From: Spirosoma linguale DSM 74
GTDB lineage: Bacteria; Bacteroidota; Bacteroidia; Cytophagales; Spirosomataceae
Direction of reading: 5' to 3'
Assembly (NCBI GenBank): GCA_000024525.1
Contig: CP001769.1
Coordinates: 1,178,001 to 1,242,000 of the forward strand
DNA length: 64,000 nucleotides
Shown here: positions 1 through 64,000 of the stretch, in pieces
Layout of the letters: every line of letters starts with the position of its first letter
Position numbering within the stretch: the stretch's first letter is position 1
The notes under the pieces: generated by a model
Seen by the model: the letters and a program-made list of their open reading frames with translations, nothing else
Told to the model about the DNA's origin: nothing
The model's database searches: none
Made by a program: the position numbers and the translations under genes

Positions 1-1
1 G

Positions 2-61
2 GGTGGTAATCAGAATAACGAGGTTTACAAAGCAGCTGCGGGCGGAACGAAAGGTAAATAA
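2..61 (+). CDS. 3' end of an unidentified gene (truncated by window edge)
   Basis: The frame beginning at base 2 is open and ends in TAA at 59-61, giving a 19-residue tail rich in Gly, Ala, Asn and Lys. It lies 73 bases upstream of the DUF1080 gene on the same strand, so it could be the preceding member of the sugar cluster. The fragment is too short to assign a family, and it could also be a chance open frame. Confidence 0.4.
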   Translation, partial: GGNQNNEVYKAAAGGTKGK

Positions 62-134
62 TATAAGGCGTAGTTATGGTCTGGTTTTATTCGGGCTATA
101 GCTACGCTTTACAAATTCTAACGATAAGATCGAC

Positions 135-914
135 ATGATTAAAAACATAAGGCTCAACTTTATCCAGCTTGGTCTGATGCTTGCTGTTATTGCAACGGTC
201 AGTATCAATATGTCTTGTGTGGCGCAAAAAAAGAAAAATGGCTTTGTAAAAATATTCGATGGTAAATCGCTCAAAGGCTGGGATGGTGACCCAACCTATT
301 GGCGGGTAGAAAACGGAAATCTGGTCGGGGAGATTACCCCGTCAACCCTCCTCAAAACCAATAACTTTATCATCTGGCGCGGGGGCGAGCCCGGCGATTT
401 TGAGTTTACCGGTGAGTTTAACATTACCGAAGCGGGTAACTCAGGTATTAATTATCGAAGTGAGCAATTGACCGATGTGCCTTTTGCCTTACGCGGGTAT
501 CAGGCCGATATTGACGGACAAAACCGCTATACAGGCCAGAATTATGAAGAACGGAAACGGACAACGCTGGCGTATCGTGGCCAGAAGACAACCATACCGC
601 CCTATACAGGTGAGGCAACTCCAGAGGCTGTTCGAGCCAATGTGAAGCGAAATGCCTGGGGTGGATTGACCGTTACCGGCTCGCTGGGTAGCTCAGACTC
701 TCTCAAAACATTTATTAAAAGCCAGGATTGGAACACGTTTCGGTTGGTCGTCAAAGGCAATCGTCTGCAACATTATATCAATGATATTTTGATGAGCGAT
801 GTAACGGATGAAGACACCGTTAATGGTAAGGCAAAAGGACTGCTGGGCGTTCAGGTGCACGTAGGTCCCCCCATGAAAGTACAGTATCGAAACCTGATGC
901 TGAAGCAACTGTAG
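135..914 (+). CDS. DUF1080 (3-keto-disaccharide hydrolase/lyase family) exported protein
   Basis: This 259-residue protein has a hydrophobic leader (about residues 8-28) ending SCVAQ, which suggests export with cleavage before Gln; the Cys could alternatively make it a weak lipoprotein. The mature part starts with the typical DUF1080 opening (IFDGKSLKGW) and continues with the Trp/Gly-rich concanavalin-like fold ending VQYRNLML. Characterised members of Pfam DUF1080 act on 3-keto-glycosides, cleaving the glycosidic bond after a dehydrogenase has oxidised C3. The following isomerase and Gfo/Idh/MocA genes fit that role. Substrate is unknown. The family assignment is firm; the enzymatic role is inference. 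Confidence 0.88.
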   Translation: MIKNIRLNFIQLGLMLAVIATVSINMSCVAQKKKNGFVKIFDGKSLKGWDGDPTYWRVENGNLVGEITPSTLLKTNNFIIWRGGEPGDFEFTGEFNITEAGNSGINYRSEQLTDVPFALRGYQADIDGQNRYTGQNYEERKRTTLAYRGQKTTIPPYTGEATPEAVRANVKRNAWGGLTVTGSLGSSDSLKTFIKSQDWNTFRLVVKGNRLQHYINDILMSDVTDEDTVNGKAKGLLGVQVHVGPPMKVQYRNLMLKQL

Positions 915-1020
915 GTTGATTAATCGTTATTGGTTATTAGTTATCATTTTTATGCTCAATGACTAATAATTAATGGCCAATAACGATTAACTGCTAACTA
1001 ATCACTAATAACAATTAACC
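915..1020. repeat. AT-rich palindromic repeat (TTATTGGTTATTAG family)
   Basis: The left half contains TAATCGTTATTGG and the right half contains its complement, CCAATAACGATTA, with more imperfect TAATAA/TTATTA pairing around them. Similar words recur at 28203-28282 and 40415-40520, so this is one of several related elements. It fills the gap between two collinear genes and ends in an in-frame stop nine bases before the TTG start of the next gene. Confidence 0.7.
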
Positions 1021-1024
1021 AGCC

Positions 1025-2086
1025 TTGACTCAACAATCCTGGACAGACAAAGTATCCAACCCAGCCCAAATCGGCGGTATCGAAACATCCATTCTCGACA
1101 ATGGAACTGGCCGGGGCACTCGTATCGCGTGGATAAATACCGGCACCGGCCTACGCTATAAAGTCGTCATTGACCGGGCTATGGACATTGCCGATGCTTT
1201 TTTCAATCAACATAGCCTGGCCTGGCTCAGCCATACGGGCATTACGCCCCCTCAGCCACTCTCCGACAAGGGGGCAGACTGGCTCCGTACATTTGGGGGT
1301 GGATTGCTTACTACCTGCGGCCTCTCGCATGTGGGTGGCCCCGAGCAGGATGCTTTTGGCGAGCGTGGGTTGCACGGGCAGATAAGCAACAGCCCGGCCG
1401 AAATCGAATCCATTATTCAGCCCGACCCACTTAGGGGACAATTGGAGATGAGCATAACCGGCCGGATTAAGGAAACCAAAATATTCGGTCCCAGTCTGGA
1501 GTTGCGACGCACTATTTCCGGAACGCTCGGGCAGCCCTTCATTCGAATTCACGACGAAGTCATAAACCGGGCCAATACACCGGCACCTCACATGCTGCTG
1601 TACCATTTTAATTTCGGTTGGCCATTAGTCGATGAAGGGACAGATATTATCTGGAAAGGCAACTGGCAGGCGCGGGAAGGGGGAATCAATGCGGATATCT
1701 TCCACGAAGGCAACGACTTTCGTAAATGCCCGGCACCTTTGGATACGCACGGTGGTACGGGCGAAGCCGTGGCTTCCATTGATAGTACGCCCGACAGTTC
1801 TGGGCAATGTACAGCCGGTTTGCATAACGCTCAACTGGGCATGGCCGTAGCCTTACGGTTCCGGAAAGATCAATTGCCCTGGCTCATTAATTGGCAACAC
1901 TGGGGAAAAGGTGAGTACGTCACGGGTTTGGAGCCCACAACCAATCCACTTATTGGCCAGGCAAAAGCGCGTGAACAAAACGAACTCATTTTCCTGAAAT
2001 CAGGAGAAACGAGGTATTACGACCTTGAATTAGAAATTTTACATGAGAAAGTAACAATTGCTGACTTTCTTGCCAAACAACTCTAG
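1025..2086 (+). CDS. DUF4432 family (aldose-1-epimerase-like) protein
   Basis: The 353-residue protein matches the DUF4432 family, a galactose-mutarotase-like beta-sandwich. Supporting stretches are VIDRAMDIADA, the long FGGGLLTTCGLSHVGG segment, GLHGQISN and YHFNFGWPL. The only plausible start is TTG at 1025, because a stop codon lies nine bases upstream and the next Met is well inside the domain. There is no signal peptide, so it is probably cytoplasmic. It sits between DUF1080 and a cupin, 21 bases ahead of the latter. The family usually accompanies sugar catabolic genes and may mutarotate or isomerise a keto sugar; the exact reaction is unknown. Confidence 0.85.
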   Translation: MTQQSWTDKVSNPAQIGGIETSILDNGTGRGTRIAWINTGTGLRYKVVIDRAMDIADAFFNQHSLAWLSHTGITPPQPLSDKGADWLRTFGGGLLTTCGLSHVGGPEQDAFGERGLHGQISNSPAEIESIIQPDPLRGQLEMSITGRIKETKIFGPSLELRRTISGTLGQPFIRIHDEVINRANTPAPHMLLYHFNFGWPLVDEGTDIIWKGNWQAREGGINADIFHEGNDFRKCPAPLDTHGGTGEAVASIDSTPDSSGQCTAGLHNAQLGMAVALRFRKDQLPWLINWQHWGKGEYVTGLEPTTNPLIGQAKAREQNELIFLKSGETRYYDLELEILHEKVTIADFLAKQL

Positions 2087-2107
2087 CTGACTATTAATAC
2101 ACCCTAC

Positions 2108-3325
2108 ATGGAAACAACGTCAACACTCAGTGTCATTGAAAAAGCATTAGAACAAGGGAAGGGGGTTTTACGGCTGACCCCAACCTGGGTACCCCGGTCG
2201 TTTTGCGTTCCAGGCCGTCGAATCAAATTGCACCCGGATGATTATTATGTGCTGGGTGGCGAGCGGGGCGGTATCGATGAACGCTGGTTCTCGTCGACCA
2301 CACCCGCCAAAAATGGTCCGCTTACGGGCGAAAACGAAGGGTTGAGTCATGTTGTCTTTAACGACAACGGACAGGAAGTTCAGTTCCTGCTGAAAGATGC
2401 CGTGAATGAATTGAAAGGCGAACTCATCGGCGATCGTTTATGGAATGAATACCAGGCCTGGCCTATGTACTCCAAGTTTTTTGATAACATGGGTCCGTTG
2501 CCGCATCATCTGCATCACAACGATGAGCAGGCAGCCCTGATTGGTCAGTTGGGAAAACCCGAGGCCTATTATTTTCCGCCACAAGTCAACAATCACGGTG
2601 GCGATTTTCCTTACACATTCTTTGGTATCGCGCCGGGCACGTCGAAAGAGCAAATAAAGGAGTGCCTGCAAAACTTCACGAAAGGCGATAACAAGATTAC
2701 TAACTATTCATCGGCTTACCGGCTGGAGCCGGGAACGGGCTGGGATGTTCCACCGGGTTTGCTCCATGCCCCCGGCAGCATGTGTACCTACGAGCCTCAG
2801 AAAGCGTCGGACGTGTTCGCCATGTACCAGTCGCTGGTAAATGAAGCCATCATTCCCGAAGAATTATTGTGGAATGGTACACCCAAAGATCGTATTGGCG
2901 ACTATGACCAGTTGATGGAAGCCATCGACTGGGACCTGAACGTCGATCCGCAAATGATGGCCAATCGGTTTATGAGACCCAAACCCGTACGGCCCCTGGA
3001 GGAAATGGAAGGCTACGTTGAAACCTGGGTTTGCTACAAATCCGATGCGTTCAGTGCCAAAGAACTTACTGTATTGCCGGGCCAAACGGTCACTATTAAA
3101 GACAGCGCGGCTTATGGTCTGATCATGATGCAGGGGCACGGCAAACTGAACGATTGGAACATCGAAACGCCAACGATGATCCGGTATGGCCAGCTGACGA
3201 ATGATGAATTCTTCGTGAGCGAAAAAGCGGCTATGGAAGGCGTAACCATCGTTAATGCCTCGTCGACCGATCCCATTGTCATGCTAAAACACTTTGGTCC
3301 CGGAAACCCTGATTTAGTATTATAA
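2108..3325 (+). CDS. mannose-6-phosphate-isomerase-like cupin protein
   Basis: This 405-residue cytoplasmic protein carries a metal-type cupin motif, HLHHNDEQ, near residues 136-143, and WDVPPGLLHAPG near residue 214. The latter resembles the second metal and substrate strand of type I phosphomannose isomerases. A second cupin-like half follows (residues 300-400). It starts at ATG 2108, 21 bases after the previous gene, so the two are probably co-transcribed. Within a cluster of keto-sugar enzymes it could isomerise an unphosphorylated or oxidised hexose. Family placement rests on these motifs, and it could equally be a non-catalytic sugar-binding cupin. Confidence 0.7.
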   Translation: METTSTLSVIEKALEQGKGVLRLTPTWVPRSFCVPGRRIKLHPDDYYVLGGERGGIDERWFSSTTPAKNGPLTGENEGLSHVVFNDNGQEVQFLLKDAVNELKGELIGDRLWNEYQAWPMYSKFFDNMGPLPHHLHHNDEQAALIGQLGKPEAYYFPPQVNNHGGDFPYTFFGIAPGTSKEQIKECLQNFTKGDNKITNYSSAYRLEPGTGWDVPPGLLHAPGSMCTYEPQKASDVFAMYQSLVNEAIIPEELLWNGTPKDRIGDYDQLMEAIDWDLNVDPQMMANRFMRPKPVRPLEEMEGYVETWVCYKSDAFSAKELTVLPGQTVTIKDSAAYGLIMMQGHGKLNDWNIETPTMIRYGQLTNDEFFVSEKAAMEGVTIVNASSTDPIVMLKHFGPGNPDLVL

Positions 3326-3329
3326 ACTG

Positions 3330-3455
3330 TTGTTACACAGAGATTCGCAGAGAGTAGAGGAGGTACACAGAGATTCTTTTATTTTGTAAATACATCTCCG
3401 TGAGTCTTTCTATTCTCTGTGCATCTCTGTGTGACAATTTCTCAATAAACCATAT
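3330..3455. repeat. imperfect palindromic repeat (ACACAGAGAT family)
   Basis: The left arm (ACACAGAGATTCGCAGAGAG) pairs imperfectly with the right arm (TTCTCTGTGCATCTCTGTGT), and an extra copy of ACACAGAGATTC lies between them. It occupies nearly the whole 141-base gap between the cupin and TIM-barrel genes. It differs in sequence from the other repeat families in this window. Confidence 0.65.
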
Positions 3456-3466
3456 AACCAACCCCC

Positions 3467-4495
3467 ATGAACGAGAATAACTATCCAAAACTCCACAATG
3501 CCATGTGGCCGGGTGTTGTCGGCAAAGGTCCGGATTCAGAACCCGTTATTGGCTTCGATACGATGCTGGAACTGACAGCTTCGGCTGAAGTTGATGGCGT
3601 GAAATTCGATGGTGTCGACCTGGCACTGTTCGAGCACATCGACGTCAATATTTCGGATGATGAGATTAAAAAACTGGCTGATAAAGTCGGTGGCTACAAC
3701 CTGAAAATTGGCTCCCTGGTAGCCCCTATCTGGGGTGGACCGGCTATGGGAAGCAAGGAAGATCGGGCCAACTTCGTGGAGATGGTTCGTAAATCCTGCC
3801 ATATTGGCCAGAAACTAACCGAACTTGGTATTCGGCCAAGTGGCGTGGTTCGGATTGACTCGGCCAGCTCTCCCCACGACTGGGATGCCGACCCCACCGG
3901 AAATTCTAAATTAATTGCCCAGACCTTCCGCGAAGCCTGCGATGTGGCGGCTGATTACGGCGAGAAACTGGCCGCTGAGGGCGAAATCTGCTGGGGCGGT
4001 ATGCACAGCTGGAAAACTATGCTCGAAACGCTGGAAGCTGTCGACCGGCCGAATATGGGTTTTCAGGCCGATATGGCGCATACGCTGCTGTACACCATGG
4101 GCTACAACCGCGAACAGGACCGGATTCTACCCCCCGACTTTGACTGGAGTGACCGGGCCGCCCTGGATGAAGCCCTCAAAACATTAACCAAAGCATTACG
4201 CCCCTGGACGATCGACTTTCACGTCGCCCAAAACGACGGAACCGTGTTTGGGTCGGGGTCTCATGACAAGACCGGTCGGCACTGTCAGGCGCTGGACCCC
4301 AATGGCAAACTCGACGTTGTTCATGACGCCGGTTATTGGCTGCGCGACGAAAATGGAGTGCTCACCAAAGCCTTTAAACACATTTGCTGGGACGGGTGTA
4401 TGTTCCCCAACGCCGTTATGACCAACCAGCAGACCTGGAACGACATTCTGGCCACTATGATCAAGGTCCGCAAAGAACACGGCTGGTACGAGTAG
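3467..4495 (+). CDS. sugar phosphate isomerase/epimerase-family TIM-barrel protein
   Basis: This 342-residue protein has the AP-endonuclease-2/xylose-isomerase-like barrel pattern. Candidate metal ligands are the Glu in AAEGEICWG, the Asp in FQADMAHT, the His in DFHVAQNDG and acidic or His residues in the following HDKTGRH. No signal peptide is present. In recently described 3-keto-glycoside pathways, proteins of this family act on the released keto sugar, and it lies between a cupin and a Gfo/Idh/MocA dehydrogenase. The annotation isomerase/epimerase is a family label; the real substrate may well be an unphosphorylated keto sugar. Confidence 0.82.
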
Positions 4496-4502
4496 AGACC
4501 TA

Positions 4503-4541
4503 ATCTTTTGCGTCTATTTAGTAGCGCGATCTTTTACGTCT
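4503..4541. repeat. 13-base direct repeat pair
   Basis: ATCTTTTGCGTCT at 4503-4515 is repeated as ATCTTTTACGTCT at 4529-4541, with one mismatch and a 26-base period. It sits just before the Gfo/Idh/MocA start. It could be a regulator site or a remnant repeat. Confidence 0.4.
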
Positions 4542-4567
4542 GTACACCCCAATAACCACCTAAAAAC

Positions 4568-5725
4568 ATGACACCCAAAAAAGAGATACGAATTGGATTA
4601 ATTGGTACCGGCTTAATGGGCCGGACACACTCAAATGGATATAAACGCATTGGTGACTTCTTCCCCGAACTGGAATACCGGCCGGTTCTGAAAGTGGTTT
4701 GTTCGCGCAATGCCGAGAACGTACAGAAATTTGCCGATCAGTGGGGGTATGAGTCCGTAGAAACTGACTGGCGGGCCGTAATTGCCCGCGACGATGTCGA
4801 CGCCATTGACATTTGTACACCGAACGATTCACACGCCGAAATCGCCATTGCCGCTGCTGAAGCGGGTAAAATGATTCTGTGCGAAAAACCCCTCGCCCGT
4901 ACCGTTGCCGAAGCCCAGAAGATGGTGGATGCTGTCGAAAAAGCGGGTGTTAAGAATACCGTTTGGTACAACTACCGTCGGGTTCCTGCTGTTACCCTGG
5001 CCAAGCAGATCGTTGATTCGGGTAAGCTGGGCAAGATTTTCCATTACCGGGCTAACTTTTTGCAGGATTGGACTATAAGTGCCGACCTGCCACAAGGGGG
5101 CGCGGCCCTCTGGCGGCTGGATTCGGACGCTGCTGGATCTGGTGTAACGGGCGATTTGCTGGCCCACTGTATCGACACCGCCATGTGGATTAACGGAGCT
5201 ATCACCGACGTATCGGCCGTAACCGAGACATTCATTAAAGAACGTGTGCACCAATTGACCGGACAGGTGCAGAAAGTGGGTATCGACGATGCCTGTATTT
5301 TCCACTGCCACTTCGAAAATGGCTCGCTTGGCCTTTTCGAAGCTACCCGCTATGCCCGTGGGCACAAGGCGCTGTACACGCTCGAAATCAACGGTGAACA
5401 CGCATCCATTCGCTGGGATCTGCACGATATGAACCGCCTGGAATACTTCGATCATGCTGATGATTCGGTAGTTCGGGGCTGGCGTTCTATCCTGGTGACA
5501 GACAGCGATCAACCCTACATGAAACGCTGGTGGATTCCCGGTACCATTATTGGTTACGAACACACGTTTGTACACCAGGCGGCTGATTTCTTTAAAAGTC
5601 TGGAAACGGGTGAGTCGTGTGCGCCAACATTTCAGGATGCGCTGGAAACCCAGAAAGTATGCGAAGCCGTTATCGAATCGGCAACGTCAAGAAGCTGGAA
5701 AGAAACAGGTGCTAAAAATATTTAG
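4568..5725 (+). CDS. Gfo/Idh/MocA family oxidoreductase
   Basis: The 385-residue protein starts with a Rossmann fold motif (GLIGTGLMG), followed by [22 protein letters not shown] segments and the signature [12 protein letters not shown]. The C-terminal part is the usual alpha/beta substrate domain ([21 protein letters not shown]). It has no leader, so it is cytoplasmic and NAD(P)-dependent by family. It closes the cluster, 72 bases after the TIM-barrel gene and just before a terminator. In the keto-glycoside scheme, such enzymes oxidise C3 of a sugar or reduce the 3-keto product. Family is firm; substrate is inferred from neighbours only. Confidence 0.9.
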
Positions 5726-5741
5726 CGTTCGTTAAGACCAG

Positions 5742-5774
5742 AAAAAGTGGATGCCTCAGGTGTCCACTTTTTTT
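5742..5774 (+). terminator. rho-independent terminator of the sugar cluster
   Basis: AAAAAGTGGA and TCCACTTTTT pair as a 10-base stem, followed by further T residues on the plus strand. It lies 17 bases after the Gfo/Idh/MocA stop codon and marks the end of the cluster. Confidence 0.75.
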
Positions 5775-5958
5775 GTATCTGCCATTGATCGAACGATCAG
5801 AAAGAGCCCAATTAACTTTTGCATCTTTTCGATAAGTCAGTATAAACGCAGGCGTAAATATGAAATAATTATCAATGGTTTGGCATACCCTATGATAGTC
5901 TGTAATGAAAAGTCCCTAATTTGTGCCTGATTACGTCGACAATCTACCCTATATTCTA

Positions 5959-8757
5959 ATGGTTCAAAAAATTCTCCTTTCGTTTATGCTTGCCCTGTCG
6001 CTAGGTATTTCAGCGGTTCAGGCGCAGACAATTCCTACCCCCAAAGAGCATTTTGGCTTCAATATTGGTGATGACTATCACCTGGCCACTTACACCCAGA
6101 CTGAAGCTTATTTTAAAAAGCTTGCGGCATCGGATCGTACTAAACTGACTGATATTGGCCTTACAGAAGAAGGACGCCATCAGTTTATGATGATCGTTTC
6201 TTCGCCCGAAAACCTAAAAAAACTCGATACTTACAAAAGTATTTCGCAGAAACTCGCCCGTGCCGAAGGCATTACTGAAGAGCAGGCCCGTGCGCTGTCG
6301 GCCGAAGGGAAAGCCATCGTCTGGATCGATGGTGGATTGCATGCTACCGAAACGGTGGGTACGCACCAACTCATCGAAACGGCTTATCAACTGGTAACCC
6401 GTAAAGACCCAGAAACACTCAAGATTCTTGACAACGTTGTTATCCTGATGACTCACGCCAATCCGGACGGTCAGGAGATCGTTTCGAACTGGTATATGCG
6501 CAACCCAACGCCCGAAAAGCGGACGCTGGACAACCTGCCTCGTCTGTATCAGAAATACGTAGGCCACGACAACAACCGTGATTTTTTCATCATGAATATG
6601 AAGGAGTCGCAGAACATCGGTCGCCAGTTGTTCGTGGAATGGATGCCGCAAATTATGTACAATCACCACCAGCGTGGCCCGGCTGGTTCGGTTCTGGCCG
6701 GACCCCCCTATCGTGACCCGTTTAACTACGTGTTCGATCCGCTGATGATTACGGGTATCGATGCGTTGGGTGCGGCCATGATTAACCGGCTGAATGCTGA
6801 AAACAAGCCGGGTTTTACCCGGTTAGGCGGTTCTGTTTTTTCGACCTGGTATAACGGCGGGCTTCGTACAACGACACACTTTCATAACATGATTGGCTTG
6901 CTGACCGAAATTATCGGCAACCCGACCCCCGAAGATGTTCCGCTCGTACCTAACCGTTTGATTCCAAATGGCAACACGCCGTTTCCGGTTACTCCGCAGA
7001 AATGGCACTTCAAGCAGTCGATTGATTACTCCGTTTCGCTGAACTACGCAACGTTGAACTATGCCGCACGCCATGCCGACGAGTTGCTGTATAACATCTA
7101 TCGGATGGGTAAAAACTCCATTGAGCGGGGTAGTAAAGATTACTGGACGTTGTCGCCAAAGCGGATTGACGCCATCACACAGGCTTACCAGACCGATCAG
7201 AAGAAAGCCACCTCGGGTGCTGCTGCCAGTCCCGATCAGTATGGCCTGTTACCGCGTGGCGGTGGCATGCCCGTTAAGTACTTCGACACAATCATGAAAG
7301 CCCCGGTGCTTCGTGATCCTCGTGGTTTTATCATCACCGCTAACCAACCAGACTTTCCAACGGCGGTTAAGTTTGTCAACGCGCTGATAAAAACGGGTAT
7401 TCAGATTCAGGTGGCGACGGCCGATTTCGCCGTGGCGGGTAAAAAGTATCCGGCGGGTTCATACATCGTTAAGACCGATCAGGCGTTCCGGCCGCACGTA
7501 ATTGACATGTTTGAACCACAGGATCACCCAAATGATTTTCAGTATCCGGGTGGCCCTCCAGTGCGTCCATACGATGCGGCTGGCTGGACGTTAGCGTACC
7601 AGATGGGTGTTCAGTTCGACCGTGTGCTGGACGGATTCGACGGGCCATTCAAGAAACTGCCCTATGGTGAACTTCAATCGCCAAAAGGTCATCTGGATGG
7701 ATCAGCCGTGGCAGGCTATGTATTGGGCGCACGGGCTAACAACTCCTTTATTGCCGTTAATGACCTGCTGAAATCGGGTGTTGAGGTTTATCGGTTGCCC
7801 AACGGAGCAGGTGATAAGTCGGGCGTTGAAGCCGGTTCATTTTTTGTACCGTCATCGGCCAAAGCAAAAGCCTTACTGGATAAGTCTATCAATGATTTGG
7901 GTCTTGACGTAACGGGTCTGGCCAAGAAGCCAACTACCTCCATGATTAAGGTTGCGCCAATGCGCATCGCTCTGTGGGATACGTATGGTGGTTCAATGCC
8001 GTCGGGTTGGGTACGCTGGCTGATGGAGCAGTATCATTTTCCAATGCAGTTGATCTATGCGCAGGATATTGATGCTGGAGATCTGAAAAAGAAATATGAT
8101 GTAATTGTATTTGTAACCCGTGCTATTCCCGGTCTTGGAAACGCAGGATTAGGTCGGGGAGGGGATGGAGAATTTGCCGGTGGCCGAGAGCCAAAAGCAG
8201 AGGAACTGCCGAGTGAATACCGACCCTGGCTTGGCCGGATAACGGCTGATAAGTCGATTCCGCAGCTGAAAAAGTTTATGGAAGCAGGCGGCAATGTGGT
8301 GACTATTGGCTCCAGCACAAACCTGGCCTATCACCTGGGCTTACCCGTAAAGAATGCCCTGGTCGAAATGACGGCTAGTGGGCAGGAACGGCCGCTTCCT
8401 GCTGAGAAATATTATATTCCGGGCAGCATTCTCCAAGTCGATCTGGATTCCACGCAGCAGGCAACCTGGGGTATGCCGTCAAAAACGGATGTCTATTTCG
8501 ATGCCAGTCCGGTATTTAAAATAGCGCCGGATGCTATTGCAAAGGGGCAAGTGAAACCCCTGGCCTGGTTCTCGACGGCAAAGCCCTTGCGTAGCGGCTG
8601 GGCATGGGGACAGTCTTATTTGCAGGATGGAGTATCTGCCTTTATGGCACCGGTTGGTTCGGGTAAGCTCCTGGCTTTTGGACCCGAAATTACCTTCCGT
8701 GCTCAGGCTCAGGGAACGTTTAAGTTGTTGTTCAATCAGCTTTATGGGCTTAAGTAG
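5959..8757 (+). CDS. secreted M14-family zinc carboxypeptidase-like protein
   Basis: I chose ATG 5959 because the residues after it form a classical signal peptide (MVQKILLSFMLALSLG ... AVQAQ, cleavage before Gln); a GTG at 5923 would add 12 unlikely residues. The mature 932-residue product carries the M14 zinc motif HATE (H128, E131), an NNRDFF segment, a later NHHQRGP with the third ligand, and LLTEIIG, probably bearing the catalytic Glu. The long C-terminal half (from about residue 400) includes a glutamine-amidotransferase-like alpha/beta region (MRIALWDTYGG). It probably digests peptides in the periplasm or outside the cell. Monocistronic, convergent with the Spy-like gene. Confidence 0.88.
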   Translation: MVQKILLSFMLALSLGISAVQAQTIPTPKEHFGFNIGDDYHLATYTQTEAYFKKLAASDRTKLTDIGLTEEGRHQFMMIVSSPENLKKLDTYKSISQKLARAEGITEEQARALSAEGKAIVWIDGGLHATETVGTHQLIETAYQLVTRKDPETLKILDNVVILMTHANPDGQEIVSNWYMRNPTPEKRTLDNLPRLYQKYVGHDNNRDFFIMNMKESQNIGRQLFVEWMPQIMYNHHQRGPAGSVLAGPPYRDPFNYVFDPLMITGIDALGAAMINRLNAENKPGFTRLGGSVFSTWYNGGLRTTTHFHNMIGLLTEIIGNPTPEDVPLVPNRLIPNGNTPFPVTPQKWHFKQSIDYSVSLNYATLNYAARHADELLYNIYRMGKNSIERGSKDYWTLSPKRIDAITQAYQTDQKKATSGAAASPDQYGLLPRGGGMPVKYFDTIMKAPVLRDPRGFIITANQPDFPTAVKFVNALIKTGIQIQVATADFAVAGKKYPAGSYIVKTDQAFRPHVIDMFEPQDHPNDFQYPGGPPVRPYDAAGWTLAYQMGVQFDRVLDGFDGPFKKLPYGELQSPKGHLDGSAVAGYVLGARANNSFIAVNDLLKSGVEVYRLPNGAGDKSGVEAGSFFVPSSAKAKALLDKSINDLGLDVTGLAKKPTTSMIKVAPMRIALWDTYGGSMPSGWVRWLMEQYHFPMQLIYAQDIDAGDLKKKYDVIVFVTRAIPGLGNAGLGRGGDGEFAGGREPKAEELPSEYRPWLGRITADKSIPQLKKFMEAGGNVVTIGSSTNLAYHLGLPVKNALVEMTASGQERPLPAEKYYIPGSILQVDLDSTQQATWGMPSKTDVYFDASPVFKIAPDAIAKGQVKPLAWFSTAKPLRSGWAWGQSYLQDGVSAFMAPVGSGKLLAFGPEITFRAQAQGTFKLLFNQLYGLK

Positions 8758-8847
8758 CTTTTGATAAATGTGACTAATCATTTTGGCGCTTGATTATCAA
8801 AAGGTTAAGTGTCATATGCATGGAATGTTTGTCAGAGTTCAGACATA

Positions 8848-8880
8848 AAAAAGCCTGACAGGATGACTGTCAGGCTTTTT
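8848..8880. terminator. bidirectional terminator between peptidase and Spy-like gene
   Basis: AAAAAGCCTGACAG pairs with CTGTCAGGCTTTTT across a five-base loop. A-runs and T-runs flank both sides, so it can stop transcription from both convergent genes. Confidence 0.85.
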
Positions 8881-8899
8881 CGTGCGGTTAAGCTTTATC

Positions 8900-9334
8900 T
8901 TAATTGGAGTTGTTCAGTTTGTTCAACAGCATTTTGTTGAACATCTGCTCTGTATTATATAGTTCTTTTAGCTGTGCCGGGCTAATGACCTTCAGAAAAC
9001 GACTCATGTATTCCTGGTCAAGATCGGCGAGTTTTTGTTTGGTTGCATTAACCTCGCGCAAACCATCGACTAATTGATTGTCGTTTAAGCCAGTACGCGC
9101 TGGCTCATTATTCAGCTGTCGAATCCGCCGGTTCAGTTCCTGCTTCTTAGCATTGTAGTCGTTGTAAACAGCCCAAAATTGTGGGGCCTGATCGGTAGTC
9201 AGGTTAAGGCGATTGGTAATTAAACCAATCTTTGCTGATTCAATTTTCTGGCGTCCAGTAAGATCGTTCTGGGCGTAAACGAGTTGAGTCGTTAGTGTCA
9301 GAACAATTAGTAAGCCAATCCATACGTGTTTCAT
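8900..9334 (-). CDS. Spy/CpxP-like small periplasmic protein
   Basis: A start at 9334 gives MKHVWIGLLIVL..., a clear signal peptide ending VYAQ; ATG 9352 would add six residues. The mature ~125 residues are helical and charged, with an LTTDQ motif and a later ISPAQLKELY repeat, as in the Spy/CpxP (LTXXQ) family of periplasmic chaperone or metal-responsive proteins. It is the last gene of a probable operon with a putative anti-sigma factor and ECF sigma factor. That arrangement suggests its expression reports envelope stress. Family assignment is moderate because these proteins are short and divergent. Confidence 0.72.
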   Translation of the reverse strand: MKHVWIGLLIVLTLTTQLVYAQNDLTGRQKIESAKIGLITNRLNLTTDQAPQFWAVYNDYNAKKQELNRRIRQLNNEPARTGLNDNQLVDGLREVNATKQKLADLDQEYMSRFLKVISPAQLKELYNTEQMFNKMLLNKLNNSN

Positions 9335-9362
9335 CGCGGTAAAGTTAACCATGCTTTTTAAA

Positions 9363-9827
9363 TCAGGAGCCGATAGTAGGATTGTCTGTGAAGTACTGGT
9401 CCTTAATGTGCTGCTGAATGTCTGTGGGTTGTACGTTCAGATACTGAATTGCGGTCGTATCCGTTCCGAGCGATGAGTGAAGTTGTTGGCTGTCGGCCAA
9501 TTCATCTACGTTAATGCCCTGATCATCGAGGTAAGCACTAATGACTTCATTACTCACACCAGCCAGTGCCTCGTTGGGTAAGGACTCCTGCCGCTGGGGT
9601 ATTGTTTGCCAAACAAGTAACGCAATCAGACTGGCGCCAACCAGCGATGCTGTTGTACGTTGCCAGGACCAACTAATACTAAAGGCTGGTTTAGCTTTGT
9701 ATTGAACACGCGCCTGTACCCGAGAGGGCAGCGTATCGAAATAGCCATCCGGTGCCGCAAACGGAAGTTGCCGCATCGGGTGTTCGGGTGGTAGTTCGTC
9801 GAGCCTAAAGTTGTTATCCTCGTTCAT
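9363..9827 (-). CDS. putative anti-sigma factor (single-pass membrane protein)
   Basis: The 154-residue protein has an acidic N-terminal cytoplasmic part (residues 1-50), one membrane helix (about 59-77, TASLVGASLIALLVW) and a ~75-residue periplasmic tail. There is no zinc motif. Position directly downstream of an ECF sigma gene, and ahead of a Spy-like gene, is the reason for the anti-sigma call; sequence alone does not prove it. It starts 69 bases after the sigma-factor stop. Confidence 0.65.
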   Translation of the reverse strand: MNEDNNFRLDELPPEHPMRQLPFAAPDGYFDTLPSRVQARVQYKAKPAFSISWSWQRTTASLVGASLIALLVWQTIPQRQESLPNEALAGVSNEVISAYLDDQGINVDELADSQQLHSSLGTDTTAIQYLNVQPTDIQQHIKDQYFTDNPTIGS

Positions 9828-9896
9828 GGTAAGTGGTGTGTGTATTACACAATTCTTTCTCAGTTTAGGTATTGGACACTGAACGACGACCGTGGT

Positions 9897-10469
9897 TTAA
9901 TCAGTTGTATCAGTTTTCGTGATAAAATCCTCGATTTTTTTGACTGCCAGGTGGTATGAAGCTTTCAGCGCTCCTACTGATGTACCAGTAATCTCCGAAA
10001 TCTCTTCATACTTCATATCATCGAAGTACTTCATGTTGAACACTAGTCGCTGCTTATCAGGAAGTTTAAGAAGTGCCTTCTGGAGTTTCATCTGTACTTC
10101 TTCTCCACTTGGCTCACTACCCGACGTAACATAGGCAGCGTTGCTTTCCAGCTTTTCCATCAACTCGCCTTCTACATCGCCGATAGGTAGGAAAAACCGT
10201 CGGCGTTTTTTATTCAGGAAGTTAAGGCATTCGTTGGTCGCAATACGGTATACCCAAGTATATAACTGACTATCACCCCGAAACTGTTCCAGGCTATTCC
10301 AGACTTTTATGAAGGTTTCCTGCACTAAATCATCAGCATCGTCGTGGTCAATGACCATTTTGCGGATATGCCAATAGATTTTCTGCTGATACTTGCGTAC
10401 CAGCAGATTAAAGGCGTAGTTCCGGCTCGACGGGTCGCGGTATTTAACGAGGATTTCTTCGTCAGTCAT
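9897..10469 (-). CDS. ECF RNA polymerase sigma-70 factor
   Basis: Starting at ATG 10469 the protein is 190 residues (MTDEEILVKYRD...). Region 2 is visible as DDADDLVQETFIKVW (about residues 43-57) and YTWVYRIATNECLNFLNKKRRR. Region 4 is KLPDKQRLVFNMKYFDDM followed by the helix-turn-helix (ISEITGTSVGALKASYHLA). The open frame extends 20 residues further upstream, but those residues are encoded by a palindromic repeat and are unlikely to be translated. It probably controls its own operon with the downstream putative anti-sigma and Spy-like genes. Confidence 0.9.
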   Translation of the reverse strand: MTDEEILVKYRDPSSRNYAFNLLVRKYQQKIYWHIRKMVIDHDDADDLVQETFIKVWNSLEQFRGDSQLYTWVYRIATNECLNFLNKKRRRFFLPIGDVEGELMEKLESNAAYVTSGSEPSGEEVQMKLQKALLKLPDKQRLVFNMKYFDDMKYEEISEITGTSVGALKASYHLAVKKIEDFITKTDTTD

Positions 10470-10478
10470 TCTTAGTTT

Positions 10479-10554
10479 AGTAGTTAGGAGTGAGGAGCGA
10501 GGAGTGAGAATAGCGTTTTGCCTTCTCACTCCTCGCTCCTCACTCCTAACTACT
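10479..10554. repeat. 32-bp perfect inverted repeat (TTAGGAGTGAGGAG family)
   Basis: Left arm 10479-10510 and right arm 10523-10554 are exact complements, separated by a 12-base loop. The arms are built of TAGGAG/GAGGAG words shared with the element inserted in miaB (27227-27330). The right arm abuts the transketolase stop codon (10555-10557), and the left arm ends ten bases before the sigma-factor start. In RNA it would form a strong hairpin, but no T-run follows on either side. Confidence 0.9.
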
Positions 10555-11508
10555 TTATTTTCTTGCTATTGCTTTCTTCACCTGCTCAACAATCTTGTCA
10601 GCAGTAAGGCCATATTTTTGCATCAGTTGGTCGGGTGTCGCGCTTTCGCCGAAGGTATCATGAACACCTATGTATTCGAGCGGAGCGGGGTAGTTCCGGG
10701 CCAGAACCTGGGCTACACTATCGCCCAGACCGCCATTGATCATGTGTTCTTCGGCCGATACCGCACAACCCGTTTTCTTGACCGATGCCAGAATGGCCTC
10801 TTCATCTAACGGTTTAATCGTGTGAATGTTGATAATGTCGGCTTCAATTCCTTCTTCGGCCAGGATTTCACCGGCTTTGATCGCTTCCCAAACGAGGTGT
10901 CCCGTGCAGAAGATAGAAACGTCTTTACCTTCGTTAACCGTCCAGGCTTTACCAATCTCAAACTTCTGGTCAGCTGGGGTAAATACTGGAATCACCGGCC
11001 GGCCAAAACGCAGATAAACCGGACCAACATGGTCAGCAATGGCTAGCGTAGCTGCTTTAGTCTGGTTATAATCGCAGGGATTGATGACGGTCATGTTAGG
11101 CAGCATTTTCATCATGCCCAAATCTTCCAGAATCTGGTGCGTGGCGCCATCTTCGCCCAGGGTCAAGCCTGCGTGAGAAGCGCATATTTTTACATTCTTA
11201 TTCGAGTACGCCACCGACTGCCGAATCTGGTCATATACCCGGCCGGTAGCAAAATTGGCGAACGTGGTAGCGAAGGGGATATGTCCACCAATAGTAAGAC
11301 CCGCCGACACGCCAATCATGTTAGCTTCGGCAATACCGCACTGAACAAAACGCTCGGGGTTTTCTTTAATGAACGTATCCAGTTTTAGGGAACCGGCCAG
11401 ATCGGCCGTTAGTGCAACAACGTTGGGGTTTGAGCGGCCCAACTCGGCAATGCCCGCGCCGAATCCCGAACGTGTATCTTTCTTCTCCGTGTATTCGTAT
11501 TTTTTCAT
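10555..11508 (-). CDS. transketolase, C-terminal subunit (split enzyme)
   Basis: The 317-residue protein matches the pyrimidine-binding and C-terminal domains of transketolase: ALTADLAGSLK, the cofactor region with Glu in GIAEANMIG, ATTFANFATGR, and EDGATHQILEDLGMM, ending with a Rossmann-like C-terminal domain (IFCTGHLVWEAIKAG). It pairs with the N-terminal half encoded upstream at 11648-12505, and the two together equal one full transketolase of the pentose phosphate pathway. The 139-base gap between halves shows no promoter I can identify. Confidence 0.93.
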   Translation of the reverse strand: MKKYEYTEKKDTRSGFGAGIAELGRSNPNVVALTADLAGSLKLDTFIKENPERFVQCGIAEANMIGVSAGLTIGGHIPFATTFANFATGRVYDQIRQSVAYSNKNVKICASHAGLTLGEDGATHQILEDLGMMKMLPNMTVINPCDYNQTKAATLAIADHVGPVYLRFGRPVIPVFTPADQKFEIGKAWTVNEGKDVSIFCTGHLVWEAIKAGEILAEEGIEADIINIHTIKPLDEEAILASVKKTGCAVSAEEHMINGGLGDSVAQVLARNYPAPLEYIGVHDTFGESATPDQLMQKYGLTADKIVEQVKKAIARK

Positions 11509-11647
11509 GTATTCGTTTGAGGTGGAGATGTACTTGGTACGTCTCGCGTCTGGATATTTATGGTAATGACCCGGATTTTCCTGATCATTTAGTGGTCGTT
11601 AAAACAAGAGGGAGACGCAAGGAATTGCGTCTCTGCAAGAATCGAAA

Positions 11648-12505
11648 TCAATAATCCGTTACACCAATTGACAGAGGCAATCCGTTCAGGGCTTGCGTTA
11701 ATTGATCGGCATTAGGCGCTGTGCCGTGCCATTTGTAGTTGCCAACCATGTACTCAACACCGAAGCCCATTTCGGTATGCATCAGGATCATTGTTGGAAC
11801 CTCAGGATTCTCCTGCGCTTTTTTCAGCGTACGGATTACGTCCTCAATATCGTTCCCTTCCATTTCGTCGACAAACCAGCCGAACGCCCGGTATTTGGCA
11901 GCCAGGTCACGGTTGCTGTTCACATTGTCGGTAGTACCGTCAATCTGGGCGTGGTTGAGGTCGATGATGGCCGTCAGGTTGCCCAGTTTTTTGTTGGGGG
12001 CAAATTGAGCCGCTTCCCAAATCTGGCCTTCCTGCTGTTCGCCGTCGCCCATCAATACGTAAACATGGCTTTTATCTCCATTGAGTTTTTTAGAATAAGC
12101 CGCACCGCTGGCTACTGATAAACCCTGTCCAAGTGAACCGGACGCAATACGAACACCCGGCAGGTGCTCGGCTGTGGTTGGGTGTCCCTGCAAGCGGCTG
12201 TCGAGCTTCCGGAACGTTGCCAGTTCGCTAACCGGGAAATAACCCGCCCGCGCCAGTACCGAATAAAAAACAGGAGAAATATGACCGTTGGAGAGGAAGA
12301 AAAGGTCCTCATCCCGACCATCCATATCGAAAACAGGTTTTCCATCGGCATCCCGCTTCAGGTTCATGACGTCAAAGTATAAGGCAACTAGAAAATCAGT
12401 GCAGCCTAATGAGCCACCTGGGTGGCCAGAATTAACAGCCGCAACCATGCGGAGGATGTCGCGCCGAACGGCTACTGCCGTGCTTTTGAGTTGTTCGATT
12501 TCCAT
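11648..12505 (-). CDS. transketolase, N-terminal (thiamine-diphosphate) subunit
   Basis: I start it at ATG 12505 (MEIEQLKSTAVAVRRD); the longer frame would include repeat-like upstream DNA. The 285-residue product carries the thiamine diphosphate motif GDGEQQEGQIWEA ... IIDLN and the early HPGGSLGCTDFLVALY. Members of this split form are widespread in Bacteroidota. It pairs with the C-terminal subunit downstream to interconvert pentose, hexose and triose phosphates. Decayed TAGGAG-type repeat words precede the start (12511-12530). Confidence 0.93.
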   Translation of the reverse strand: MEIEQLKSTAVAVRRDILRMVAAVNSGHPGGSLGCTDFLVALYFDVMNLKRDADGKPVFDMDGRDEDLFFLSNGHISPVFYSVLARAGYFPVSELATFRKLDSRLQGHPTTAEHLPGVRIASGSLGQGLSVASGAAYSKKLNGDKSHVYVLMGDGEQQEGQIWEAAQFAPNKKLGNLTAIIDLNHAQIDGTTDNVNSNRDLAAKYRAFGWFVDEMEGNDIEDVIRTLKKAQENPEVPTMILMHTEMGFGVEYMVGNYKWHGTAPNADQLTQALNGLPLSIGVTDY

Positions 12506-12608
12506 TTTTTTAGGAGGTAGGAGTGAGCAGCTATACCTGAGGTAGTTAGTACACACACTTAAGAATGTACATTAACGTCTTCATGTACCAGTACTCACTA
12601 CTGTGTAC

Positions 12609-13058
12609 TTAGTTTAAAATTTGATTTGCGTGGTTTTTGGTATCTATCTTATGAATAATATCCGTAATGATACCCTTTTCGTCAATTAAAAATGTGGTTC
12701 GGACTGTTCCCATATACGTTCGGCCGTACATGGATTTTTCCTTCCAGACGTCATAGGCTTCCGCCACTTTTATGTCTGTATCGGCAATGAGTGTAAACGG
12801 CAATTCGAATTTACTGATGAATTTCTGATGCGATTTCTGATCATCAACACTTACACCCAGCACCTCGTAGCCCGCAGCCCGCAAATCGGCATAATTGTCG
12901 CGGAGGCTACACGCCTGGGCTGTACAGCCCGGTGTATTGTCTTTGGGGTAAAAGTACAGGACTACTTTTTTACCCTTATAATCCGATAGTGTTATCGGTT
13001 GACCGTTCTGATCTGTACTTGTAAAGTCGGGGGCAAGGTCGCCAATATTTAGACTCAT
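12609..13058 (-). CDS. bcp: thioredoxin-dependent peroxiredoxin (Bcp/PrxQ type)
   Basis: With the start at ATG 13058 (MSLNIGDLAPDF) the protein is 149 residues, the usual Bcp size; ATG 13076 would add six residues. The peroxidatic and resolving Cys lie five apart in PGCTAQACSLRD, the pattern of two-Cys Bcp enzymes, preceded by VVLYFYPKDNTPGC. It reduces hydrogen and organic peroxides in the cytoplasm using thioredoxin. It probably forms its own transcription unit between the M23 peptidase and transketolase genes. Confidence 0.92.
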   Translation of the reverse strand: MSLNIGDLAPDFTSTDQNGQPITLSDYKGKKVVLYFYPKDNTPGCTAQACSLRDNYADLRAAGYEVLGVSVDDQKSHQKFISKFELPFTLIADTDIKVAEAYDVWKEKSMYGRTYMGTVRTTFLIDEKGIITDIIHKIDTKNHANQILN

Positions 13059-13128
13059 AGTGGTTTTCGATTGCAAATCTATAAGGTTTTAGAAGCCGCT
13101 TAGGTGATTTGGCTTATAGGTTTACTGT

Positions 13129-15198
13129 TTATCGTTTCTTACGCCCCTTTTTCGGAGTCGCTTTTTTGCGAACTACAGGCCGAGGAACCTCAATTGTTGT
13201 GCTATCGGACCCAATGTTACCAGAGCGATCTTTAACCTGAACCAATACTTCCGCTCCGTCCTCAAACGGTTCATTAGGGTCCAGTTTATCCGACCACAGC
13301 AGCGCACGTTTGTAGTCGTACTGCATCAAAACCCATTCCCCATTGACCAACGCTCTGAACTCTGCAATCCCGGACAGATCGTCTCTGATTTTTGCCGTAA
13401 TACCCTTTGGGGTTGCCGACAGAATCTCAACCGTTGGCGGAGTTGCATCGGTCATCAGTTGAAACCGCCCCAGCGTGCGGGTTTTAAATTCAATTTTTCC
13501 CTTCGTCCAGGTCCCGCCCAGAAAGCTTTCCCGCCCATCACTTACCCAATACGCTTTAGTACGCATGGTGTCAATGGCAATAGGATAATTCGGTACGTAC
13601 TGAACCGTCAGGTGTTCATTAAGTGGAGTAGTCGACTGGTTAATCTCAATCCCTCCCCATGGCAACTGGCGAATAGCCAAATGTAGGGTATCAAATAAGG
13701 TGTTTGCTTTAAACTCAAGTCGGGTGTTACCATCCGTAACCACTTCCGAGCGGCCTGGTATAATACGTTTTTTTAAGTTTGTTCGAATTACACCCCTGCC
13801 AAACTGAACGGAATCAGGTAGATTGTAGCGCAAATCTATAAGATAAACAGCTTGGTTGTTACGTACATAACTAACAGATTGCTCCGTTACAGTACGGCCC
13901 GTAATAAGTTTAGCTATCGGCACATTGCCAGGGGTAATGTTCTTAACCGTTATTTTGAGTACGTTTTCATCCGTTGTAACCGTGGCCGCTGCTTCTTTAT
14001 CCGTTAGTTCTGACGAATAAGTAGTCGGCTGAACAGCGATAGAGTCCAGTCGGGGTGGGTTTGGCGTGACTTCGGGTAACAGTGTAAATGTCAGTTTGGC
14101 CGAGTGGTCGTAGGCGTCGTAAAGAATTAGGGTTACCTCATGAGGTTGCCCGTCAAGTAAAGGCAGACGACCCCGATAAGCCGCATTGCTTTGCAGTTTG
14201 TACAGATTCAGGATGTTGCCATCGGCAATGTAGGCTCGGTGGTACCGTTGCCCGGTGGTCTGCTCCACTTCGTAGTTTTCATGGATATTCATGAACCGCG
14301 TCTGCTCATTCGGGAAGCTGTTCATATTATACGCAAACACTTCCTGGCCGTCGAGCCGTATTTCCAGACAGCTAATGCCATTTCGGTAGGGTGAGCCACT
14401 GGTTTTGTCATAAGCCAGCACCTCCATACCAATCAACCCAGAGGCCGTTATTGGCTTGGTGATGGTATATGAACCGTCAGATAACCGGGTAGGGGCATAG
14501 CTAATGCGTTGATACTCGCCGTTGATGCGCGAACCAGCCGTCATGGTTTTAAGTGCTACCCGTTCAAAATACGGTGGTACGTTATCCTGAATTTCAGAAA
14601 AATCGTACAGAAGAGGGTTGATGAGATTATCGTTGGCATCACGAATCTCAAAGTGAAGGTGTGGCCCGCCTGAGCCACCTGTATTACCCGACGCGGCTAT
14701 AATATCCCCTTTCTTGACAGGAAACTGGCCGGGTTGAAACCGAAGGTCAATTTCGAAGGTCTTTTTCTGGTATTGCTGTTCCCTGAGGTACGTACCCAGC
14801 GTATCCTTCAGCGTTTTTAAATGCCCATAAACGGTGGTCAGACCATTCGGGTGTTTAATGAAAATAACGTTTCCGTAACCACCCGTAAAAACGGCAATGC
14901 GCGACACATAGCCATCTGCTGCGGCATGAACATTCAGTCCCTCGCGACCACCGGTGCGAATATCCAGACCAGCGTGAAAGTGGTTAGGACGTAAATCGCC
15001 CATACCGCCCGACAGCGAATTGGCACCACCCGGCTGGATAGGAAATAGGAAGTAGCCAGCCTCAATCGTACCTGGTTGGAGGTAGCCTGTCTGATTTAGT
15101 TGAGTTACTGGCGTTGGTTTTGGGCTTGTCTGTCCAAGAGCTATATTGGAAAAAAACAGGCTGGCTACGACCAACGTATAAATGAGTGATTGTCTCAA
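13129..15198 (-). CDS. M23-family metallopeptidase (peptidoglycan endopeptidase-like)
   Basis: The 689-residue protein has a signal peptide (residues 1-22, ALGQ). An M23 domain occupies about residues 65-195: HAGLD (H75, D79), the YGH motif (H126) and GGPHLHFE (H180, H182) supply the zinc and catalytic residues. The remaining ~490 residues are beta-rich and end in a Lys/Arg-rich tail. Complete ligands suggest an active endopeptidase that cuts peptidoglycan crosslinks in the periplasm. The large C-terminal region is typical of Bacteroidota M23 proteins, but its role is unknown. Confidence 0.9.
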   Translation of the reverse strand: MRQSLIYTLVVASLFFSNIALGQTSPKPTPVTQLNQTGYLQPGTIEAGYFLFPIQPGGANSLSGGMGDLRPNHFHAGLDIRTGGREGLNVHAAADGYVSRIAVFTGGYGNVIFIKHPNGLTTVYGHLKTLKDTLGTYLREQQYQKKTFEIDLRFQPGQFPVKKGDIIAASGNTGGSGGPHLHFEIRDANDNLINPLLYDFSEIQDNVPPYFERVALKTMTAGSRINGEYQRISYAPTRLSDGSYTITKPITASGLIGMEVLAYDKTSGSPYRNGISCLEIRLDGQEVFAYNMNSFPNEQTRFMNIHENYEVEQTTGQRYHRAYIADGNILNLYKLQSNAAYRGRLPLLDGQPHEVTLILYDAYDHSAKLTFTLLPEVTPNPPRLDSIAVQPTTYSSELTDKEAAATVTTDENVLKITVKNITPGNVPIAKLITGRTVTEQSVSYVRNNQAVYLIDLRYNLPDSVQFGRGVIRTNLKKRIIPGRSEVVTDGNTRLEFKANTLFDTLHLAIRQLPWGGIEINQSTTPLNEHLTVQYVPNYPIAIDTMRTKAYWVSDGRESFLGGTWTKGKIEFKTRTLGRFQLMTDATPPTVEILSATPKGITAKIRDDLSGIAEFRALVNGEWVLMQYDYKRALLWSDKLDPNEPFEDGAEVLVQVKDRSGNIGSDSTTIEVPRPVVRKKATPKKGRKKR

Positions 15199-15264
15199 AA
15201 GCTAGATAATTGAAAATGGCAGCGTTATTGGTCGACATGTAAAGCGGAGACCTCCTGATAACAC

Positions 15265-15876
15265 TCATTTTACATCAAATGTCAGCATTGGCTTGTCTTC
15301 GATGAAGGCCGTTAGCTGGTCGCCAACGTTTACAGGACCAACGCCTTTGGGTGTTCCTGTAAACAAAATATCGCCTTGCTGGAGCAGAAAGTAGCGCGAT
15401 ACAAACGAAATCAGGTAGTCAATCTTAAAGAGCATCAGGCTTGTGTTGCCCAGTTGCCGGGTTTCACCATTAACATCTAGCCGGAAGTTCAGGTTTTGTA
15501 GATCTGCAAAATCTGTTTTTGGGACAAAGCCCGAAATCGGCGCTGAGCCATTAAAGCCTTTTGCCAGTTCCCAGGGCAGCCCTTTCGCCTTTAGTTTACT
15601 CTGTAGATCACGAGCCGTAAAATCGACCCCAACGCCGATTTCGTCGTAGTATTTATGCGCAAACTTCTCATCGATATTCTTGCCTACCCGGTTGATTTTT
15701 ACCAGAATCTCTACTTCATGGTGAACATCGCTGGAAAAATCCGGGTAAAAGAAAGGTTCATGTTTTAAGGGAATAGCCGTTTCGGGCTTCATGAAAATGA
15801 CCGGGTCGTCGGGCTGTTCATTATTAAGCTCCTTTATGTGTTCGACGTAATTACGGCCAACGCAGATAATTTTCAT
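15265..15876 (-). CDS. fumarylacetoacetate hydrolase (FAH) family protein
   Basis: A start at ATG 15876 gives MKIICVGRNYVEHIKELN, the standard opening of this family; the upstream ATG at 15903 adds nine atypical residues. At 203 residues it matches the short FAH form (2-keto-hydrolase or oxaloacetate decarboxylase-like). Motifs are FMKPETAI, HHEVEILVKI with metal-binding acidic residues, GVDFTARDLQ and GDILFTGTPKGVGPV. It acts on beta-diketo or 2-oxo acids in the cytoplasm. The substrate cannot be read from sequence. Confidence 0.88.
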   Translation of the reverse strand: MKIICVGRNYVEHIKELNNEQPDDPVIFMKPETAIPLKHEPFFYPDFSSDVHHEVEILVKINRVGKNIDEKFAHKYYDEIGVGVDFTARDLQSKLKAKGLPWELAKGFNGSAPISGFVPKTDFADLQNLNFRLDVNGETRQLGNTSLMLFKIDYLISFVSRYFLLQQGDILFTGTPKGVGPVNVGDQLTAFIEDKPMLTFDVK

Positions 15877-16102
15877 AGACATAAAGCGGGTAAATCCCGC
15901 CATTGGTTAAAGCTCACGGAGATTTTTTAGCATAGTGACTTTAGCGCCGAGGTATAAGTCTATACGCTATTAAACCTAGCCAAATGACGCAAATCTAAGG
16001 ACTAAAGAGGGGGCTACCGCATGGCTTCTAAAATTTTTGAACAATTGTAGTACTTTGCCGGTCATATATCGTCAGAATACTCTACCAAACAATACACAAA
16101 CT

Positions 16103-16930
16103 ATGAGAAAAGTCATAATTGCCATGTTGTCAATCGCTTTTGCCGTAACGGCCTGCGAGAAAGTGCCCCTGACTGGACGCAAGCAATTAATCCTGGTGCC
16201 GAATAATGATATGCTATCCATGAGTTTTACTCAGTACAAAGCATTTCTGGATACCAGTCGGGTCGTCCCTACATCAAGCGGAGACGCTGAGATGGTGAGT
16301 CGAGTTGGTAACCGCATCCGCCAGGCTGTTGAAAGTTACATGAATAGTAATGGCTATGCCAAGCGGCTTGAAGGGTTCCAGTGGGAGTATCATCTGGTTC
16401 AGAGTAATCAGGTAAATGCCTGGTGTATGCCAGGGGGTAAAATTGTTGTTTACTCGGGTATTCTTCCATACACCAAAAACGAAGCCGGTTTGGCAACAGT
16501 ATTAGGCCATGAGGTATCACACGCCATTGCTGAGCATGGTAACGAACGCATGAGTGAAGGGCTGGTGGCAAACGGATTGCTACAGGCGGGTCAGGTAGCC
16601 ACGGGTATTGGCACATCCGGGAAAAGTGCCCAAACACAGGCTATCTTCCAGCAGGCGTTTGGTGTTGTTGGCCCATTAGCTTATCAATACGGCGTTGGTC
16701 TGCCTCACAGCCGTAAGCAGGAGTCAGAAGCCGATCACCTGGGGCTGATTTTTATGTCGATGGCGGGCTACGATCCAAACGAGGCCATTACGTTCTGGCA
16801 GCGCATGGCTCAGGCAAGTGGTGGCAAAGCACCTGCCGAATTCCTGTCAGATCACCCATCGGATGAACGTCGGATTGCCGACTTGAAAAAACTGCTTCCC
16901 GACGCGCAAAAGTATTACGCCCGGCGGTAG
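16103..16930 (+). CDS. M48-family metallopeptidase, lipoprotein
   Basis: Starting at ATG 16103 the protein is 275 residues with a lipoprotein signal (AVTAC, Cys 18). The HExxH zinc motif is HEVSH at 136-140, and the third ligand Glu follows in QESEADHLG. It resembles LoiP/BepA-type periplasmic proteases that check outer membrane proteins. The TTG at 16037 would put 22 unlikely residues before the lipobox. It is convergent with sucC and followed by a terminator. Confidence 0.88.
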   Translation: MRKVIIAMLSIAFAVTACEKVPLTGRKQLILVPNNDMLSMSFTQYKAFLDTSRVVPTSSGDAEMVSRVGNRIRQAVESYMNSNGYAKRLEGFQWEYHLVQSNQVNAWCMPGGKIVVYSGILPYTKNEAGLATVLGHEVSHAIAEHGNERMSEGLVANGLLQAGQVATGIGTSGKSAQTQAIFQQAFGVVGPLAYQYGVGLPHSRKQESEADHLGLIFMSMAGYDPNEAITFWQRMAQASGGKAPAEFLSDHPSDERRIADLKKLLPDAQKYYARR

Positions 16931-16945
16931 TTTCGCGATCAACAA

Positions 16946-16981
16946 ACAAAAAAGCCAGAGTTTTCGCTCTGGCTTTTTTGT
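16946..16981. terminator. terminator after the M48 gene
   Basis: ACAAAAAAGCCAGAG pairs perfectly with CTCTGGCTTTTTTGT around a six-base loop, and a T-run follows on the plus strand. It lies 15 bases past the M48 stop and can act in both directions. Confidence 0.88.
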
Positions 16982-17057
16982 ACCCGACAGCTTCTAGCTG
17001 TCGGTCGGTATATAAATGGTTTAATTACACACCGACAGCCTCTGGCTGTCGGGTACA
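16982..17057. repeat. paired GACAGC/GCTGTC palindromes
   Basis: Two 21-base hairpins, CCGACAGC-TTCTA-GCTGTCGG (16984-17004) and CCGACAGCC-TCT-GGCTGTCGG (17032-17052), sit 27 bases apart. The outer GTACCCGACAG and CTGTCGGGTAC also pair with each other, so the unit can fold as two hairpins or one long one. It ends next to the sucC stop codon. Confidence 0.8.
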
Positions 17058-18275
17058 TTATAGGGCTTCAACAACCTGACGTACTTTCTCCGCTGCTTCT
17101 TTCAGCAAGACAGCCGACTGTACTTTCAGGCCTGATTCATCAATGATTTTGGCGCCTTCTTCGGCATTTGTACCTTGTAAGCGAACAATGATAGGCACCG
17201 GAATATCGCCGATGGCTTTGTACGCTTCAACAACACCCGTAGCTACGCGGTCGCAGCGAACGATACCACCGAAGATGTTGATCAGGATAGCCTTCACGTT
17301 CGGGTCTTTCAGGATAATCCGGAAACCAGCTTCAACGGTTTTGGCATTTGCACCACCCCCAACATCGAGGAAGTTGGCAGGTTCACCACCCGACAGTTTA
17401 ATGATGTCCATCGTAGCCATAGCCAGACCAGCACCGTTTACCATGCAACCCACGTTACCGTCGAGTTTAACATAGTTCAGGTCGTTGGCTGATGCTTCAA
17501 CTTCGAGGGGGTCTTCTTCGGCCAGATCGCGCATGGCTTTCAGGTCGAGGTGACGGTATAGCGCGTTATCGTCGAGGTTCACTTTTGCATCAACGGCCAG
17601 AATCTTGTTGTCTGACGTTTTCAGCACGGGGTTAATCTCGAACATTGACGCATCTGTATCGACATACGCTTTGTAAAGAGCGGTAACGAACTTAACCATC
17701 TCTTTAAACGCTTCGCCTTCCAGACCAAGTCCAAAAGCTACTTTGCGAGCCTGGAATGGTTGTAGACCAACAGCCGGATCAATCCATTCTTTGACAATTT
17801 TCTCGGGCGAATGTTCGGCTACTTCCTCAATGTCCATACCACCTTCAGTGCTGGCCATAATGACGTTGCAGGCTTTGGTACGGTCCAGCAGGATGCCAAT
17901 GTACATTTCCTTAGGCTCCGAAGGACCCGGATAGTATACGTCCTCGGCAATCAGAACTTTGTTAACCCGCTTGCCTTCCGGACCCGTCTGGTGGGTAACC
18001 AGTATGTTGCCAATGAGGTTTTTCGTTATGTCGCGAACCGCATCGACCGACTTGGCTAACGCCACGCCACGCTGTTCAGAACCAACGATTTGGCCTTTTC
18101 CGCGCCCACCAGCGTGAATTTGAGACTTTACCACAACAAACTTCTGACCAGACTGGGCAATCAGGAGTTTGGCGGCTTCAACGGCTTTCTCGGGCGACTC
18201 AGCAACGATACCCTCCTGAATGCGGACACCGTACTTTTTGAGAATTTCTTTGCCCTGATACTCGTGTATATTCAT
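17058..18275 (-). CDS. sucC: succinyl-CoA synthetase (ADP-forming) beta subunit
   Basis: The 405-residue protein opens with the canonical MNIHEYQGKEILKKYGV and has an ATP-grasp fold (KSQIHAGGRGKG, EPKEMYIGILLDR), FEINPV, VDAKVNLDDNALYR and the C-terminal NGAGLAMATMD and LDVGGGA motifs. It makes ATP and succinate from succinyl-CoA in the citric acid cycle together with SucD, which is not in this window. Length is normal. It is divergent from the LolD-like gene across a 148-base gap with short repeats. Confidence 0.97.
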   Translation of the reverse strand: MNIHEYQGKEILKKYGVRIQEGIVAESPEKAVEAAKLLIAQSGQKFVVVKSQIHAGGRGKGQIVGSEQRGVALAKSVDAVRDITKNLIGNILVTHQTGPEGKRVNKVLIAEDVYYPGPSEPKEMYIGILLDRTKACNVIMASTEGGMDIEEVAEHSPEKIVKEWIDPAVGLQPFQARKVAFGLGLEGEAFKEMVKFVTALYKAYVDTDASMFEINPVLKTSDNKILAVDAKVNLDDNALYRHLDLKAMRDLAEEDPLEVEASANDLNYVKLDGNVGCMVNGAGLAMATMDIIKLSGGEPANFLDVGGGANAKTVEAGFRIILKDPNVKAILINIFGGIVRCDRVATGVVEAYKAIGDIPVPIIVRLQGTNAEEGAKIIDESGLKVQSAVLLKEAAEKVRQVVEAL

Positions 18276-18330
18276 GACAACTGCAACAAGGAGGATTGGA
18301 AATCGTATTTTTGTGCGGCAAGTTAACAGG

Positions 18331-18420
<90 letters not shown>

Positions 18421-18423
18421 AGC

Positions 18424-19086
18424 ATGAGTTCTCTTCTTCAAACGACCGATATACGCCGAAATTACGGCGATCTTCCTGTACTTAAAGGCATAAATTTATC
18501 CATCGAATCCGGGGAAGTAGTTTCCATCGTGGGTGCATCGGGTGCTGGTAAAACAACGCTGCTTCAGATTCTTGGTACACTCGATCGGCCTGACTCCGGT
18601 ACATTACATATTGCCGGACAAAATGTGTTCACGCTCAACGACCGGCAACTCGCACAGTTTAGAAATGAGCGTATTGGGTTTGTTTTCCAGTTTAACAACC
18701 TCCTGCCCGAATTTACAGCGCTGGAAAATGTGTGTTTGCCGGGGTTTATCGCTGGCAAAGATGAACGGGCTGTTCGACAACGTGCTCAGGAATTACTGAC
18801 AACACTCGGTTTAGAACATCGTCTGACGAATCTACCGTCACAATTATCGGGAGGAGAACAGCAACGTGCTGCGGTAGCGCGCGCGCTGATTAATGAACCT
18901 GCTATCGTCTTCGCCGATGAACCCAGCGGAAACCTTGATTCGCGCAACGCCGAAGAACTGCACCAACTGTTTTTTAGGCTCCGCGACGAACTCGGGCAAA
19001 CATTCATAATAGTGACACATAACGAAGCGCTGGCATCCCTCGCCGACCGAACTGTGACGATTCGGGATGGACTTTTGTTTACGTAA
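18424..19086 (+). CDS. ABC transporter ATP-binding protein (LolD/MacB type)
   Basis: The 220-residue ATPase has Walker [10 protein letters not shown] (37-45), the Q-loop in [12 protein letters not shown], signature LSGGEQQR, Walker [10 protein letters not shown] and the switch His in IVTHNE. The [14 protein letters not shown] segment is typical of the LolD/MacB/FtsE group, which drives lipoprotein release or efflux through FtsX-like permeases. No permease is adjacent; a LolE-like permease lies at 36550-37758 and is a possible partner. Followed by a terminator. Confidence 0.9.
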
Positions 19087-19288
19087 TAAGTAAGCGGTTA
19101 ATGGGCTAACTTAAGTATATGTACTTATTTTGATTTTCATGGTTAGGTATTTATCTGTTTGTAAACATCTGTTAATCAATGTGTTTATTTTTTATGTAAA
19201 AAATATTTAATGGAAAGAATCAATTTTCGATAATTTTGTTTTATCATTGTGTCGAAAAGAAAAGTTTTTCATAACGTTGAGTAAATCA

Positions 19289-19321
19289 GAAAGCCAAGAG
19301 AGTGTCTCGCTTGGCTTTTTT
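19289..19321. terminator. terminator between ABC ATPase and DoxX genes
   Basis: AAAGCCAAG pairs with CTTGGCTTT, followed by a T-run on the plus strand. It lies about 200 bases after the ABC gene; the intervening AT-rich stretch (19087-19288) shows no gene. Confidence 0.7.
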
Positions 19322-19375
19322 GTTTGCCTATAATCCCCGAAAATACTGCTTTTCAGGACCTGTTTAACACGAGGT

Positions 19376-19804
19376 TCACTCATCCCTTTTCAGGTATTGC
19401 TTCTCCAGCAAGGCGTCCACGCTCCACTTACCAGGGCCAGTAAACAAGAACACAAGAGCAAGCAAGACGAACAAAAATGGATGCTGATCTTCATACCAGA
19501 TCTTTCCATTGCCTATACAAAAGGCTATATAGACCATAGTGCCAATAACAATGAGGCAACCTATTCTTGTTAGCAGACCCATTGTGAGCAGTATACCTGT
19601 CAAAAACTCAGAACCCTTGCCAAGATAAACCATGAAGATAGGTGAGGATGCTTGCCGAAAAACGTCCCATGAGGCATACTCTTTCATCTTGGCTGCATCA
19701 AATACTTCCCATCCGTGGTATAGTAGAAACAGTCCTACAATAATTCGTACAAGAGCAAGACCGGTATCCAGTAAAATAGCTTCTGTTGTAAAGAGTCTTT
19801 TCAT
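19376..19804 (-). CDS. DoxX family membrane protein
   Basis: Started at ATG 19804 (MKRLFTTEAILLDTGLAL) the protein is 142 residues with four hydrophobic segments, as in DoxX/DoxD-like proteins: VRIIVGLFLLYHGWEVF, FMVYLGKGSEFLTGILLTMGLL, RIGCLIVIGTMVYIAF and FLFVLLALVFLFTGPG. The RxxxGxxxxxHG pattern at the start of the fold is conserved. It acts in the inner membrane; function in this lineage is not established. It lies downstream of groEL but beyond the groEL terminator. Confidence 0.85.
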   Translation of the reverse strand: MKRLFTTEAILLDTGLALVRIIVGLFLLYHGWEVFDAAKMKEYASWDVFRQASSPIFMVYLGKGSEFLTGILLTMGLLTRIGCLIVIGTMVYIAFCIGNGKIWYEDQHPFLFVLLALVFLFTGPGKWSVDALLEKQYLKRDE

Positions 19805-19917
19805 AAATTCTGTACCATTAGCTGTGGAAGTCAACGAGCTTTTTTAATTATTAAAACTAGTATAGACTGTTTGTTAAATTAACGGAGCAAGTCTAAAGAC
19901 ATTTTTGTAATCCCATT

Positions 19918-19955
19918 AAAAAAAGCGCCCCTGATCGTCAGATCAGGGGCGCTTT
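19918..19955 (-). terminator. groEL terminator
   Basis: AAAGCGCCCCTGATC pairs perfectly with GATCAGGGGCGCTTT over a four-base loop. On the minus strand it is followed by a run of T residues, so it should stop transcription from groES-groEL. Confidence 0.9.
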
Positions 19956-20002
19956 GGCAACAATCAGGAAAATCCTTAAAATCAAAAAAATCGCGGTTCA
20001 GA

Positions 20003-21646
<1,644 letters not shown>

Positions 21647-21716
21647 TTAATGATGAATTATTAGTGATGGATTAATAGAAATACGTAAGAGCAGTTACCT
21701 GCGTCCGTCCTTCTAC

Positions 21717-22013
21717 TTACAGAATTGCGAAAATGTCTGATTCACGCATGATGAGGTATTCTTTGCCATCGACAGTGATTTCTGTACCGGCATATTTGCC
21801 ATACAGAACTGTGTCGCCCACCTGAACCGTAAGAGGCTCATCTTTCTTGCCTGCACCAACGGCGACGACCGTACCACGCTGGGGTTTTTCTTTTGCCGTG
21901 TCTGGGATGATAATACCAAACGAGGTTTTTTCTTCGGCAGGGGCTGCTTCTACCAGCACCCGGTCGGCCAGCGGTTTCACGTTTACTTTAACGCTTTCCG
22001 TTTCTGCTACCAT
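21717..22013 (-). CDS. groS: co-chaperonin GroES
   Basis: The 98-residue protein shows the GroES core ([11 protein letters not shown], the mobile loop [34 protein letters not shown]). It begins with a short extra N-terminal stretch before VKPL. It caps the GroEL ring. It lies 76 bases upstream of groEL, forming the usual operon. The start at ATG 22013 is followed at once by family sequence. Confidence 0.97.
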
Positions 22014-22098
22014 GATAATGAGTTGATTAAGGTTTTAAACTGTTTGTGTTTTTACGTACACGACGATTCTGGACCGCCAATTACTGTGCCAATGCCGT

Positions 22099-22204
22099 AA
22101 ACTGCCAAATTTTCAGGTTTCTGCCTGACATACTGCCATTCTCATCTTTAACTAAATTTCCTTCGGTTACCCTGGGAAATTGAACGTATAGAATTTGGCA
22201 GTTT
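22099..22204 (-). promoter_or_regulatory. 13-bp inverted repeat upstream of groES (candidate operator)
   Basis: AAACTGCCAAATT (22099-22111) and AATTTGGCAGTTT (22192-22204) are exact complements 80 bases apart, and further CTGCC/GGCAG words lie between and beside them. The repeat lies 86-191 bases upstream of groES and 58-163 bases upstream of the divergent gene at 22262. No CIRCE element (TTAGCACTC-N9-GAGTGCTAA) is visible. The regulatory role is a guess. Confidence 0.4.
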
Positions 22205-22261
22205 GCCGCCTGTTTGTTAGTTTAACAAAAGCATACACCTGAGAATGAATTTTTACAGTTT

Positions 22262-22969
22262 ATGAAAAAATTACAACCCGACTGGTTTACGCAAAATTGG
22301 CTTGATGCCGAATATCAGAAATATGTCGTCTTGGCATACTTACAGGCTGTTCAGCAGAACTTTGTAGAACACAAACTTTGGCCAGATTTACCTGAATTAC
22401 GCAGCCATTACGATGCTGGCATTCGTTTTTCGAGGGGCAAAGGTACGCTAAATGCTGCGTTCCCCAAACGTGTCAGCCGAGTTACTGGTCCACCACCCAG
22501 AATCGAATATAAATCCGAGGTAACGGAATCTGCATTAATGGCGGAGATGGATGCTATAATGGATTTTGCCCTGCCTCGTTTTCAGGCCATGTTAACCGAG
22601 GGACAGCAACGATGGGCCGATATTGCCCAATCGCTGACGTTAGCGCCGGTGGGTCTGCTGCCCCTGCGACCAGAAGAAGGTTATCTTTTTTTACACGCCA
22701 GTAACCAGGCTGAAATGCAGGTTTACTACTTCTGTATGACGTTGTACTCAGACCAGGAACCGGGTGGTCGTTTAATTCAATTACGCTTCATAGAGGCTGT
22801 CCGGAAAAGTTTGGCCAACACCTTCGAAAACATTAAGCTTGATTTGATTCGTCGTCATCGACATATGCCTAATCCAGCAACGTTTATGCTGGAAAGCAAA
22901 AAAGTATACCCCGTCCAGGAAACGTTACTGCCCATTGCCCGCCAGTTACTGGCCCAGGCTGCGGCCTAG
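22262..22969 (+). CDS. conserved hypothetical protein, function unknown
   Basis: I do not recognise this 235-residue protein. It is soluble, with no leader or membrane helix. It is rich in aromatic residues and Gln near the N-terminus (PDWFTQNWLDAEYQKYVVL) and mostly helical by composition. Residues 70-85 (KRVSRVTGPPPRIEYK) are basic and Pro-rich, and the C-terminus ends LLAQAAA. It is divergently oriented from groES and convergent with secG, and so interrupts a gene block otherwise conserved in Bacteroidota. Codon use looks like its neighbours, so it is probably a genuine gene. Confidence 0.75.
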   Translation: MKKLQPDWFTQNWLDAEYQKYVVLAYLQAVQQNFVEHKLWPDLPELRSHYDAGIRFSRGKGTLNAAFPKRVSRVTGPPPRIEYKSEVTESALMAEMDAIMDFALPRFQAMLTEGQQRWADIAQSLTLAPVGLLPLRPEEGYLFLHASNQAEMQVYYFCMTLYSDQEPGGRLIQLRFIEAVRKSLANTFENIKLDLIRRHRHMPNPATFMLESKKVYPVQETLLPIARQLLAQAAA

Positions 22970-22972
22970 TGA

Positions 22973-23024
22973 ACAAAAACAAAAAAAGCCATATCCGGAA
23001 GGATATGGCTTTTTTTGTTTTTGT
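22973..23024. terminator. long perfect hairpin terminator (24-bp arms)
   Basis: ACAAAAACAAAAAAAGCC and the rest of the left arm (22973-22996) pair exactly with 23001-23024 across a four-base loop. A- and T-tracts on both sides make it a bidirectional terminator for the unknown gene and secG. Confidence 0.9.
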
Positions 23025-23039
23025 CGTTTTTGTCAAGCG

Positions 23040-23459
23040 TTACTTCTGGGGCGTTAAGGCCGAAGTAGAAGCTCCGGGTGTAGCTGCACCTGGGGCTGCC
23101 TGACTTGGAGCTGCACCATTTGCTGCACTCGGAGCAGGTGTTGGGGCGGCAGCGCCCGGTAAGGTTTGTGTTTGTGCACGATCTACGTTTGCACTGTTGA
23201 TGCCGGTAGCCTGATTACGATCGATCATGATGTACGATGCCATCGACAGTACCATAACGCCGATGCCAAGACCCCACGTGATCTGTTCGAGCAGATCGGT
23301 GGTTTTCTTTACGCCCATGAGTTGGTTAGAGCCTAAGCCTCCAAATTCTCCGGCTAGTCCTCCGCCTTTTGAGTTCTGAACAAGTACGATAAGAATCAGA
23401 AGAACGGTGAGGATACAAATGATGACAATAGTTGCCGTTACCATGAATTCGGTTGTCAC
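23040..23459 (-). CDS. secG: preprotein translocase subunit SecG
   Basis: The 139-residue protein has two membrane helices (about residues 6-28 and 59-80) around the SecG signature VQNSKGGGLAGEFGG. The tail beyond residue 90 is low-complexity Ala/Pro/Gln, a common extension in Bacteroidota. It assists SecYE protein export in the inner membrane. ATG 23444 is an alternative start. It is the last gene of the block miaB, sigma-54 activator, lptE, TPR protein, secG. Confidence 0.93.
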   Translation of the reverse strand: MTTEFMVTATIVIICILTVLLILIVLVQNSKGGGLAGEFGGLGSNQLMGVKKTTDLLEQITWGLGIGVMVLSMASYIMIDRNQATGINSANVDRAQTQTLPGAAAPTPAPSAANGAAPSQAAPGAATPGASTSALTPQK

Positions 23460-23530
23460 CGGGTCGCCGGTGCGTTAAACAGTTAAGAGTAAATACAAAA
23501 TAGGTGCCAGCAGTTAATTTAAGACTCAGT

Positions 23531-24373
23531 TTATCCTTCTGCTGCGTTTTTTAATTCACTGATTTTTGCCGCAAAGTACGCGTTTTTTTCTGGGTTTTTC
23601 ACTATCAGCTTCTTATAGATTTCGATAGCCTTATCGGTTTTGCCCTGTTTCTCAAGAATTTTGGCAAAACTTTCGGTCACCAGGCTACCCGAAACAGGCT
23701 TGTTCCGCTTCGTCAGATCTTCCTGTTCAAGTACTTCGCCCGGCTTGCCGCGTACTGGCGATATGCGAGGTTCTTTCTTTATAAAGCTGTCAATCAAATC
23801 AAGTTGACGCTGGCGTTCAATATCAGCTGCAGAGAGAATGGGTTGGCTGGGTGCCGCTTCTGCAATCTGTTCAAGGTCATTTTTCAAATTTGCTTCGACC
23901 AGTGTAGGGTCTTCAGGTGTAGGTACTGTAGGAAGAGTTTCTGTTTGTTCTTTAGCCGCTGAGCCGTCGTACTGGCTGGGTAGTTGTAAGAGCGCCAATT
24001 TGGGAAAGCTGTTGCTCAGGCCCACTCTCGATTTGAAAAGTGCATAACTTTCCTGCTGATAATCGTCGGGAATGGGAACATGTTTGGCCGACAGTTCATT
24101 CAACTTTGTCAGCAGATTTTCGGACCACTGAAATTCGTTATCGATTAACTTTCTGAGGGCATTACGACTTAACGCGTGCGCTGCCGCCAGCCGCACATAA
24201 GATACAGCCTGGCCGCGTTGATGAATCGACGCGGCCTTAGCAGTCAATGTATGCAAGGTTTGGCAGTAGGGGTATACGGCCAGACTTTCCTGAAGTTGAG
24301 TGAAGTCGGTAGGAGCAAGGTCATCGGGGTGAGTGACCCAATACGAAAATGTTTCTTTGTCGAGTGGAAGCAC
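23531..24373 (-). CDS. TPR-like hypothetical protein
   Basis: The 280-residue cytoplasmic protein starts MLPLDKETFSYWVTHPDDL. It ends with a tetratricopeptide-like helical pair (SFAKILEKQGKTDKAIEIY, LIVKNPEKNAYFAAKISEL). The middle is acidic and low in complexity. It belongs to a protein commonly found between lptE and secG in Bacteroidota, so it may have a role linked to envelope assembly, but I know of no tested function. Confidence 0.75.
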   Translation of the reverse strand: MLPLDKETFSYWVTHPDDLAPTDFTQLQESLAVYPYCQTLHTLTAKAASIHQRGQAVSYVRLAAAHALSRNALRKLIDNEFQWSENLLTKLNELSAKHVPIPDDYQQESYALFKSRVGLSNSFPKLALLQLPSQYDGSAAKEQTETLPTVPTPEDPTLVEANLKNDLEQIAEAAPSQPILSAADIERQRQLDLIDSFIKKEPRISPVRGKPGEVLEQEDLTKRNKPVSGSLVTESFAKILEKQGKTDKAIEIYKKLIVKNPEKNAYFAAKISELKNAAEG

Positions 24374-24490
24374 GAATTAAGTTACGATTTACAGTTTATA
24401 TTGGTGAGTTGCTTTCGCAGGCTTTGTCGAAGAACAACCATGCGAAAGTACTTCATTACTGCGTAAATCATTCGTGCGGATGGTAACTTT

Positions 24491-24997
24491 TTACCAGTCG
24501 GCCGCCGTTTTATTAAATATATCCAGTACAATCTGGTCCAGAATTTTCGGTACCAGACGGCTTTCATTTTGACTTAATGTTTGCCCCTGCGGGAAGTCCT
24601 GATAGAAGGAAAAGGATTGTTCGAAATTCTTACTTTCGTCTTTGTTGTTATAGAACCGGGCCAACACGGTGATCTGTAGTCGGTTAACGCCCGCCTGGTC
24701 CTGTGCAGTTGGTGCAACGGCCAGCAGGTCATATCCTGTAATATTACCTTCCAGTACCATATCGCCGTTGTTCGGGACAACTTTTAAACTGGTGTACCGC
24801 TGGTAATATTCTTTCAGTTTTTCATTAAACGTTAGGGGCAGGTTGGCTGGACCACCCGCTGTAGCCAGCACGAAATTATTTACAGTAACCGTTTTAATAT
24901 CGGGTGAAAGGGTCGTGCCCGTGAATGAATACACTCCGCAGGAGGAAAGGAATAATGTACAATGGAGAATGAATAATGTATAAAGCAGAAATGACAT
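24491..24997 (-). CDS. lptE: LptE-like lipopolysaccharide-assembly lipoprotein
   Basis: I prefer ATG 24997, which gives MSFLLYTLFILHCTLFLSSC, a lipoprotein signal with Cys 20, and a 168-residue precursor; the frame is open to 25066, where it overlaps the upstream gene. The mature part starts GVYSFTGTTLSPDIKTV, the typical opening of Bacteroidota LptE-like proteins, and continues with FNEKLKEYYQRYTSLKVV. LptE plugs the LptD channel that places lipopolysaccharide in the outer membrane. The codons for residues 6-17 of the leader coincide with one arm of a palindromic repeat. Confidence 0.85.
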   Translation of the reverse strand: MSFLLYTLFILHCTLFLSSCGVYSFTGTTLSPDIKTVTVNNFVLATAGGPANLPLTFNEKLKEYYQRYTSLKVVPNNGDMVLEGNITGYDLLAVAPTAQDQAGVNRLQITVLARFYNNKDESKNFEQSFSFYQDFPQGQTLSQNESRLVPKILDQIVLDIFNKTAADW

Positions 24998-25042
24998 CCA
25001 CCCCTTAGGATTATTCACTATCCATTTTCCATCATTCATTAG
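24950..25042. repeat. palindromic repeat overlapping the lptE start
   Basis: Left arm 24950-24982 (words AATAATG, TACAATGG, GAATGAATAATG) pairs imperfectly with right arm 25011-25042 (TTATTCACTATCCATTTTCC...). The left arm is inside the lptE signal-peptide coding region, and the right arm lies just after the sigma-54 regulator stop codon. It belongs to the same AATGG/AATAATG family as 26439-26529. Confidence 0.75.
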
Positions 25043-25046
25043 AAAA

Positions 25047-26429
25047 TTATTCTTCATCAATTTCATACTGTTTGATTTTCCGGTATAACGTGCGCTCTGA
25101 GATACCGAGTGCCTGAGCAGCGTATTTCCGTTTGTTATTGTTACGCCGGAGGGCTTTTAATATCATTTCTTTCTCCTGGCGTTCGAGCGAGAGCGAGTCG
25201 TCTTCCTCGGTTTCGTGCGTAACATCTTCCACTTCGGTCAAGTCGTTGATATCGCCGTCAACATCATCGAAAATCTGTACGGGCGGGTGACCGCCGTAGG
25301 TTTCGGAAGGTGGTACAGCCGTTCGGGGCGTAGGGGTATCCGTTCGAATTGTACCATTGACGGCCGGTAGCAGACGCGTAATATTGGTATCGGTTAACGG
25401 CCGGTTGTCGCCATCAGGTGAAATAGAGTCGAACAGGTCTTTGTGTGCGTGCAGGATATGATCACTATCGTGTTCGTTGCCCATCAGAACATCGCGAACG
25501 AGCTTTTTCAGATCGTTCACATCCCGGCGCATGTCGAACAAAACTTTATAAAGCAGATCGCGTTCGGAGAAATTGTCGGCGCCATTTCCTCCATTAGCTT
25601 GTGGAAACAAGGCTAACGTCCGGTTGCTCTGCTGCGGTTGAGGCAGGTATTTTGACAGCGTCTCAGCTTCGATGGGTTTGTTCTGCTCCGACTCAAGGAT
25701 AGACACCTGCTCAGCGATGTTCTTTAACTGACGAATATTGCCCGGAAACGGATAATTGATCAGCACTTGCTTGGCTCCTTCGGTAAGCTGAAGCGGTTTA
25801 ATTCGGTAACGTTCGGCAAAATCGGTTGTGAACTTACGGAAGAGCAGCTCGATGTCGTTGCCGCGCTCGCGGAGGGGTGGAACAAAAATAGGTACCGTAT
25901 TGAGCCGGTAATACAGATCTTCCCGAAATTTACCCTTCTCAACGGCTTCCATCAGATTGACGTTTGTTGCTGCCACAACCCGCACATCCGTTTTTTGTGT
26001 CTTGGATGAACCGACCCGAATAAATTCGCCATTTTCGAGTACGCGCAGGAGCCGGGCCTGGGTACCCAGAGGCATTTCGCCGATTTCGTCGAGAAAAATA
26101 GTACCTCCGTTGGTTGTTTCGAAATAGCCTTTTCGGGAGTCTACCGCACCCGTAAATGAGCCCTTTTCATGACCAAACAGCTCTGAGTCGATGGTGCCTT
26201 CTGGAATGGCTCCGCAGTTGATGGCAATAAACTGACCGTGCTTTCGGGCGCTCAGGCTGTGGATAATCTTTGAAAATGATTCTTTACCACTACCACTTTC
26301 GCCCGTGATGAGCACGGTGAGATCGGTTGCCGATACCTGCATGGCTACGTTGATGGCGTAGTTGAGGCCGGATGCGTTGCCGATTATACCGAAGCGCTGT
26401 TTAACGCTTTGAATTTCCTGTTGATTCAT
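25047..26429 (-). CDS. sigma-54-dependent transcriptional activator without receiver domain
   Basis: The 460-residue protein begins directly with the AAA+ domain: Walker A GESGSGKE (43-50), the sigma-54 contact loop GSFTGA (90-95, usually GAFTGA) and Walker B GGTIFLDEIGEMP (108-120). A linker rich in Asp and Pro follows, then a Fis-type helix-turn-helix (LRRNNNKRKYAAQALGISER) at the C-terminus. There is no receiver, GAF or PAS domain, so activity is presumably set by expression or protein partners. It overlaps the longest lptE frame. Gene order with miaB and lptE is conserved in the phylum. Confidence 0.92.
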   Translation of the reverse strand: MNQQEIQSVKQRFGIIGNASGLNYAINVAMQVSATDLTVLITGESGSGKESFSKIIHSLSARKHGQFIAINCGAIPEGTIDSELFGHEKGSFTGAVDSRKGYFETTNGGTIFLDEIGEMPLGTQARLLRVLENGEFIRVGSSKTQKTDVRVVAATNVNLMEAVEKGKFREDLYYRLNTVPIFVPPLRERGNDIELLFRKFTTDFAERYRIKPLQLTEGAKQVLINYPFPGNIRQLKNIAEQVSILESEQNKPIEAETLSKYLPQPQQSNRTLALFPQANGGNGADNFSERDLLYKVLFDMRRDVNDLKKLVRDVLMGNEHDSDHILHAHKDLFDSISPDGDNRPLTDTNITRLLPAVNGTIRTDTPTPRTAVPPSETYGGHPPVQIFDDVDGDINDLTEVEDVTHETEEDDSLSLERQEKEMILKALRRNNNKRKYAAQALGISERTLYRKIKQYEIDEE

Positions 26430-26438
26430 AACTGCCTC

Positions 26439-26529
26439 TAATGAATAATGGACAATGAGTGATGGGTAATGGATAGTAAAAAACTAGCTTGACAGCGTTA
26501 TTCATTACCCATTCTTCATTATGCATTAA
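26439..26529. repeat. palindromic repeat at the miaB 3' end
   Basis: Left arm 26439-26478 (AATGAATAATGGACAATG, GGGTAATGGATA) pairs imperfectly with right arm 26499-26529 (TTATTCATTACCCATTCTTC...). The right arm contains the miaB stop codon and the codons for its last residues. The left arm is ten bases from the start of the sigma-54 regulator. Confidence 0.75.
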
Positions 26530-28060
26530 CTACCTCGCCCCGTAGCGTTGCTGACGTACACTCAGTTACTAATACGTTGACATACTGCCCTTTCTGGTGG
26601 TCCCCTTTGGGAAATACGACCATCTTGTTCTGGTCATTCCGGCCACAAAGGAAGTCGTCGGATCGTTTGGACGGCCCTTCGATCAGGACGCGCTGCACCT
26701 GGCCGATATGTCGTTGATTACGTTCGGCCGAGTGGGCCAGTTGTCGGGCAATGATCTCGTTCAGGCGACGCTTCTTGACATCTTCCGGAATATCATCGGC
26801 ATATTTTTTTGCTGCCAGCGTCCCCGGGCGTTCCGAGTAGGCGAACATGTAGGCGTAGTCGTAATGCACATAGTCCATGAGCGACAACGAATCCTGGTGT
26901 TCTTCTTCGGTTTCGGTGCAGAATCCCGAAATCATATCGGTCGAGATGCCGCAGTCTTCTCCCAGAATTTCCCGGATGCGGTCAATTTTGCCAATGTACC
27001 AGGGACGGTCGTAGGTTCGGTTCATCAGTTTCAACACCCGGCTGTTTCCGCTTTGCGCGGGCAAATGGATGTAGTTGCAGATGTTGTCGTACCGGGCCAT
27101 GGTATGCAGTACATCGTCCGTAATATCTTTTGGGTGCGAGGTCGAAAAACGCACCCGAAGATCAGGATGGATTTGAGCCACCATTTCGAGCAGGTGCGCG
27201 AATGTTGTAGTTGTATTAGTATTAGTAGTTAGGAGCGAGGAGTTAGGAGTTGCTGACGCATCCATATTTGCTGACGCTGGTCTGCCGGTGCGGTCAGCAA
27301 CTCCTAACTCCTCGCTCCTAACTCCTAACTCCCATTTATAACTATCCACATTCTGCCCAAGCAGAGTAACTTCGCGGTAGCCCTGGTCAAAGAGGTCCTG
27401 TGCTTCACGAACAATGCTAAAGGGGTCACGGCTGCGTTCGCGGCCACGTGTAAACGGCACCACGCAGAAGCTGCACATGTTGTCGCAGCCGCGCATGATG
27501 GATACAAAAGCGGTTACGCCGTTCGAGTTCAGACGTATCGGTGAAATGTCGGCGTAAGTTTCTTCGCGGGACAGAAACACATTTACCGCCTTCTGGCCCG
27601 ATTCAGCTTCTTCAACCAGCTTCGGAATGTCGCGGTAGGCATCAGGCCCCGCTACAATGTCGACCACTTTTTCTTCTTCAAGCAGTTTGGTCTTCAGCCG
27701 TTCGGCCATGCATCCGAGCATCCCGACCAGAAGTTCCGGTTTCTGGCGTTTCAGACCGGTAAGGTGCTTGAGCCGGTGTCGGACTTTCTGTTCGGCATTG
27801 TCGCGGATGGCGCAGGTATTCAGGAAAATCACGTCAGCTTCGTCGGCCGATGAGGTAGTGGCATAACCGGCATTCCGCATCACGGCTGCGACGATCTCGC
27901 TGTCGGCAAAGTTCATCTGGCAACCGTAGCTTTCGATGTACAGTCGTTTTTTACCAACCGATAGCTCATCTTCCAATGTACGGGGTAAGTCGATGTGCTC
28001 TTTATCGTCAGGTTGTAGTATGGTTAGTTCGGGTATGAGCGTCATAAATAGAGAGTCCAT
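26519..28060 (-). CDS. miaB: tRNA-2-methylthio-N6-dimethylallyladenosine synthase MiaB
   Basis: The 513-residue protein has all three MiaB domains: an N-terminal UPF0004 domain with Cys 47 ([10 protein letters not shown]) and further Cys in [10 protein letters not shown] and MLGCMAER; the radical SAM domain with [10 protein letters not shown]; and a C-terminal TRAM domain. It methylthiolates A37 of tRNAs. ATG 28045 is an alternative start. Residues 244 to about 285 are an extra segment encoded by a palindromic repeat, inserted after [11 protein letters not shown] and before [10 protein letters not shown]. No frame or stop defect results, so the enzyme may still work. Confidence 0.95.
27227..27330. 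repeat. palindromic repeat inserted in frame within miaB (31-bp perfect arms)
   Basis: Left arm 27227-27257 and right arm 27293-27323 are exact complements of 31 bases with a 35-base loop; a partial second TAGGAGTT unit extends the right side to about 27330. The TTAGGAG/GAGGAG words match the repeat at 10479-10554. Read in the miaB frame it encodes [11 protein letters not shown], a linker, then PNSSLLTT, without stops. Confidence 0.95.
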
Positions 28061-28202
28061 AGGCGCCGGTCGATAGTGAAAAAGCCTGTGAAGGAGACTG
28101 TTGACTATTGACTGACGACTTTTTTTGCAAAATTACGAAGAAAGCCCCGATAGTGCTGTCATTTTGGCAGGATTCCGGCGTTAAAATACCTTAAGGACGA
28201 TT

Positions 28203-28282
28203 GTTGGGTTATTGGTTATTAGGTTATTGAGTTATTAGTTAATGAGTGCACTTTTTACGATTAACCAATAACGAATAACCAA
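28203..28282. repeat. AT-rich palindromic repeat (TTATTGGTTATTAG family)
   Basis: GGTTATTGGTTATTAGG on the left pairs with AACCAATAACGAATAACC on the right. The same words occur at 915-1020 and 40415-40520. It ends at the stop codon of the TamL-like gene. Confidence 0.75.
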
Positions 28283-30940
28283 CTAAAAGGGATAACCAAT
28301 ACCGAAGTTTATAATCAAAGGGTTGGGGCCGCTGGAGAGCTTGCCGAGTGAAAATTCGCGAAGCAGAAATCGCTTGTCTACCGGGCCTTTGTCGCCGTCT
28401 ATATACTGCCGGGCCGGGTCCCAAACTTTAATACCCCCATCGAAGCGGATAATAAAGAACGAGAAGTCGAAACGCAGCCCTACGCCTGTACCAACGGCGA
28501 TTTGAGGGACGAATGAATCGAATCTGAATATGCCCCTCGCATTGGCATTGCTGTAAGGCAAGCGCCAGACATTGCCGAAATCAATAAAAGCGGCCCCATT
28601 GATGTCGGCAAAGCCGAGTCGGAACAGGCGACCCCGTAACTCCGCTGAACCTTCAATGAGCATATCGCCCGGTTTTTCGAAGGTGTATAAAAATTGGTCC
28701 GTCCCTGACTTGATGGCCGGTTGGGTAGGGTCGGATGCCGACGGCTGTGGGTAGTCAGCACCGGGGCCTAAACGGCGGGGTAACCAGGCGCGCAGGCTAT
28801 TGCTGCCCCCAGCGAAAAATAGCTTTTCGTAAGGAGCTGTCCGGTTAGAACCGTAGCTGTAAACCAAACCGGTATTCAGGCGGAAAGCCAGTGTGGTGTG
28901 TGCATTAAGTGGGACGTAATGCCTGAAATCGGCGTTAACGCGGATGTATTTATAATACTGCAAACCAGATGCAGTATCTTTTGAATTGAAAAACTGGCTT
29001 AGTTGGGCATCCTTGAACAGGTTTAGTGTCGTTCCGCCTGATTCGACGACCGTACGCAGAAAATTGGCCCGCTTGTTCTGTCCGACAGTATTGGTATTGT
29101 ATGTATACGCAAAGCTTATACCTGATGCGAAAGAACGTCTGAAACTCAGCCCAATTGTGTTGCCTAGTCTGCCCAAAGAGTCTAATTGTGCCCTGAAAAG
29201 TGGCCCCAGTTTGGTGTCGAAGTTGGCATTGATAAGATTTATATCTGCAATGAAAAAACTGAACTGTTTAACCGGGCTGGGTTGCCAGTTGTAAGCCATC
29301 GTGGCGCGTAGCAGTGATCGCCGGAAATCAGGACGTAGGGTATTATTGTAACTCAAGCTGACCTGTGTGCGGGGATTGGCACGGCTGAAAACAAAGCGCG
29401 CCCGTCCCGGAAAGAGAATTTGCGGAAAGGTAACCGAGCTGATGATACCCAACTCCTGCGAATTATATACATCTTGGTTACTGTTGGCACTGGTCACAAA
29501 ACCTGTTTGAGCTTCAATGCCAAAGCGAACGGTCGTTTCGAAGGTTTCCAGACCGCCAAACAGATTGCGAACCCGGAAAATCAGGCTGCCAAATCCACCT
29601 GGATAACCACCCTGGCCCTGATAAAGAACCGTAACACCACCTTCCGCCGTTGCTTCATATTTATCCAGTGGTGTAGCTGTAATGAGGGTACGCAGCCGCC
29701 GGTTGGTCGTATCGATGAAGTTAAGGTTAACAAACTTGAACTGATTTAGCAGAAACAATTGTCGCTGTGTATCGCGGTAGTTGGTCTGATTATACAGCTG
29801 ACCCGGCCGCAGGAGTACTTTCGAACTCAAAAGCCGGGTCGAAATATCCCGGCCGCCCAGCAGATACGTAATGCCGTCCCGTCTGATGGTATCCAGAGAT
29901 GTGCGGGCAGCGGCTGGTTGTGTTTCATCGGGGCTGATACGTACTTCAACGTCACCAATTTGGTAGATAGGATGGGCCGCTTGCCCCGGTGGGTTTACAA
30001 TTTGTAGCACTACATCAACATTGCGCCGTAACGAATCGCCGGGTTCGAGACCGTTGAAGAAACGTCGGTCATTACCCCGCCGTACAGTGTCGACATCCGT
30101 AGCCCGGATATACTGCCGGGAGAAAGCGTAATAGCCCTGATCGCGCAGTAGTGTCTCAATACGTACTTTTTCTCCCGACATGTTATCGAAGTCGAACCGG
30201 TCGCCGGTATGGAGCCGCGACTTATCGAACGATTGCCGAACAATGGAGTCGACTCGCGGGTCAGCGATTTCGTAGACGATATTACGGAGATAAAAAGCCG
30301 CATTTTCATTAACGAGATAGTTAACCCTGATTTGACGACGGCGCAGCGTATCAAGTTCGTAGCCCGTTTTTGCGTTAAAAAAACCTTTGTCAGAAAGGTA
30401 TTTCTGCATCTTCAGGGCATTGGCCTGCGCATCTTTCTCGGAAAAATAGGAGGGAGGTTCACCCAGATTGCGCATGACCCAGTTTCCCTCTTCGGCTTTC
30501 TGACGAAGGCGTTTCAATTGACGACCGTAGCGTCGGTTGAGCTTTTTTAGCTCTCGGGGCTGATCGGCTATCAGCTGGCTTTGCTGTTCAAATTCATTAG
30601 TTTTGGCCTGTAGTTCCCGGATGGCTGCTTCGCGGTTGTACCGACGTGCCCCCCATTGATACAGCCATAACTGGGTTGTGATGGGTAGTCCAAGTAATCG
30701 CCGATTCGGTTTTTGGGGAACCAGGCTAATCAGGTTCTCATCCGGAATCGTCTTGTTGCCCCGCACGCTATGGGAGGTGAGGATATATCCATTATTACGC
30801 AGCTGGCTGGAACTCAGGCAGCCCGATAAAGAAATAACCAGAAAGAGTAAGCTTAATCGGGATGTATGATGTATGGTATATGATGTATAGCCCGCAAACC
30901 AATCAGACACCCTACAGCCTGTATCATACCTATTTCTCAT
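28283..30940 (-). CDS. BamA/TamA-family outer membrane lipoprotein (TamL-like)
   Basis: The 885-residue protein has a lipobox (SLSGC, Cys 41) followed by POTRA-like repeats (about 45-400) and a C-terminal 16-strand type beta-barrel ending GIGYPF with terminal Phe. The barrel contains the family motifs FFAGGSNSLRAW and GSAELRGRLF. A lipidated TamA homologue is the TamL form found in Bacteroidota, which helps insert outer membrane proteins. No tamB is adjacent. The first ~30 residues are partly encoded by a repeat; a GTG at residue 11 is an alternative start. Its start overlaps by two bases the start of the divergent methyltransferase. Confidence 0.9.
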   Translation of the reverse strand: MRNRYDTGCRVSDWFAGYTSYTIHHTSRLSLLFLVISLSGCLSSSQLRNNGYILTSHSVRGNKTIPDENLISLVPQKPNRRLLGLPITTQLWLYQWGARRYNREAAIRELQAKTNEFEQQSQLIADQPRELKKLNRRYGRQLKRLRQKAEEGNWVMRNLGEPPSYFSEKDAQANALKMQKYLSDKGFFNAKTGYELDTLRRRQIRVNYLVNENAAFYLRNIVYEIADPRVDSIVRQSFDKSRLHTGDRFDFDNMSGEKVRIETLLRDQGYYAFSRQYIRATDVDTVRRGNDRRFFNGLEPGDSLRRNVDVVLQIVNPPGQAAHPIYQIGDVEVRISPDETQPAAARTSLDTIRRDGITYLLGGRDISTRLLSSKVLLRPGQLYNQTNYRDTQRQLFLLNQFKFVNLNFIDTTNRRLRTLITATPLDKYEATAEGGVTVLYQGQGGYPGGFGSLIFRVRNLFGGLETFETTVRFGIEAQTGFVTSANSNQDVYNSQELGIISSVTFPQILFPGRARFVFSRANPRTQVSLSYNNTLRPDFRRSLLRATMAYNWQPSPVKQFSFFIADINLINANFDTKLGPLFRAQLDSLGRLGNTIGLSFRRSFASGISFAYTYNTNTVGQNKRANFLRTVVESGGTTLNLFKDAQLSQFFNSKDTASGLQYYKYIRVNADFRHYVPLNAHTTLAFRLNTGLVYSYGSNRTAPYEKLFFAGGSNSLRAWLPRRLGPGADYPQPSASDPTQPAIKSGTDQFLYTFEKPGDMLIEGSAELRGRLFRLGFADINGAAFIDFGNVWRLPYSNANARGIFRFDSFVPQIAVGTGVGLRFDFSFFIIRFDGGIKVWDPARQYIDGDKGPVDKRFLLREFSLGKLSSGPNPLIINFGIGYPF
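30862..30940. repeat. GATGTATGATGTATGG repeat overlapping the TamL start
   Basis: GATGTATGATGTATGGTATA (30862-30881) pairs imperfectly with TGTATCATACC near 30918. The left part encodes residues 18-26 of the TamL-like precursor. It is related to the ATGATG element at 18332-18420. Confidence 0.6.
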
Positions 30941-31685
30941 GCTTTCTAAAAATCAACTTAAGTATATTCAGTCGCTGCACCAGAAAAAATACCGGCAGCA
31001 GCATGGCGCATTTTTGGTTGAAGGAGCCAAAAGTGTTCAGGAAGTACTACAATCCGATTTCCAGACGGAACTGGTTGTAGCGACCGAAGGATTCTACAAA
31101 GAAAACGCACACCTGACAGACCACCAACGAACGCCTGTCGAAATTGCGTCAGTGGCCGAACTGGAGCGAGCCGGAACCCTCGAAAGTAACAATGCCGCGC
31201 TTGCTGTGGTCAGAACGAAAGAAAACCGTCCGCTATTGGCTGGCCCCAACGAGATTGCCCTGATTTTAGATGATATTCGTGACCCCGGCAACCTCGGAAC
31301 CATTCTCCGCATTGCCGACTGGTACGGCGTGCGCAAGATCTTGTGTTCCGAAACCACGGCCGATGTCTATAACCCTAAAGTTATTTCGGCCAGTAAAGGC
31401 TCCTTTACCCGAGTCAACTGGTGGTATGGCGACATTACTCGGGTGCTGGCGCAGGCTACCAGTGCCGTATATGGGGCGTTTCTGGACGGTGAAGATGTTC
31501 ACTCGCTTGGGTTTGATGCTTCGGGTTATCTGGTGATGGGCAATGAATCGAACGGTATCCGGCCGGAAGTGGGTACGTTTGTTACCCAGCGGGTAACAAT
31601 CCCGCGCTATGGCGATGCCGAATCGCTCAATGTAGGTATTGCTACGGCCGTGTTGCTGGATAACTGGCGTAGAACGATAAACTAA
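30939..31685 (+). CDS. TrmH/SpoU-family RNA 2'-O-methyltransferase
   Basis: The 248-residue protein has an N-terminal substrate-binding part (SLHQKKYRQQHGAFLVEGAK) and a C-terminal SPOUT knot with motifs DIRDPGNLGTILRIADW, GNESNGIRPEV and LNVGIATAVLL. It methylates a ribose in rRNA or tRNA using S-adenosylmethionine. The target base is not clear from sequence. It starts back to back with the TamL-like gene, an arrangement common in Bacteroidota. Confidence 0.92.
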   Translation: MLSKNQLKYIQSLHQKKYRQQHGAFLVEGAKSVQEVLQSDFQTELVVATEGFYKENAHLTDHQRTPVEIASVAELERAGTLESNNAALAVVRTKENRPLLAGPNEIALILDDIRDPGNLGTILRIADWYGVRKILCSETTADVYNPKVISASKGSFTRVNWWYGDITRVLAQATSAVYGAFLDGEDVHSLGFDASGYLVMGNESNGIRPEVGTFVTQRVTIPRYGDAESLNVGIATAVLLDNWRRTIN

Positions 31686-31719
31686 GTGTCTTCTAAATCA
31701 CATACTACGGTCGTTTACT

Positions 31720-33600
31720 ATGTTTAGACTACTTCGTTTGTTTATTGTTGCGGTGATTCTGGTGGCTTTTTTGCCTAAACAGAGCGCGCTCAATAACGAC
31801 GGAGCAGCCGTTTATCATCAGTTTTTGGCTGATAATACCCAGTTTCATCAGCAGGTAGAACAATTGACCGCCTACGTGGCAACTAATGCCCCAGACGATT
31901 CGCTGAAGGCCGCTTTCAGGCGCAGTCGGTTAGCGTACAAGCGAATGGAGTGGCTGCTGGAGTATTACCAGCCGTTTCTGGCGAGTCACATCAACGGTCC
32001 GCCGGTAGTAGAGGTAGAGGGAAATGAGCCGGGGCAGACACCCATTCTGCCATCGGGGCTGCAAGTTGTCGAAACGTATCTGTTTCCGGATTACAGCCCC
32101 ACCCGAAAAGCCGAACTCTCCCGCGAACTGACCGTTTTACTGACTTATTCAACCCGTCTCGAACAAGGTATTCCGGAGGGCAAGCTAAGCGATGCCGATA
32201 TACTGACCGCCATTCAACAGCAACTGTTCCGAATTACTACCCTTGGCATTACTGGCTACGATGCTCCGGAAGCGCGAACGGGTTTAACGGAGGCCGCTGC
32301 AAGCCTGGCGGCATTGCAGAGTGCTTTTCGACCTTACGCCAGTCAACTGCCCAAAGCGATGTCGGCTCAGTTGGGTGATCGGTGGGAGGAGGCTATTCTG
32401 GTGTTGGGAAAGGCAAAAGACTTCGATGCTTTCGATAGAATCACCTTTATTCGGCAACAATTGTATCCGCTCTGCCGGGCTTTAACGCAAGCGCGTCAGA
32501 CCCTGCACATTCCTGCCGGGGCGCGTAATCGTTTTTTGTCACCAACGGTAGCGACGCTTTCCGATACCGGGGCATTTCGGCCGGATCACCTGATAAATTT
32601 TGGTGAATTTATCAGCACTCCCCAAAAAGTCGCGCTGGGCCGACTTTTGTTTTTCGACCCACTGTTATCCGGGAATAACGCCCGCAGTTGCGCATCATGT
32701 CACCAGCCTGAGCGGGCTTTTACGGACGGGCGAGCCCGAAGTCGTTCGTTCAAGGGTCGAAAGCAGGTGCTCCGGAATGCTCCGACACTAATCAATGCCG
32801 GTCTGCAAAATGCGCAGTTTTATGATTCCCGTGCACTTTACCTCGAAGATCAGGCACATGATGTGTTGAGTAACGCGCATGAGATGCGAACATCGCCAGA
32901 TGAGGTCGTTTCGAAGTTAGCAACAAGTGCAGCATACCGAAAAATGTTTGCAGAGGCTTTCCCGAACGGACTAACTGCACCAGCCGTCCGGAATTCGCTG
33001 GCCGCTTACATCCGCAGCCTTACCCGGCTAAACGCCCGCCCGGACCGCTACCTGCGTGGCGATTCGGTGGCGTTATCGGAGGAGGAAAAGCGAGGATTCA
33101 ATCTTTTCCTGGGGAAAGCGCGCTGCGCGACATGCCATTTCTTTCCCATTTTTAACGGCTTCGCGCCACCCCATTATGAGAAAACGGAAAGCGAGATTAT
33201 TGGCGTTCCCCGTTCCCCTAAAACTCGTAATGCCCGGCTCGATACGGATGTCGGGAAGTTCGGAACATACCAGAAAAACATTCACCGCTTTGCCTTCAAA
33301 ACGCCAACTGTCCGCAACGTGGCGCTCACGGCACCCTACATGCATAACGGGGTTTATAAAACACTGGAACAGGTTGTCGACTTTTACAACCGGGGTGGTG
33401 GTCGGGGTATAGGAATCTCGCTCGACGGGCAGACATTGCCCGAGGCACCGCTTAACCTGACTGCTGTCGAACAAAAAGCGGTTGTCGCTTTCCTAAACGC
33501 ATTGACCGATACAACGGGCCTGACGCAACGCCCGAATCAGTTACCACTGATTGACCAGCCGACAAACCTGAACCGGCGGAAGCCCGGGGGACGGTATTAA
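31720..33600 (+). CDS. di-heme cytochrome c peroxidase with imelysin-like N-terminal region
   Basis: The 626-residue protein has a signal peptide, then a ~250-residue helical region resembling the imelysin-type N-terminus of many Bacteroidota peroxidases. The C-terminal MauG/CcpA-type domain carries two heme c sites, CASCH (C324-H328) and CATCH (C469-H473), with FDPLLSGN, TPTVRNVALTAPYMHNG and FLNALT motifs. It probably reduces hydrogen peroxide, or oxidises a partner, in the periplasm. It starts 34 bases after the methyltransferase. Confidence 0.9.
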   Translation: MFRLLRLFIVAVILVAFLPKQSALNNDGAAVYHQFLADNTQFHQQVEQLTAYVATNAPDDSLKAAFRRSRLAYKRMEWLLEYYQPFLASHINGPPVVEVEGNEPGQTPILPSGLQVVETYLFPDYSPTRKAELSRELTVLLTYSTRLEQGIPEGKLSDADILTAIQQQLFRITTLGITGYDAPEARTGLTEAAASLAALQSAFRPYASQLPKAMSAQLGDRWEEAILVLGKAKDFDAFDRITFIRQQLYPLCRALTQARQTLHIPAGARNRFLSPTVATLSDTGAFRPDHLINFGEFISTPQKVALGRLLFFDPLLSGNNARSCASCHQPERAFTDGRARSRSFKGRKQVLRNAPTLINAGLQNAQFYDSRALYLEDQAHDVLSNAHEMRTSPDEVVSKLATSAAYRKMFAEAFPNGLTAPAVRNSLAAYIRSLTRLNARPDRYLRGDSVALSEEEKRGFNLFLGKARCATCHFFPIFNGFAPPHYEKTESEIIGVPRSPKTRNARLDTDVGKFGTYQKNIHRFAFKTPTVRNVALTAPYMHNGVYKTLEQVVDFYNRGGGRGIGISLDGQTLPEAPLNLTAVEQKAVVAFLNALTDTTGLTQRPNQLPLIDQPTNLNRRKPGGRY

Positions 33601-33603
33601 CGA

Positions 33604-34392
33604 TTACATGAACGAACTCATAGCCGATTCGTTGGCCAGCTCCTCCGCATGTTCTTTTCCCAGATAGCGATCAATGAAGTAATGGGCTACATACAGCAAA
33701 GGCGTCAGGATAACGGCCGTTGTTGCCTTATACATGTAGTTGATAATGCCTACCGCGAGTACCTGTGTGAGTGACCAGTTTCCGAACACGTAAAAAGCAA
33801 TGCCGAGCACCACAAACGAGTCGACCAACTGCGAAACGAGCGTTGAACCGGTGGCGCGGAGCCAGATCTGCCGGCTGCCCGTAATCTTACGGAGCGAATG
33901 GAACACATACACATCCAGAATCTGCCCGATCAGAAAGGCGGTGAGTGAGCCGATAATGATACCGAGCCCCTGACGGAAAATCATCTGAAACGCGTTGTTA
34001 ATATTGATGGCATTGCCAGCGCTGTCTTTCGCATTTACATCCAGCCAGAATTGGGCCGGTGGCAGCGATGTAACGGCGTAGATAATCAGAAAGCTATACG
34101 CAACAAAGCCTGCCGTCAGGAATGAAATCCGTCGAACCCCCGCTTTACCATAGTATTCATTGATAATATCGGAGGTGATGAACACAAACGGCCAGATGAC
34201 CGCCCCGGCGGTAAGATTAAAGTCCAGGATAAAATCGCCAAAGAGATGAATCTGGGCAGGTTTGGCACCGAGTAAGGTCTCGGCCGAAAAGATTTTGACA
34301 CCGATGATTTCGGCAATCAGGGCATTTGTTAGAAATACCGCACTCAAAAAGATATACAAGTTTGTACGCTTATTGGTAAAGGACGCAGCCAT
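33604..34392 (-). CDS. queuosine precursor transporter (YhhQ/VUT family)
   Basis: Started at ATG 34392 (MAASFTNKRTNLYIFLS) the protein is 262 residues with about six membrane segments. Family motifs include NALIAEIIGVKIF, FVFITSDIINEYYGKAGVRR, FLIGQILDVYVFHSLR and the C-terminal YKATTAVILTPLLYVAH. It imports preQ0/preQ1-type queuosine precursors across the inner membrane. A QueD and FolE pair, which make precursors, lies 9 kb away. ATG 34446 would add 18 atypical residues. Confidence 0.92.
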   Translation of the reverse strand: MAASFTNKRTNLYIFLSAVFLTNALIAEIIGVKIFSAETLLGAKPAQIHLFGDFILDFNLTAGAVIWPFVFITSDIINEYYGKAGVRRISFLTAGFVAYSFLIIYAVTSLPPAQFWLDVNAKDSAGNAININNAFQMIFRQGLGIIIGSLTAFLIGQILDVYVFHSLRKITGSRQIWLRATGSTLVSQLVDSFVVLGIAFYVFGNWSLTQVLAVGIINYMYKATTAVILTPLLYVAHYFIDRYLGKEHAEELANESAMSSFM

Positions 34393-34467
34393 AGAGATGT
34401 ACGAGTTTGGAAAGTACGATTTACGATTTTTTTGGAGCGTCAGCAACCGTAGCGTATAAATGATGCC

Positions 34468-35877
34468 TTATTTACGCTTGTAGACACCGGGCGTAGCTGT
34501 TTTCTCATACTGGAGCGACAAAGCAGGTGCCCGCTGAAACAATTTTTCCACGACATCTTCCCGGTCTATAATGTAGTCGGGCGGGTCTTGCCGAAAGTGA
34601 TCGAATACATTAATAACAGATTCGTAATTATCCAGATTTTTAAGGTCATACTTCGCCAGATCCCAGTTTAAATAGGGCGTTGCTAACTTGTTTTGGCGAT
34701 AAGCGCTCAGGTCTTCACCAATGATCAGCACACGCTGGTTGGTAATATTATTGGGCAAGGGGGAGGCTTGAACCTGCAAACTACTCAAACGACCCAGGTC
34801 GGAGCCGGGAATCAGCCCTAGTGAGCCCTGATAAAATAGCAGAAGCATCAGCGAAAACGCAATCAGAAACGCGATTTCGGCCAGCCAGCCTTTTCGGATG
34901 TTTTCAAAGTAAAAGAAAGCAAAGTAAGCCATTGGCGGTACGAAGCTTAGAAAGACCATTGGCGCCAGAAAAGGCATTAAACCAATGGTCAGAAAGGCAA
35001 AAACAGACCAGATCGCCATAATCTGCTGCACCCGTTGTTGAAAGTTCACGTAGCGCCCCGACCGGTTGAAAAGGCTCAGAAAACCCAATATGCCCAAGCC
35101 AAGTGGAATAAATAAGGAAGCGATCAGCGACTTGAAATCGGAAAGAGAATATTGTCGGACTCGGAATACCGATGACAGCAGGTTTCTATTGAAATCATCG
35201 AGACTGTCGCTCAGATAATAGAACAGTACCGTGGCCGCAAAAGGAAACAGAAAGCCGAATAAGGACAGGGAATACTGCCGGAAAGTAGCACCTGTATAGA
35301 ACAGCAGTGAGAGAATGGCCCACAAAATGAACAAAGCCGAAGGCAGATAAAATAAGGCCGCAATGCCAATGTAAAACCCTACTTCAAACACTTCGTCGGT
35401 AGCCCCCCGCCGTTCCATTTGCCGGATCAGCGTACCAAAGGCAAGTAGCAGAAAACTCGTTGACATCAATACCGGCGAAAGCGTGAGGCAATCGAAGGAG
35501 AGATGCATGAATAACATATAGATCAGACCCGGCCAGAACGACCGGTCCGGGTACACATCCCGGTTGTTAGTCAGGTAGTTGAAGTAAACGATCTGGAATA
35601 CGGAAACCAGTGTGGCGGCTGCATGAAGTACCAGAGGTGACCGGCCAAAGACGCTGTTGATCCCCCAATAGACAAGTGCCGAAAGCGGACTTATGCTATC
35701 CCAGATGTCTCGATACAGTAAATTTCCCTGACTCATTTGTTCGCCAACGAGCATCCAGTTTAGCTCAGGAATCAGCAGCGGAAAGGGGTGTAATAATAAG
35801 GGCAGCCGAATGAGCAGCAGTAAGCCCAGCAGACTGACGTACTGATACGGGAAATACGATTTGAAAAAACTTAGCAA
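34468..35877 (-). CDS. DUF6427-family polytopic membrane protein
   Basis: The 469-residue protein has about ten to twelve hydrophobic helices, with LLIPELNWMLVGEQMSQG, LYRDIWDSISPLSALVYW and a soluble C-terminal part (NVFDHFRQDPPDYIIDRED). This matches the Bacteroidota DUF6427 family, whose fold resembles glycosyltransferase-type membrane enzymes. No function is established. It is minus-strand, 75 bases upstream of the queuosine transporter start. Confidence 0.78.
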   Translation of the reverse strand: MLSFFKSYFPYQYVSLLGLLLLIRLPLLLHPFPLLIPELNWMLVGEQMSQGNLLYRDIWDSISPLSALVYWGINSVFGRSPLVLHAAATLVSVFQIVYFNYLTNNRDVYPDRSFWPGLIYMLFMHLSFDCLTLSPVLMSTSFLLLAFGTLIRQMERRGATDEVFEVGFYIGIAALFYLPSALFILWAILSLLFYTGATFRQYSLSLFGFLFPFAATVLFYYLSDSLDDFNRNLLSSVFRVRQYSLSDFKSLIASLFIPLGLGILGFLSLFNRSGRYVNFQQRVQQIMAIWSVFAFLTIGLMPFLAPMVFLSFVPPMAYFAFFYFENIRKGWLAEIAFLIAFSLMLLLFYQGSLGLIPGSDLGRLSSLQVQASPLPNNITNQRVLIIGEDLSAYRQNKLATPYLNWDLAKYDLKNLDNYESVINVFDHFRQDPPDYIIDREDVVEKLFQRAPALSLQYEKTATPGVYKRK

Positions 35878-36083
35878 AGTGCAGTAAAGCAGTTAATAAT
35901 TTCCGGAAATACTGGGACCGATCAGCACGAAAAGTAGCTTGCCCTGCCGATAGCCAACGGTAAAATTAAAGGCAATTTCGGCAGAACGGAAAAATGGGCG
36001 GATATTTGCACTACAGAGGTCCTGCGGACTGTAAACCATTCAGCACGTTGGACCGTTCAGTTTAGTACCCAAGTACCGATAGT

Positions 36084-36464
36084 ATGGAATCGAAACGACA
36101 GCAGAAAGTATCCCGGCAGCTCCAGAAAGATTTGAGTGAAATCTTCCAGCGCGATGTGCCACATTTGTTTAACGGGGCCTTTATTACGGTCACCAGCGTG
36201 CGTATATCGCCCGATTTGAGCGTTGCGCGGGTATACCTTAGTTTTCTGGCTACCAAAAATAAGCAGTTGCTGCTGGAGACCATTCAGGAGAAAGGCAAAG
36301 TTCTTCGGCAACACTTGGGCGACCGGGTGCGCCATCAGTTGCGCATTGTTCCTGAATTACATTTCTTTCTGGACGATACGGCTGATTATGCCGATAAAAT
36401 GGATAAACTTTTCTCTGGCCTCGATATTCCTCCCGCCCCGGCGGAAGATGAAGATGATGAGTAG
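36084..36464 (+). CDS. rbfA: 30S ribosome-binding factor RbfA
   Basis: The 126-residue protein has the RbfA opening (ESKRQQKVSRQLQKDLSEIF), the KH-like core (ITVTSVRISPDLSVARVYLSFL) and the closing LRIVPELHFFLDDTADYADK. The tail is acidic (EDEDDE). It matures the 16S rRNA 5' end and helps in cold conditions. It is followed 85 bases later by a LolE-like permease, a neighbour seen widely in Bacteroidota. Confidence 0.95.
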   Translation: MESKRQQKVSRQLQKDLSEIFQRDVPHLFNGAFITVTSVRISPDLSVARVYLSFLATKNKQLLLETIQEKGKVLRQHLGDRVRHQLRIVPELHFFLDDTADYADKMDKLFSGLDIPPAPAEDEDDE

Positions 36465-36548
36465 GTAGTGAATTGAAGGAAGTCGTGAAGTTGGTAAAAA
36501 CCGTTTCATGACTTCTTCACCACTTCATTTACTCCACCAGTTACTACC
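36465..36548. repeat. imperfect palindrome filling the rbfA to permease gap
   Basis: AGGTAGTGAATTGAAGGAAG on the left pairs imperfectly with TGACTTCTTCACCACTTC and AGTTACTACCT on the right. It occupies almost the entire intergenic gap. A longer permease frame (from 36508) would translate part of it, which argues for the start at 36550. Confidence 0.6.
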
Positions 36549-36549
36549 T

Positions 36550-37758
36550 ATGAATCTCCCCGCCTGGATTGCCCGTCGTTACTTCTTCTCCCGTAAAAAA
36601 CGCAGTTTTATCAGCTGGCTGTCTATTTTATCAATGCTCGGTGTGGGTGTTGGTACGATGGCGCTAGTGGTGGTACTGTCTGTGTTCAATGGGATGGAGG
36701 AGTTGAACAAACAGATATTCAGGACGTTTGAGGCCGATATGACCATTGCGCCGAAACAGGGGAAGCGATTTTTAGCAACACCCGCCCTGAAAAAAAGACT
36801 GCAAAAGATACCGGGTGTAAATCTGCTGACGACCGTTGCTCAGGATAATGCGCTGGCCCGCTACGGCAATGCGCAGACCGTTGTTCGGCTGAAGGGCGTC
36901 GATAATAATTATCTTCAACGTCAGCAACTCGACTCAGCTTTACTGGAAGGGAAATTACTGCTTCAAAGGCAGGGCGTAAATTATGCTATTGTAGCCGATG
37001 GGGTTCGTAGTGACCTCAGCGTATCGCCAATTGATATTCTGACTCCCCTCGAAATCCTGTATCCACAAAGCGGACAGTCGTTTAGCGTGCTCAATCCCGA
37101 TGCGTTTAACCGCGAAGCGTTCACAGTTTCGGGCGTGTTTTTCATTGAGTCGAAGTACGACAACTTTGTGCTGGCCCCCATTACCTCCGCACAAACCCTG
37201 TTTGGCTACCAGCCCGACGAAGTAACGAGTCTGGAAATCCAGCTCCGGCCCGGAACCAACGAAGTCGACGTAAAACAAGCGCTTCAGGATGCGGTTGGTG
37301 ATAAGCTGATTGTACAAAGTCGGGATGATCTAAACGTTGATCTGTACAGGGCGATACGCGTCGAAAAGTTGTTTACCGCCCTGACGCTCGGATTCATCAT
37401 TCTGGTCGCATCCATAAATATATTCTTCTCGCTTTCCATGCTGGTCATCGAGAAGAAGGCAGATATCCGGATTCTGTATGCGCTGGGTGCTACCCGGCCT
37501 ATGGTACGTCGAATTTTTCTGACAGAAGGTGCCATTATTGCCCTGACCGGGGCCTTTGCCGGTCTGATACTGGGCATTGGTATCTGCCTGGCGCAGGAAC
37601 GTTACGGCTTTATTCGTATGGGTACCGAAAGCTCAATCATCGACGCGTATCCTGTACGCCTTGACACCAGCGATATTCTGCTGACAGGCGTGTTGGCCAT
37701 TGTAATGACCATTCTGACTTCCTGGTTCCCAGCTCAGCGAGCCGCTAACGTTCGTTGA
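36550..37758 (+). CDS. FtsX-like ABC transporter permease (LolC/LolE type)
   Basis: Starting at ATG 36550 the protein is 402 residues: MNLPAWIARRYFFSRKKRSF, then a first helix (ISWLSILSMLGVGVGTMALVVVLSVFNG), a large periplasmic MacB-like domain (about 50-270) and three C-terminal helices with FIILVASINIFFSLSMLVIEK, DIRILYALGATR and SWFPAQRAANVR. This is the LolC/E pattern for releasing lipoproteins to LolA. No ATPase is adjacent; the LolD-like protein at 18424-19086 could pair with it. Confidence 0.9.
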   Translation: MNLPAWIARRYFFSRKKRSFISWLSILSMLGVGVGTMALVVVLSVFNGMEELNKQIFRTFEADMTIAPKQGKRFLATPALKKRLQKIPGVNLLTTVAQDNALARYGNAQTVVRLKGVDNNYLQRQQLDSALLEGKLLLQRQGVNYAIVADGVRSDLSVSPIDILTPLEILYPQSGQSFSVLNPDAFNREAFTVSGVFFIESKYDNFVLAPITSAQTLFGYQPDEVTSLEIQLRPGTNEVDVKQALQDAVGDKLIVQSRDDLNVDLYRAIRVEKLFTALTLGFIILVASINIFFSLSMLVIEKKADIRILYALGATRPMVRRIFLTEGAIIALTGAFAGLILGIGICLAQERYGFIRMGTESSIIDAYPVRLDTSDILLTGVLAIVMTILTSWFPAQRAANVR

Positions 37759-37767
37759 GATAATACC

Positions 37768-38880
37768 TTACTCAGCCGATACGCTGGTTCCTTCGGCAAC
37801 GTTGATCACAAATGCTTTTCCGCCCTCCCGCTCAATGGCTTCGGCAACCGCTTCTGGCTTGTCGGGCGCGTAGACAAACATACAACCGCCACCACCCGAA
37901 CCATTAATTTTACCGCCCAGGGCACCCGCTGAAAGAGCCGCGTCGATCATGCGGTTTATTTTCGGCGTCGAAATGCGTTGCGCATCGCGTAAATTGGCCT
38001 GGTGGTCGTTTAACAACTGGCCAAAACGAACGTGGTCGAAGCTGGTTTGTGAATCGGCAGAGGCCCGCAACATTGACAGTGCATCCCGCAGAATATCGCG
38101 GTTCGAAAGGTTGCCTTTCAGGAGAATAAACTCGTCTTTCGTCAGGAAATCCTTGAACTCTGATACCTCCGTCAGGTCCGAGGTTTCGAGAGCGAATGAC
38201 GGATTAATAGTTTTTAACCGCTGGATAATGTCCAGCATGCCGACCTTCACCCGACTCAGAATCCCAATCGTATCTTTCGGCTCCTGCGAATCGCCCAGAA
38301 CAAACGCACCCAGGGGCGGAGTAAGCTTTTCCAGTCGGATTTTAGGCTGCGACTCCAGATAAATGACGTTGCCAACTGCCGTGGAGTAGTGGTCCATCAT
38401 GCCACCGGGCTCGCCAAACTCCAGTACTTCAGCCATATACGCCAGCTCCGCTATCTGTTCGGCAGACAATTGCGTTGCTTGATCGGATAATTGAGTCAAC
38501 ACATTAAGCCAGGAAACCAGCAGGGCCGACGAGCTTGAGGTGCCCGAATTAATTGGAATATTGCCATGTACCTCGCCTTCAATTCCTTTCTGAAAAGTGA
38601 ACCCCTCCCGTAGCAGCACATTGACGGCCGAACGGAAGTAATCCCGAATTTGTGGGTAAGGAAGTTCCTGACCGTCGAACGGAATGTTGACGGTGTCATT
38701 GATATCCGGCAAATTCAGCCGAAACCCGCGCTGATCTACGCGATGGGTGGCTACTTGAATACGGCGGGATATAGCCGCAGCAATAACAGGCAGCCCTAAA
38801 TAGTCCTGATGTTCGCCAAAAAGGCAGATACGGCCGGGAGTGGATACCTTAATGGAATTTGTATCAACTGATAGAGTCAA
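37768..38880 (-). CDS. GHMP kinase, galactokinase-like
   Basis: The 370-residue protein has the GHMP motifs GRICLFGEHQDYLGLPVI (motif 1), INSGTSSSSALLVSWLN (ATP-binding motif 2) and KINGSGGGGCMFVY (motif 3). The GEHQDY variant resembles the galactokinase GEHTDY signature. The start appears to be TTG at 38880, overlapped by the TGA of the upstream zinc-finger gene (TTGA), which suggests translational coupling; no ATG lies near. With the FucP-type transporter upstream it probably phosphorylates an imported sugar such as galactose. Another sugar is possible. Confidence 0.85.
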   Translation of the reverse strand: MTLSVDTNSIKVSTPGRICLFGEHQDYLGLPVIAAAISRRIQVATHRVDQRGFRLNLPDINDTVNIPFDGQELPYPQIRDYFRSAVNVLLREGFTFQKGIEGEVHGNIPINSGTSSSSALLVSWLNVLTQLSDQATQLSAEQIAELAYMAEVLEFGEPGGMMDHYSTAVGNVIYLESQPKIRLEKLTPPLGAFVLGDSQEPKDTIGILSRVKVGMLDIIQRLKTINPSFALETSDLTEVSEFKDFLTKDEFILLKGNLSNRDILRDALSMLRASADSQTSFDHVRFGQLLNDHQANLRDAQRISTPKINRMIDAALSAGALGGKINGSGGGGCMFVYAPDKPEAVAEAIEREGGKAFVINVAEGTSVSAE

Positions 38881-39104
38881 AGCGATAGTACTTCTAATTG
38901 ATGTTTTTTCTGACGTGCCTCTAATACGATGCCTTCCAGTTGTTGGGCTGTTTTGTTGTCAATCCATTCCTCCCCACATTGGTCACAAATCAAAGCCGGG
39001 ACATGGCGAACAACCACTAAGCCATCGCCAAGGTCGGTGCTAAAGGTTGTATGCCCAGGTTCTTTATGTCCTCCGCACATTGGGCATGTTCCTGAAGAGT
39101 TCAT
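38877..39104 (-). CDS. YgiT-type zinc-finger protein (MqsA-antitoxin-like N-terminal domain)
   Basis: Started at ATG 39104 this is a 75-residue protein with two zinc-binding pairs, CPMCGG and CDQCGEE, around TFSTDLGDGLVVVRHVPALI, which is the YgiT/MqsA N-terminal fold. The DNA-binding helix-turn-helix of full MqsA is absent, and no toxin gene is adjacent. It sits between a sugar transporter and a kinase, with which it overlaps by three or four bases at each side, so it is probably co-translated with them. It may be a regulator or a toxin-antitoxin remnant. Confidence 0.8.
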   Translation of the reverse strand: MNSSGTCPMCGGHKEPGHTTFSTDLGDGLVVVRHVPALICDQCGEEWIDNKTAQQLEGIVLEARQKKHQLEVLSL

Positions 39105-39108
39105 TGTT

Positions 39109-40329
39109 TTACCAGTTAGTCTTCTTATGACCCAATACGGCGTAATAAAGAATGTAGCCAAACAGGGGTAGAAGCAGCGCATAGGCCATTTTAGCGCTAA
39201 TCGTATCGGTCAAATACCCATGCAGCAAGGGTAATAATGCACCACCCGAAATGCCCATAATCAGCAATGCTGAACCAATTTTGGTAAACTTACCCAGTCG
39301 GTTCAGCGCCAGGGGCCAGATGGCGGGCCACATCGGCGAAATAGCGAAACCCAATAAAGCGACACACAGGATAGATGTGAACCCATCGGTCAGGATAGCC
39401 CCCGTGGTTAAGATCAGGGCCAGAATAGAGCCAACACGCAGGGCCATTTGCTGCGAAATGTATTTGGGAATCGCTACGATGCCAAGTATGTAACCGGCCA
39501 GCAAACCATACAGGGTATAGGTCGTAAAGTATTTGGCTTCATCATTGGTGAAGCCCATAGCCTTGCCATAGTTGATAATGGTATCACCGGCAATAACCTC
39601 GGCACCCACATAGCAAAAGATGGCTGCCACGCCCAGCACCAGATTCGGGAATTGGCCGACGCTGGTCCGTGCCGTTAATTCAGCCGGGGCGTCGTCCTGT
39701 TCTTCCGATACTTCGGGCAGGTTTGAGTAGCGAATCAAAATCGCCAGTACGATTAATACGCCAGTGAGAATCATATACGGCGTTACTACTTTTTCCAATG
39801 TGGCCGCTCCCGAAACGGCGTTGGCCCCTGTTAGCAGCAGGCCACCGAAAATAAACTGACTACATATACCCGCCAGCTTGTTGGCAACGCCCATGAAACT
39901 GATCCGCTGGGCAGCACTTTCGCGCGGTCCTAAAATTGTAGCGTATGGGTTCGAGGCCGTTTGCAGTACCGTCAGGCCAATACCGATCAGAAACAAACCC
40001 ACCAGAAACAGGGGGTATGAAACCGCTTTGGCAGCTGGTACGAAAATGATAGTGCCAACGGCCATGATGAGTAGTCCCATCGACATGCCATTTTTAAAAC
40101 CCGTTCGCTTTAACAGGGCTGACGAGGGAATGGCCATCAGCGTATAGGAAATGAAAAAGGCAAAGGCAACCAGATTAGAACCGACCGTACTTAAATCGAA
40201 GGCCTGCTTAAAAAAAGCAATCAACACGCTGTTGACCCATGTAACGAAGCCAAAAACGAAGAAAAGAGCACCGATGATGAGCAACGGGCCGGTATAATTT
40301 TGGGTTTTAGGCGGGGCAGTAGGTGTCAT
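39109..40329 (-). CDS. FucP/GluP-family MFS sugar:H+ symporter
   Basis: The 406-residue protein has twelve membrane segments and the family marks FFVFGFVTWVNSVLI, the YTLMAIPSSALLKRTGFKNG loop, LQTASNPYATILGP and the central KLAGICSQFIFGG. It imports a hexose (fucose, glucose or galactose type) with protons across the inner membrane. It leads a minus-strand operon with the YgiT protein and the GHMP kinase. The exact sugar is not readable. Confidence 0.92.
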   Translation of the reverse strand: MTPTAPPKTQNYTGPLLIIGALFFVFGFVTWVNSVLIAFFKQAFDLSTVGSNLVAFAFFISYTLMAIPSSALLKRTGFKNGMSMGLLIMAVGTIIFVPAAKAVSYPLFLVGLFLIGIGLTVLQTASNPYATILGPRESAAQRISFMGVANKLAGICSQFIFGGLLLTGANAVSGAATLEKVVTPYMILTGVLIVLAILIRYSNLPEVSEEQDDAPAELTARTSVGQFPNLVLGVAAIFCYVGAEVIAGDTIINYGKAMGFTNDEAKYFTTYTLYGLLAGYILGIVAIPKYISQQMALRVGSILALILTTGAILTDGFTSILCVALLGFAISPMWPAIWPLALNRLGKFTKIGSALLIMGISGGALLPLLHGYLTDTISAKMAYALLLPLFGYILYYAVLGHKKTNW

Positions 40330-40414
40330 TGGCGTATTCGTTCGGTAAGAGCAGGTGAAAGGAAATGGGATTTTAAAATTTTTTACAAATTAAAGATAGA
40401 AATCGAATTTTCAA

Positions 40415-40520
40415 CAATCGTTAGTTATTAGTTATACAGTTATCGGTTAACAGCCAACTTGGTACCAAACTAATACCATCAACTCCATAACCAATAACTG
40501 ATTACTAGTAACTAATAAAG
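40415..40520. repeat. AT-rich palindromic repeat (TTATTGGTTATTAG family)
   Basis: AATCGTTAGTTATTAGTTAT on the left pairs imperfectly with ATAACCAATAACTGATTACT on the right. It is related to the elements at 915-1020 and 28203-28282. It lies between the transporter and the oxidoreductase, whose stop codon is inside its right end. Confidence 0.7.
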
Positions 40521-41888
40521 GTCATTGAGCCCAAAAATTGGCTTGTTCGTTTTCCACTTTCCTTTAGTAAAATCAGGAATAGCTACGGGTTTGCTGCCTC
40601 CGGCGATACTTTGTTCGGATAATGGGCTGATGGCACTCCAGACAGCCGCGTCGTACACGTCGATGGGGACTGGGCCTTTGGCTTTGATGGATTCGATAAA
40701 GGCGCGAAGCACGAAGAAGTCAATACCGCCGTGACCGGCATTCTCGGCGGTTTGGGCGTGGCGCTTCCAGAGCGGGTGGTCGTATTTCTCCTGATAGGCT
40801 GCAAAAGGTTCCCAACTGTGTGGCTTGGGCGAAACACCTTCCAGGTAAATCATGTCGTTATCGTCCATCCAAATACCGTTGGTACCCTGCGCCCGGAAGC
40901 CAAGCGAGTAGGGCCGGGGCGAGTTTGTATCGTGGATGATCACGATATTTTCCCCATTGGCGCACTGTATAACGGTGGTGACCACGTCGCCGAGTTTAAA
41001 ATTAACCTTGGCGTTGGGGTGGTTCGGGCCACCTTTGTCAACTACATACTTATGCAGCCCCCGGCTTTTCGTAGCAGTACTGGTCAGGTGCGTGAAACGG
41101 TTGCCCCGGTTAATGTCGAGCCAGTGGGCTACCGGCCCGAGGCCGTGGGTTGGGTAGAGGTCGCCGTTTCTGTCGACGGAATGCTGGGTGCGCCAGTGCG
41201 CTTCAGAGTATCCTTTCTCGCCGAATTCGGCCCCAACGCCCCCAATGGATTTGCCATCGTTAAACTTAATGTTCCGTAAGTCGTGCTGGTAGCCGCAGTG
41301 TGCGTAGGTCATTTCGCCAAACATACCCTTCCGAATCATGTTCAGTACCGCCAGCACATCGCGCCGGTAGCAAACGTTCTCCAGAATCATACAGGGCGAC
41401 CCTGTTTTCTCGAAGGCGTTGACCAAATCCCAGGATTCCTTTAGGGTCACCGTGGCGGATACTTCCACACCGGCGTACTTACCTGCATTCATGGTGGCTA
41501 CGGCCATGGGAACGTGCCACTCCCAGGGGGTAGCAATTACCACACCGTCGATGTCGTCGCGCTTGAGCATGTCCTTAAACGCTTCATCACCTTTGCTATA
41601 CGCTACCGGTGCTTTCCGGCCAGCTTTCTCGATCATGGCCGTGGTGCGGCTAATGGCTTCCGGGGCAGGGTCGCAGATAGCGGTTATTTCAACATCGTCC
41701 CGGTACAGCGCCTGTTCAACGTGGCTGCGTCCTCGTGAGCCAACGCCAATAAATGCCAGCCTGACTTTAGGGTCAGCAGGTTTGGCACCCGTTAAAATGG
41801 CGGGGAAAACAGAAGTCGTTGCAACCGAAGTTGCTGCGCCTGTAAGAGCAGCAGTGCGAATAAACTGGCGCCGGGTAGGTGTCTGCAT
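40512..41888 (-). CDS. Tat-exported Gfo/Idh/MocA oxidoreductase, GH109-like
   Basis: The 458-residue protein begins with a twin-arginine signal (RRQFIRTAALTG ... ATTSVFPAIL). Next comes the Rossmann part (LAFIGVGSRGRSH, AICDPAPEAISR, IATPWEWHV) and a substrate domain with HWRTQHSVDRNGDLYPTHG and GPVAHWLDINRGNRF. These resemble GH109 enzymes, which use bound NAD to hydrolyse alpha-N-acetylgalactosaminides. Export through Tat fits a folded NAD-containing periplasmic enzyme. The GH109 specificity is inference; other sugars are possible. Confidence 0.85.
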   Translation of the reverse strand: MQTPTRRQFIRTAALTGAATSVATTSVFPAILTGAKPADPKVRLAFIGVGSRGRSHVEQALYRDDVEITAICDPAPEAISRTTAMIEKAGRKAPVAYSKGDEAFKDMLKRDDIDGVVIATPWEWHVPMAVATMNAGKYAGVEVSATVTLKESWDLVNAFEKTGSPCMILENVCYRRDVLAVLNMIRKGMFGEMTYAHCGYQHDLRNIKFNDGKSIGGVGAEFGEKGYSEAHWRTQHSVDRNGDLYPTHGLGPVAHWLDINRGNRFTHLTSTATKSRGLHKYVVDKGGPNHPNAKVNFKLGDVVTTVIQCANGENIVIIHDTNSPRPYSLGFRAQGTNGIWMDDNDMIYLEGVSPKPHSWEPFAAYQEKYDHPLWKRHAQTAENAGHGGIDFFVLRAFIESIKAKGPVPIDVYDAAVWSAISPLSEQSIAGGSKPVAIPDFTKGKWKTNKPIFGLNDLY

Positions 41889-42033
41889 AGCGATATGTTA
41901 CGTAGGAGATGTTTACGAACCAAAGAACGAGGTTTCGTAGTAAAAAACATACGTCACGCAAATTTTACCCATTAACCTGATTGACGACGCAAGGAATGAA
42001 CTGATAGGGTCAACCCTTGCATCGTCAATCAGG

Positions 42034-43140
42034 CTAGTAATTCCACCAAACTGATTTAGGGTAGTTAACACCTACTGACAATGGCTCCCCAATCAGAGGG
42101 GTGGTAACGTCCAGTTTTTGTTCGGCGGCTCGCTTGGTAAACCGTTCAACCGACTCTTTCCAGCCGTGAACGGAAAGGGAGAATTTAGCCCAGTGAACGG
42201 GCAAAACCGTTTTGGCATGCAGGTCCTGTGCGGCCGTGACTACCTCTTCGGGAAACATGTGAATATTGGGCCAGTCTTTCCCGTACTGCCCGCATTCGAG
42301 GATGGCTAGATCGAACGGGCCGTATTTATCGCCGATTTCTTTGAAGTGCTTGCCGTAGCCTGAATCGCCACCCAGATACAGCGAATAACCGTGAAGCTTT
42401 AGCGCAAAAGCGGTCCACAGCGTTTTGCCCCGTGTGATACTGCGACCCGAAAAGTGGCGGGCGGGTACTGCCGTCATGTCAATATCGGTGGCAACATGAT
42501 GACTTTCCCACCAATCAAATTCAATGATCTGATCGGGGGAGGCACCCCAGCGTTCAAGGTGAGCCCCTACGCCAAGCGCTGTATAAAACTTTTTGACTCG
42601 GGGAATAAGCTTCTTGATCGTTAAGTAATCCAGGTGGTCGTAGTGGTCGTGGGATAGTACCAGCATGTCAATATCCGGCATGTCTTCCACTTTGTATACA
42701 TCGGAACCCGGGAACGCCTTGCCGAAAAACGAAACGGGCGACGCGTTTCCGCTAAAAACAGGGTCAACGAGAATAGTAACCCCTCTTGATTTGATGAGAT
42801 AGGAAGAATGACCAAACCAGACGATGGTGGGAACGGAATCTGAAAGGGCTTTGAGGTCAGTCCGAACAGAGGGTAACGGTTTGGGTGGTATGTTATCGGG
42901 TGCTTTATTAAAGAAATCGCGCATCATACCCACGTAAGAGGCATCTTCACGCATGACTTCGGTTTTTTCCAGGTTTTGAAAAGCGCCATCACGGTAATTT
43001 GGTGAGCGGTTAATTCGGTCCAGTCGGGTGGCGGTCGGGTTGCTCCCAAAGGTGCTTTGTTGCATGAAAAGGAAGGTGCTGGCAATCAACCCGGTAATAA
43101 TGAATAGTGTTAGTAGCATTGGCTTTCGTAAGCGTTTCAT
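42034..43140 (-). CDS. MBL-fold metallo-hydrolase (UlaG/NAPE-PLD-like)
   Basis: The 368-residue protein has an N-terminal membrane anchor or uncleaved leader (about residues 8-26), then a metallo-beta-lactamase fold with HSSYLIKSRGVTILVDPVF, the metal motif SHDHYDHLD, PARHFSGR, YLGGDSGYGKHF and VLPVHWAKF. These resemble the NAPE-phospholipase D/UlaG branch rather than true beta-lactamases. Substrate unknown. It stands alone, with nothing recognised in the 43141-43416 gap beyond its start. Confidence 0.85.
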   Translation of the reverse strand: MKRLRKPMLLTLFIITGLIASTFLFMQQSTFGSNPTATRLDRINRSPNYRDGAFQNLEKTEVMREDASYVGMMRDFFNKAPDNIPPKPLPSVRTDLKALSDSVPTIVWFGHSSYLIKSRGVTILVDPVFSGNASPVSFFGKAFPGSDVYKVEDMPDIDMLVLSHDHYDHLDYLTIKKLIPRVKKFYTALGVGAHLERWGASPDQIIEFDWWESHHVATDIDMTAVPARHFSGRSITRGKTLWTAFALKLHGYSLYLGGDSGYGKHFKEIGDKYGPFDLAILECGQYGKDWPNIHMFPEEVVTAAQDLHAKTVLPVHWAKFSLSVHGWKESVERFTKRAAEQKLDVTTPLIGEPLSVGVNYPKSVWWNY

Positions 43141-43416
43141 GGGGTCAAAACGGGGACTTCTTCTGTCTGGTTCCGCATCTGCCGACTGAGTACATGGGAG
43201 GGAACATTACCTGATGAGCGGATGTTATTGATTTGAAGCGACGAAAATTTTGTTTAATATTTATTTGAAAACGTTGAACAAAATGCTCAGATTGTCGGTT
43301 TATCAGGTATCAATCGCATACGAAAGAGCGTCCTGGCTACACGCTCGGCTGTCTGCCTGTGTTGTACACAAACTTTGTAACGACAGGTTGATCGAACTCT
43401 AATTCGATTCATTTTT

Positions 43417-43848
43417 ATGGATAATTCTCGGGCCAGTGCCCCACGGGTTGCGGTGTTTCGAAAGGAACATTTCAACGCGGCTCATCGTCTGAACAACCCT
43501 AATTGGTCGGATGAGAAAAACACGCGGGTTTACGGCAAATGCAACAATCCCAACTACCACGGGCACAACTATGAGTTGATTGTGCAGGTTATCGGCCCTA
43601 TTGATGACGAAACGGGCTATGTCATCGACATGAAACTGCTCAGCGATCTGATCAAAGAACACGTTACGGATCGGTTCGACCATAAGAATTTGAACCTGGA
43701 TACTGAAGAATTTGCCGACTTGAATCCATCGGCCGAAAACATTGCCATCGTTATCTATAACATTTTACGCAATCAGCTAAGCGAGGGCTTAGACCTTAAA
43801 ATCAGACTGTATGAAACTGAACGGAACTTCGTCGAATACCCCGTCTAA
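43417..43848 (+). CDS. queD: 6-carboxytetrahydropterin synthase (QueD/PTPS family)
   Basis: The 143-residue protein has the zinc His residues in FNAAHRL and HGHNYEL, the catalytic Cys in YGKCNNPNYHGH, and the GYVIDMKLL...FDHKNLN motif with the second catalytic site. It converts dihydroneopterin triphosphate to 6-carboxytetrahydropterin, the second step to queuosine. It overlaps folE by 38 bases, so the first two steps of the pathway are translationally linked. Confidence 0.93.
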   Translation: MDNSRASAPRVAVFRKEHFNAAHRLNNPNWSDEKNTRVYGKCNNPNYHGHNYELIVQVIGPIDDETGYVIDMKLLSDLIKEHVTDRFDHKNLNLDTEEFADLNPSAENIAIVIYNILRNQLSEGLDLKIRLYETERNFVEYPV

Positions 43849-44584
43849 TGGCAAACCTTTGAATGGTCAACCAGTAAATGGTAACCACAAAAATGGATAT
43901 GCACTGGATGGAGATTATACCGACGAATTAGTGGATGAAATCGGTGATGCTCATGGAGCAACCTCCATTGATACACCAATGCGTCCTGATGCCTTTGTCC
44001 TTGACGATGCATTGAAGATTGACCTCATCGAAGAACATTTTCGGGAGATAATGACCATTCTGGGTCTCGACCTAACCGACGACAGTCTGAAAGGTTCACC
44101 TCGTCGCGTGGCTAAAATGTATGTGAATGAGGTATTTAGCGGATTAAACCCTGCTAACAAGCCTAAATCGACCTTGTTCGATAATAAGTTTCGGTACAAC
44201 GAAATGCTGGTAGAGAAAGACATTACCGTTCAGACCTACTGTGAGCACCATTTTGTGCCCATTCTTGGCAAAGCACATGTCGCCTATATTTCCAGTGGTA
44301 AGGTCATTGGCTTGTCGAAACTGAATCGGATCGTTGAGTATTTTAGCAAGCGGCCTCAGGTTCAGGAGCGTTTAACGGTGCAGATTGCCGAAGAACTGAA
44401 GCGTGTTCTGGAAACAGAAGATGTAGCGGTGATCATTGACGCCAAGCACTTGTGTGTATCTACCAGAGGTGTACACGACGTGAATAGCTCTACCATTACG
44501 TCTTCGTACGGTGGTAAGTTTTCTGAAGAAGCCACTAAACAGGAACTTCTCCGTTTCGTGACGCAGCCCAGTGTGAGTATTTAA
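43811..44584 (+). CDS. folE: GTP cyclohydrolase I
   Basis: The 257-residue protein has the GTP cyclohydrolase I core: zinc site CEHHFVPILGKAHVAYI and KHLCVSTRGV, plus SKLNRIVEYFSKRPQVQERL. It makes dihydroneopterin triphosphate from GTP, the shared precursor of folate and queuosine. The first ~28 residues form an NG-rich imperfect repeat (NGKPLNGQPVNGNHKNG). ATG 43979 (MRPDAF...) is a possible internal start, but family proteins have sequence before it (TDELVDEIGDAHGATSI), so I keep the upstream start overlapping queD. Confidence 0.95.
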   Translation: MKLNGTSSNTPSNGKPLNGQPVNGNHKNGYALDGDYTDELVDEIGDAHGATSIDTPMRPDAFVLDDALKIDLIEEHFREIMTILGLDLTDDSLKGSPRRVAKMYVNEVFSGLNPANKPKSTLFDNKFRYNEMLVEKDITVQTYCEHHFVPILGKAHVAYISSGKVIGLSKLNRIVEYFSKRPQVQERLTVQIAEELKRVLETEDVAVIIDAKHLCVSTRGVHDVNSSTITSSYGGKFSEEATKQELLRFVTQPSVSI

Positions 44585-44654
44585 TTTAGTTAGCCTTCAG
44601 GGTAATTCTTGCCGACTGGACAAACGTCCGTGTCCAGAAAGCAGTATACCCCAA

Positions 44655-44722
44655 TTACACTTCATCAACATCCTTCAATATACTTCATCAACATTTTTTA
44701 TTACACTTCATCAACATTCTTT
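44655..44722. repeat. three 23-bp tandem repeats directly upstream of the SDR gene
   Basis: The 13-mer ACTTCATCAACAT occurs at 44659-44671, 44682-44694 and 44705-44717, exactly 23 bases apart, with similar flanks. The array ends at the SDR start codon. It resembles iteron or regulator-binding arrays. A longer SDR frame from 44609 would translate the repeat into an unlikely sequence. Confidence 0.9.
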
Positions 44723-45424
44723 ATGCAGGGTAAAAATATTCTAATCATTGGAGCGAGTTCGGGTATAGGGCATGCGTTAGCGCTACAACTACAGGGTCAG
44801 GGAGCTACGCTTTTTACCGCCGGTCGAACCCAGCCCGAAGGTATTCAGTCTACGCATATGGTATGGGATATTACCAAAATCCCCGCTGTCGATGCACTGA
44901 CTCAACTTCCCGACACGCTCCATGGTCTGGTATATTGCCCCGGCTCCATTAATCTAAAACCGTTCCAACGGCTTACCCTTGACGATTATCGTCGTGATTT
45001 CGAACTGAACGTGCTCGGCGCGGTGAGTGCTATTCACGCGAGCTATGCCGTTATCAAAAAATCAAAATCAGCCAGTATTATTCTTTTCAGTACAGTTGCG
45101 GCCAAACTGGGAATGGGTATGCATTCGTCCGTATCGGTGGCTAAATCGGCCGTTGAAGGACTAGGCAAATCGCTGGCGGCTGAGTTGGCACCGTTCAACG
45201 TCCGGGTAAACGTGCTGGCACCTTCCCTGACCGATACGCCTTTAGCGGGTTTCCTGCTGGGGGATGAAACCAAACGGGAGGCTGCCAACAAACGGCATCC
45301 GCTCAATCGGTACGGTACGCCCGAAGACATTGCAGGCATGGCCGCTTACCTGCTCACCGATCAGGCAAGCTGGATAACTGGCCAGGTTATCGGCATTGAT
45401 GGCGGCATGGGGAGTTTGAAGTAA
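44723..45424 (+). CDS. short-chain dehydrogenase/reductase (SDR) lacking the catalytic Tyr
   Basis: Starting at ATG 44723 the protein is 233 residues with a Rossmann cofactor motif (IGASSGIGHAL), an NxxG-like FELNVLGAVS, and the Ser region (ILFSTVAAKLG). The YxxxK signature is replaced by VSVAK, with Val at 137 where Tyr is expected and Lys 141 kept. The C-terminus (GQVIGIDGGMGSLK) is typical. Placement after folE suggests a pterin-related reductase or an unrelated function. The missing Tyr means activity cannot be assumed. I infer the start because the tandem repeat array precedes it. Confidence 0.88.
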   Translation: MQGKNILIIGASSGIGHALALQLQGQGATLFTAGRTQPEGIQSTHMVWDITKIPAVDALTQLPDTLHGLVYCPGSINLKPFQRLTLDDYRRDFELNVLGAVSAIHASYAVIKKSKSASIILFSTVAAKLGMGMHSSVSVAKSAVEGLGKSLAAELAPFNVRVNVLAPSLTDTPLAGFLLGDETKREAANKRHPLNRYGTPEDIAGMAAYLLTDQASWITGQVIGIDGGMGSLK

Positions 45425-45495
45425 TCAGTAATCAAAAAAAAAGGGGTGACACGGTTTTGAACCGTGTCACCCCTTTTTTTTTGATTACTGATTAC
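45421..45495. terminator. perfect 36-bp inverted-repeat bidirectional terminator
   Basis: Arms 45421-45456 and 45460-45495 are exact complements with a three-base loop, including a GGGGTGACACGGTT core and nine-base A and T tracts. The stops of the SDR gene (45422-45424) and of the aldehyde dehydrogenase (45492-45494) lie inside opposite arms. Confidence 0.95.
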
Positions 45496-47102
45496 TTGGA
45501 GATCTTTCCATCTACATTACGCCAGATATTGAGCGGGTTATCGTTTTGTAAAGCGGGTGGTAACAACTCATCCGGGAAGCTCTGATACGTGACAGGCCGC
45601 ACGAACCGTAGTATAGCCGCTGTTCCTACCGACGTCGACCGGCTATCGCTGGTGGCTGGGAAAGGACCGCCGTGGGTCATCGCTTCCGAAACTTCAACAC
45701 CCGTTGGGTAGCCGCCAAACAAGACCCGTCCAGCTTTCGCCTGAAGTAAAGAAACCCAATCGACAGACGAGAATGTCAGCTCGGCCGGTGTAGCGTAAAT
45801 GGTTGCCGTAAGTTGACCTTCCAAAGTGGTTAGGCATTCTTCCAGCTCGGCTTCGGTCTCACACACAACAACCAATGATGTTGGTCCGAAAACCTCTTCG
45901 CCCAGCGCCGGGCTGCTCAGGAAAATAGGGGCTGTGGTACTCAGTATCGTTGGTCGTCCCTGTGTCTGGCTGCTTTCAGCGTCCGTGTCGGCTTCGGCCA
46001 GCACATGAACGCCGGGAATAATCCGGTTCTGCTGAACGCCCTTTTGATACGCCTGACAGATGCCTGCGTTCAACATCGTTGCCGGTGCCGACGCCCGAAT
46101 TTTCTCGGCTACTGTTTCCAGAAATACCTGTGTTTTGGGGGAGTCGAGTAAGAATACTAAGCCTGGATTGGTGCAGAACTGGCCTACGCCCAGGGTGATC
46201 GAACCCGCCAGCCCGGCGGCAACCGTAGTGGCAGAATTAGGTCCTGTCTCCTGACTGATGGCACCCGGTAACACAACAAAGGGATTCACGGCGCTCATTT
46301 CAGCATAGACCGGAATCGGCTCTGGGCGACTCTGGGCTACGCGCAACAGCGCCAGGCCACCGGCTCGCGATCCGGTAAAGCCAACTGCTTTCACAGCCGG
46401 ATGGGCGACGAGTTGTTGAGCAACCTCAATATCGGCATGTAAGAGCGAAAAAACGCCATCGGGCATACCGGTTTTCTGAGCAGCCGATACAATCGCCTGA
46501 CCCACCAGCGACGAGGTACCCGGATGCGAGGGATGCGCTTTCACAACAACCGGGCAACCAGCAGCCAGTGCCGACGCCGTGTCGCCACCGGCTACCGAGA
46601 AGGCAAGCGGGAAATTGCTGGCTCCAAAAACGACAACCGGTCCCAGGGGCACCAGCATACGGCGCAAGTCGGGGCGGGGTAGGGGTTGGCGGTCAGGCAT
46701 AGCCGGATTGATGCGGGCATCCACCCATGAACCTTCACGAAGGACATTCGCGAACATCCGTAACTGACCCGTGGTACGGCCCCGCTCACCCGAAATACGA
46801 CCGGTCGGCAGTCCGCTTTCCAGCACAGCCCGTTCAATGAGTTCGTCGCCAATGGCTTCTATTTCGGCGGCAATGGCGTCGAGGAAGTCGGCCCGTTGTG
46901 CCCCACTGAGTTTGGCATATACCGGAAAGGCTTCGGCAGCTTTTTCGATGGCCTGATTGGCCTGCTCTTGAGATACGTTTGCAAAGTCATCGGCAAGATT
47001 CTCGCTAAGGGAAGGCGCGAAGGCTTTGAAAAAAATGCCGTCGCCGGTTACCGGCTCATTGCCAATAAAGCTGAGGGTGACAGATTGTTGCGTGGTTGAC
47101 AT
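45492..47102 (-). CDS. aldehyde dehydrogenase, 2-oxoglutarate-semialdehyde (KGSADH) type
   Basis: The 536-residue protein matches the NADP-type aldehyde dehydrogenases that act on alpha-ketoglutaric semialdehyde: VFGASNFPLAFSVAGGDT, VVVKAHPSHPGTS, the NAD-binding VGFTGSRAGG and catalytic Cys 310 in GVGQFCTNPGL. It oxidises the last intermediate of oxidative pentose or uronate routes to 2-oxoglutarate. This fits the sugar-acid theme of the window. The preceding steps are not present nearby. Confidence 0.9.
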   Translation of the reverse strand: MSTTQQSVTLSFIGNEPVTGDGIFFKAFAPSLSENLADDFANVSQEQANQAIEKAAEAFPVYAKLSGAQRADFLDAIAAEIEAIGDELIERAVLESGLPTGRISGERGRTTGQLRMFANVLREGSWVDARINPAMPDRQPLPRPDLRRMLVPLGPVVVFGASNFPLAFSVAGGDTASALAAGCPVVVKAHPSHPGTSSLVGQAIVSAAQKTGMPDGVFSLLHADIEVAQQLVAHPAVKAVGFTGSRAGGLALLRVAQSRPEPIPVYAEMSAVNPFVVLPGAISQETGPNSATTVAAGLAGSITLGVGQFCTNPGLVFLLDSPKTQVFLETVAEKIRASAPATMLNAGICQAYQKGVQQNRIIPGVHVLAEADTDAESSQTQGRPTILSTTAPIFLSSPALGEEVFGPTSLVVVCETEAELEECLTTLEGQLTATIYATPAELTFSSVDWVSLLQAKAGRVLFGGYPTGVEVSEAMTHGGPFPATSDSRSTSVGTAAILRFVRPVTYQSFPDELLPPALQNDNPLNIWRNVDGKISK

Positions 47103-47227
47103 ACGTTTGAATGAATCGAAACCTGACGTAAGTATAGGTTATTGAGGAACAACAGAGGTGGCAAAAAAGTGGCCTGCGTACGCGTATTCGTGCGTACGCA
47201 GGCCATAAAATTGATACTACGGACTTC

Positions 47228-48154
47228 TTAAGCCATTGGACCAACACGTTCCAGTACAGCTTTGGCCTGCCGGATACCGGCGTATTCATCCAGCTTATCG
47301 CCTTCGTATTCGATACCGATGATGCCTTTGAACTTGCTGTCTTTCACGATCTTGAGAATCCGGTTGTAGTCGGTTTCAACACAGTTGCCGCTGGCGTCGA
47401 AGTCGTAGAATTTAGCCGAAGCCCCTTTGGCAAACGGCATCAGTTCGGCGGTGCCTTTGTAGCGGTCGTATTCTTCGGCGCAGGTGTGGTTGTCGCCCCG
47501 CTTGATGCAGAAATTACCAAAGTCGGGCAGCGTACCGACGTTTTTCATGCCCACCTGCTTCATCACACCCGACAGCCACTGGCCGTTGGACGAATAGCCG
47601 CCGTGGTTTTCCACGATCACGTTGATGTTCATCGTTTTGGCAAATTCGCCCAGTTTGCTCAGGCCATCAACGGCGGCTTTGGCTACTTCTTCGGCGGTAC
47701 CCTGTCCGGCAGCATTGACCCGGATGGTCTTACAACCCAGGTATTTGGCGCATTCGACCCATTTGTGGTGATTCTCGACCGCTTTCGTCCGCTCGGCCGT
47801 GTCCGAAGCACCCAGATTTCCCTCGCCGTCGATCATGATGAGATTGTTGGTGATGCCATTGTCCTTGCAGCGGGCCAACAAGTCGTTCAGGTAAGTTTTG
47901 TCCTGCGCTTTGTCTTTGAAGAACTGGTTTACATACTCAACAATACTGATATCAAATTCTTTGCGGGCAATGCCGGGGAAATCCAGGTTGGTGATTTTCT
48001 TGCCAAACAGTGCTTTATGCAGCGACCACTCGGCCAGTGAAATATCGAAGAACATCTTCTTCGCAGGAGCTTCGGCGAAAGCAGTCGGCACTATGGCCAT
48101 AGCCGCTAAAGAGCCAGCAGCTTGTTTCAAAAACGAACGACGGTCGGAGGTCAT
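47228..48154 (-). CDS. Tat-exported sugar phosphate isomerase/epimerase-family TIM barrel
   Basis: The 308-residue protein starts with a twin-arginine leader (DRRSFLKQAAGSLAAMAIV). The barrel contains FDISLAEWSLHKALFGKK, TNNLIMIDGEGNLG, the metal-ligand segment VIVENHGGYSSNG, LPDFGNFCI and GIIGIEYEGDKLDE. Family members bind a divalent metal and act on sugars. Export means the substrate is unphosphorylated and periplasmic, so the family name is misleading here. It stands between KGSADH and a dehydratase in a separate orientation. Confidence 0.85.
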   Translation of the reverse strand: MTSDRRSFLKQAAGSLAAMAIVPTAFAEAPAKKMFFDISLAEWSLHKALFGKKITNLDFPGIARKEFDISIVEYVNQFFKDKAQDKTYLNDLLARCKDNGITNNLIMIDGEGNLGASDTAERTKAVENHHKWVECAKYLGCKTIRVNAAGQGTAEEVAKAAVDGLSKLGEFAKTMNINVIVENHGGYSSNGQWLSGVMKQVGMKNVGTLPDFGNFCIKRGDNHTCAEEYDRYKGTAELMPFAKGASAKFYDFDASGNCVETDYNRILKIVKDSKFKGIIGIEYEGDKLDEYAGIRQAKAVLERVGPMA

Positions 48155-48392
48155 AACGAAACGGGTTTACGAAACATAGGTTTTGAGTAAGCAGTCGGTT
48201 GCTTACTGGACAAAGAAATAAAACAACGGTAAATTACTCATTTGATTGGCTGATAAGGCAAGGGTTTAGCCTATACGGAATTGTTTTCTTCCGTACTTTG
48301 TGCTAGACAGCTTAAAGGTTTAGATAGCCTTTGTCTGTTTGTTTATCGTATCGTTGTACAAATGCAAACAGCCAGAGGCTGTTTGAGCCTTC

Positions 48393-49340
48393 ATGATCAC
48401 ACTCGAAACCATTCAGGAAGCGCACGACCGCATCCGACCATTTATTCACCGTACCGCCGTACTGACAAACCAAACCATCAACGAACGGGCGGGAGCTGAG
48501 TTGTTTTTTAAGTGCGAGAACTTTCAGAAGATTGGCGCTTTCAAAGCTCGGGGTGGCCTGAACGCGGTGTTGCAGGTCGCTCAGAATAAAGAAGGGTCAG
48601 CGATCACCACGCACTCCTCGGGCAACCATGCACAGGCCGTCGCCTTTGCCGCCCGGCAGGTGGGTATGCCTGCTTATATTGTCATGCCGCGCACGGCCCC
48701 CCAAGTGAAAAAAGAGGCTGTGCTGGGTTATAGTGCCGAGGTGATCGAGTGCGAACCCACGCTGGAGGCCCGCGAGGCTGGCGTTCGGGAGGTAATGGCA
48801 CGAACCGGTGCGGTGCTCGTTCACCCCTTCGATGATGATCGGGTTATTGCCGGACAGGCTACTGCTGCCAAAGAGCTTATTGAAGATTTCGGAGGTGATC
48901 AGCCTTTCGATGTCATTCTGGCACCTGTAGGTGGGGGAGGTCTGTTGAGTGGCACCGCCCTATCAACGCATTATCTGTCGCCGTCGACCCGTGTGATTGC
49001 CGGAGAACCAGAGGGAGCCGCCGACGCGATCCTGTCTTTTAAGAGCGGACAGGTCGAGAAAGCGCCTTACATCAATACCATTGCCGACGGTCTAATGACC
49101 AGTCTTAGTGAGCGAACGTTAGCCATTATCCGGGCGCACGTCACGGATATTCTGACGGTGTCGGACCCTGAAATTATCGCGGCCATGCGACTCGTTTGGG
49201 AGCGGATGAAAATCATTATCGAGCCTTCCTGCGCGGTTCCGCTGGCCGCTGTGCTGAAACACAAAGATCAGTTTGCCGGCCAAAAGATTGGTATTATTCT
49301 AACTGGTGGGAACGTCGATTTAGGAAAACTACCGTTTTGA
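48393..49340 (+). CDS. PLP-dependent threonine/serine dehydratase or serine racemase
   Basis: The 315-residue protein has the PLP lysine in GAFKARGG (K51), the phosphate-binding glycine loop APVGGGGLLSG, SSGNHAQAVAFAA and the closing IILTGGNVDL. It belongs to the fold type II serine/threonine dehydratase family; deaminating and racemising activities cannot be told apart. There is no regulatory ACT domain. A short hairpin (GCAAACAGCC...GGCTGTTTG) precedes the start. Confidence 0.9.
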   Translation: MITLETIQEAHDRIRPFIHRTAVLTNQTINERAGAELFFKCENFQKIGAFKARGGLNAVLQVAQNKEGSAITTHSSGNHAQAVAFAARQVGMPAYIVMPRTAPQVKKEAVLGYSAEVIECEPTLEAREAGVREVMARTGAVLVHPFDDDRVIAGQATAAKELIEDFGGDQPFDVILAPVGGGGLLSGTALSTHYLSPSTRVIAGEPEGAADAILSFKSGQVEKAPYINTIADGLMTSLSERTLAIIRAHVTDILTVSDPEIIAAMRLVWERMKIIIEPSCAVPLAAVLKHKDQFAGQKIGIILTGGNVDLGKLPF

Positions 49341-49372
49341 CTGTTGTACTCGACTAGTTAAAAGAGTGATCG

Positions 49373-49834
49373 TTAACCTAATTCATTTGCTTCTTTCAGC
49401 ACTAGATGTTCTAGTTCTACTGACAAGCGGAAGTTCGTTTCTTTAATTTTCTCTAGAAACGGTTTAACTGATGGGATAAGGCCTATTCGCTTAGCTTTAA
49501 TTATGACACCTACGGTTCCGGTAAATGTGATATGAAGTCGCTGGGCTATTTTTCTGGCTTTGTAATCATCAAGTATGATAAGACTACCCGGTGTTTCAAG
49601 AGCCAAGGCAATTGCGCTAGATTCGCCCTTGTCTAATTCTAATTCAAGAATTTCCTGTCTGGAGGTATTTTTTACGGGTACGATTTCAACCCATTCTGGA
49701 AGTGTTTCTCCAAATTCAGTGGCAATATCAACGGTTGTTACCACTTGATTGTAAACTTTGTGCAATAGGTCTAGCTCGCCGATGTTTGTTAAGAGAATAA
49801 AGCAACTGGTATCGGATATAATTATCTTAGGCAT
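49373..49834 (-). CDS. DUF3368 PIN-like toxin-type protein
   Basis: Starting at ATG 49834 (MPKIIISDTSCFILLTNIG) the protein is 153 residues; ATG 49846 would add four. The opening DTSC, the acidic DKGESSAIALA and LIILDDYKARKIA segments are the PIN-nuclease acidic positions of the DUF3368 family. Such proteins usually pair with UPF0175 proteins as toxin and antitoxin. The start overlaps the upstream UPF0175 stop by eight bases, as expected for such a pair. Confidence 0.82.
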   Translation of the reverse strand: MPKIIISDTSCFILLTNIGELDLLHKVYNQVVTTVDIATEFGETLPEWVEIVPVKNTSRQEILELELDKGESSAIALALETPGSLIILDDYKARKIAQRLHITFTGTVGVIIKAKRIGLIPSVKPFLEKIKETNFRLSVELEHLVLKEANELG

Positions 49835-50054
49835 TGGCAATGTCACTTTCTAAGTCTGATGCCGGGTAATTAAAGAGTGACACGTTATAGGTCCCTAACA
49901 GTTCAGCAAATGTGCGTTTGGTTAAACCGGCTACTTCGGCTGCCTGGCCAAGTGAAAGTTTTCCTTGTTCATAAAGGCGAGATGCTACTAACATAGCCAG
50001 GTCTTTATTGTCTATGTCCAGACTATCGGGCACAGTAAGTGTTATCGTTTTCAT
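49827..50054 (-). CDS. UPF0175 family protein, likely antitoxin
   Basis: The 75-residue protein opens with a beta strand (KTITLTVPDSLDID), then a short helical DNA-binding region (YEQGKLSLGQAAEVAGLTKRTFAELL), as in UPF0175 antitoxins. It precedes and overlaps the DUF3368 gene. Together they form a compact module, probably self-regulated by the DNA-binding protein. The region shows no base composition that clearly marks transfer. Confidence 0.8.
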   Translation of the reverse strand: MKTITLTVPDSLDIDNKDLAMLVASRLYEQGKLSLGQAAEVAGLTKRTFAELLGTYNVSLFNYPASDLESDIANA

Positions 50055-50096
50055 AAATCAAATATATCATTTCTTTAGGAAAACTGCCGTTTTGAT

Positions 50097-50504
50097 ATGG
50101 TTCATATACAACCCATTACTGCCGAGGAAACATACCCGCTCCGCCATTCGGTTCTGTGGCCCGATAAGCCCTTCGACTATGTGAAAGTCGAAAACGATGC
50201 CGAAGGTTACCATTTTGGCGCGTTTCGGGAAGGCGAGCTGGTTGCCGTGATTTCGCTGTTTGTCAACGGGACGGAAAGCCGTTTTCGGAAGTTTGCCGCC
50301 CGGCCCGATTGCCAGCGGCAGGGTATCGGCACACGGCTGCTCAATCATGTCATGGATGAAGCCAGGCGATTAGGAGCCCAGACAATCTGGTGCGATGCCC
50401 GGCTGGAGTCTGCTGATTTTTACCGTCGGTTCGGTATGGAAGCCGTTAGCGAGATATTCTACAAAGGGCCAATTCCCTATGCCAAATTTTCACGTACCTT
50501 GTAA
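50097..50504 (+). CDS. GNAT family N-acetyltransferase
   Basis: The 135-residue protein has the acetyl-CoA loop FAARPDCQRQGIGTRLLNHV (Q/RxxGxG/A) and the C-terminal ESADFYRRFGMEAVSE. There is no hint of the acceptor substrate. It diverges from the toxin-antitoxin pair across 42 bases. Confidence 0.88.
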   Translation: MVHIQPITAEETYPLRHSVLWPDKPFDYVKVENDAEGYHFGAFREGELVAVISLFVNGTESRFRKFAARPDCQRQGIGTRLLNHVMDEARRLGAQTIWCDARLESADFYRRFGMEAVSEIFYKGPIPYAKFSRTL

Positions 50505-50560
50505 ACCGTTCGGGCGGCTTGCCTGGGTTCACTAGTCCTAACGCTTAATACTAAACCTTT

Positions 50561-50923
50561 ATGAAATACGCATTTAACATGATTCTGGCCGTTTGTTTAT
50601 TGGCTATTTCCATATCCGCAAATGCGCAGACAGCCCCGGCCGATACTGCTAACCTAAAGGCTTATGCTGGTTCGTACACGTTTGCCAGTGGTAGCCCGAT
50701 CCAGAAGTTTACCGTTACTTCTGAAAAAGGCGAGCTGTATGGTGAAGCGGATACCTACGGGAAAAACAAACTGGTGAAACAGGCAAAAGCCGATACCTAT
50801 CAGTCCACCAGCTCGTACGGTTCCATCATCACGTTTGTCCGGGATGCTGCTACCAAAGCCGTGACAAGTCTGACAATGGCGGTTCAGGGTACCGAGTTGA
50901 CGGCTAAAAAGGACAATCCATAA
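50561..50923 (+). CDS. small secreted protein, DUF3471-like
   Basis: The 120-residue protein has a signal peptide ending SANAQ and a mature ~97 residues of beta-rich sequence (LKAYAGSYTFASGSPIQKF, GELYGEADTYGKNKLV). This resembles the DUF3471 domain found at the ends of some secreted Bacteroidota enzymes. The weak match and small size leave function unknown. It precedes the PQQ-type dehydrogenase by 56 bases. Confidence 0.65.
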   Translation: MKYAFNMILAVCLLAISISANAQTAPADTANLKAYAGSYTFASGSPIQKFTVTSEKGELYGEADTYGKNKLVKQAKADTYQSTSSYGSIITFVRDAATKAVTSLTMAVQGTELTAKKDNP

Positions 50924-50979
50924 CCAAACGATTGCTCAGGGAGTTGAGTAAAGGACAATCCAATCGACTCAACTCAACG

Positions 50980-52296
50980 ATGAAAAGAACGAAAATACTA
51001 CTGTCAGCCGCTGCGCTGTCGGTTTCCATGCTGGCGTGTAACCAGAAAAAAGAAACCAATCAAACCGGGGAAACGGTAGCTACCGCCGACACCACACTTA
51101 CGCTGCCAGCTCCTTACGCCACCGAATCGAGCCAGAAGTTCAGTAATGTTGTTGGCTGGCCGGAAGGCAAGACGCCCCAGGCTCCGGCCGGGTTTACCGT
51201 TACCGAATATGCCCGCGATTTAGCCAGTCCCCGCTGGATTTACGTCGGAACAAATGGTGATGTTTTCGTGGCCGAAGCCAATACGGAACGCAAGGGTATT
51301 AAAACAAAAGTAGTTAATGCCGTAACGGGGAAGAGCAATTCGGAGCGTACGGAGGCCAGTGCCAACCGGATCACCCTCCTGCGTGATACCAATAAGGATG
51401 GCAAGCCGGATGTAAAAGAACCGTTTCTAACGGGCCTGAACCAGCCGTTTGGTATGCTGGTGCTGGACAATCATTTTTATGCAGCCAACACCGATGGGCT
51501 GATGATGTACGACTATACCCCCGGTCAGACAAAGATAACCACCCCTGGTAAGAAGATACTGAACTTACCCGCCGGTGGTTACAACAACCACTGGACCCGT
51601 AATTTACTGGCAGACCCAGACGGGAAGAAGATCTTCGTTTCGGTTGGTTCTGGTAGTAATGTTGCCGAGCATGGCATCGAAAACGAAAAACGCCGGGCGA
51701 ATATTCTCGAAATCAACCCCGATGGTAGTGGCGAACGCGTTTATGCCAGCGGCCTGCGGAATCCGGTGGGTATGGGCTGGCAACCTGCCACCAAAACGCT
51801 GTATGCCGCCGTTAATGAACGTGATGAACTGGGCGACGAACTCGTTCCCGATTACCTGACCAGCGTAAAAGAAGGTGCGTTTTATGGCTGGCCGTATGCC
51901 TACTTTGGTCAGAATGAAGATCCCCGCCGGAAAGGTGAGCGTCCAGACCTGGTGAAAAAAGCAGTTGTACCAGATGTTCCGCTGGGCGCACACACCGCTT
52001 CACTTGGATTGGCTTTTTATGATAAGACCGCTTTCCCGGAGAAGTACCGAAACGGGGCCTTTGTTGGTCAGCATGGTTCCTGGAACCGGTCTTCCTTTTC
52101 GGGGTATAAAGTTGTATTTGTACCGTTTCAGGATGGTAAGCCGGGCAAACCAGAGGATTTTCTAACCGGTTTTTTGACCGGTAAGGATAAAGATGCCTAT
52201 GGCCGACCGGTTGGTGTAGCCGTACTGCCCGATGGCTCCATGCTGGTGGCTGATGATGCCGGTGGCCGAATTTGGCGGGTGGCAGCAACTAAATAA
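50980..52296 (+). CDS. PQQ-dependent sugar dehydrogenase-like (sorbosone dehydrogenase) lipoprotein
   Basis: Started at ATG 50980 the protein is 438 residues with a lipoprotein signal (SMLACN). The mature part forms a six-bladed propeller with DLASPRWIYVGTNGDVFVAEA, RITLLRDTNKDGKPD, NLPAGGYNNHWTRNL, the YASGLRNPVGMGW segment and AFVGQHGSWNRSSFSGYKV. These are typical of the L-sorbosone/glucose dehydrogenase group using PQQ. It likely oxidises a sugar in the periplasm. PQQ synthesis genes are not in this window. A TTG start at 50932 is unlikely. Confidence 0.88.
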   Translation: MKRTKILLSAAALSVSMLACNQKKETNQTGETVATADTTLTLPAPYATESSQKFSNVVGWPEGKTPQAPAGFTVTEYARDLASPRWIYVGTNGDVFVAEANTERKGIKTKVVNAVTGKSNSERTEASANRITLLRDTNKDGKPDVKEPFLTGLNQPFGMLVLDNHFYAANTDGLMMYDYTPGQTKITTPGKKILNLPAGGYNNHWTRNLLADPDGKKIFVSVGSGSNVAEHGIENEKRRANILEINPDGSGERVYASGLRNPVGMGWQPATKTLYAAVNERDELGDELVPDYLTSVKEGAFYGWPYAYFGQNEDPRRKGERPDLVKKAVVPDVPLGAHTASLGLAFYDKTAFPEKYRNGAFVGQHGSWNRSSFSGYKVVFVPFQDGKPGKPEDFLTGFLTGKDKDAYGRPVGVAVLPDGSMLVADDAGGRIWRVAATK

Positions 52297-52302
52297 GTTG
52301 AA

Positions 52303-52358
52303 GAGTTATCAACAGAAAAGGGCAGATTCATGAATCTGCCCTTTTCTGTTGATAACTC
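52303..52358. terminator. perfect 56-bp palindrome, bidirectional terminator
   Basis: GAGTTATCAACAGAAAAGGG and the rest of the left half (52303-52330) pair exactly with the right half (52331-52358) with no mismatch and no spacer. It lies seven bases after the sugar dehydrogenase stop and seven bases before the end of the convergent membrane protein gene. Confidence 0.95.
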
Positions 52359-52364
52359 GGAATA

Positions 52365-54050
52365 TTAGAACTGATAAAGAAGTCTTGCCCGTAGGCCCAT
52401 TAGAGAAGATGACTGCCAGTTTTGGCCAGGCTGAAAAGGTTGCGGATCTGAATCAATCGGTATGGTTAATACAGGGCTGCCCTGTAACACCCAATGCCTG
52501 CTTTGCCATTCAATACCAGCGCTTAAGGCCACATTATTTAGTAAGGGTACCGTTCGTTTATCGCTGACACTGAGCTGCTCAAAGCCACGTTGGGGAATGG
52601 GTACTGGGCAAAGATAGGTCGCGTTCTCAGTACTTGATATAGTAAAATAAGTGCCCACTGTTGGTACGAATGACAGCGTCTTGCTGAGTGCCACCCGGTA
52701 GCCTATAGAAACGGGTATCAATAGGCGGCTTGTGCGGGTATCTATATTTAAAATATCTCGCCGGGGATCAATCCCATGAGCAAATTCCTTCCGGAAATTA
52801 CGGCGCATACGAATGTCAAAATCAAAGTCACTGATAAATTTATCTCCCGAGTAGGTTGCCCGGCTCAGTCCGGCACTCACTACCCAGTGCTTACCCAGAA
52901 GAGCTTCGGTAAATACCCCGGCACTCGTTAATTTGGAGGCAACCTCACCACCAATACCAGCCCTAAACTGTAATCCTGGTCGGTTTACACGCTGGCTTTC
53001 CGGTGCCTGAGCTGGTTCTGCGCCACCCACAACCGTTGTGCGCGCCGGGCGCATACGCTTTGCCCGAAGAGTCAGCATTCCGCTCCAGTTGGTCTTTCCT
53101 AAGGATAGCGGTAAACTGCTGATGCTTTCAATGGTAGCGGAAGTCAAAGCCTTGTCTGACTCTGCTAGAATTGATTTGCCTGATGCAGGGGCGTAATCCG
53201 TTTGGGTTGGTGTTGATCCCTTCGCCCAACCTTTGGTCTTGTTGCGTTTTATTGAGGTCGAACCGACTGAAAAGTCAGTGGCTAAACCTGTTTCGCGATT
53301 GTTAGTATACTCGCTAGCTAGGTTCTGGCCACGAAGGGAGCGATTGAGTGTTTTAGCCTCTTTTGGCGCTGTACTGTTGAAATTTTCACTTGTTATAGAA
53401 GGAGTAGAGAGTTCACCATACGCGTCTGTGTTCGGGTTATTGGTTAAATTATCCGATTGATTGGGTTGATCCACTGACTTTTGACCTCGGTTAGTTGTTG
53501 CATACCGTTGGTCTCGCTGTTCGAATGATGTCTCCGGACGACCAGCGTACCGATCTTCGTCTGGGGGTACTACCTGCGATTTTGACGGCACAGCAATATA
53601 GCGAGTGATATAAACCGTATCGCGTGGCTGTTGATGAGCTATGTTGTTACCCGGCGTCGAATTTGTGTTGAAATCAGGCTCGTTTTCTACCGGCTTCGTT
53701 TTCGTTGGCTCAGTCGTTTCCGGAGGGGTAGGTTTGGGCTGACGGTTTATGGACTGGTGAGTGGCTGGCTTTTTTAATTGGCTTATTGTGTCCCGTAACT
53801 GGTTAATCTCGCGTTGTTGCCAGTACCCAAATGTTACCATCACTACCGCACTCACTGCAGCAGCAGCCATCAACCAGGGTTTGGCCGTCCACATAGTACT
53901 ACCAAAGGGCTGCCCTGGGGTTGAGGCAGCCGGTTGAGGCATTCCGGTTTGCAGAGAAGCCTGCATCCGGGTCCAGTCTTTTTCGGAAAATTCCGGCCGA
54001 ATACTTTCCAGTTTTCGCCGGATAATATCGGAAAATCGGTCAGTTTTCAT
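52365..54050 (-). CDS. putative anti-sigma/outer-membrane barrel fusion protein
   Basis: Starting at ATG 54050 (MKTDRFSDIIRRKLESIRP) the protein is 561 residues. An ~50-residue cytoplasmic part precedes one membrane helix (WLMAAAAVSAVVMVTFGYW). Next comes a ~200-residue low-complexity Pro/Thr/Asn-rich periplasmic region, then a C-terminal segment of ~210 residues of beta-strand-like sequence ending ARLLYQF with terminal Phe, as in outer-membrane barrels. The start overlaps the end of the upstream ECF sigma gene by 11 bases. I infer an anti-sigma role. The mixture of inner membrane anchor and barrel is odd. Confidence 0.7.
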   Translation of the reverse strand: MKTDRFSDIIRRKLESIRPEFSEKDWTRMQASLQTGMPQPAASTPGQPFGSTMWTAKPWLMAAAAVSAVVMVTFGYWQQREINQLRDTISQLKKPATHQSINRQPKPTPPETTEPTKTKPVENEPDFNTNSTPGNNIAHQQPRDTVYITRYIAVPSKSQVVPPDEDRYAGRPETSFEQRDQRYATTNRGQKSVDQPNQSDNLTNNPNTDAYGELSTPSITSENFNSTAPKEAKTLNRSLRGQNLASEYTNNRETGLATDFSVGSTSIKRNKTKGWAKGSTPTQTDYAPASGKSILAESDKALTSATIESISSLPLSLGKTNWSGMLTLRAKRMRPARTTVVGGAEPAQAPESQRVNRPGLQFRAGIGGEVASKLTSAGVFTEALLGKHWVVSAGLSRATYSGDKFISDFDFDIRMRRNFRKEFAHGIDPRRDILNIDTRTSRLLIPVSIGYRVALSKTLSFVPTVGTYFTISSTENATYLCPVPIPQRGFEQLSVSDKRTVPLLNNVALSAGIEWQSRHWVLQGSPVLTIPIDSDPQPFQPGQNWQSSSLMGLRARLLYQF

Positions 54051-54681
54051 GATACGGAATTGAGGCTGTTGAGCCTGATTTAAAATATTGTGCCTCTTTG
54101 AGCAAGACTTGCAGTTTCTGCCGGGCACGGGCAAAATTGGATCGCACCGTGGCTTCATTGTGGCTAAGTATGCCCGCTATCTCGTGGAGGCTATAGCCGT
54201 CCACAACGTGCATCATGAATACGGTGCGATACGTTGGGGTTAACTGCTGAACCAAGGCCAAAATATCTTCGGCGGCCATCTGATCGACTACGTCCACATC
54301 AAAGGCCACTTGCTCGCCCGTTTCCAGGGAAGCATGTTGCTCAAATCGATGATTCTTCCGGTAATGACTAATGGCTGTATTGACTAAAATTGTTCGCAGC
54401 CACGCTTTAAAAGGTAATGTTTCGTCATAACTGTCTAAATGTTGAAATGCTTTTAAAAACCCTTCGTTCAGCACATCTTCCGCTTCTTCAACACTTGAAC
54501 TGTAGCGCAGACAAATGCTTTTGGCATACCCAAAAAATTGTTTGAATAGCGTTCGCTGCGCGCGCGGGTCGTTGGCGCGGCAGGCCCGGATGACGCTCAG
54601 AAGGTCATTGTCGGCGAACGGAGACGATTTGCGAAAAAACAAAGTTCGGTCGGATTTATGTAAACATTCCAGACTACACAA
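54040..54681 (-). CDS. ECF RNA polymerase sigma-70 factor
   Basis: The 213-residue protein has sigma region 2 (RYSSSVEEAEDVLNEGFLKAFQHL, FKAWLRTILVNTAISHYRK) and region 4 (LTPTYRTVFMMHVVDGYSLHEIAG, then ILSHNEATVRSNFARARQKL helix-turn-helix). The start is taken as ATG 54681. It overlaps the downstream membrane protein, suggesting that the latter is its partner. It probably directs genes for envelope functions. Confidence 0.9.
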   Translation of the reverse strand: MCSLECLHKSDRTLFFRKSSPFADNDLLSVIRACRANDPRAQRTLFKQFFGYAKSICLRYSSSVEEAEDVLNEGFLKAFQHLDSYDETLPFKAWLRTILVNTAISHYRKNHRFEQHASLETGEQVAFDVDVVDQMAAEDILALVQQLTPTYRTVFMMHVVDGYSLHEIAGILSHNEATVRSNFARARQKLQVLLKEAQYFKSGSTASIPYHEN

Positions 54682-54816
54682 AGACTACGCAACATCAACG
54701 TATAACGTTGCATAAGAAGCATAGGTTTCTAACTTTTTTTGGTTGTAAGCAACGCTTGCGCATGCGATAACGTATGGGTAACAAATGGGTTTACTCACCC
54801 CATTTATTGTTTGCTA

Positions 54817-55512
54817 ATGAACGTTTTAGTGATTGGCGACGAACATACCTACGGTTATGGATTGTCCGTCGGGAAACTTAGTTATGTGGGCCACTTTATC
54901 CGTCGGATCAGTCGTGCCGGACGGGCGGTATCTGTGGACGCGTATGCCCACCTTTCCATGTCGCAGACGATAGCTACACTGGCTCAATTGCCGTTGAACC
55001 AGTATGATCTTATTATACTTCAGTTGGACCACACATTAGTTCAGGTTCCTGATTCTCAACTGGCTCCTGCAACGGTTGCCTATGTTCCTGCGGTCTGTCC
55101 CGAGTTAACAATAGCCGGTCAGTCAAGTTTTAATTACCGGCTGAAATCGATAGGAGCAGCACTGTTTTCGCTTATATGGCCTTTTCGGGAGCGTATGGCT
55201 ATTTCGGTCTTGTTAAATCAACTCCGCCCTTATCGGCACAATGTGCTGTTAGTAACCCCGCTAACCAGTCAGAACCGGGTCAGGCGCTGGCTACAGCAAC
55301 GCGGTCGCTCTGTTGTATTGCAGGAAGCCGATAAGCGTCTGGTGAGCGTTTTTGATACGGACTCGATCATCCGGCCAAGAGAAGAATATTTTCTATTAAA
55401 TGATCATTCTCATTTGAATGCCATCAGCCACGAGTTGCTCGGGCTCTCGTTGTATGATTTTTACCAATCGGCACCAACCATTGTTACCATTCAGTCGATT
55501 CGGAAAAACTAA
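54817..55512 (+). CDS. SGNH-hydrolase-like protein with GDS replaced by GDE
   Basis: Starting at ATG 54817 the protein is 231 residues. It opens with VLVIGDEHTYGYGLSVG, matching SGNH block I but with Glu in place of the nucleophilic Ser. The C-terminal NDHSHLNAISHELL fits the DxxH block. The rest has alternating helices and strands. There is no leader, so it is cytoplasmic. The missing Ser suggests a binding or altered function, or a different fold. A longer frame from 54739 is unlikely. Confidence 0.68.
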   Translation: MNVLVIGDEHTYGYGLSVGKLSYVGHFIRRISRAGRAVSVDAYAHLSMSQTIATLAQLPLNQYDLIILQLDHTLVQVPDSQLAPATVAYVPAVCPELTIAGQSSFNYRLKSIGAALFSLIWPFRERMAISVLLNQLRPYRHNVLLVTPLTSQNRVRRWLQQRGRSVVLQEADKRLVSVFDTDSIIRPREEYFLLNDHSHLNAISHELLGLSLYDFYQSAPTIVTIQSIRKN

Positions 55513-55517
55513 TAGGT

Positions 55518-55571
55518 AGTTGCTAAAAAAGAAAGGCTGATCGCACGATCAGCCTTTCTTTTTTAGCAACT
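55518..55571. terminator. perfect 26-bp hairpin terminator
   Basis: Arms 55518-55543 and 55546-55571 are exact complements (core GAAAGGCTGATCG) with a two-base loop and six-base A/T tracts inside the stem. It lies between the convergent SGNH-like and GH88 genes. Confidence 0.93.
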
Positions 55572-55575
55572 GGTC

Positions 55576-56757
55576 CTACGACCGGAATGCGTTCTTTTTG
55601 CGCAGCGCATCATACCGTAGAAGAGCTTCCAGATAATAGTAGTCCGCATAAATAATAGGCGTATCTACCTCACTTTTAGCCGGTTTATGTCCTACACTAT
55701 GTTTCAGAATGAAGTTGTTGTTTTCACCCAGGTTGGCCTTATAAGCCGGGCTTGACAGGCTTTCCAGCATTTTTACCGCTGCCTGGTAATACGTTTTGGC
55801 CGATGGACCGCCATACGTACAAAGTTCCAGCAGGGCGGCCGAGGTAATAGCGGCTGCAGAGGCATCGCGCTCTTCGTTCGGAATATTGGCGGCATTGAAA
55901 TCCCAATACGGAACCTTGTCGGCGGGAAGATTAGGGTGATTCAGATAGAAATCGGCAATATGACGGGCCTGCTCCAGGTACTTTTTGTCTTTCGTTTCCC
56001 GGTACATGACCGTAAAGCCATATAATCCCCACGCCTGACCTCTGGCCCAGGCTGAATTATCGGCATAACCCTGCGCCGTTTTCTTAGCGGCCACCGTTCC
56101 ATCGGGATTGTAACAGATTACGTGATAACTACTGTAGTCGGGTCGATAGTGGTTCTTTATGGTGTTATCGGCATGAGTGACCGAGATGTTGTAAAATTCT
56201 TTATTTCCTGATCGTTTAGCGGCCCAGAAAAGAAATTCCAGATTCATCATGTTATCGATGATAACAGGGTAGTCGTACGTCTGAAATTTGTTCCAGGATT
56301 TGATCACACCCACTTTAGGGTCAAAGCGGGTCGATAACGACTTGGCACCGGTCAGTAAAATAGGGGGGTAGGCCTCATTTTTAGTAAGCCGATAGCCGTT
56401 ACCAAACGGACAGAATAGCATGAAGCCCAGGTCGTGCGTGCCCGTATTGTATTGCTCTTTTGCCACGGCCATGGTCCATTTGTTAGCCGCTTCTTTCCAC
56501 ATCGGATCTTTTGTCCGTTCGTAAATATGCCAGAGTGAGCCGCCAAAAAAACCGCTGCACCACCAATCAGACTTCCGGTCGTCGGGAGTTCCATCGGGCT
56601 TGGTCGACTGCGGAAATCGGGTTGTATCGGGATGGCTTTTCAGCATTAATGCATACTGCTTTGCTGCAAAGGCAAATTCTTTGTCAACATCAACGGCTGT
56701 TTGGGCGAAGGTTACCCGTACTGTCAGAAGTAAATAAATCAGAAGAAAGCGTTTCAT
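55576..56757 (-). CDS. glycoside hydrolase family 88 (unsaturated uronyl hydrolase)
   Basis: The 393-residue exported protein (leader ending TFAQ) has the GH88 catalytic Asp pair: D109 in THDLGFM and D168 in IIDNMMNLEF. The family mark WARGQAWGLYG and the helical (alpha/alpha)6 barrel layout are also present. It releases unsaturated glucuronyl or galacturonyl residues left by polysaccharide lyases. No lyase or SusC/D pair is adjacent. Length is normal. Confidence 0.9.
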   Translation of the reverse strand: MKRFLLIYLLLTVRVTFAQTAVDVDKEFAFAAKQYALMLKSHPDTTRFPQSTKPDGTPDDRKSDWWCSGFFGGSLWHIYERTKDPMWKEAANKWTMAVAKEQYNTGTHDLGFMLFCPFGNGYRLTKNEAYPPILLTGAKSLSTRFDPKVGVIKSWNKFQTYDYPVIIDNMMNLEFLFWAAKRSGNKEFYNISVTHADNTIKNHYRPDYSSYHVICYNPDGTVAAKKTAQGYADNSAWARGQAWGLYGFTVMYRETKDKKYLEQARHIADFYLNHPNLPADKVPYWDFNAANIPNEERDASAAAITSAALLELCTYGGPSAKTYYQAAVKMLESLSSPAYKANLGENNNFILKHSVGHKPAKSEVDTPIIYADYYYLEALLRYDALRKKNAFRS

Positions 56758-56895
56758 GTGTGCTTGTTATCGTGCAATGAGCCGAGTTTATGAATGGCTC
56801 AACTAGTAAGTAAGCAAAAAAACGGGTCTTTTCAACCGAGCAGTGTATGTTTTTTCGAATCCTACCTGATGAAAATAATGAATGCTAAGGTTCTT

Positions 56896-56956
56896 AACAA
56901 TGTAAAACAGAAATGGGTATCTGGTGACCAGATACCCATTTCTGTTTTACATTGTT
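56896..56956. terminator. perfect 30-bp inverted repeat downstream of the RND operon
   Basis: Arms 56896-56925 and 56927-56956 are exact complements (core AAATGGGTATCTGGT) with a one-base loop. It lies six bases from the RND permease stop codon, so it can end transcription of that operon. There is no long T-run. Confidence 0.92.
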
Positions 56957-56962
56957 GAAAGT

Positions 56963-59900
56963 TTAAGCATGTACTTCCAGCTTTGTTGGTTTTTCCTTGT
57001 CTTCCGATTTTGAATCAACTTCAGGCTGGACATCTTTCCGTCGGGACATGTACGTGTAAATGACCGGAACGACGTACAGGGTTAGAATGAGCGAGAACAT
57101 CAGTCCTCCCACGATAACGATACCCAGCGGTACCCGGCTCTTTGAAGCCGAACCCAGGGCAAGGGCCAGTGGCAAAGCACCAAAGGCCGCTACAAGCGTG
57201 GTCATTAGAATAGGACGAAGCCGCAACGCAGCCGATTCTGCTGCTGCTTCGAACTTGTTCTTACCCGTCAGTCGCTGTTCATTGGCGAATTCAACAATCA
57301 GGATTCCGTTTTTCGTAACCAGACCAACCAGCATAATAATCCCGATCTGGCTGAAGATATTCAGCGTTTGGTTAAACATCCAGAGTGAGAATACGGCACC
57401 CGCGAGCGCCAGAGGCACGGTGATCATGATAATGAGCGGATCGATAAACGAATCGAACTGGGCCGCCAGAACTAAATAAACCAGAATTAACGCCAGACCA
57501 AAGGCAAATAAGGTGTTGGACGAACTCTCGGCATAGTCGCGGGAAGGACCTGAAAGGGCCGTCTGGAAACTTTCGTCGAGGGTACGAGCCGCAATAGCGC
57601 GCATGGCCTCTACACCGTCGCCCACCGTTTTGCCGGGTGCCAGACCCGCCGATACCGTCGCCGATTTAAAGCGGTTGTAGTGGTATACCTGGGGCGGGCT
57701 ACTCACTTCCTGAAATTTCACCAGGTTGTCTAACTGAATAAGTTGCCCCTGGTTGGAACGTACATAGAAAGAGGCCAGATCGACGGGGGCATCACGGTCG
57801 GCGCGGTCTACCTGCCCAATTACCTGATACTGCTTTCCGTTCATCAGGAAGTAAGCCAGACGCCGGTTACTAAGCGCAAGCTGGAGCGTTTGGGCAACAT
57901 CCTGCACCGAAATACCCAGGTTCGTCGCTTTCTCGCGGTCGATGCTAATGTTCAGCTCCGGTTTGTTAAACTTCAGGTCTACGTCGGAGTTCTGGAACGT
58001 TGGGTCTTTGGCTACTTCGTCCAGAAACGTTGGCAGTTTCTCGCGGAGTTTTTCGAAGTTCAGGTTCTGGATAACAAACTGCACCGGCAATCCACCGCCC
58101 CGGCCAACCTGAATGGTCTGGTCCTGCGTAGCGAACATGCGGGCTTCGTTGAACTTCTTGAGATTTTTATTAATATAATCGACAATATCCTGCTGCGACC
58201 GATTGCGGTTGCTGGGGTCTACCAGGTTCTCCATCACGAAGGAGGAGTTAACCGCGCCTGCCCCCGAAAAACCGGGTGCTACTACGCTAAAGGCTAATTT
58301 GGTTTCGGGGATAGAGTCGAGTACAAACTGCATGACCCTGTCCGTTAGAGATGCCTGAGCCTCATAGCTTGTTCCTTCAGGCGAAGTAATCACCAGGCGG
58401 GTCCGACTACGATCTTCGAGCGGGGCCAGTTCCGATTTGAGCATAGAGCCAAGTCCGAAGATAAACAGCAGACAGGCACCAATCATAACAAACGCCCAGC
58501 CCCGTTTTTTCATGAAGCTGTTCAATGACGACCGGTAAGAATTATCCAGCCATTCGAAAAAGGGCTCTGTTTTTCGGTAAAACCAGGACCGACCGTGGTT
58601 CTTACTGGTGAGCTTTACACTAAGCACCGGGGTCAGGGTTAGCGAAACGAAGGCCGAGATTAATACGGCACCAGCGACAACGATACCAAATTCGCGGAAC
58701 AGACGACCCACAAAACCCTCCAGGAATATAATGGGCAGGAACACGATAGCCAGTGTAACACTGGTTGCAATAACGGCAAAGAAAATCTCATTAGAACCTT
58801 CGCGGGCAGCTTCCTTGGTGTCCATGCCCTGCTCAATCTTCTTGAAGATATTCTCCGTTACGACAATACCATCATCTACTACAAGGCCGGTTGCCAGAAC
58901 GATACCGAGCAGGGTCAGCACGTTAATACTGAAATCGGCCACATACATGATGAAGAAGGCCCCGATAAGCGATACCGGAATGTCGATCAGCGGTCGGAAA
59001 GCAATGAGCCAGTCGCGGAAGAAGAAATAGATAACCAGTACGACCAGTACAAACGAAATAAGCAGTGTTTCGCCTACTTCTTCAATGGCGCGTCGGATAA
59101 ATGTACTCCGGTCAACGCCGATACTTACGATAATATCCTCGGGCAGGTCTTTTTTGAGTTGGTCGAAGCGCTTATAAAACTCATCGGCAATGCTCACATA
59201 GTTGGCACCTGGCTGAGGAATAAGCGCCAGAATAACCCCTACTGCCCCATTCTGTTTAGAGATAGTTTCTTCGTTCTCCGCACCGATGGTTGCATACCCG
59301 ACATCTTTGAAACGAACAATTTGATTGCTCGTCTGGCGAAGGATGAGGTTATTGAAATCATCTTCGGTTGTCAGACGACCAACCGCCTTCACCGTCAGCT
59401 CGGTTGTATTACCATACACTTTACCGCTGGGTAACTCAACGTTCTGGGCATTCAGTGCGGTCTGAATATCCTGTGAGGTGAGCCGATAGGCCGATAGTTT
59501 GATGGGGTCAATCCAAAGGCGCATAGCCTGACGCTTCAAGCCATAGATGTTGGCCTGACTAACGCCCGGAATCGTTTGCAGACGTTCCTGAAGCACGTTT
59601 TCGGCGTAATCCGACAACTGGGTTGGATTGCGGGTCGTACTCTGAACCGTCATGAAAATAATAGGATCAGAGTTGGCATCGGCTTTTGTTACCACAGGTG
59701 GGGCGTCGATATCCTGCGGCAGTTGCCGTTGGGCCTGGGCTACCTTATCGCGTACATCGTTGGCGGCCTGTTCCAAATCGGCATCGAGGTTGAACTCGAC
59801 TGTAATGGTACTGGCACCGAGCGCGCTGTTCGACGAGATTGTACGAATCCCTTCGATACTGTTCAACGATTTCTCGATGGGTTCCGTAATCTGCGATTCA

Positions 59901-60076
59901 ATGATATCTGGGTTGGCACCGGTATAGTTTGTCCGTACCGAAATAACCGGCGGGTCGATAGCCGGGTATTCGCGAACACCCAGAAAGGTGAAACCGATAA
60001 TGCCAAAAAGGACGATGACAATAGACATCACCATGGCAAAAACCGGTCGATTCAGACTAAGCTCGGGGAGACTCAT
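56963..60076 (-). CDS. RND efflux transporter permease (AcrB/MdtB type)
   Basis: The 1037-residue protein is a full HAE1-type RND pump with twelve membrane helices and two periplasmic loops. Proton relay residues are visible: the Asp pair in GLVVDDGIVVTENIF (helix 4) and Lys in VGLVTKNGILIVEFAN (helix 10). It starts SLPELSLNRPVFAMV. With the adaptor encoded upstream it expels drugs or other compounds; an outer membrane channel is not encoded here. It ends with a charged tail (SEDKEKPTKLEVHA). Confidence 0.95.
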   Translation of the reverse strand: MSLPELSLNRPVFAMVMSIVIVLFGIIGFTFLGVREYPAIDPPVISVRTNYTGANPDIIESQITEPIEKSLNSIEGIRTISSNSALGASTITVEFNLDADLEQAANDVRDKVAQAQRQLPQDIDAPPVVTKADANSDPIIFMTVQSTTRNPTQLSDYAENVLQERLQTIPGVSQANIYGLKRQAMRLWIDPIKLSAYRLTSQDIQTALNAQNVELPSGKVYGNTTELTVKAVGRLTTEDDFNNLILRQTSNQIVRFKDVGYATIGAENEETISKQNGAVGVILALIPQPGANYVSIADEFYKRFDQLKKDLPEDIIVSIGVDRSTFIRRAIEEVGETLLISFVLVVLVIYFFFRDWLIAFRPLIDIPVSLIGAFFIMYVADFSINVLTLLGIVLATGLVVDDGIVVTENIFKKIEQGMDTKEAAREGSNEIFFAVIATSVTLAIVFLPIIFLEGFVGRLFREFGIVVAGAVLISAFVSLTLTPVLSVKLTSKNHGRSWFYRKTEPFFEWLDNSYRSSLNSFMKKRGWAFVMIGACLLFIFGLGSMLKSELAPLEDRSRTRLVITSPEGTSYEAQASLTDRVMQFVLDSIPETKLAFSVVAPGFSGAGAVNSSFVMENLVDPSNRNRSQQDIVDYINKNLKKFNEARMFATQDQTIQVGRGGGLPVQFVIQNLNFEKLREKLPTFLDEVAKDPTFQNSDVDLKFNKPELNISIDREKATNLGISVQDVAQTLQLALSNRRLAYFLMNGKQYQVIGQVDRADRDAPVDLASFYVRSNQGQLIQLDNLVKFQEVSSPPQVYHYNRFKSATVSAGLAPGKTVGDGVEAMRAIAARTLDESFQTALSGPSRDYAESSSNTLFAFGLALILVYLVLAAQFDSFIDPLIIMITVPLALAGAVFSLWMFNQTLNIFSQIGIIMLVGLVTKNGILIVEFANEQRLTGKNKFEAAAESAALRLRPILMTTLVAAFGALPLALALGSASKSRVPLGIVIVGGLMFSLILTLYVVPVIYTYMSRRKDVQPEVDSKSEDKEKPTKLEVHA

Positions 60077-60124
60077 GATTGGTTGAGTTTATGTTGTCGG
60101 GTTTTGGTAGTCTGCATTCCCATT

Positions 60125-61297
60125 TTACTTGACTGCTACTTTGGAATCAGCCCCTGTCGTTGGGAGGGTGATCACTTTGTTGATCTTGACGGGGGAATCT
60201 GGCTTTAAAAACAGCAAACCTGTCGTTGCTACTGTATCCCCTTTCTGTAAACCAGATAAAATCTGAATAGTCCCGGCGGTGCGCAAACCGGTTGTCACAT
60301 CCTTGAAGAGGGCTTTTCCATTCTTCACCAGAATAACCTGATTGGTTCGAGTCTGTGGAATAATAGCCTGTGTAGGAACAACCAGGCTTTGTTCGTTCTG
60401 AATCGTTAAGGTTACCCGTGCAAATGAACCCGGACGGAAACGGGGTAGTCCTTTTTCAACGCCCGTATTGTTGACTCTGGCCCGGATACGGAGGTTACGT
60501 GTCTGCTCTTCAACCCCCGGCTCAATAGCATAAACAACACCCTGACTTGACTGGCCGCTTCCGTCTACCATGAACGAAATCTGGCTGCCATTATGTACTG
60601 CCGGGCCGTATTTTTCCGGAATAGAAAAGTCAAGTTTAAGTGACGATATCTGTTGCAGACGGGCAATGAGCGTGTTTGGCGACACAACGGCACCGGCACT
60701 CACGTTACGAAGACCAATAACCCCCGAGAAAGGTGCCCTGATTTCCGTTCGTTGCAGGTTCGCTTTCACCAGTTCGATGTCGGCGAGGGATGAGCGTAAA
60801 TTCGTTGTTACAATGTCATACTCCTGCTGACTGATGCCACCCCGTTCCAGTAATTGTTTATTTCGTTCTTCGGTACGGCGGGCATTATCGGCCTGGGCCT
60901 GCAGTTTCTGAAGTTGTGCCTTCAGATCGGCGTCAAAGAGTTTGACCAGCAAAGCTCCTTTGGCTACCGGCATACCTTCCTTAATGTTAAGCTGCGTAAT
61001 TCGGGCTGAAATCTCGGGGTAAATGTCAACCTGCTCGTTTGGTAGCAGCGAACCACTGGAAACAACATCTTCGCGCAGGTTCTGAGAAATAACCACATAG
61101 CCGTTTACGTTTGTTGGTCCGCCCCCTCCCGGTCCGCCGGGTCCGCCTTTGCCACCGGGTCCACCTTTAGCGTCGGGTCCACCTTTACCGCCACCCCCGC
61201 CAGCCGACGCGCCCGGGGCAGGGTGTAATACTTTATTGTACACAATTATCCCGCCGAGTACTAAAACGACGAGAACGATAGCAATCCATCTTTTCAC
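60125..61297 (-). CDS. RND efflux periplasmic adaptor (membrane fusion protein)
   Basis: The 390-residue protein has an N-terminal membrane anchor (residues 4-22), then a ~35-residue Gly/Pro/Lys low-complexity linker (GGGGGKGGPDAKGGP...). The barrel-sandwich hybrid and hairpin follow (IYPEISARITQLNIKEGMPV, LQKLQAQADNARRTEERNKQLL), then a beta-barrel and membrane-proximal domain. It starts 48 bases before the permease gene, forming an operon. The linker is encoded by short GC-rich repeats that may vary in length. Confidence 0.93.
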   Translation of the reverse strand: MKRWIAIVLVVLVLGGIIVYNKVLHPAPGASAGGGGGKGGPDAKGGPGGKGGPGGPGGGGPTNVNGYVVISQNLREDVVSSGSLLPNEQVDIYPEISARITQLNIKEGMPVAKGALLVKLFDADLKAQLQKLQAQADNARRTEERNKQLLERGGISQQEYDIVTTNLRSSLADIELVKANLQRTEIRAPFSGVIGLRNVSAGAVVSPNTLIARLQQISSLKLDFSIPEKYGPAVHNGSQISFMVDGSGQSSQGVVYAIEPGVEEQTRNLRIRARVNNTGVEKGLPRFRPGSFARVTLTIQNEQSLVVPTQAIIPQTRTNQVILVKNGKALFKDVTTGLRTAGTIQILSGLQKGDTVATTGLLFLKPDSPVKINKVITLPTTGADSKVAVK

Positions 61298-61719
61298 AGG
61301 AAAATATAGTCAGAAGGGCCTATAATTAAACGGCTAAGTAGCCGCGTTTGTTCTTAAACTACAAAGCTATCAAGGATGATGACTATAACAATCGGTAGCT
61401 GATTGAATATGAATGCATTTTGTGCGGATTATCAAAACGAATACAGCTGAAAAGCTAAGAATTGAGCCCGTATATTTCCTTATACCAGGCAAGACGGTAA
61501 GTGCATTTTATCAATGGGAATGTGCGCTTACTGATTGGTTATGAGTAAACTAGGGGATGAGGTACTGAGTTCTTCGGCGTATACGCATAAGCGTGGTGTT
61601 CAGGAATTACTTAATCCAGTAAATTTTGGTAGTATGCCCGGAAGGTTAAACTTTTGTTTTTTAACCTGTTAACTAGAGTTAACGGGTAGAATAAGTTTAG
61701 TGATAACAGCCGTTGGTGG
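61298..61719. other. 421-base gap with a probable promoter and no clear gene
   Basis: Apart from the RND promoter at 61362-61391 I see only a 43-codon open frame (61541-61672) without recognisable features and AT-rich sequence. No tRNA or repeat family seen elsewhere in this window is present. Confidence 0.6.
61362..61391 (-). promoter_or_regulatory. predicted Bacteroidota-type promoter for the RND operon
   Basis: On the minus strand, TTG is followed after 19 bases by TAGCTTTG, matching the Bacteroidota -33 (TTG) and -7 (TAnnTTTG) elements. It lies about 65 bases upstream of the adaptor start. Confidence 0.45.
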
Positions 61720-62346
61720 CTAGTCGATGACCATGAGCAGTTCGCTGATCATCATTGCTGTAGCCCCCCAAATCCGGTATCCCTGTATTTGATAAAAAGG
61801 GGCGTCGACCGTTACACCCCGGACGTCGATCTGACTGTCGCCAACGATGGTTTCGTCCAGCAGGGTATCCAGGTCCACTTCCACGACGGCCTCTACTTCG
61901 CGAGGGTCCGGGTAAAAGTCCGGTCGATAGGGCAGTACGCCTACCACCGGCTGAACGTAGAAGTTACTGGGAGGGATGTACAATTCAGTCAGCAGGCCCA
62001 GCACTTTCACGTCAGACACCCGAATGCCTACCTCTTCCTGTGCTTCCCGTAGGGCCGTGCGCGTGAGGTTTTCGTCAATACGCTCCATCCGTCCACCCGG
62101 GAAAGCCATCTGCCCGGCATGAACGCCGTCATATTGAGGCCTGAGAATCAGGGGCAGATAAATCGAGTTCTGATACGGGTAAAAGCAAATCAGCACCGCA
62201 CTCCGGCGCGTCCGCTCATTCGGTTTAATACCGAGCCGATACCGGGCTGTCGACGCCATTTTTTTATGGGCGTCTTCACCAGGCAAAGGCTTTTGTAAGC
62301 GTTGGCGCAAATGTTCAGAGAAGGTGTGAAAGCTGGTGCCAATCAT
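61720..62346 (-). CDS. CoA pyrophosphatase-like NUDIX hydrolase
   Basis: The 208-residue protein has a complete NUDIX box (GGRMERIDENLTRTALREAQ then EEVGI) preceded by AGQMAFPGG, typical of the CoA pyrophosphatase (NudL) branch. It probably cleaves CoA or related nucleoside diphosphate derivatives in the cytoplasm. It begins 120 bases downstream of the FAD oxidoreductase gene. Confidence 0.9.
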   Translation of the reverse strand: MIGTSFHTFSEHLRQRLQKPLPGEDAHKKMASTARYRLGIKPNERTRRSAVLICFYPYQNSIYLPLILRPQYDGVHAGQMAFPGGRMERIDENLTRTALREAQEEVGIRVSDVKVLGLLTELYIPPSNFYVQPVVGVLPYRPDFYPDPREVEAVVEVDLDTLLDETIVGDSQIDVRGVTVDAPFYQIQGYRIWGATAMMISELLMVID

Positions 62347-62466
62347 TAGTCAGTTCAGGATTTATAGGTAACAGGTCAATCGGTCATTGGTTACATATGG
62401 GAGTCTTGTTAATGCTTTTAACAACTTGAACGTTGAAAAGTTGAGTCACTTTTCAAGAACCTGAAG

Positions 62467-64000
62467 CTACAACCCTTTTTTGTACAATTTAACTAATTCC
62501 TCGGCACAGCGCTCTCCATCCATAGCCGCCGAGACAATACCCCCGGCATACCCGGCCCCTTCACCGCAGGGAAACAGGCGGCTGACCTGAACATGCTCGC
62601 AGGTTTCGCGGTGACGGGGAATACGAACAGGCGAAGAGGTTCGGCTTTCAACACCAATTACCTGCCCATCGTTACTCATGTATCCACGCATTTTCCGGCC
62701 AAAATCCCGCAGGCCCTGCCGCAGCGGCTGCGCTATATGGTCGGGCAGTACCTCACCCATATCTACCGAAGCCAAACCCGGCTGGTAGGACGTAGGCAGG
62801 AGCTGGTTCGACACGCGCCCATCCACAAAATCAGCTATACGCTGGGCAGGTGCTGTCTGTCGGCCATCGCCCATCCGGCATGCCCACCGTTCGAGGTCCT
62901 GCTGTAAGGCCAGACCAGCCAGCGGCCCTTCTTCGGCATAGGGTTGTAGGTCTTCGTCGGCAATGGCAACGACCAGCCCAGAATTGGCAAACTGCGAATC
63001 CCGGCGCGACGGCGACATGCCGTTAACGACCAGTTCGCCCGGTGCCGTGGCCGCCGGAACGATAAAGCCGCCCGGACACATGCAAAAAGAGAAAACACCC
63101 CGCTCAATACCTTTGAAACGGGTTTGTGCTACCAGGCTATACGACGCAGCCGGCAAATAATCACCCCGGGTTGGTCTGTGGTACTGGAACTGGTCGATCA
63201 GGCTCTGCTGATGCTCAATACGAACGCCCATAGCAAACGGTTTGGCTTCGATCAGCACATGTCGTTGGTGCAGCAGATAAAAAATGTCGCGGGCGGAGTG
63301 GCCCGTAGCCAGAATGACACCAATGCCCGTAAGTGAGTCCCCGTTAGCCAGCACGACGCCCTTCAACTCGTTACCGGCCAGAATCAGGTCCGTAACTTTT
63401 GTGTCGAACCGAACTTCACCCCCTGCTTTCAGGATACTCTCGCGGAGGTCCGTCACAACGTTGGGAAGTTTGTTAGTACCAATATGCGGATGAGCATCGA
63501 CCAGAATCTGTTCGGTAGCTCCATGCGCTACGAAAATTTCCAGTATCCGCCGAACATCGCCCCGCTTGGTGGAGCGGGTGTATAATTTACCATCCGAATA
63601 GGTTCCGGCTCCCCCTTCGCCAAAGCAATAGTTTGATTCCGGATTGACGATATGGTCTTTGTTGATAGCCGCCAGGTCACGGCGTCGGGCGCGCACATCG
63701 CTGCCGCGTTCCAGCACGATGGGTTTGATACCTAACTCAATTAGACGCAGAGCTGCAAACAGACCGGCAGGACCGGCCCCCACTACGATAGCCTGAGGTG
63801 CCCGGCTCACATCCGTTTGGGGTTTCCGGTAGTGAATGAGCGGGGGAGGGGTTTCTCCGGCATAAACGTCGGCATCGACTTTTACCCGAACCTGCCGGTT
63901 ACGGGCATCTATCGACTGCCGACGCTTACGCACGACGATATCGGTCGTGTTGGGCAGTGAAAGATGCGCTAAGGCCTGTTCCCGGAAAGTCGTTTCGTCC
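62467..64000 (-). CDS. FAD-dependent oxidoreductase (COG2509-type), 5' end outside window
   Basis: The frame is open from the stop at 62467 to the window edge. The GTG at 63933 is not a true start, since the 22 codons upstream continue as family sequence (DETTFREQALAHLSL). The dinucleotide-binding motif IVVGAGPAGLFAALRL, CFGEGGAGTYSDGKLYTRS and FSFCMCPGGFIVPAA fit the uncharacterised FAD dehydrogenases of COG2509. Predicted to bind FAD and act in the cytoplasm. Function not known. Confidence 0.9.
   Translation of the reverse strand, partial: DETTFREQALAHLSLPNTTDIVVRKRRQSIDARNRQVRVKVDADVYAGETPPPLIHYRKPQTDVSRAPQAIVVGAGPAGLFAALRLIELGIKPIVLERGSDVRARRRDLAAINKDHIVNPESNYCFGEGGAGTYSDGKLYTRSTKRGDVRRILEIFVAHGATEQILVDAHPHIGTNKLPNVVTDLRESILKAGGEVRFDTKVTDLILAGNELKGVVLANGDSLTGIGVILATGHSARDIFYLLHQRHVLIEAKPFAMGVRIEHQQSLIDQFQYHRPTRGDYLPAASYSLVAQTRFKGIERGVFSFCMCPGGFIVPAATAPGELVVNGMSPSRRDSQFANSGLVVAIADEDLQPYAEEGPLAGLALQQDLERWACRMGDGRQTAPAQRIADFVDGRVSNQLLPTSYQPGLASVDMGEVLPDHIAQPLRQGLRDFGRKMRGYMSNDGQVIGVESRTSSPVRIPRHRETCEHVQVSRLFPCGEGAGYAGGIVSAAMDGERCAEELVKLYKKGL

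Follow-up and report, generated by a model that had tools for sequence, protein, structure and literature searches.

How does a long and almost perfect palindrome come to lie within the reading frame of a conserved enzyme gene, and by what means could it persist there? The question is raised by miaB of Spirosoma linguale DSM 74 (CP001769.1, genome of 8.49 Mb, G000 in our comparisons), which lies in a 64,000-nt stretch of DNA, hereafter the window, whose coordinates are used throughout. The gene and the parts of its palindrome are as follows.

26519..28060, minus strand: miaB, ORF of 513 aa, 430.8 bits with TIGR01574 against a cut-off of 355.3
27203..27334, minus strand: variable in-frame slot of miaB, residues 243-286; the flanks are conserved, the filler differs among congeners
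27222..27257, plus strand: arm 1 of the palindrome, heptamers of the GTTAGGA/GCGAGGA kind, then GTTGCTGAC
27258..27292, no strand assigned: loop of the palindrome, 35 nt, containing GCTGACGC, a word found again in other copies
27293..27328, plus strand: arm 2 of the palindrome, pairing with arm 1

The product passes the equivalog cut-off of TIGR01574 (MiaB, tRNA methylthiotransferase), and its model match is broken by the insert into 40-242 (TIGR01574) and 285-512 (a related model). It is the single MiaB-grade protein found in G000; a second, intact MiaB was looked for in this genome and discarded, the other matches being merely 28-33% identical. The perfect inverted repeat of 31 bp with a 35-base loop, on which the preliminary description was built, was verified (arms 27227-27257 and 27293-27323) and is the longest perfect run within extended arms (27222-27257 and 27293-27328) that pair at 35 of 36 positions. 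The slot comprises 44 codons free of stops, and its inverted-repeat score corresponds to p = 0.005 with 200 shuffles and 0.003 with 300, the lowest values possible with these numbers of shuffles. In the structure 7mjv, which we take to be that of MiaB from Bacteroides uniformis, both matching segments are 4 residues apart, between residues 223 and 228, so the insert sits between two conserved parts of the enzyme; it is probably a surface loop, and the palindrome is presumably translated as a flexible linker in this tolerant place. A known RNA family was also considered and rejected, as the Rfam search of the window gave no match at gathering scores.

Comparison with the MiaB of relatives showed that the palindromic repeat is confined, in the set read, to Spirosoma. 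Among the named genomes scanned, 79 of 80 MiaB loci were read, and two of them (L231 and L232) belong to Spirosoma, leaving 77; in these the loops span 7-43 residues (the measure adds one residue compared with the one applied to the genus slots), inverted-repeat scores do not exceed 7, and the sole locus scoring 7 gave p 0.12 on shuffling. The loops of Larkinella, Arcicella, Pseudarcicella and Telluribacter are 12 residues long. Fibrella aquatilis, the first non-Spirosoma locus listed, has a loop of 33 residues with no significant palindrome, hence long loops as such are not limited to Spirosoma. One of the 77 loci (L270) comes from a metagenome-assembled genome labelled Spirosoma fluviale, the MiaB of which shares just 65% identity with the MiaB encoded in the window; the label is apparently wrong.

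Within the genus, the element turned out to be, not a lone insertion in miaB, but one filler of a slot present throughout Spirosoma, in which the kind of repeat varies by species. Matches to miaB were found in 36 of 36 genomes, and 35 genes were readable at the slot (the match in G028, a fragment, was left out). All 35 are open throughout, with at least 238 residues before the slot and at least 225 after it, and the slot itself measures 10 to 57 residues, the near-empty states being those of 10, 11, 14 and 17 residues. Relative to these near-empty congeners (10-17 residues) the net gain in G000 is 27-34 residues, which is slightly below the addition of about 40 proposed earlier, while the in-frame and stop-free character of the insert stood. 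Palindromes significant at p <= 0.01 occur in 14 of the 35 miaB fillers (10 of 35 under stricter scoring) versus 1 of 210 control windows from the rest of the gene, the other 21 fillers having no significant palindrome at this threshold. At p <= 0.01 inverted repeats were likewise found in 7 of 30 uvrA fillers and in 14 of 30 fillers of a hydrolase gene (both loci taken from 30 of the 36 genomes each), and in 5 of the 21 oxidase fillers read (30 loci, 9 of them unread by motif). The miaB loop is a genus-wide slot, and the uvrA and hydrolase slots are alike. The palindromic fillers of miaB are of several unrelated kinds, namely heptamers of the AGGAG kind and AATGATGA-like, GGGCAGAGGG-like, CCCCTCCC-like and GGGAGGAAAG-like words. 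Fitch counts of changes in repeat kind amounted to 14, 11 and 8 and are rough, because hand-made word patterns served as family labels and several tree nodes have support of 13-52. Matches to the AGGAG family were obtained in 19 of 36 genomes, among them all six genomes labelled AGGAG at miaB, the slot itself possibly being among these matches. Such figures count matches on either strand, from no more than 24 scored candidates in each genome, and should not be taken as copy numbers.

The search of G000 for further copies of the miaB element revealed related DNA in coding as well as intergenic sites: 93 matches, merged within 300 bp, fall at no fewer than 40 distinct places, a lower bound because 40 of the 76 candidates were scored. 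Among 21 distinct places read, five lie inside a spanning ORF (miaB, a hydrolase that we take to be YheT-like, an FAD-linked oxidase, UvrA and L026), and four of these are conserved proteins; L026 is, by our reading, a mere read-through ahead of a start codon. The UvrA ORF carrying the palindrome scores over its model cut-off, and the model match of the hydrolase ORF is below its own. A second paralog of the FAD-linked oxidase carries in frame a palindrome with perfect arms of 54 nt, so that the in-frame cases number five (miaB, uvrA, the YheT-like hydrolase and two oxidase paralogs). The oxidase paralogs L316 and L006 of G000 bear different palindromes in apparently the same loop. In G007 (Spirosoma fluviale) an ORF with a DUF4011 domain (L318) also carries an in-frame palindrome, with 57-nt arms of which 56 positions are paired; the ORF shows a weak, below-cut-off likeness to anti-phage proteins. 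For measurements of frames and arm identity, 3 of the 21 places were left out as weak. All six frames are closed in 8 of 14 intergenic copies, and 2-3 frames are open in each of the four in-frame copies measured; the closed frames of intergenic copies fit a filter on insertions in genes. The identity of the arms within a copy exceeds their identity with every other copy in just 6 of 18 cases, a partly informative figure.

The intergenic palindrome which had been said to share the heptamer words of miaB is real, and a repeat of another heptamer family lies beside miaB itself.

10479..10554, no strand assigned: intergenic palindrome of the same heptamer family as the miaB element, 32-nt perfect arms and a 12-nt loop
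26446..26528, no strand assigned: ATAATGG-like heptamers, a different family, forming an inverted repeat with 80% complementary arms in the miaB 3' spacer

An ORF call spans 10479-10554, but the homologs in G027 and G007 begin later, and the palindrome is therefore read as intergenic. At the orthologous site the same palindrome stands in G027, an unrelated one in G007. The latter is of the GTAGAGACGCAATACC type, and similar words occur in cyanobacteria. In 19 of 35 genomes an inverted repeat within the 120 nt located 3' of miaB is significant, the kinds differing by eye, and this spacer has, also by eye, one heptamer more in G027 than in G000. A count of inverted repeats reaching the chosen quality in the 464 kb that surround the window gave 65, versus none in one copy shuffled in 50-nt blocks. 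Simple ORF calling placed 4 of the 65 inside a called ORF; two of the four precede the start used by homologs, and the remaining two are those of miaB and the YheT-like hydrolase. When all palindrome arms of at least 16 nt are pooled, a common seven-base periodicity is weak (0.336 versus 0.22-0.32 for the other lags from 3 to 11), and many intergenic palindromes are non-heptameric. Further long, near-perfect intergenic palindromes were noted at 45419-45497, 52303-52358, 55518-55571 and 56882-56970; in G027 the arms of the first and third are altered in a mirrored way, and different sequence stands in place of the second and fourth.

The content of the slots follows the genome in which they reside. 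Words of seven letters common to the fillers of different slots are 2-4 times more frequent within a genome than between genomes (permutation p 0.0036, 0.0002 and 0.0006). Words of the slots were also shared with the surroundings of miaB more in the own genome than in other genomes for the hydrolase (p 0.002), uvrA (0.013) and miaB (0.049), this slot-to-flank test being weak in the case of miaB. As to the heptamer class at orthologous sites, 19 directed comparisons yielded the same palindrome in 7, a different one in 7 and none in 5. We infer that a slot may be overwritten by another dispersed palindrome, perhaps primed via short shared arms.

A feature missed by the preliminary description is that the two arms often change together. 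Orthologous palindromes of G000, G027 and G007 were aligned over about 400 kb, with pairing defined in one species only for the counts of mirrored changes, and hairpins with less than 70% of pairs aligned or less than 70% identity were dropped. Mirrored double changes numbered 19-31 across the six directed comparisons, whereas independence of the arms predicts 4.8-10.9 double changes of any kind. From G000 to G027 there were 27 mirrored changes versus 7.4 on average in the permutations (maximum 16 of 2000), and from G007 to G027 there were 31 versus 8.1 (maximum 16 of 2000); in all four directed comparisons tested the mirrored changes exceeded every one of 2000 within-hairpin permutations, which ignore the shared ancestry of the three species, and did so with terminator-like hairpins excluded too. 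One-sided changes (28-53) outnumber mirrored ones in all six comparisons, for example 53 to 27 from G000 to G027, so that the copying of arms is at best incomplete and the arms decay as well. The mirrored changes are mostly single bases, runs of two or more appearing in 0-2 hairpins per comparison. The loop is replaced by its exact reverse complement in 4 of the 19 comparable loops from G000 to G027, the closest pair among the three species (one of the four is merely 4 nt long), and in 2 of 19 in the reverse direction; none was found in the four comparisons with G007. A 21-mer with 10 occurrences at 6 loci of the 36 genomes occupies both arms at four of these loci, one being miaB of G027; it is present in one arm in miaB of G022 and in neither arm in miaB of G000, and its reversed control pattern was not found. 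An intergenic composite almost identical to the G027 miaB element exists in G007 (L311), and the mirrored block in miaB of G027 may thus stem from a composite of this sort that took the place of the entire element. Homogenised arms and inverted spacers, both found in the orthologous hairpin set, are together reported as a footprint of template switching, coding DNA included (PMC8604942), which is also described as creating and maintaining RNA hairpin stems (PMC8794818), as far as the accessible portions of these papers go.

Neither outcome named in the preliminary description as a refutation, a segment conserved in the MiaB of distant relatives or an arm lacking further genomic copies, was encountered. 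The suggestion of a mobile repeat that survives in coding DNA was borne out as regards the other coding and intergenic copies; active mobility was not, no transposase being linked to the family and no consistent target-site duplication being found. G000 encodes seven Y1_Tnp proteins, and an inverted repeat is present at six of the seven loci, with the same palindrome on both sides in two. A word search for two adjoining heptamers, covering about 1.5 kb on each side, found the heptamer family at none of the seven, and mobilisation of this family by a RAYT was rejected on these grounds. Three of the loci (L228, L229 and L230) have GC-rich palindromes, identical on both sides in L229 and L230, and words from them such as CCGACCGTCCCGGTCGG are found again in intergenic palindromes near the window; they are likely to be true REP/RAYT families. 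Around the heptamer palindromes, GTAG stands at the edge in 5 of 18 copies and CGTC in none, so that the set as a whole does not consistently bear the stem-edge tag (GTAG or CGTC) of REP sequences. One copy of the 18 is flanked by direct repeats of at least 4 nt, heptamer runs having edges that are hard to place, and the target-site duplication expected of MITEs is likewise no consistent feature of the set. Loss of the hairpin nuclease SbcCD was considered as a cause of the abundance of palindromes and set aside: SbcD scores over its cut-off and adjoins an SbcC-like ORF that is below the SbcC cut-off, so that the loss of SbcCD offers no simple reason for so many palindromes.

Taking these data together, we consider it rather probable that dispersed palindromes with no known transposase persist in tolerant protein loops and are partly kept perfect through copying between their arms. 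The miaB element would then be one copy of a dispersed Spirosoma palindromic repeat whose arms are runs of degenerate heptamers, and a small number of flexible loops in conserved proteins appear to be rewritten again and again by short repeats. The course of events could be as follows. Related copies are dispersed, most of those read lying outside conserved ORFs and few in frame in conserved proteins; to judge from the open frames, the survivors within genes would be copies of translatable length and frame in loops unimportant for folding. In the orthologous set the arms evolve non-independently, with changes in one arm recurring in the other beyond chance, and some loops flip; the same may be supposed for the miaB copy. 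Template switching during replication within the hairpin (quasipalindrome correction) would tend to restore the arms; it accounts for both arm copying and loop inversion, and would not require the hairpin to be under selection. Over longer times the filler would be overwritten by a palindrome family abundant in the given genome, and the same slot would in this way hold different families in different species. Dispersal needs a separate explanation, and a transposase acting in trans is possible. A stronger version, which we put forward tentatively and expect may well fail, is that MiaB, UvrA, the YheT-like hydrolase and the FAD-linked oxidases of Spirosoma contain sockets refilled in frame by the abundant palindrome family through hairpin template switching between dispersed copies, with no transposase involved.

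Other explanations fit parts of the same evidence. The palindromes could be non-autonomous transposons of the REPIN, MITE or RPE type, served by a transposase in trans, with miaB, uvrA and the other genes as chance targets where copies survive in loops; the dispersed families, the genome-specific supply and the Y1_Tnp loci with their inverted repeats speak for this, and the heptamer family's absence from the vicinity of all seven Y1_Tnp genes, together with the scarcity of tags and direct repeats at its edges, speaks against it, as do the mirrored changes and inverted loops, which it leaves unexplained. We find it rather unlikely. It is improbable that the hairpin of the slot is under selection as an mRNA structure (for pausing or stability) or for a useful peptide, the palindrome being kept though its sequence changes. 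In many species a palindrome is indeed found again at this site, and mirrored changes, mostly of single bases, also fit compensatory selection; however, no significant palindrome (p <= 0.01) is present in 21 of 35 miaB, 23 of 30 uvrA and 16 of 30 hydrolase fillers, some slots are near-empty, and loop inversion would be unexpected.

The structure of the arms as heptamer runs and the heptamer gained or lost (by eye) between G000 and G027 in the spacer 3' of miaB invite the thought that the filler grew in place, by heptamer slippage and local inverted duplication, taking nothing from copies elsewhere. However, unrelated loci have in common with it the loop word GCTGACGC and long composite blocks, and words are shared by fillers of unrelated genes within a genome, which makes such an origin very improbable. 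An artefact, be it a misassembly, a pseudogene or a segment skipped in translation, would be the simplest dismissal, as assemblies can be misled by palindromes and untranslated palindromes are known in yeast mitochondria, according to the available part of PMC6649704; we give it hardly any credence, as the frame is open in 35 of 35 genomes, the gene is the sole MiaB-grade copy in G000 and several genes display the same pattern.

Whichever course the fillers took, the genus Spirosoma as a whole provides a natural series of fillers that occupy the same codons in frame, are palindromic in many cases and exist in near-empty as well as filled states. The series makes testable the persistence and spread of short palindromes with no transposase, through copying between hairpin arms, and also the role of repeats as suppliers of raw sequence to protein loops. 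If the socket reading is true, intergenic DNA and protein loops undergo concerted evolution. A warning follows as well: base changes mirrored between the two sides of a stem may arise without any selection on RNA structure.

Among known systems, the seven-base units resemble the heptameric and small dispersed repeats of cyanobacteria, a likeness of description only; the small dispersed repeats of these organisms are nested, and in-frame use is not known to be among their features. Heptameric repeats are reported to be over-represented in bacteria, according to the part of PMC4692102 at hand. The Rickettsia palindromic elements are palindromic repeats of about 150 bp that have inserted both in frame within unrelated genes and in extragenic DNA (PMC10969869, in the text available). 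The parallel with them drawn in the preliminary description is a fair one for the way of life, since the Spirosoma palindromes too lie in frame within unrelated protein genes and have extragenic copies, and in this respect the Rickettsia elements may be regarded as their nearest counterparts. Their arms are reported, in the accessible part of PMC6649704, to lose identity with time, whereas the Spirosoma arms both decay and change together. A switch of palindrome family at one slot is not described for the Rickettsia elements in the available text of PMC10969869 and PMC6649704, nor are in-frame slots switching family between species described in that of PMC3733652, and a search of the open-access literature, with most subscription journals outside its scope, returned no paper on the Spirosoma repeats.

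In bacteria at large, the nearest counterpart may be the intragenic REP repeats of the GTAG and CGTC families, palindromes inside ORFs with uvrA and uvrB among their hosts (PMC3733652, as far as its available text goes). They share with the Spirosoma elements the position within ORFs and uvrA as a target; in contrast to them, the heptamer family is neither tagged consistently with GTAG or CGTC nor accompanied by a neighbouring RAYT, other palindromes flanking the Y1_Tnp genes of G000. In perfection of arms the closest match may be sought in nematomorph mitochondria, where long perfect palindromes in protein genes are gained and lost between species and a conversion mechanism has been suggested (PMC6649704, in its accessible part); their arms encode conserved protein regions, whereas those of Spirosoma are part of dispersed repeats and occupy a loop that varies. 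Finally, template-switch footprints in yeast genes and RNA hairpins are alike in arm homogenisation and spacer inversion, as the available portions of PMC8604942 and PMC8794818 describe them; in Spirosoma, unlike there, the process would act on dispersed families of long-armed repeats throughout a bacterial genus.
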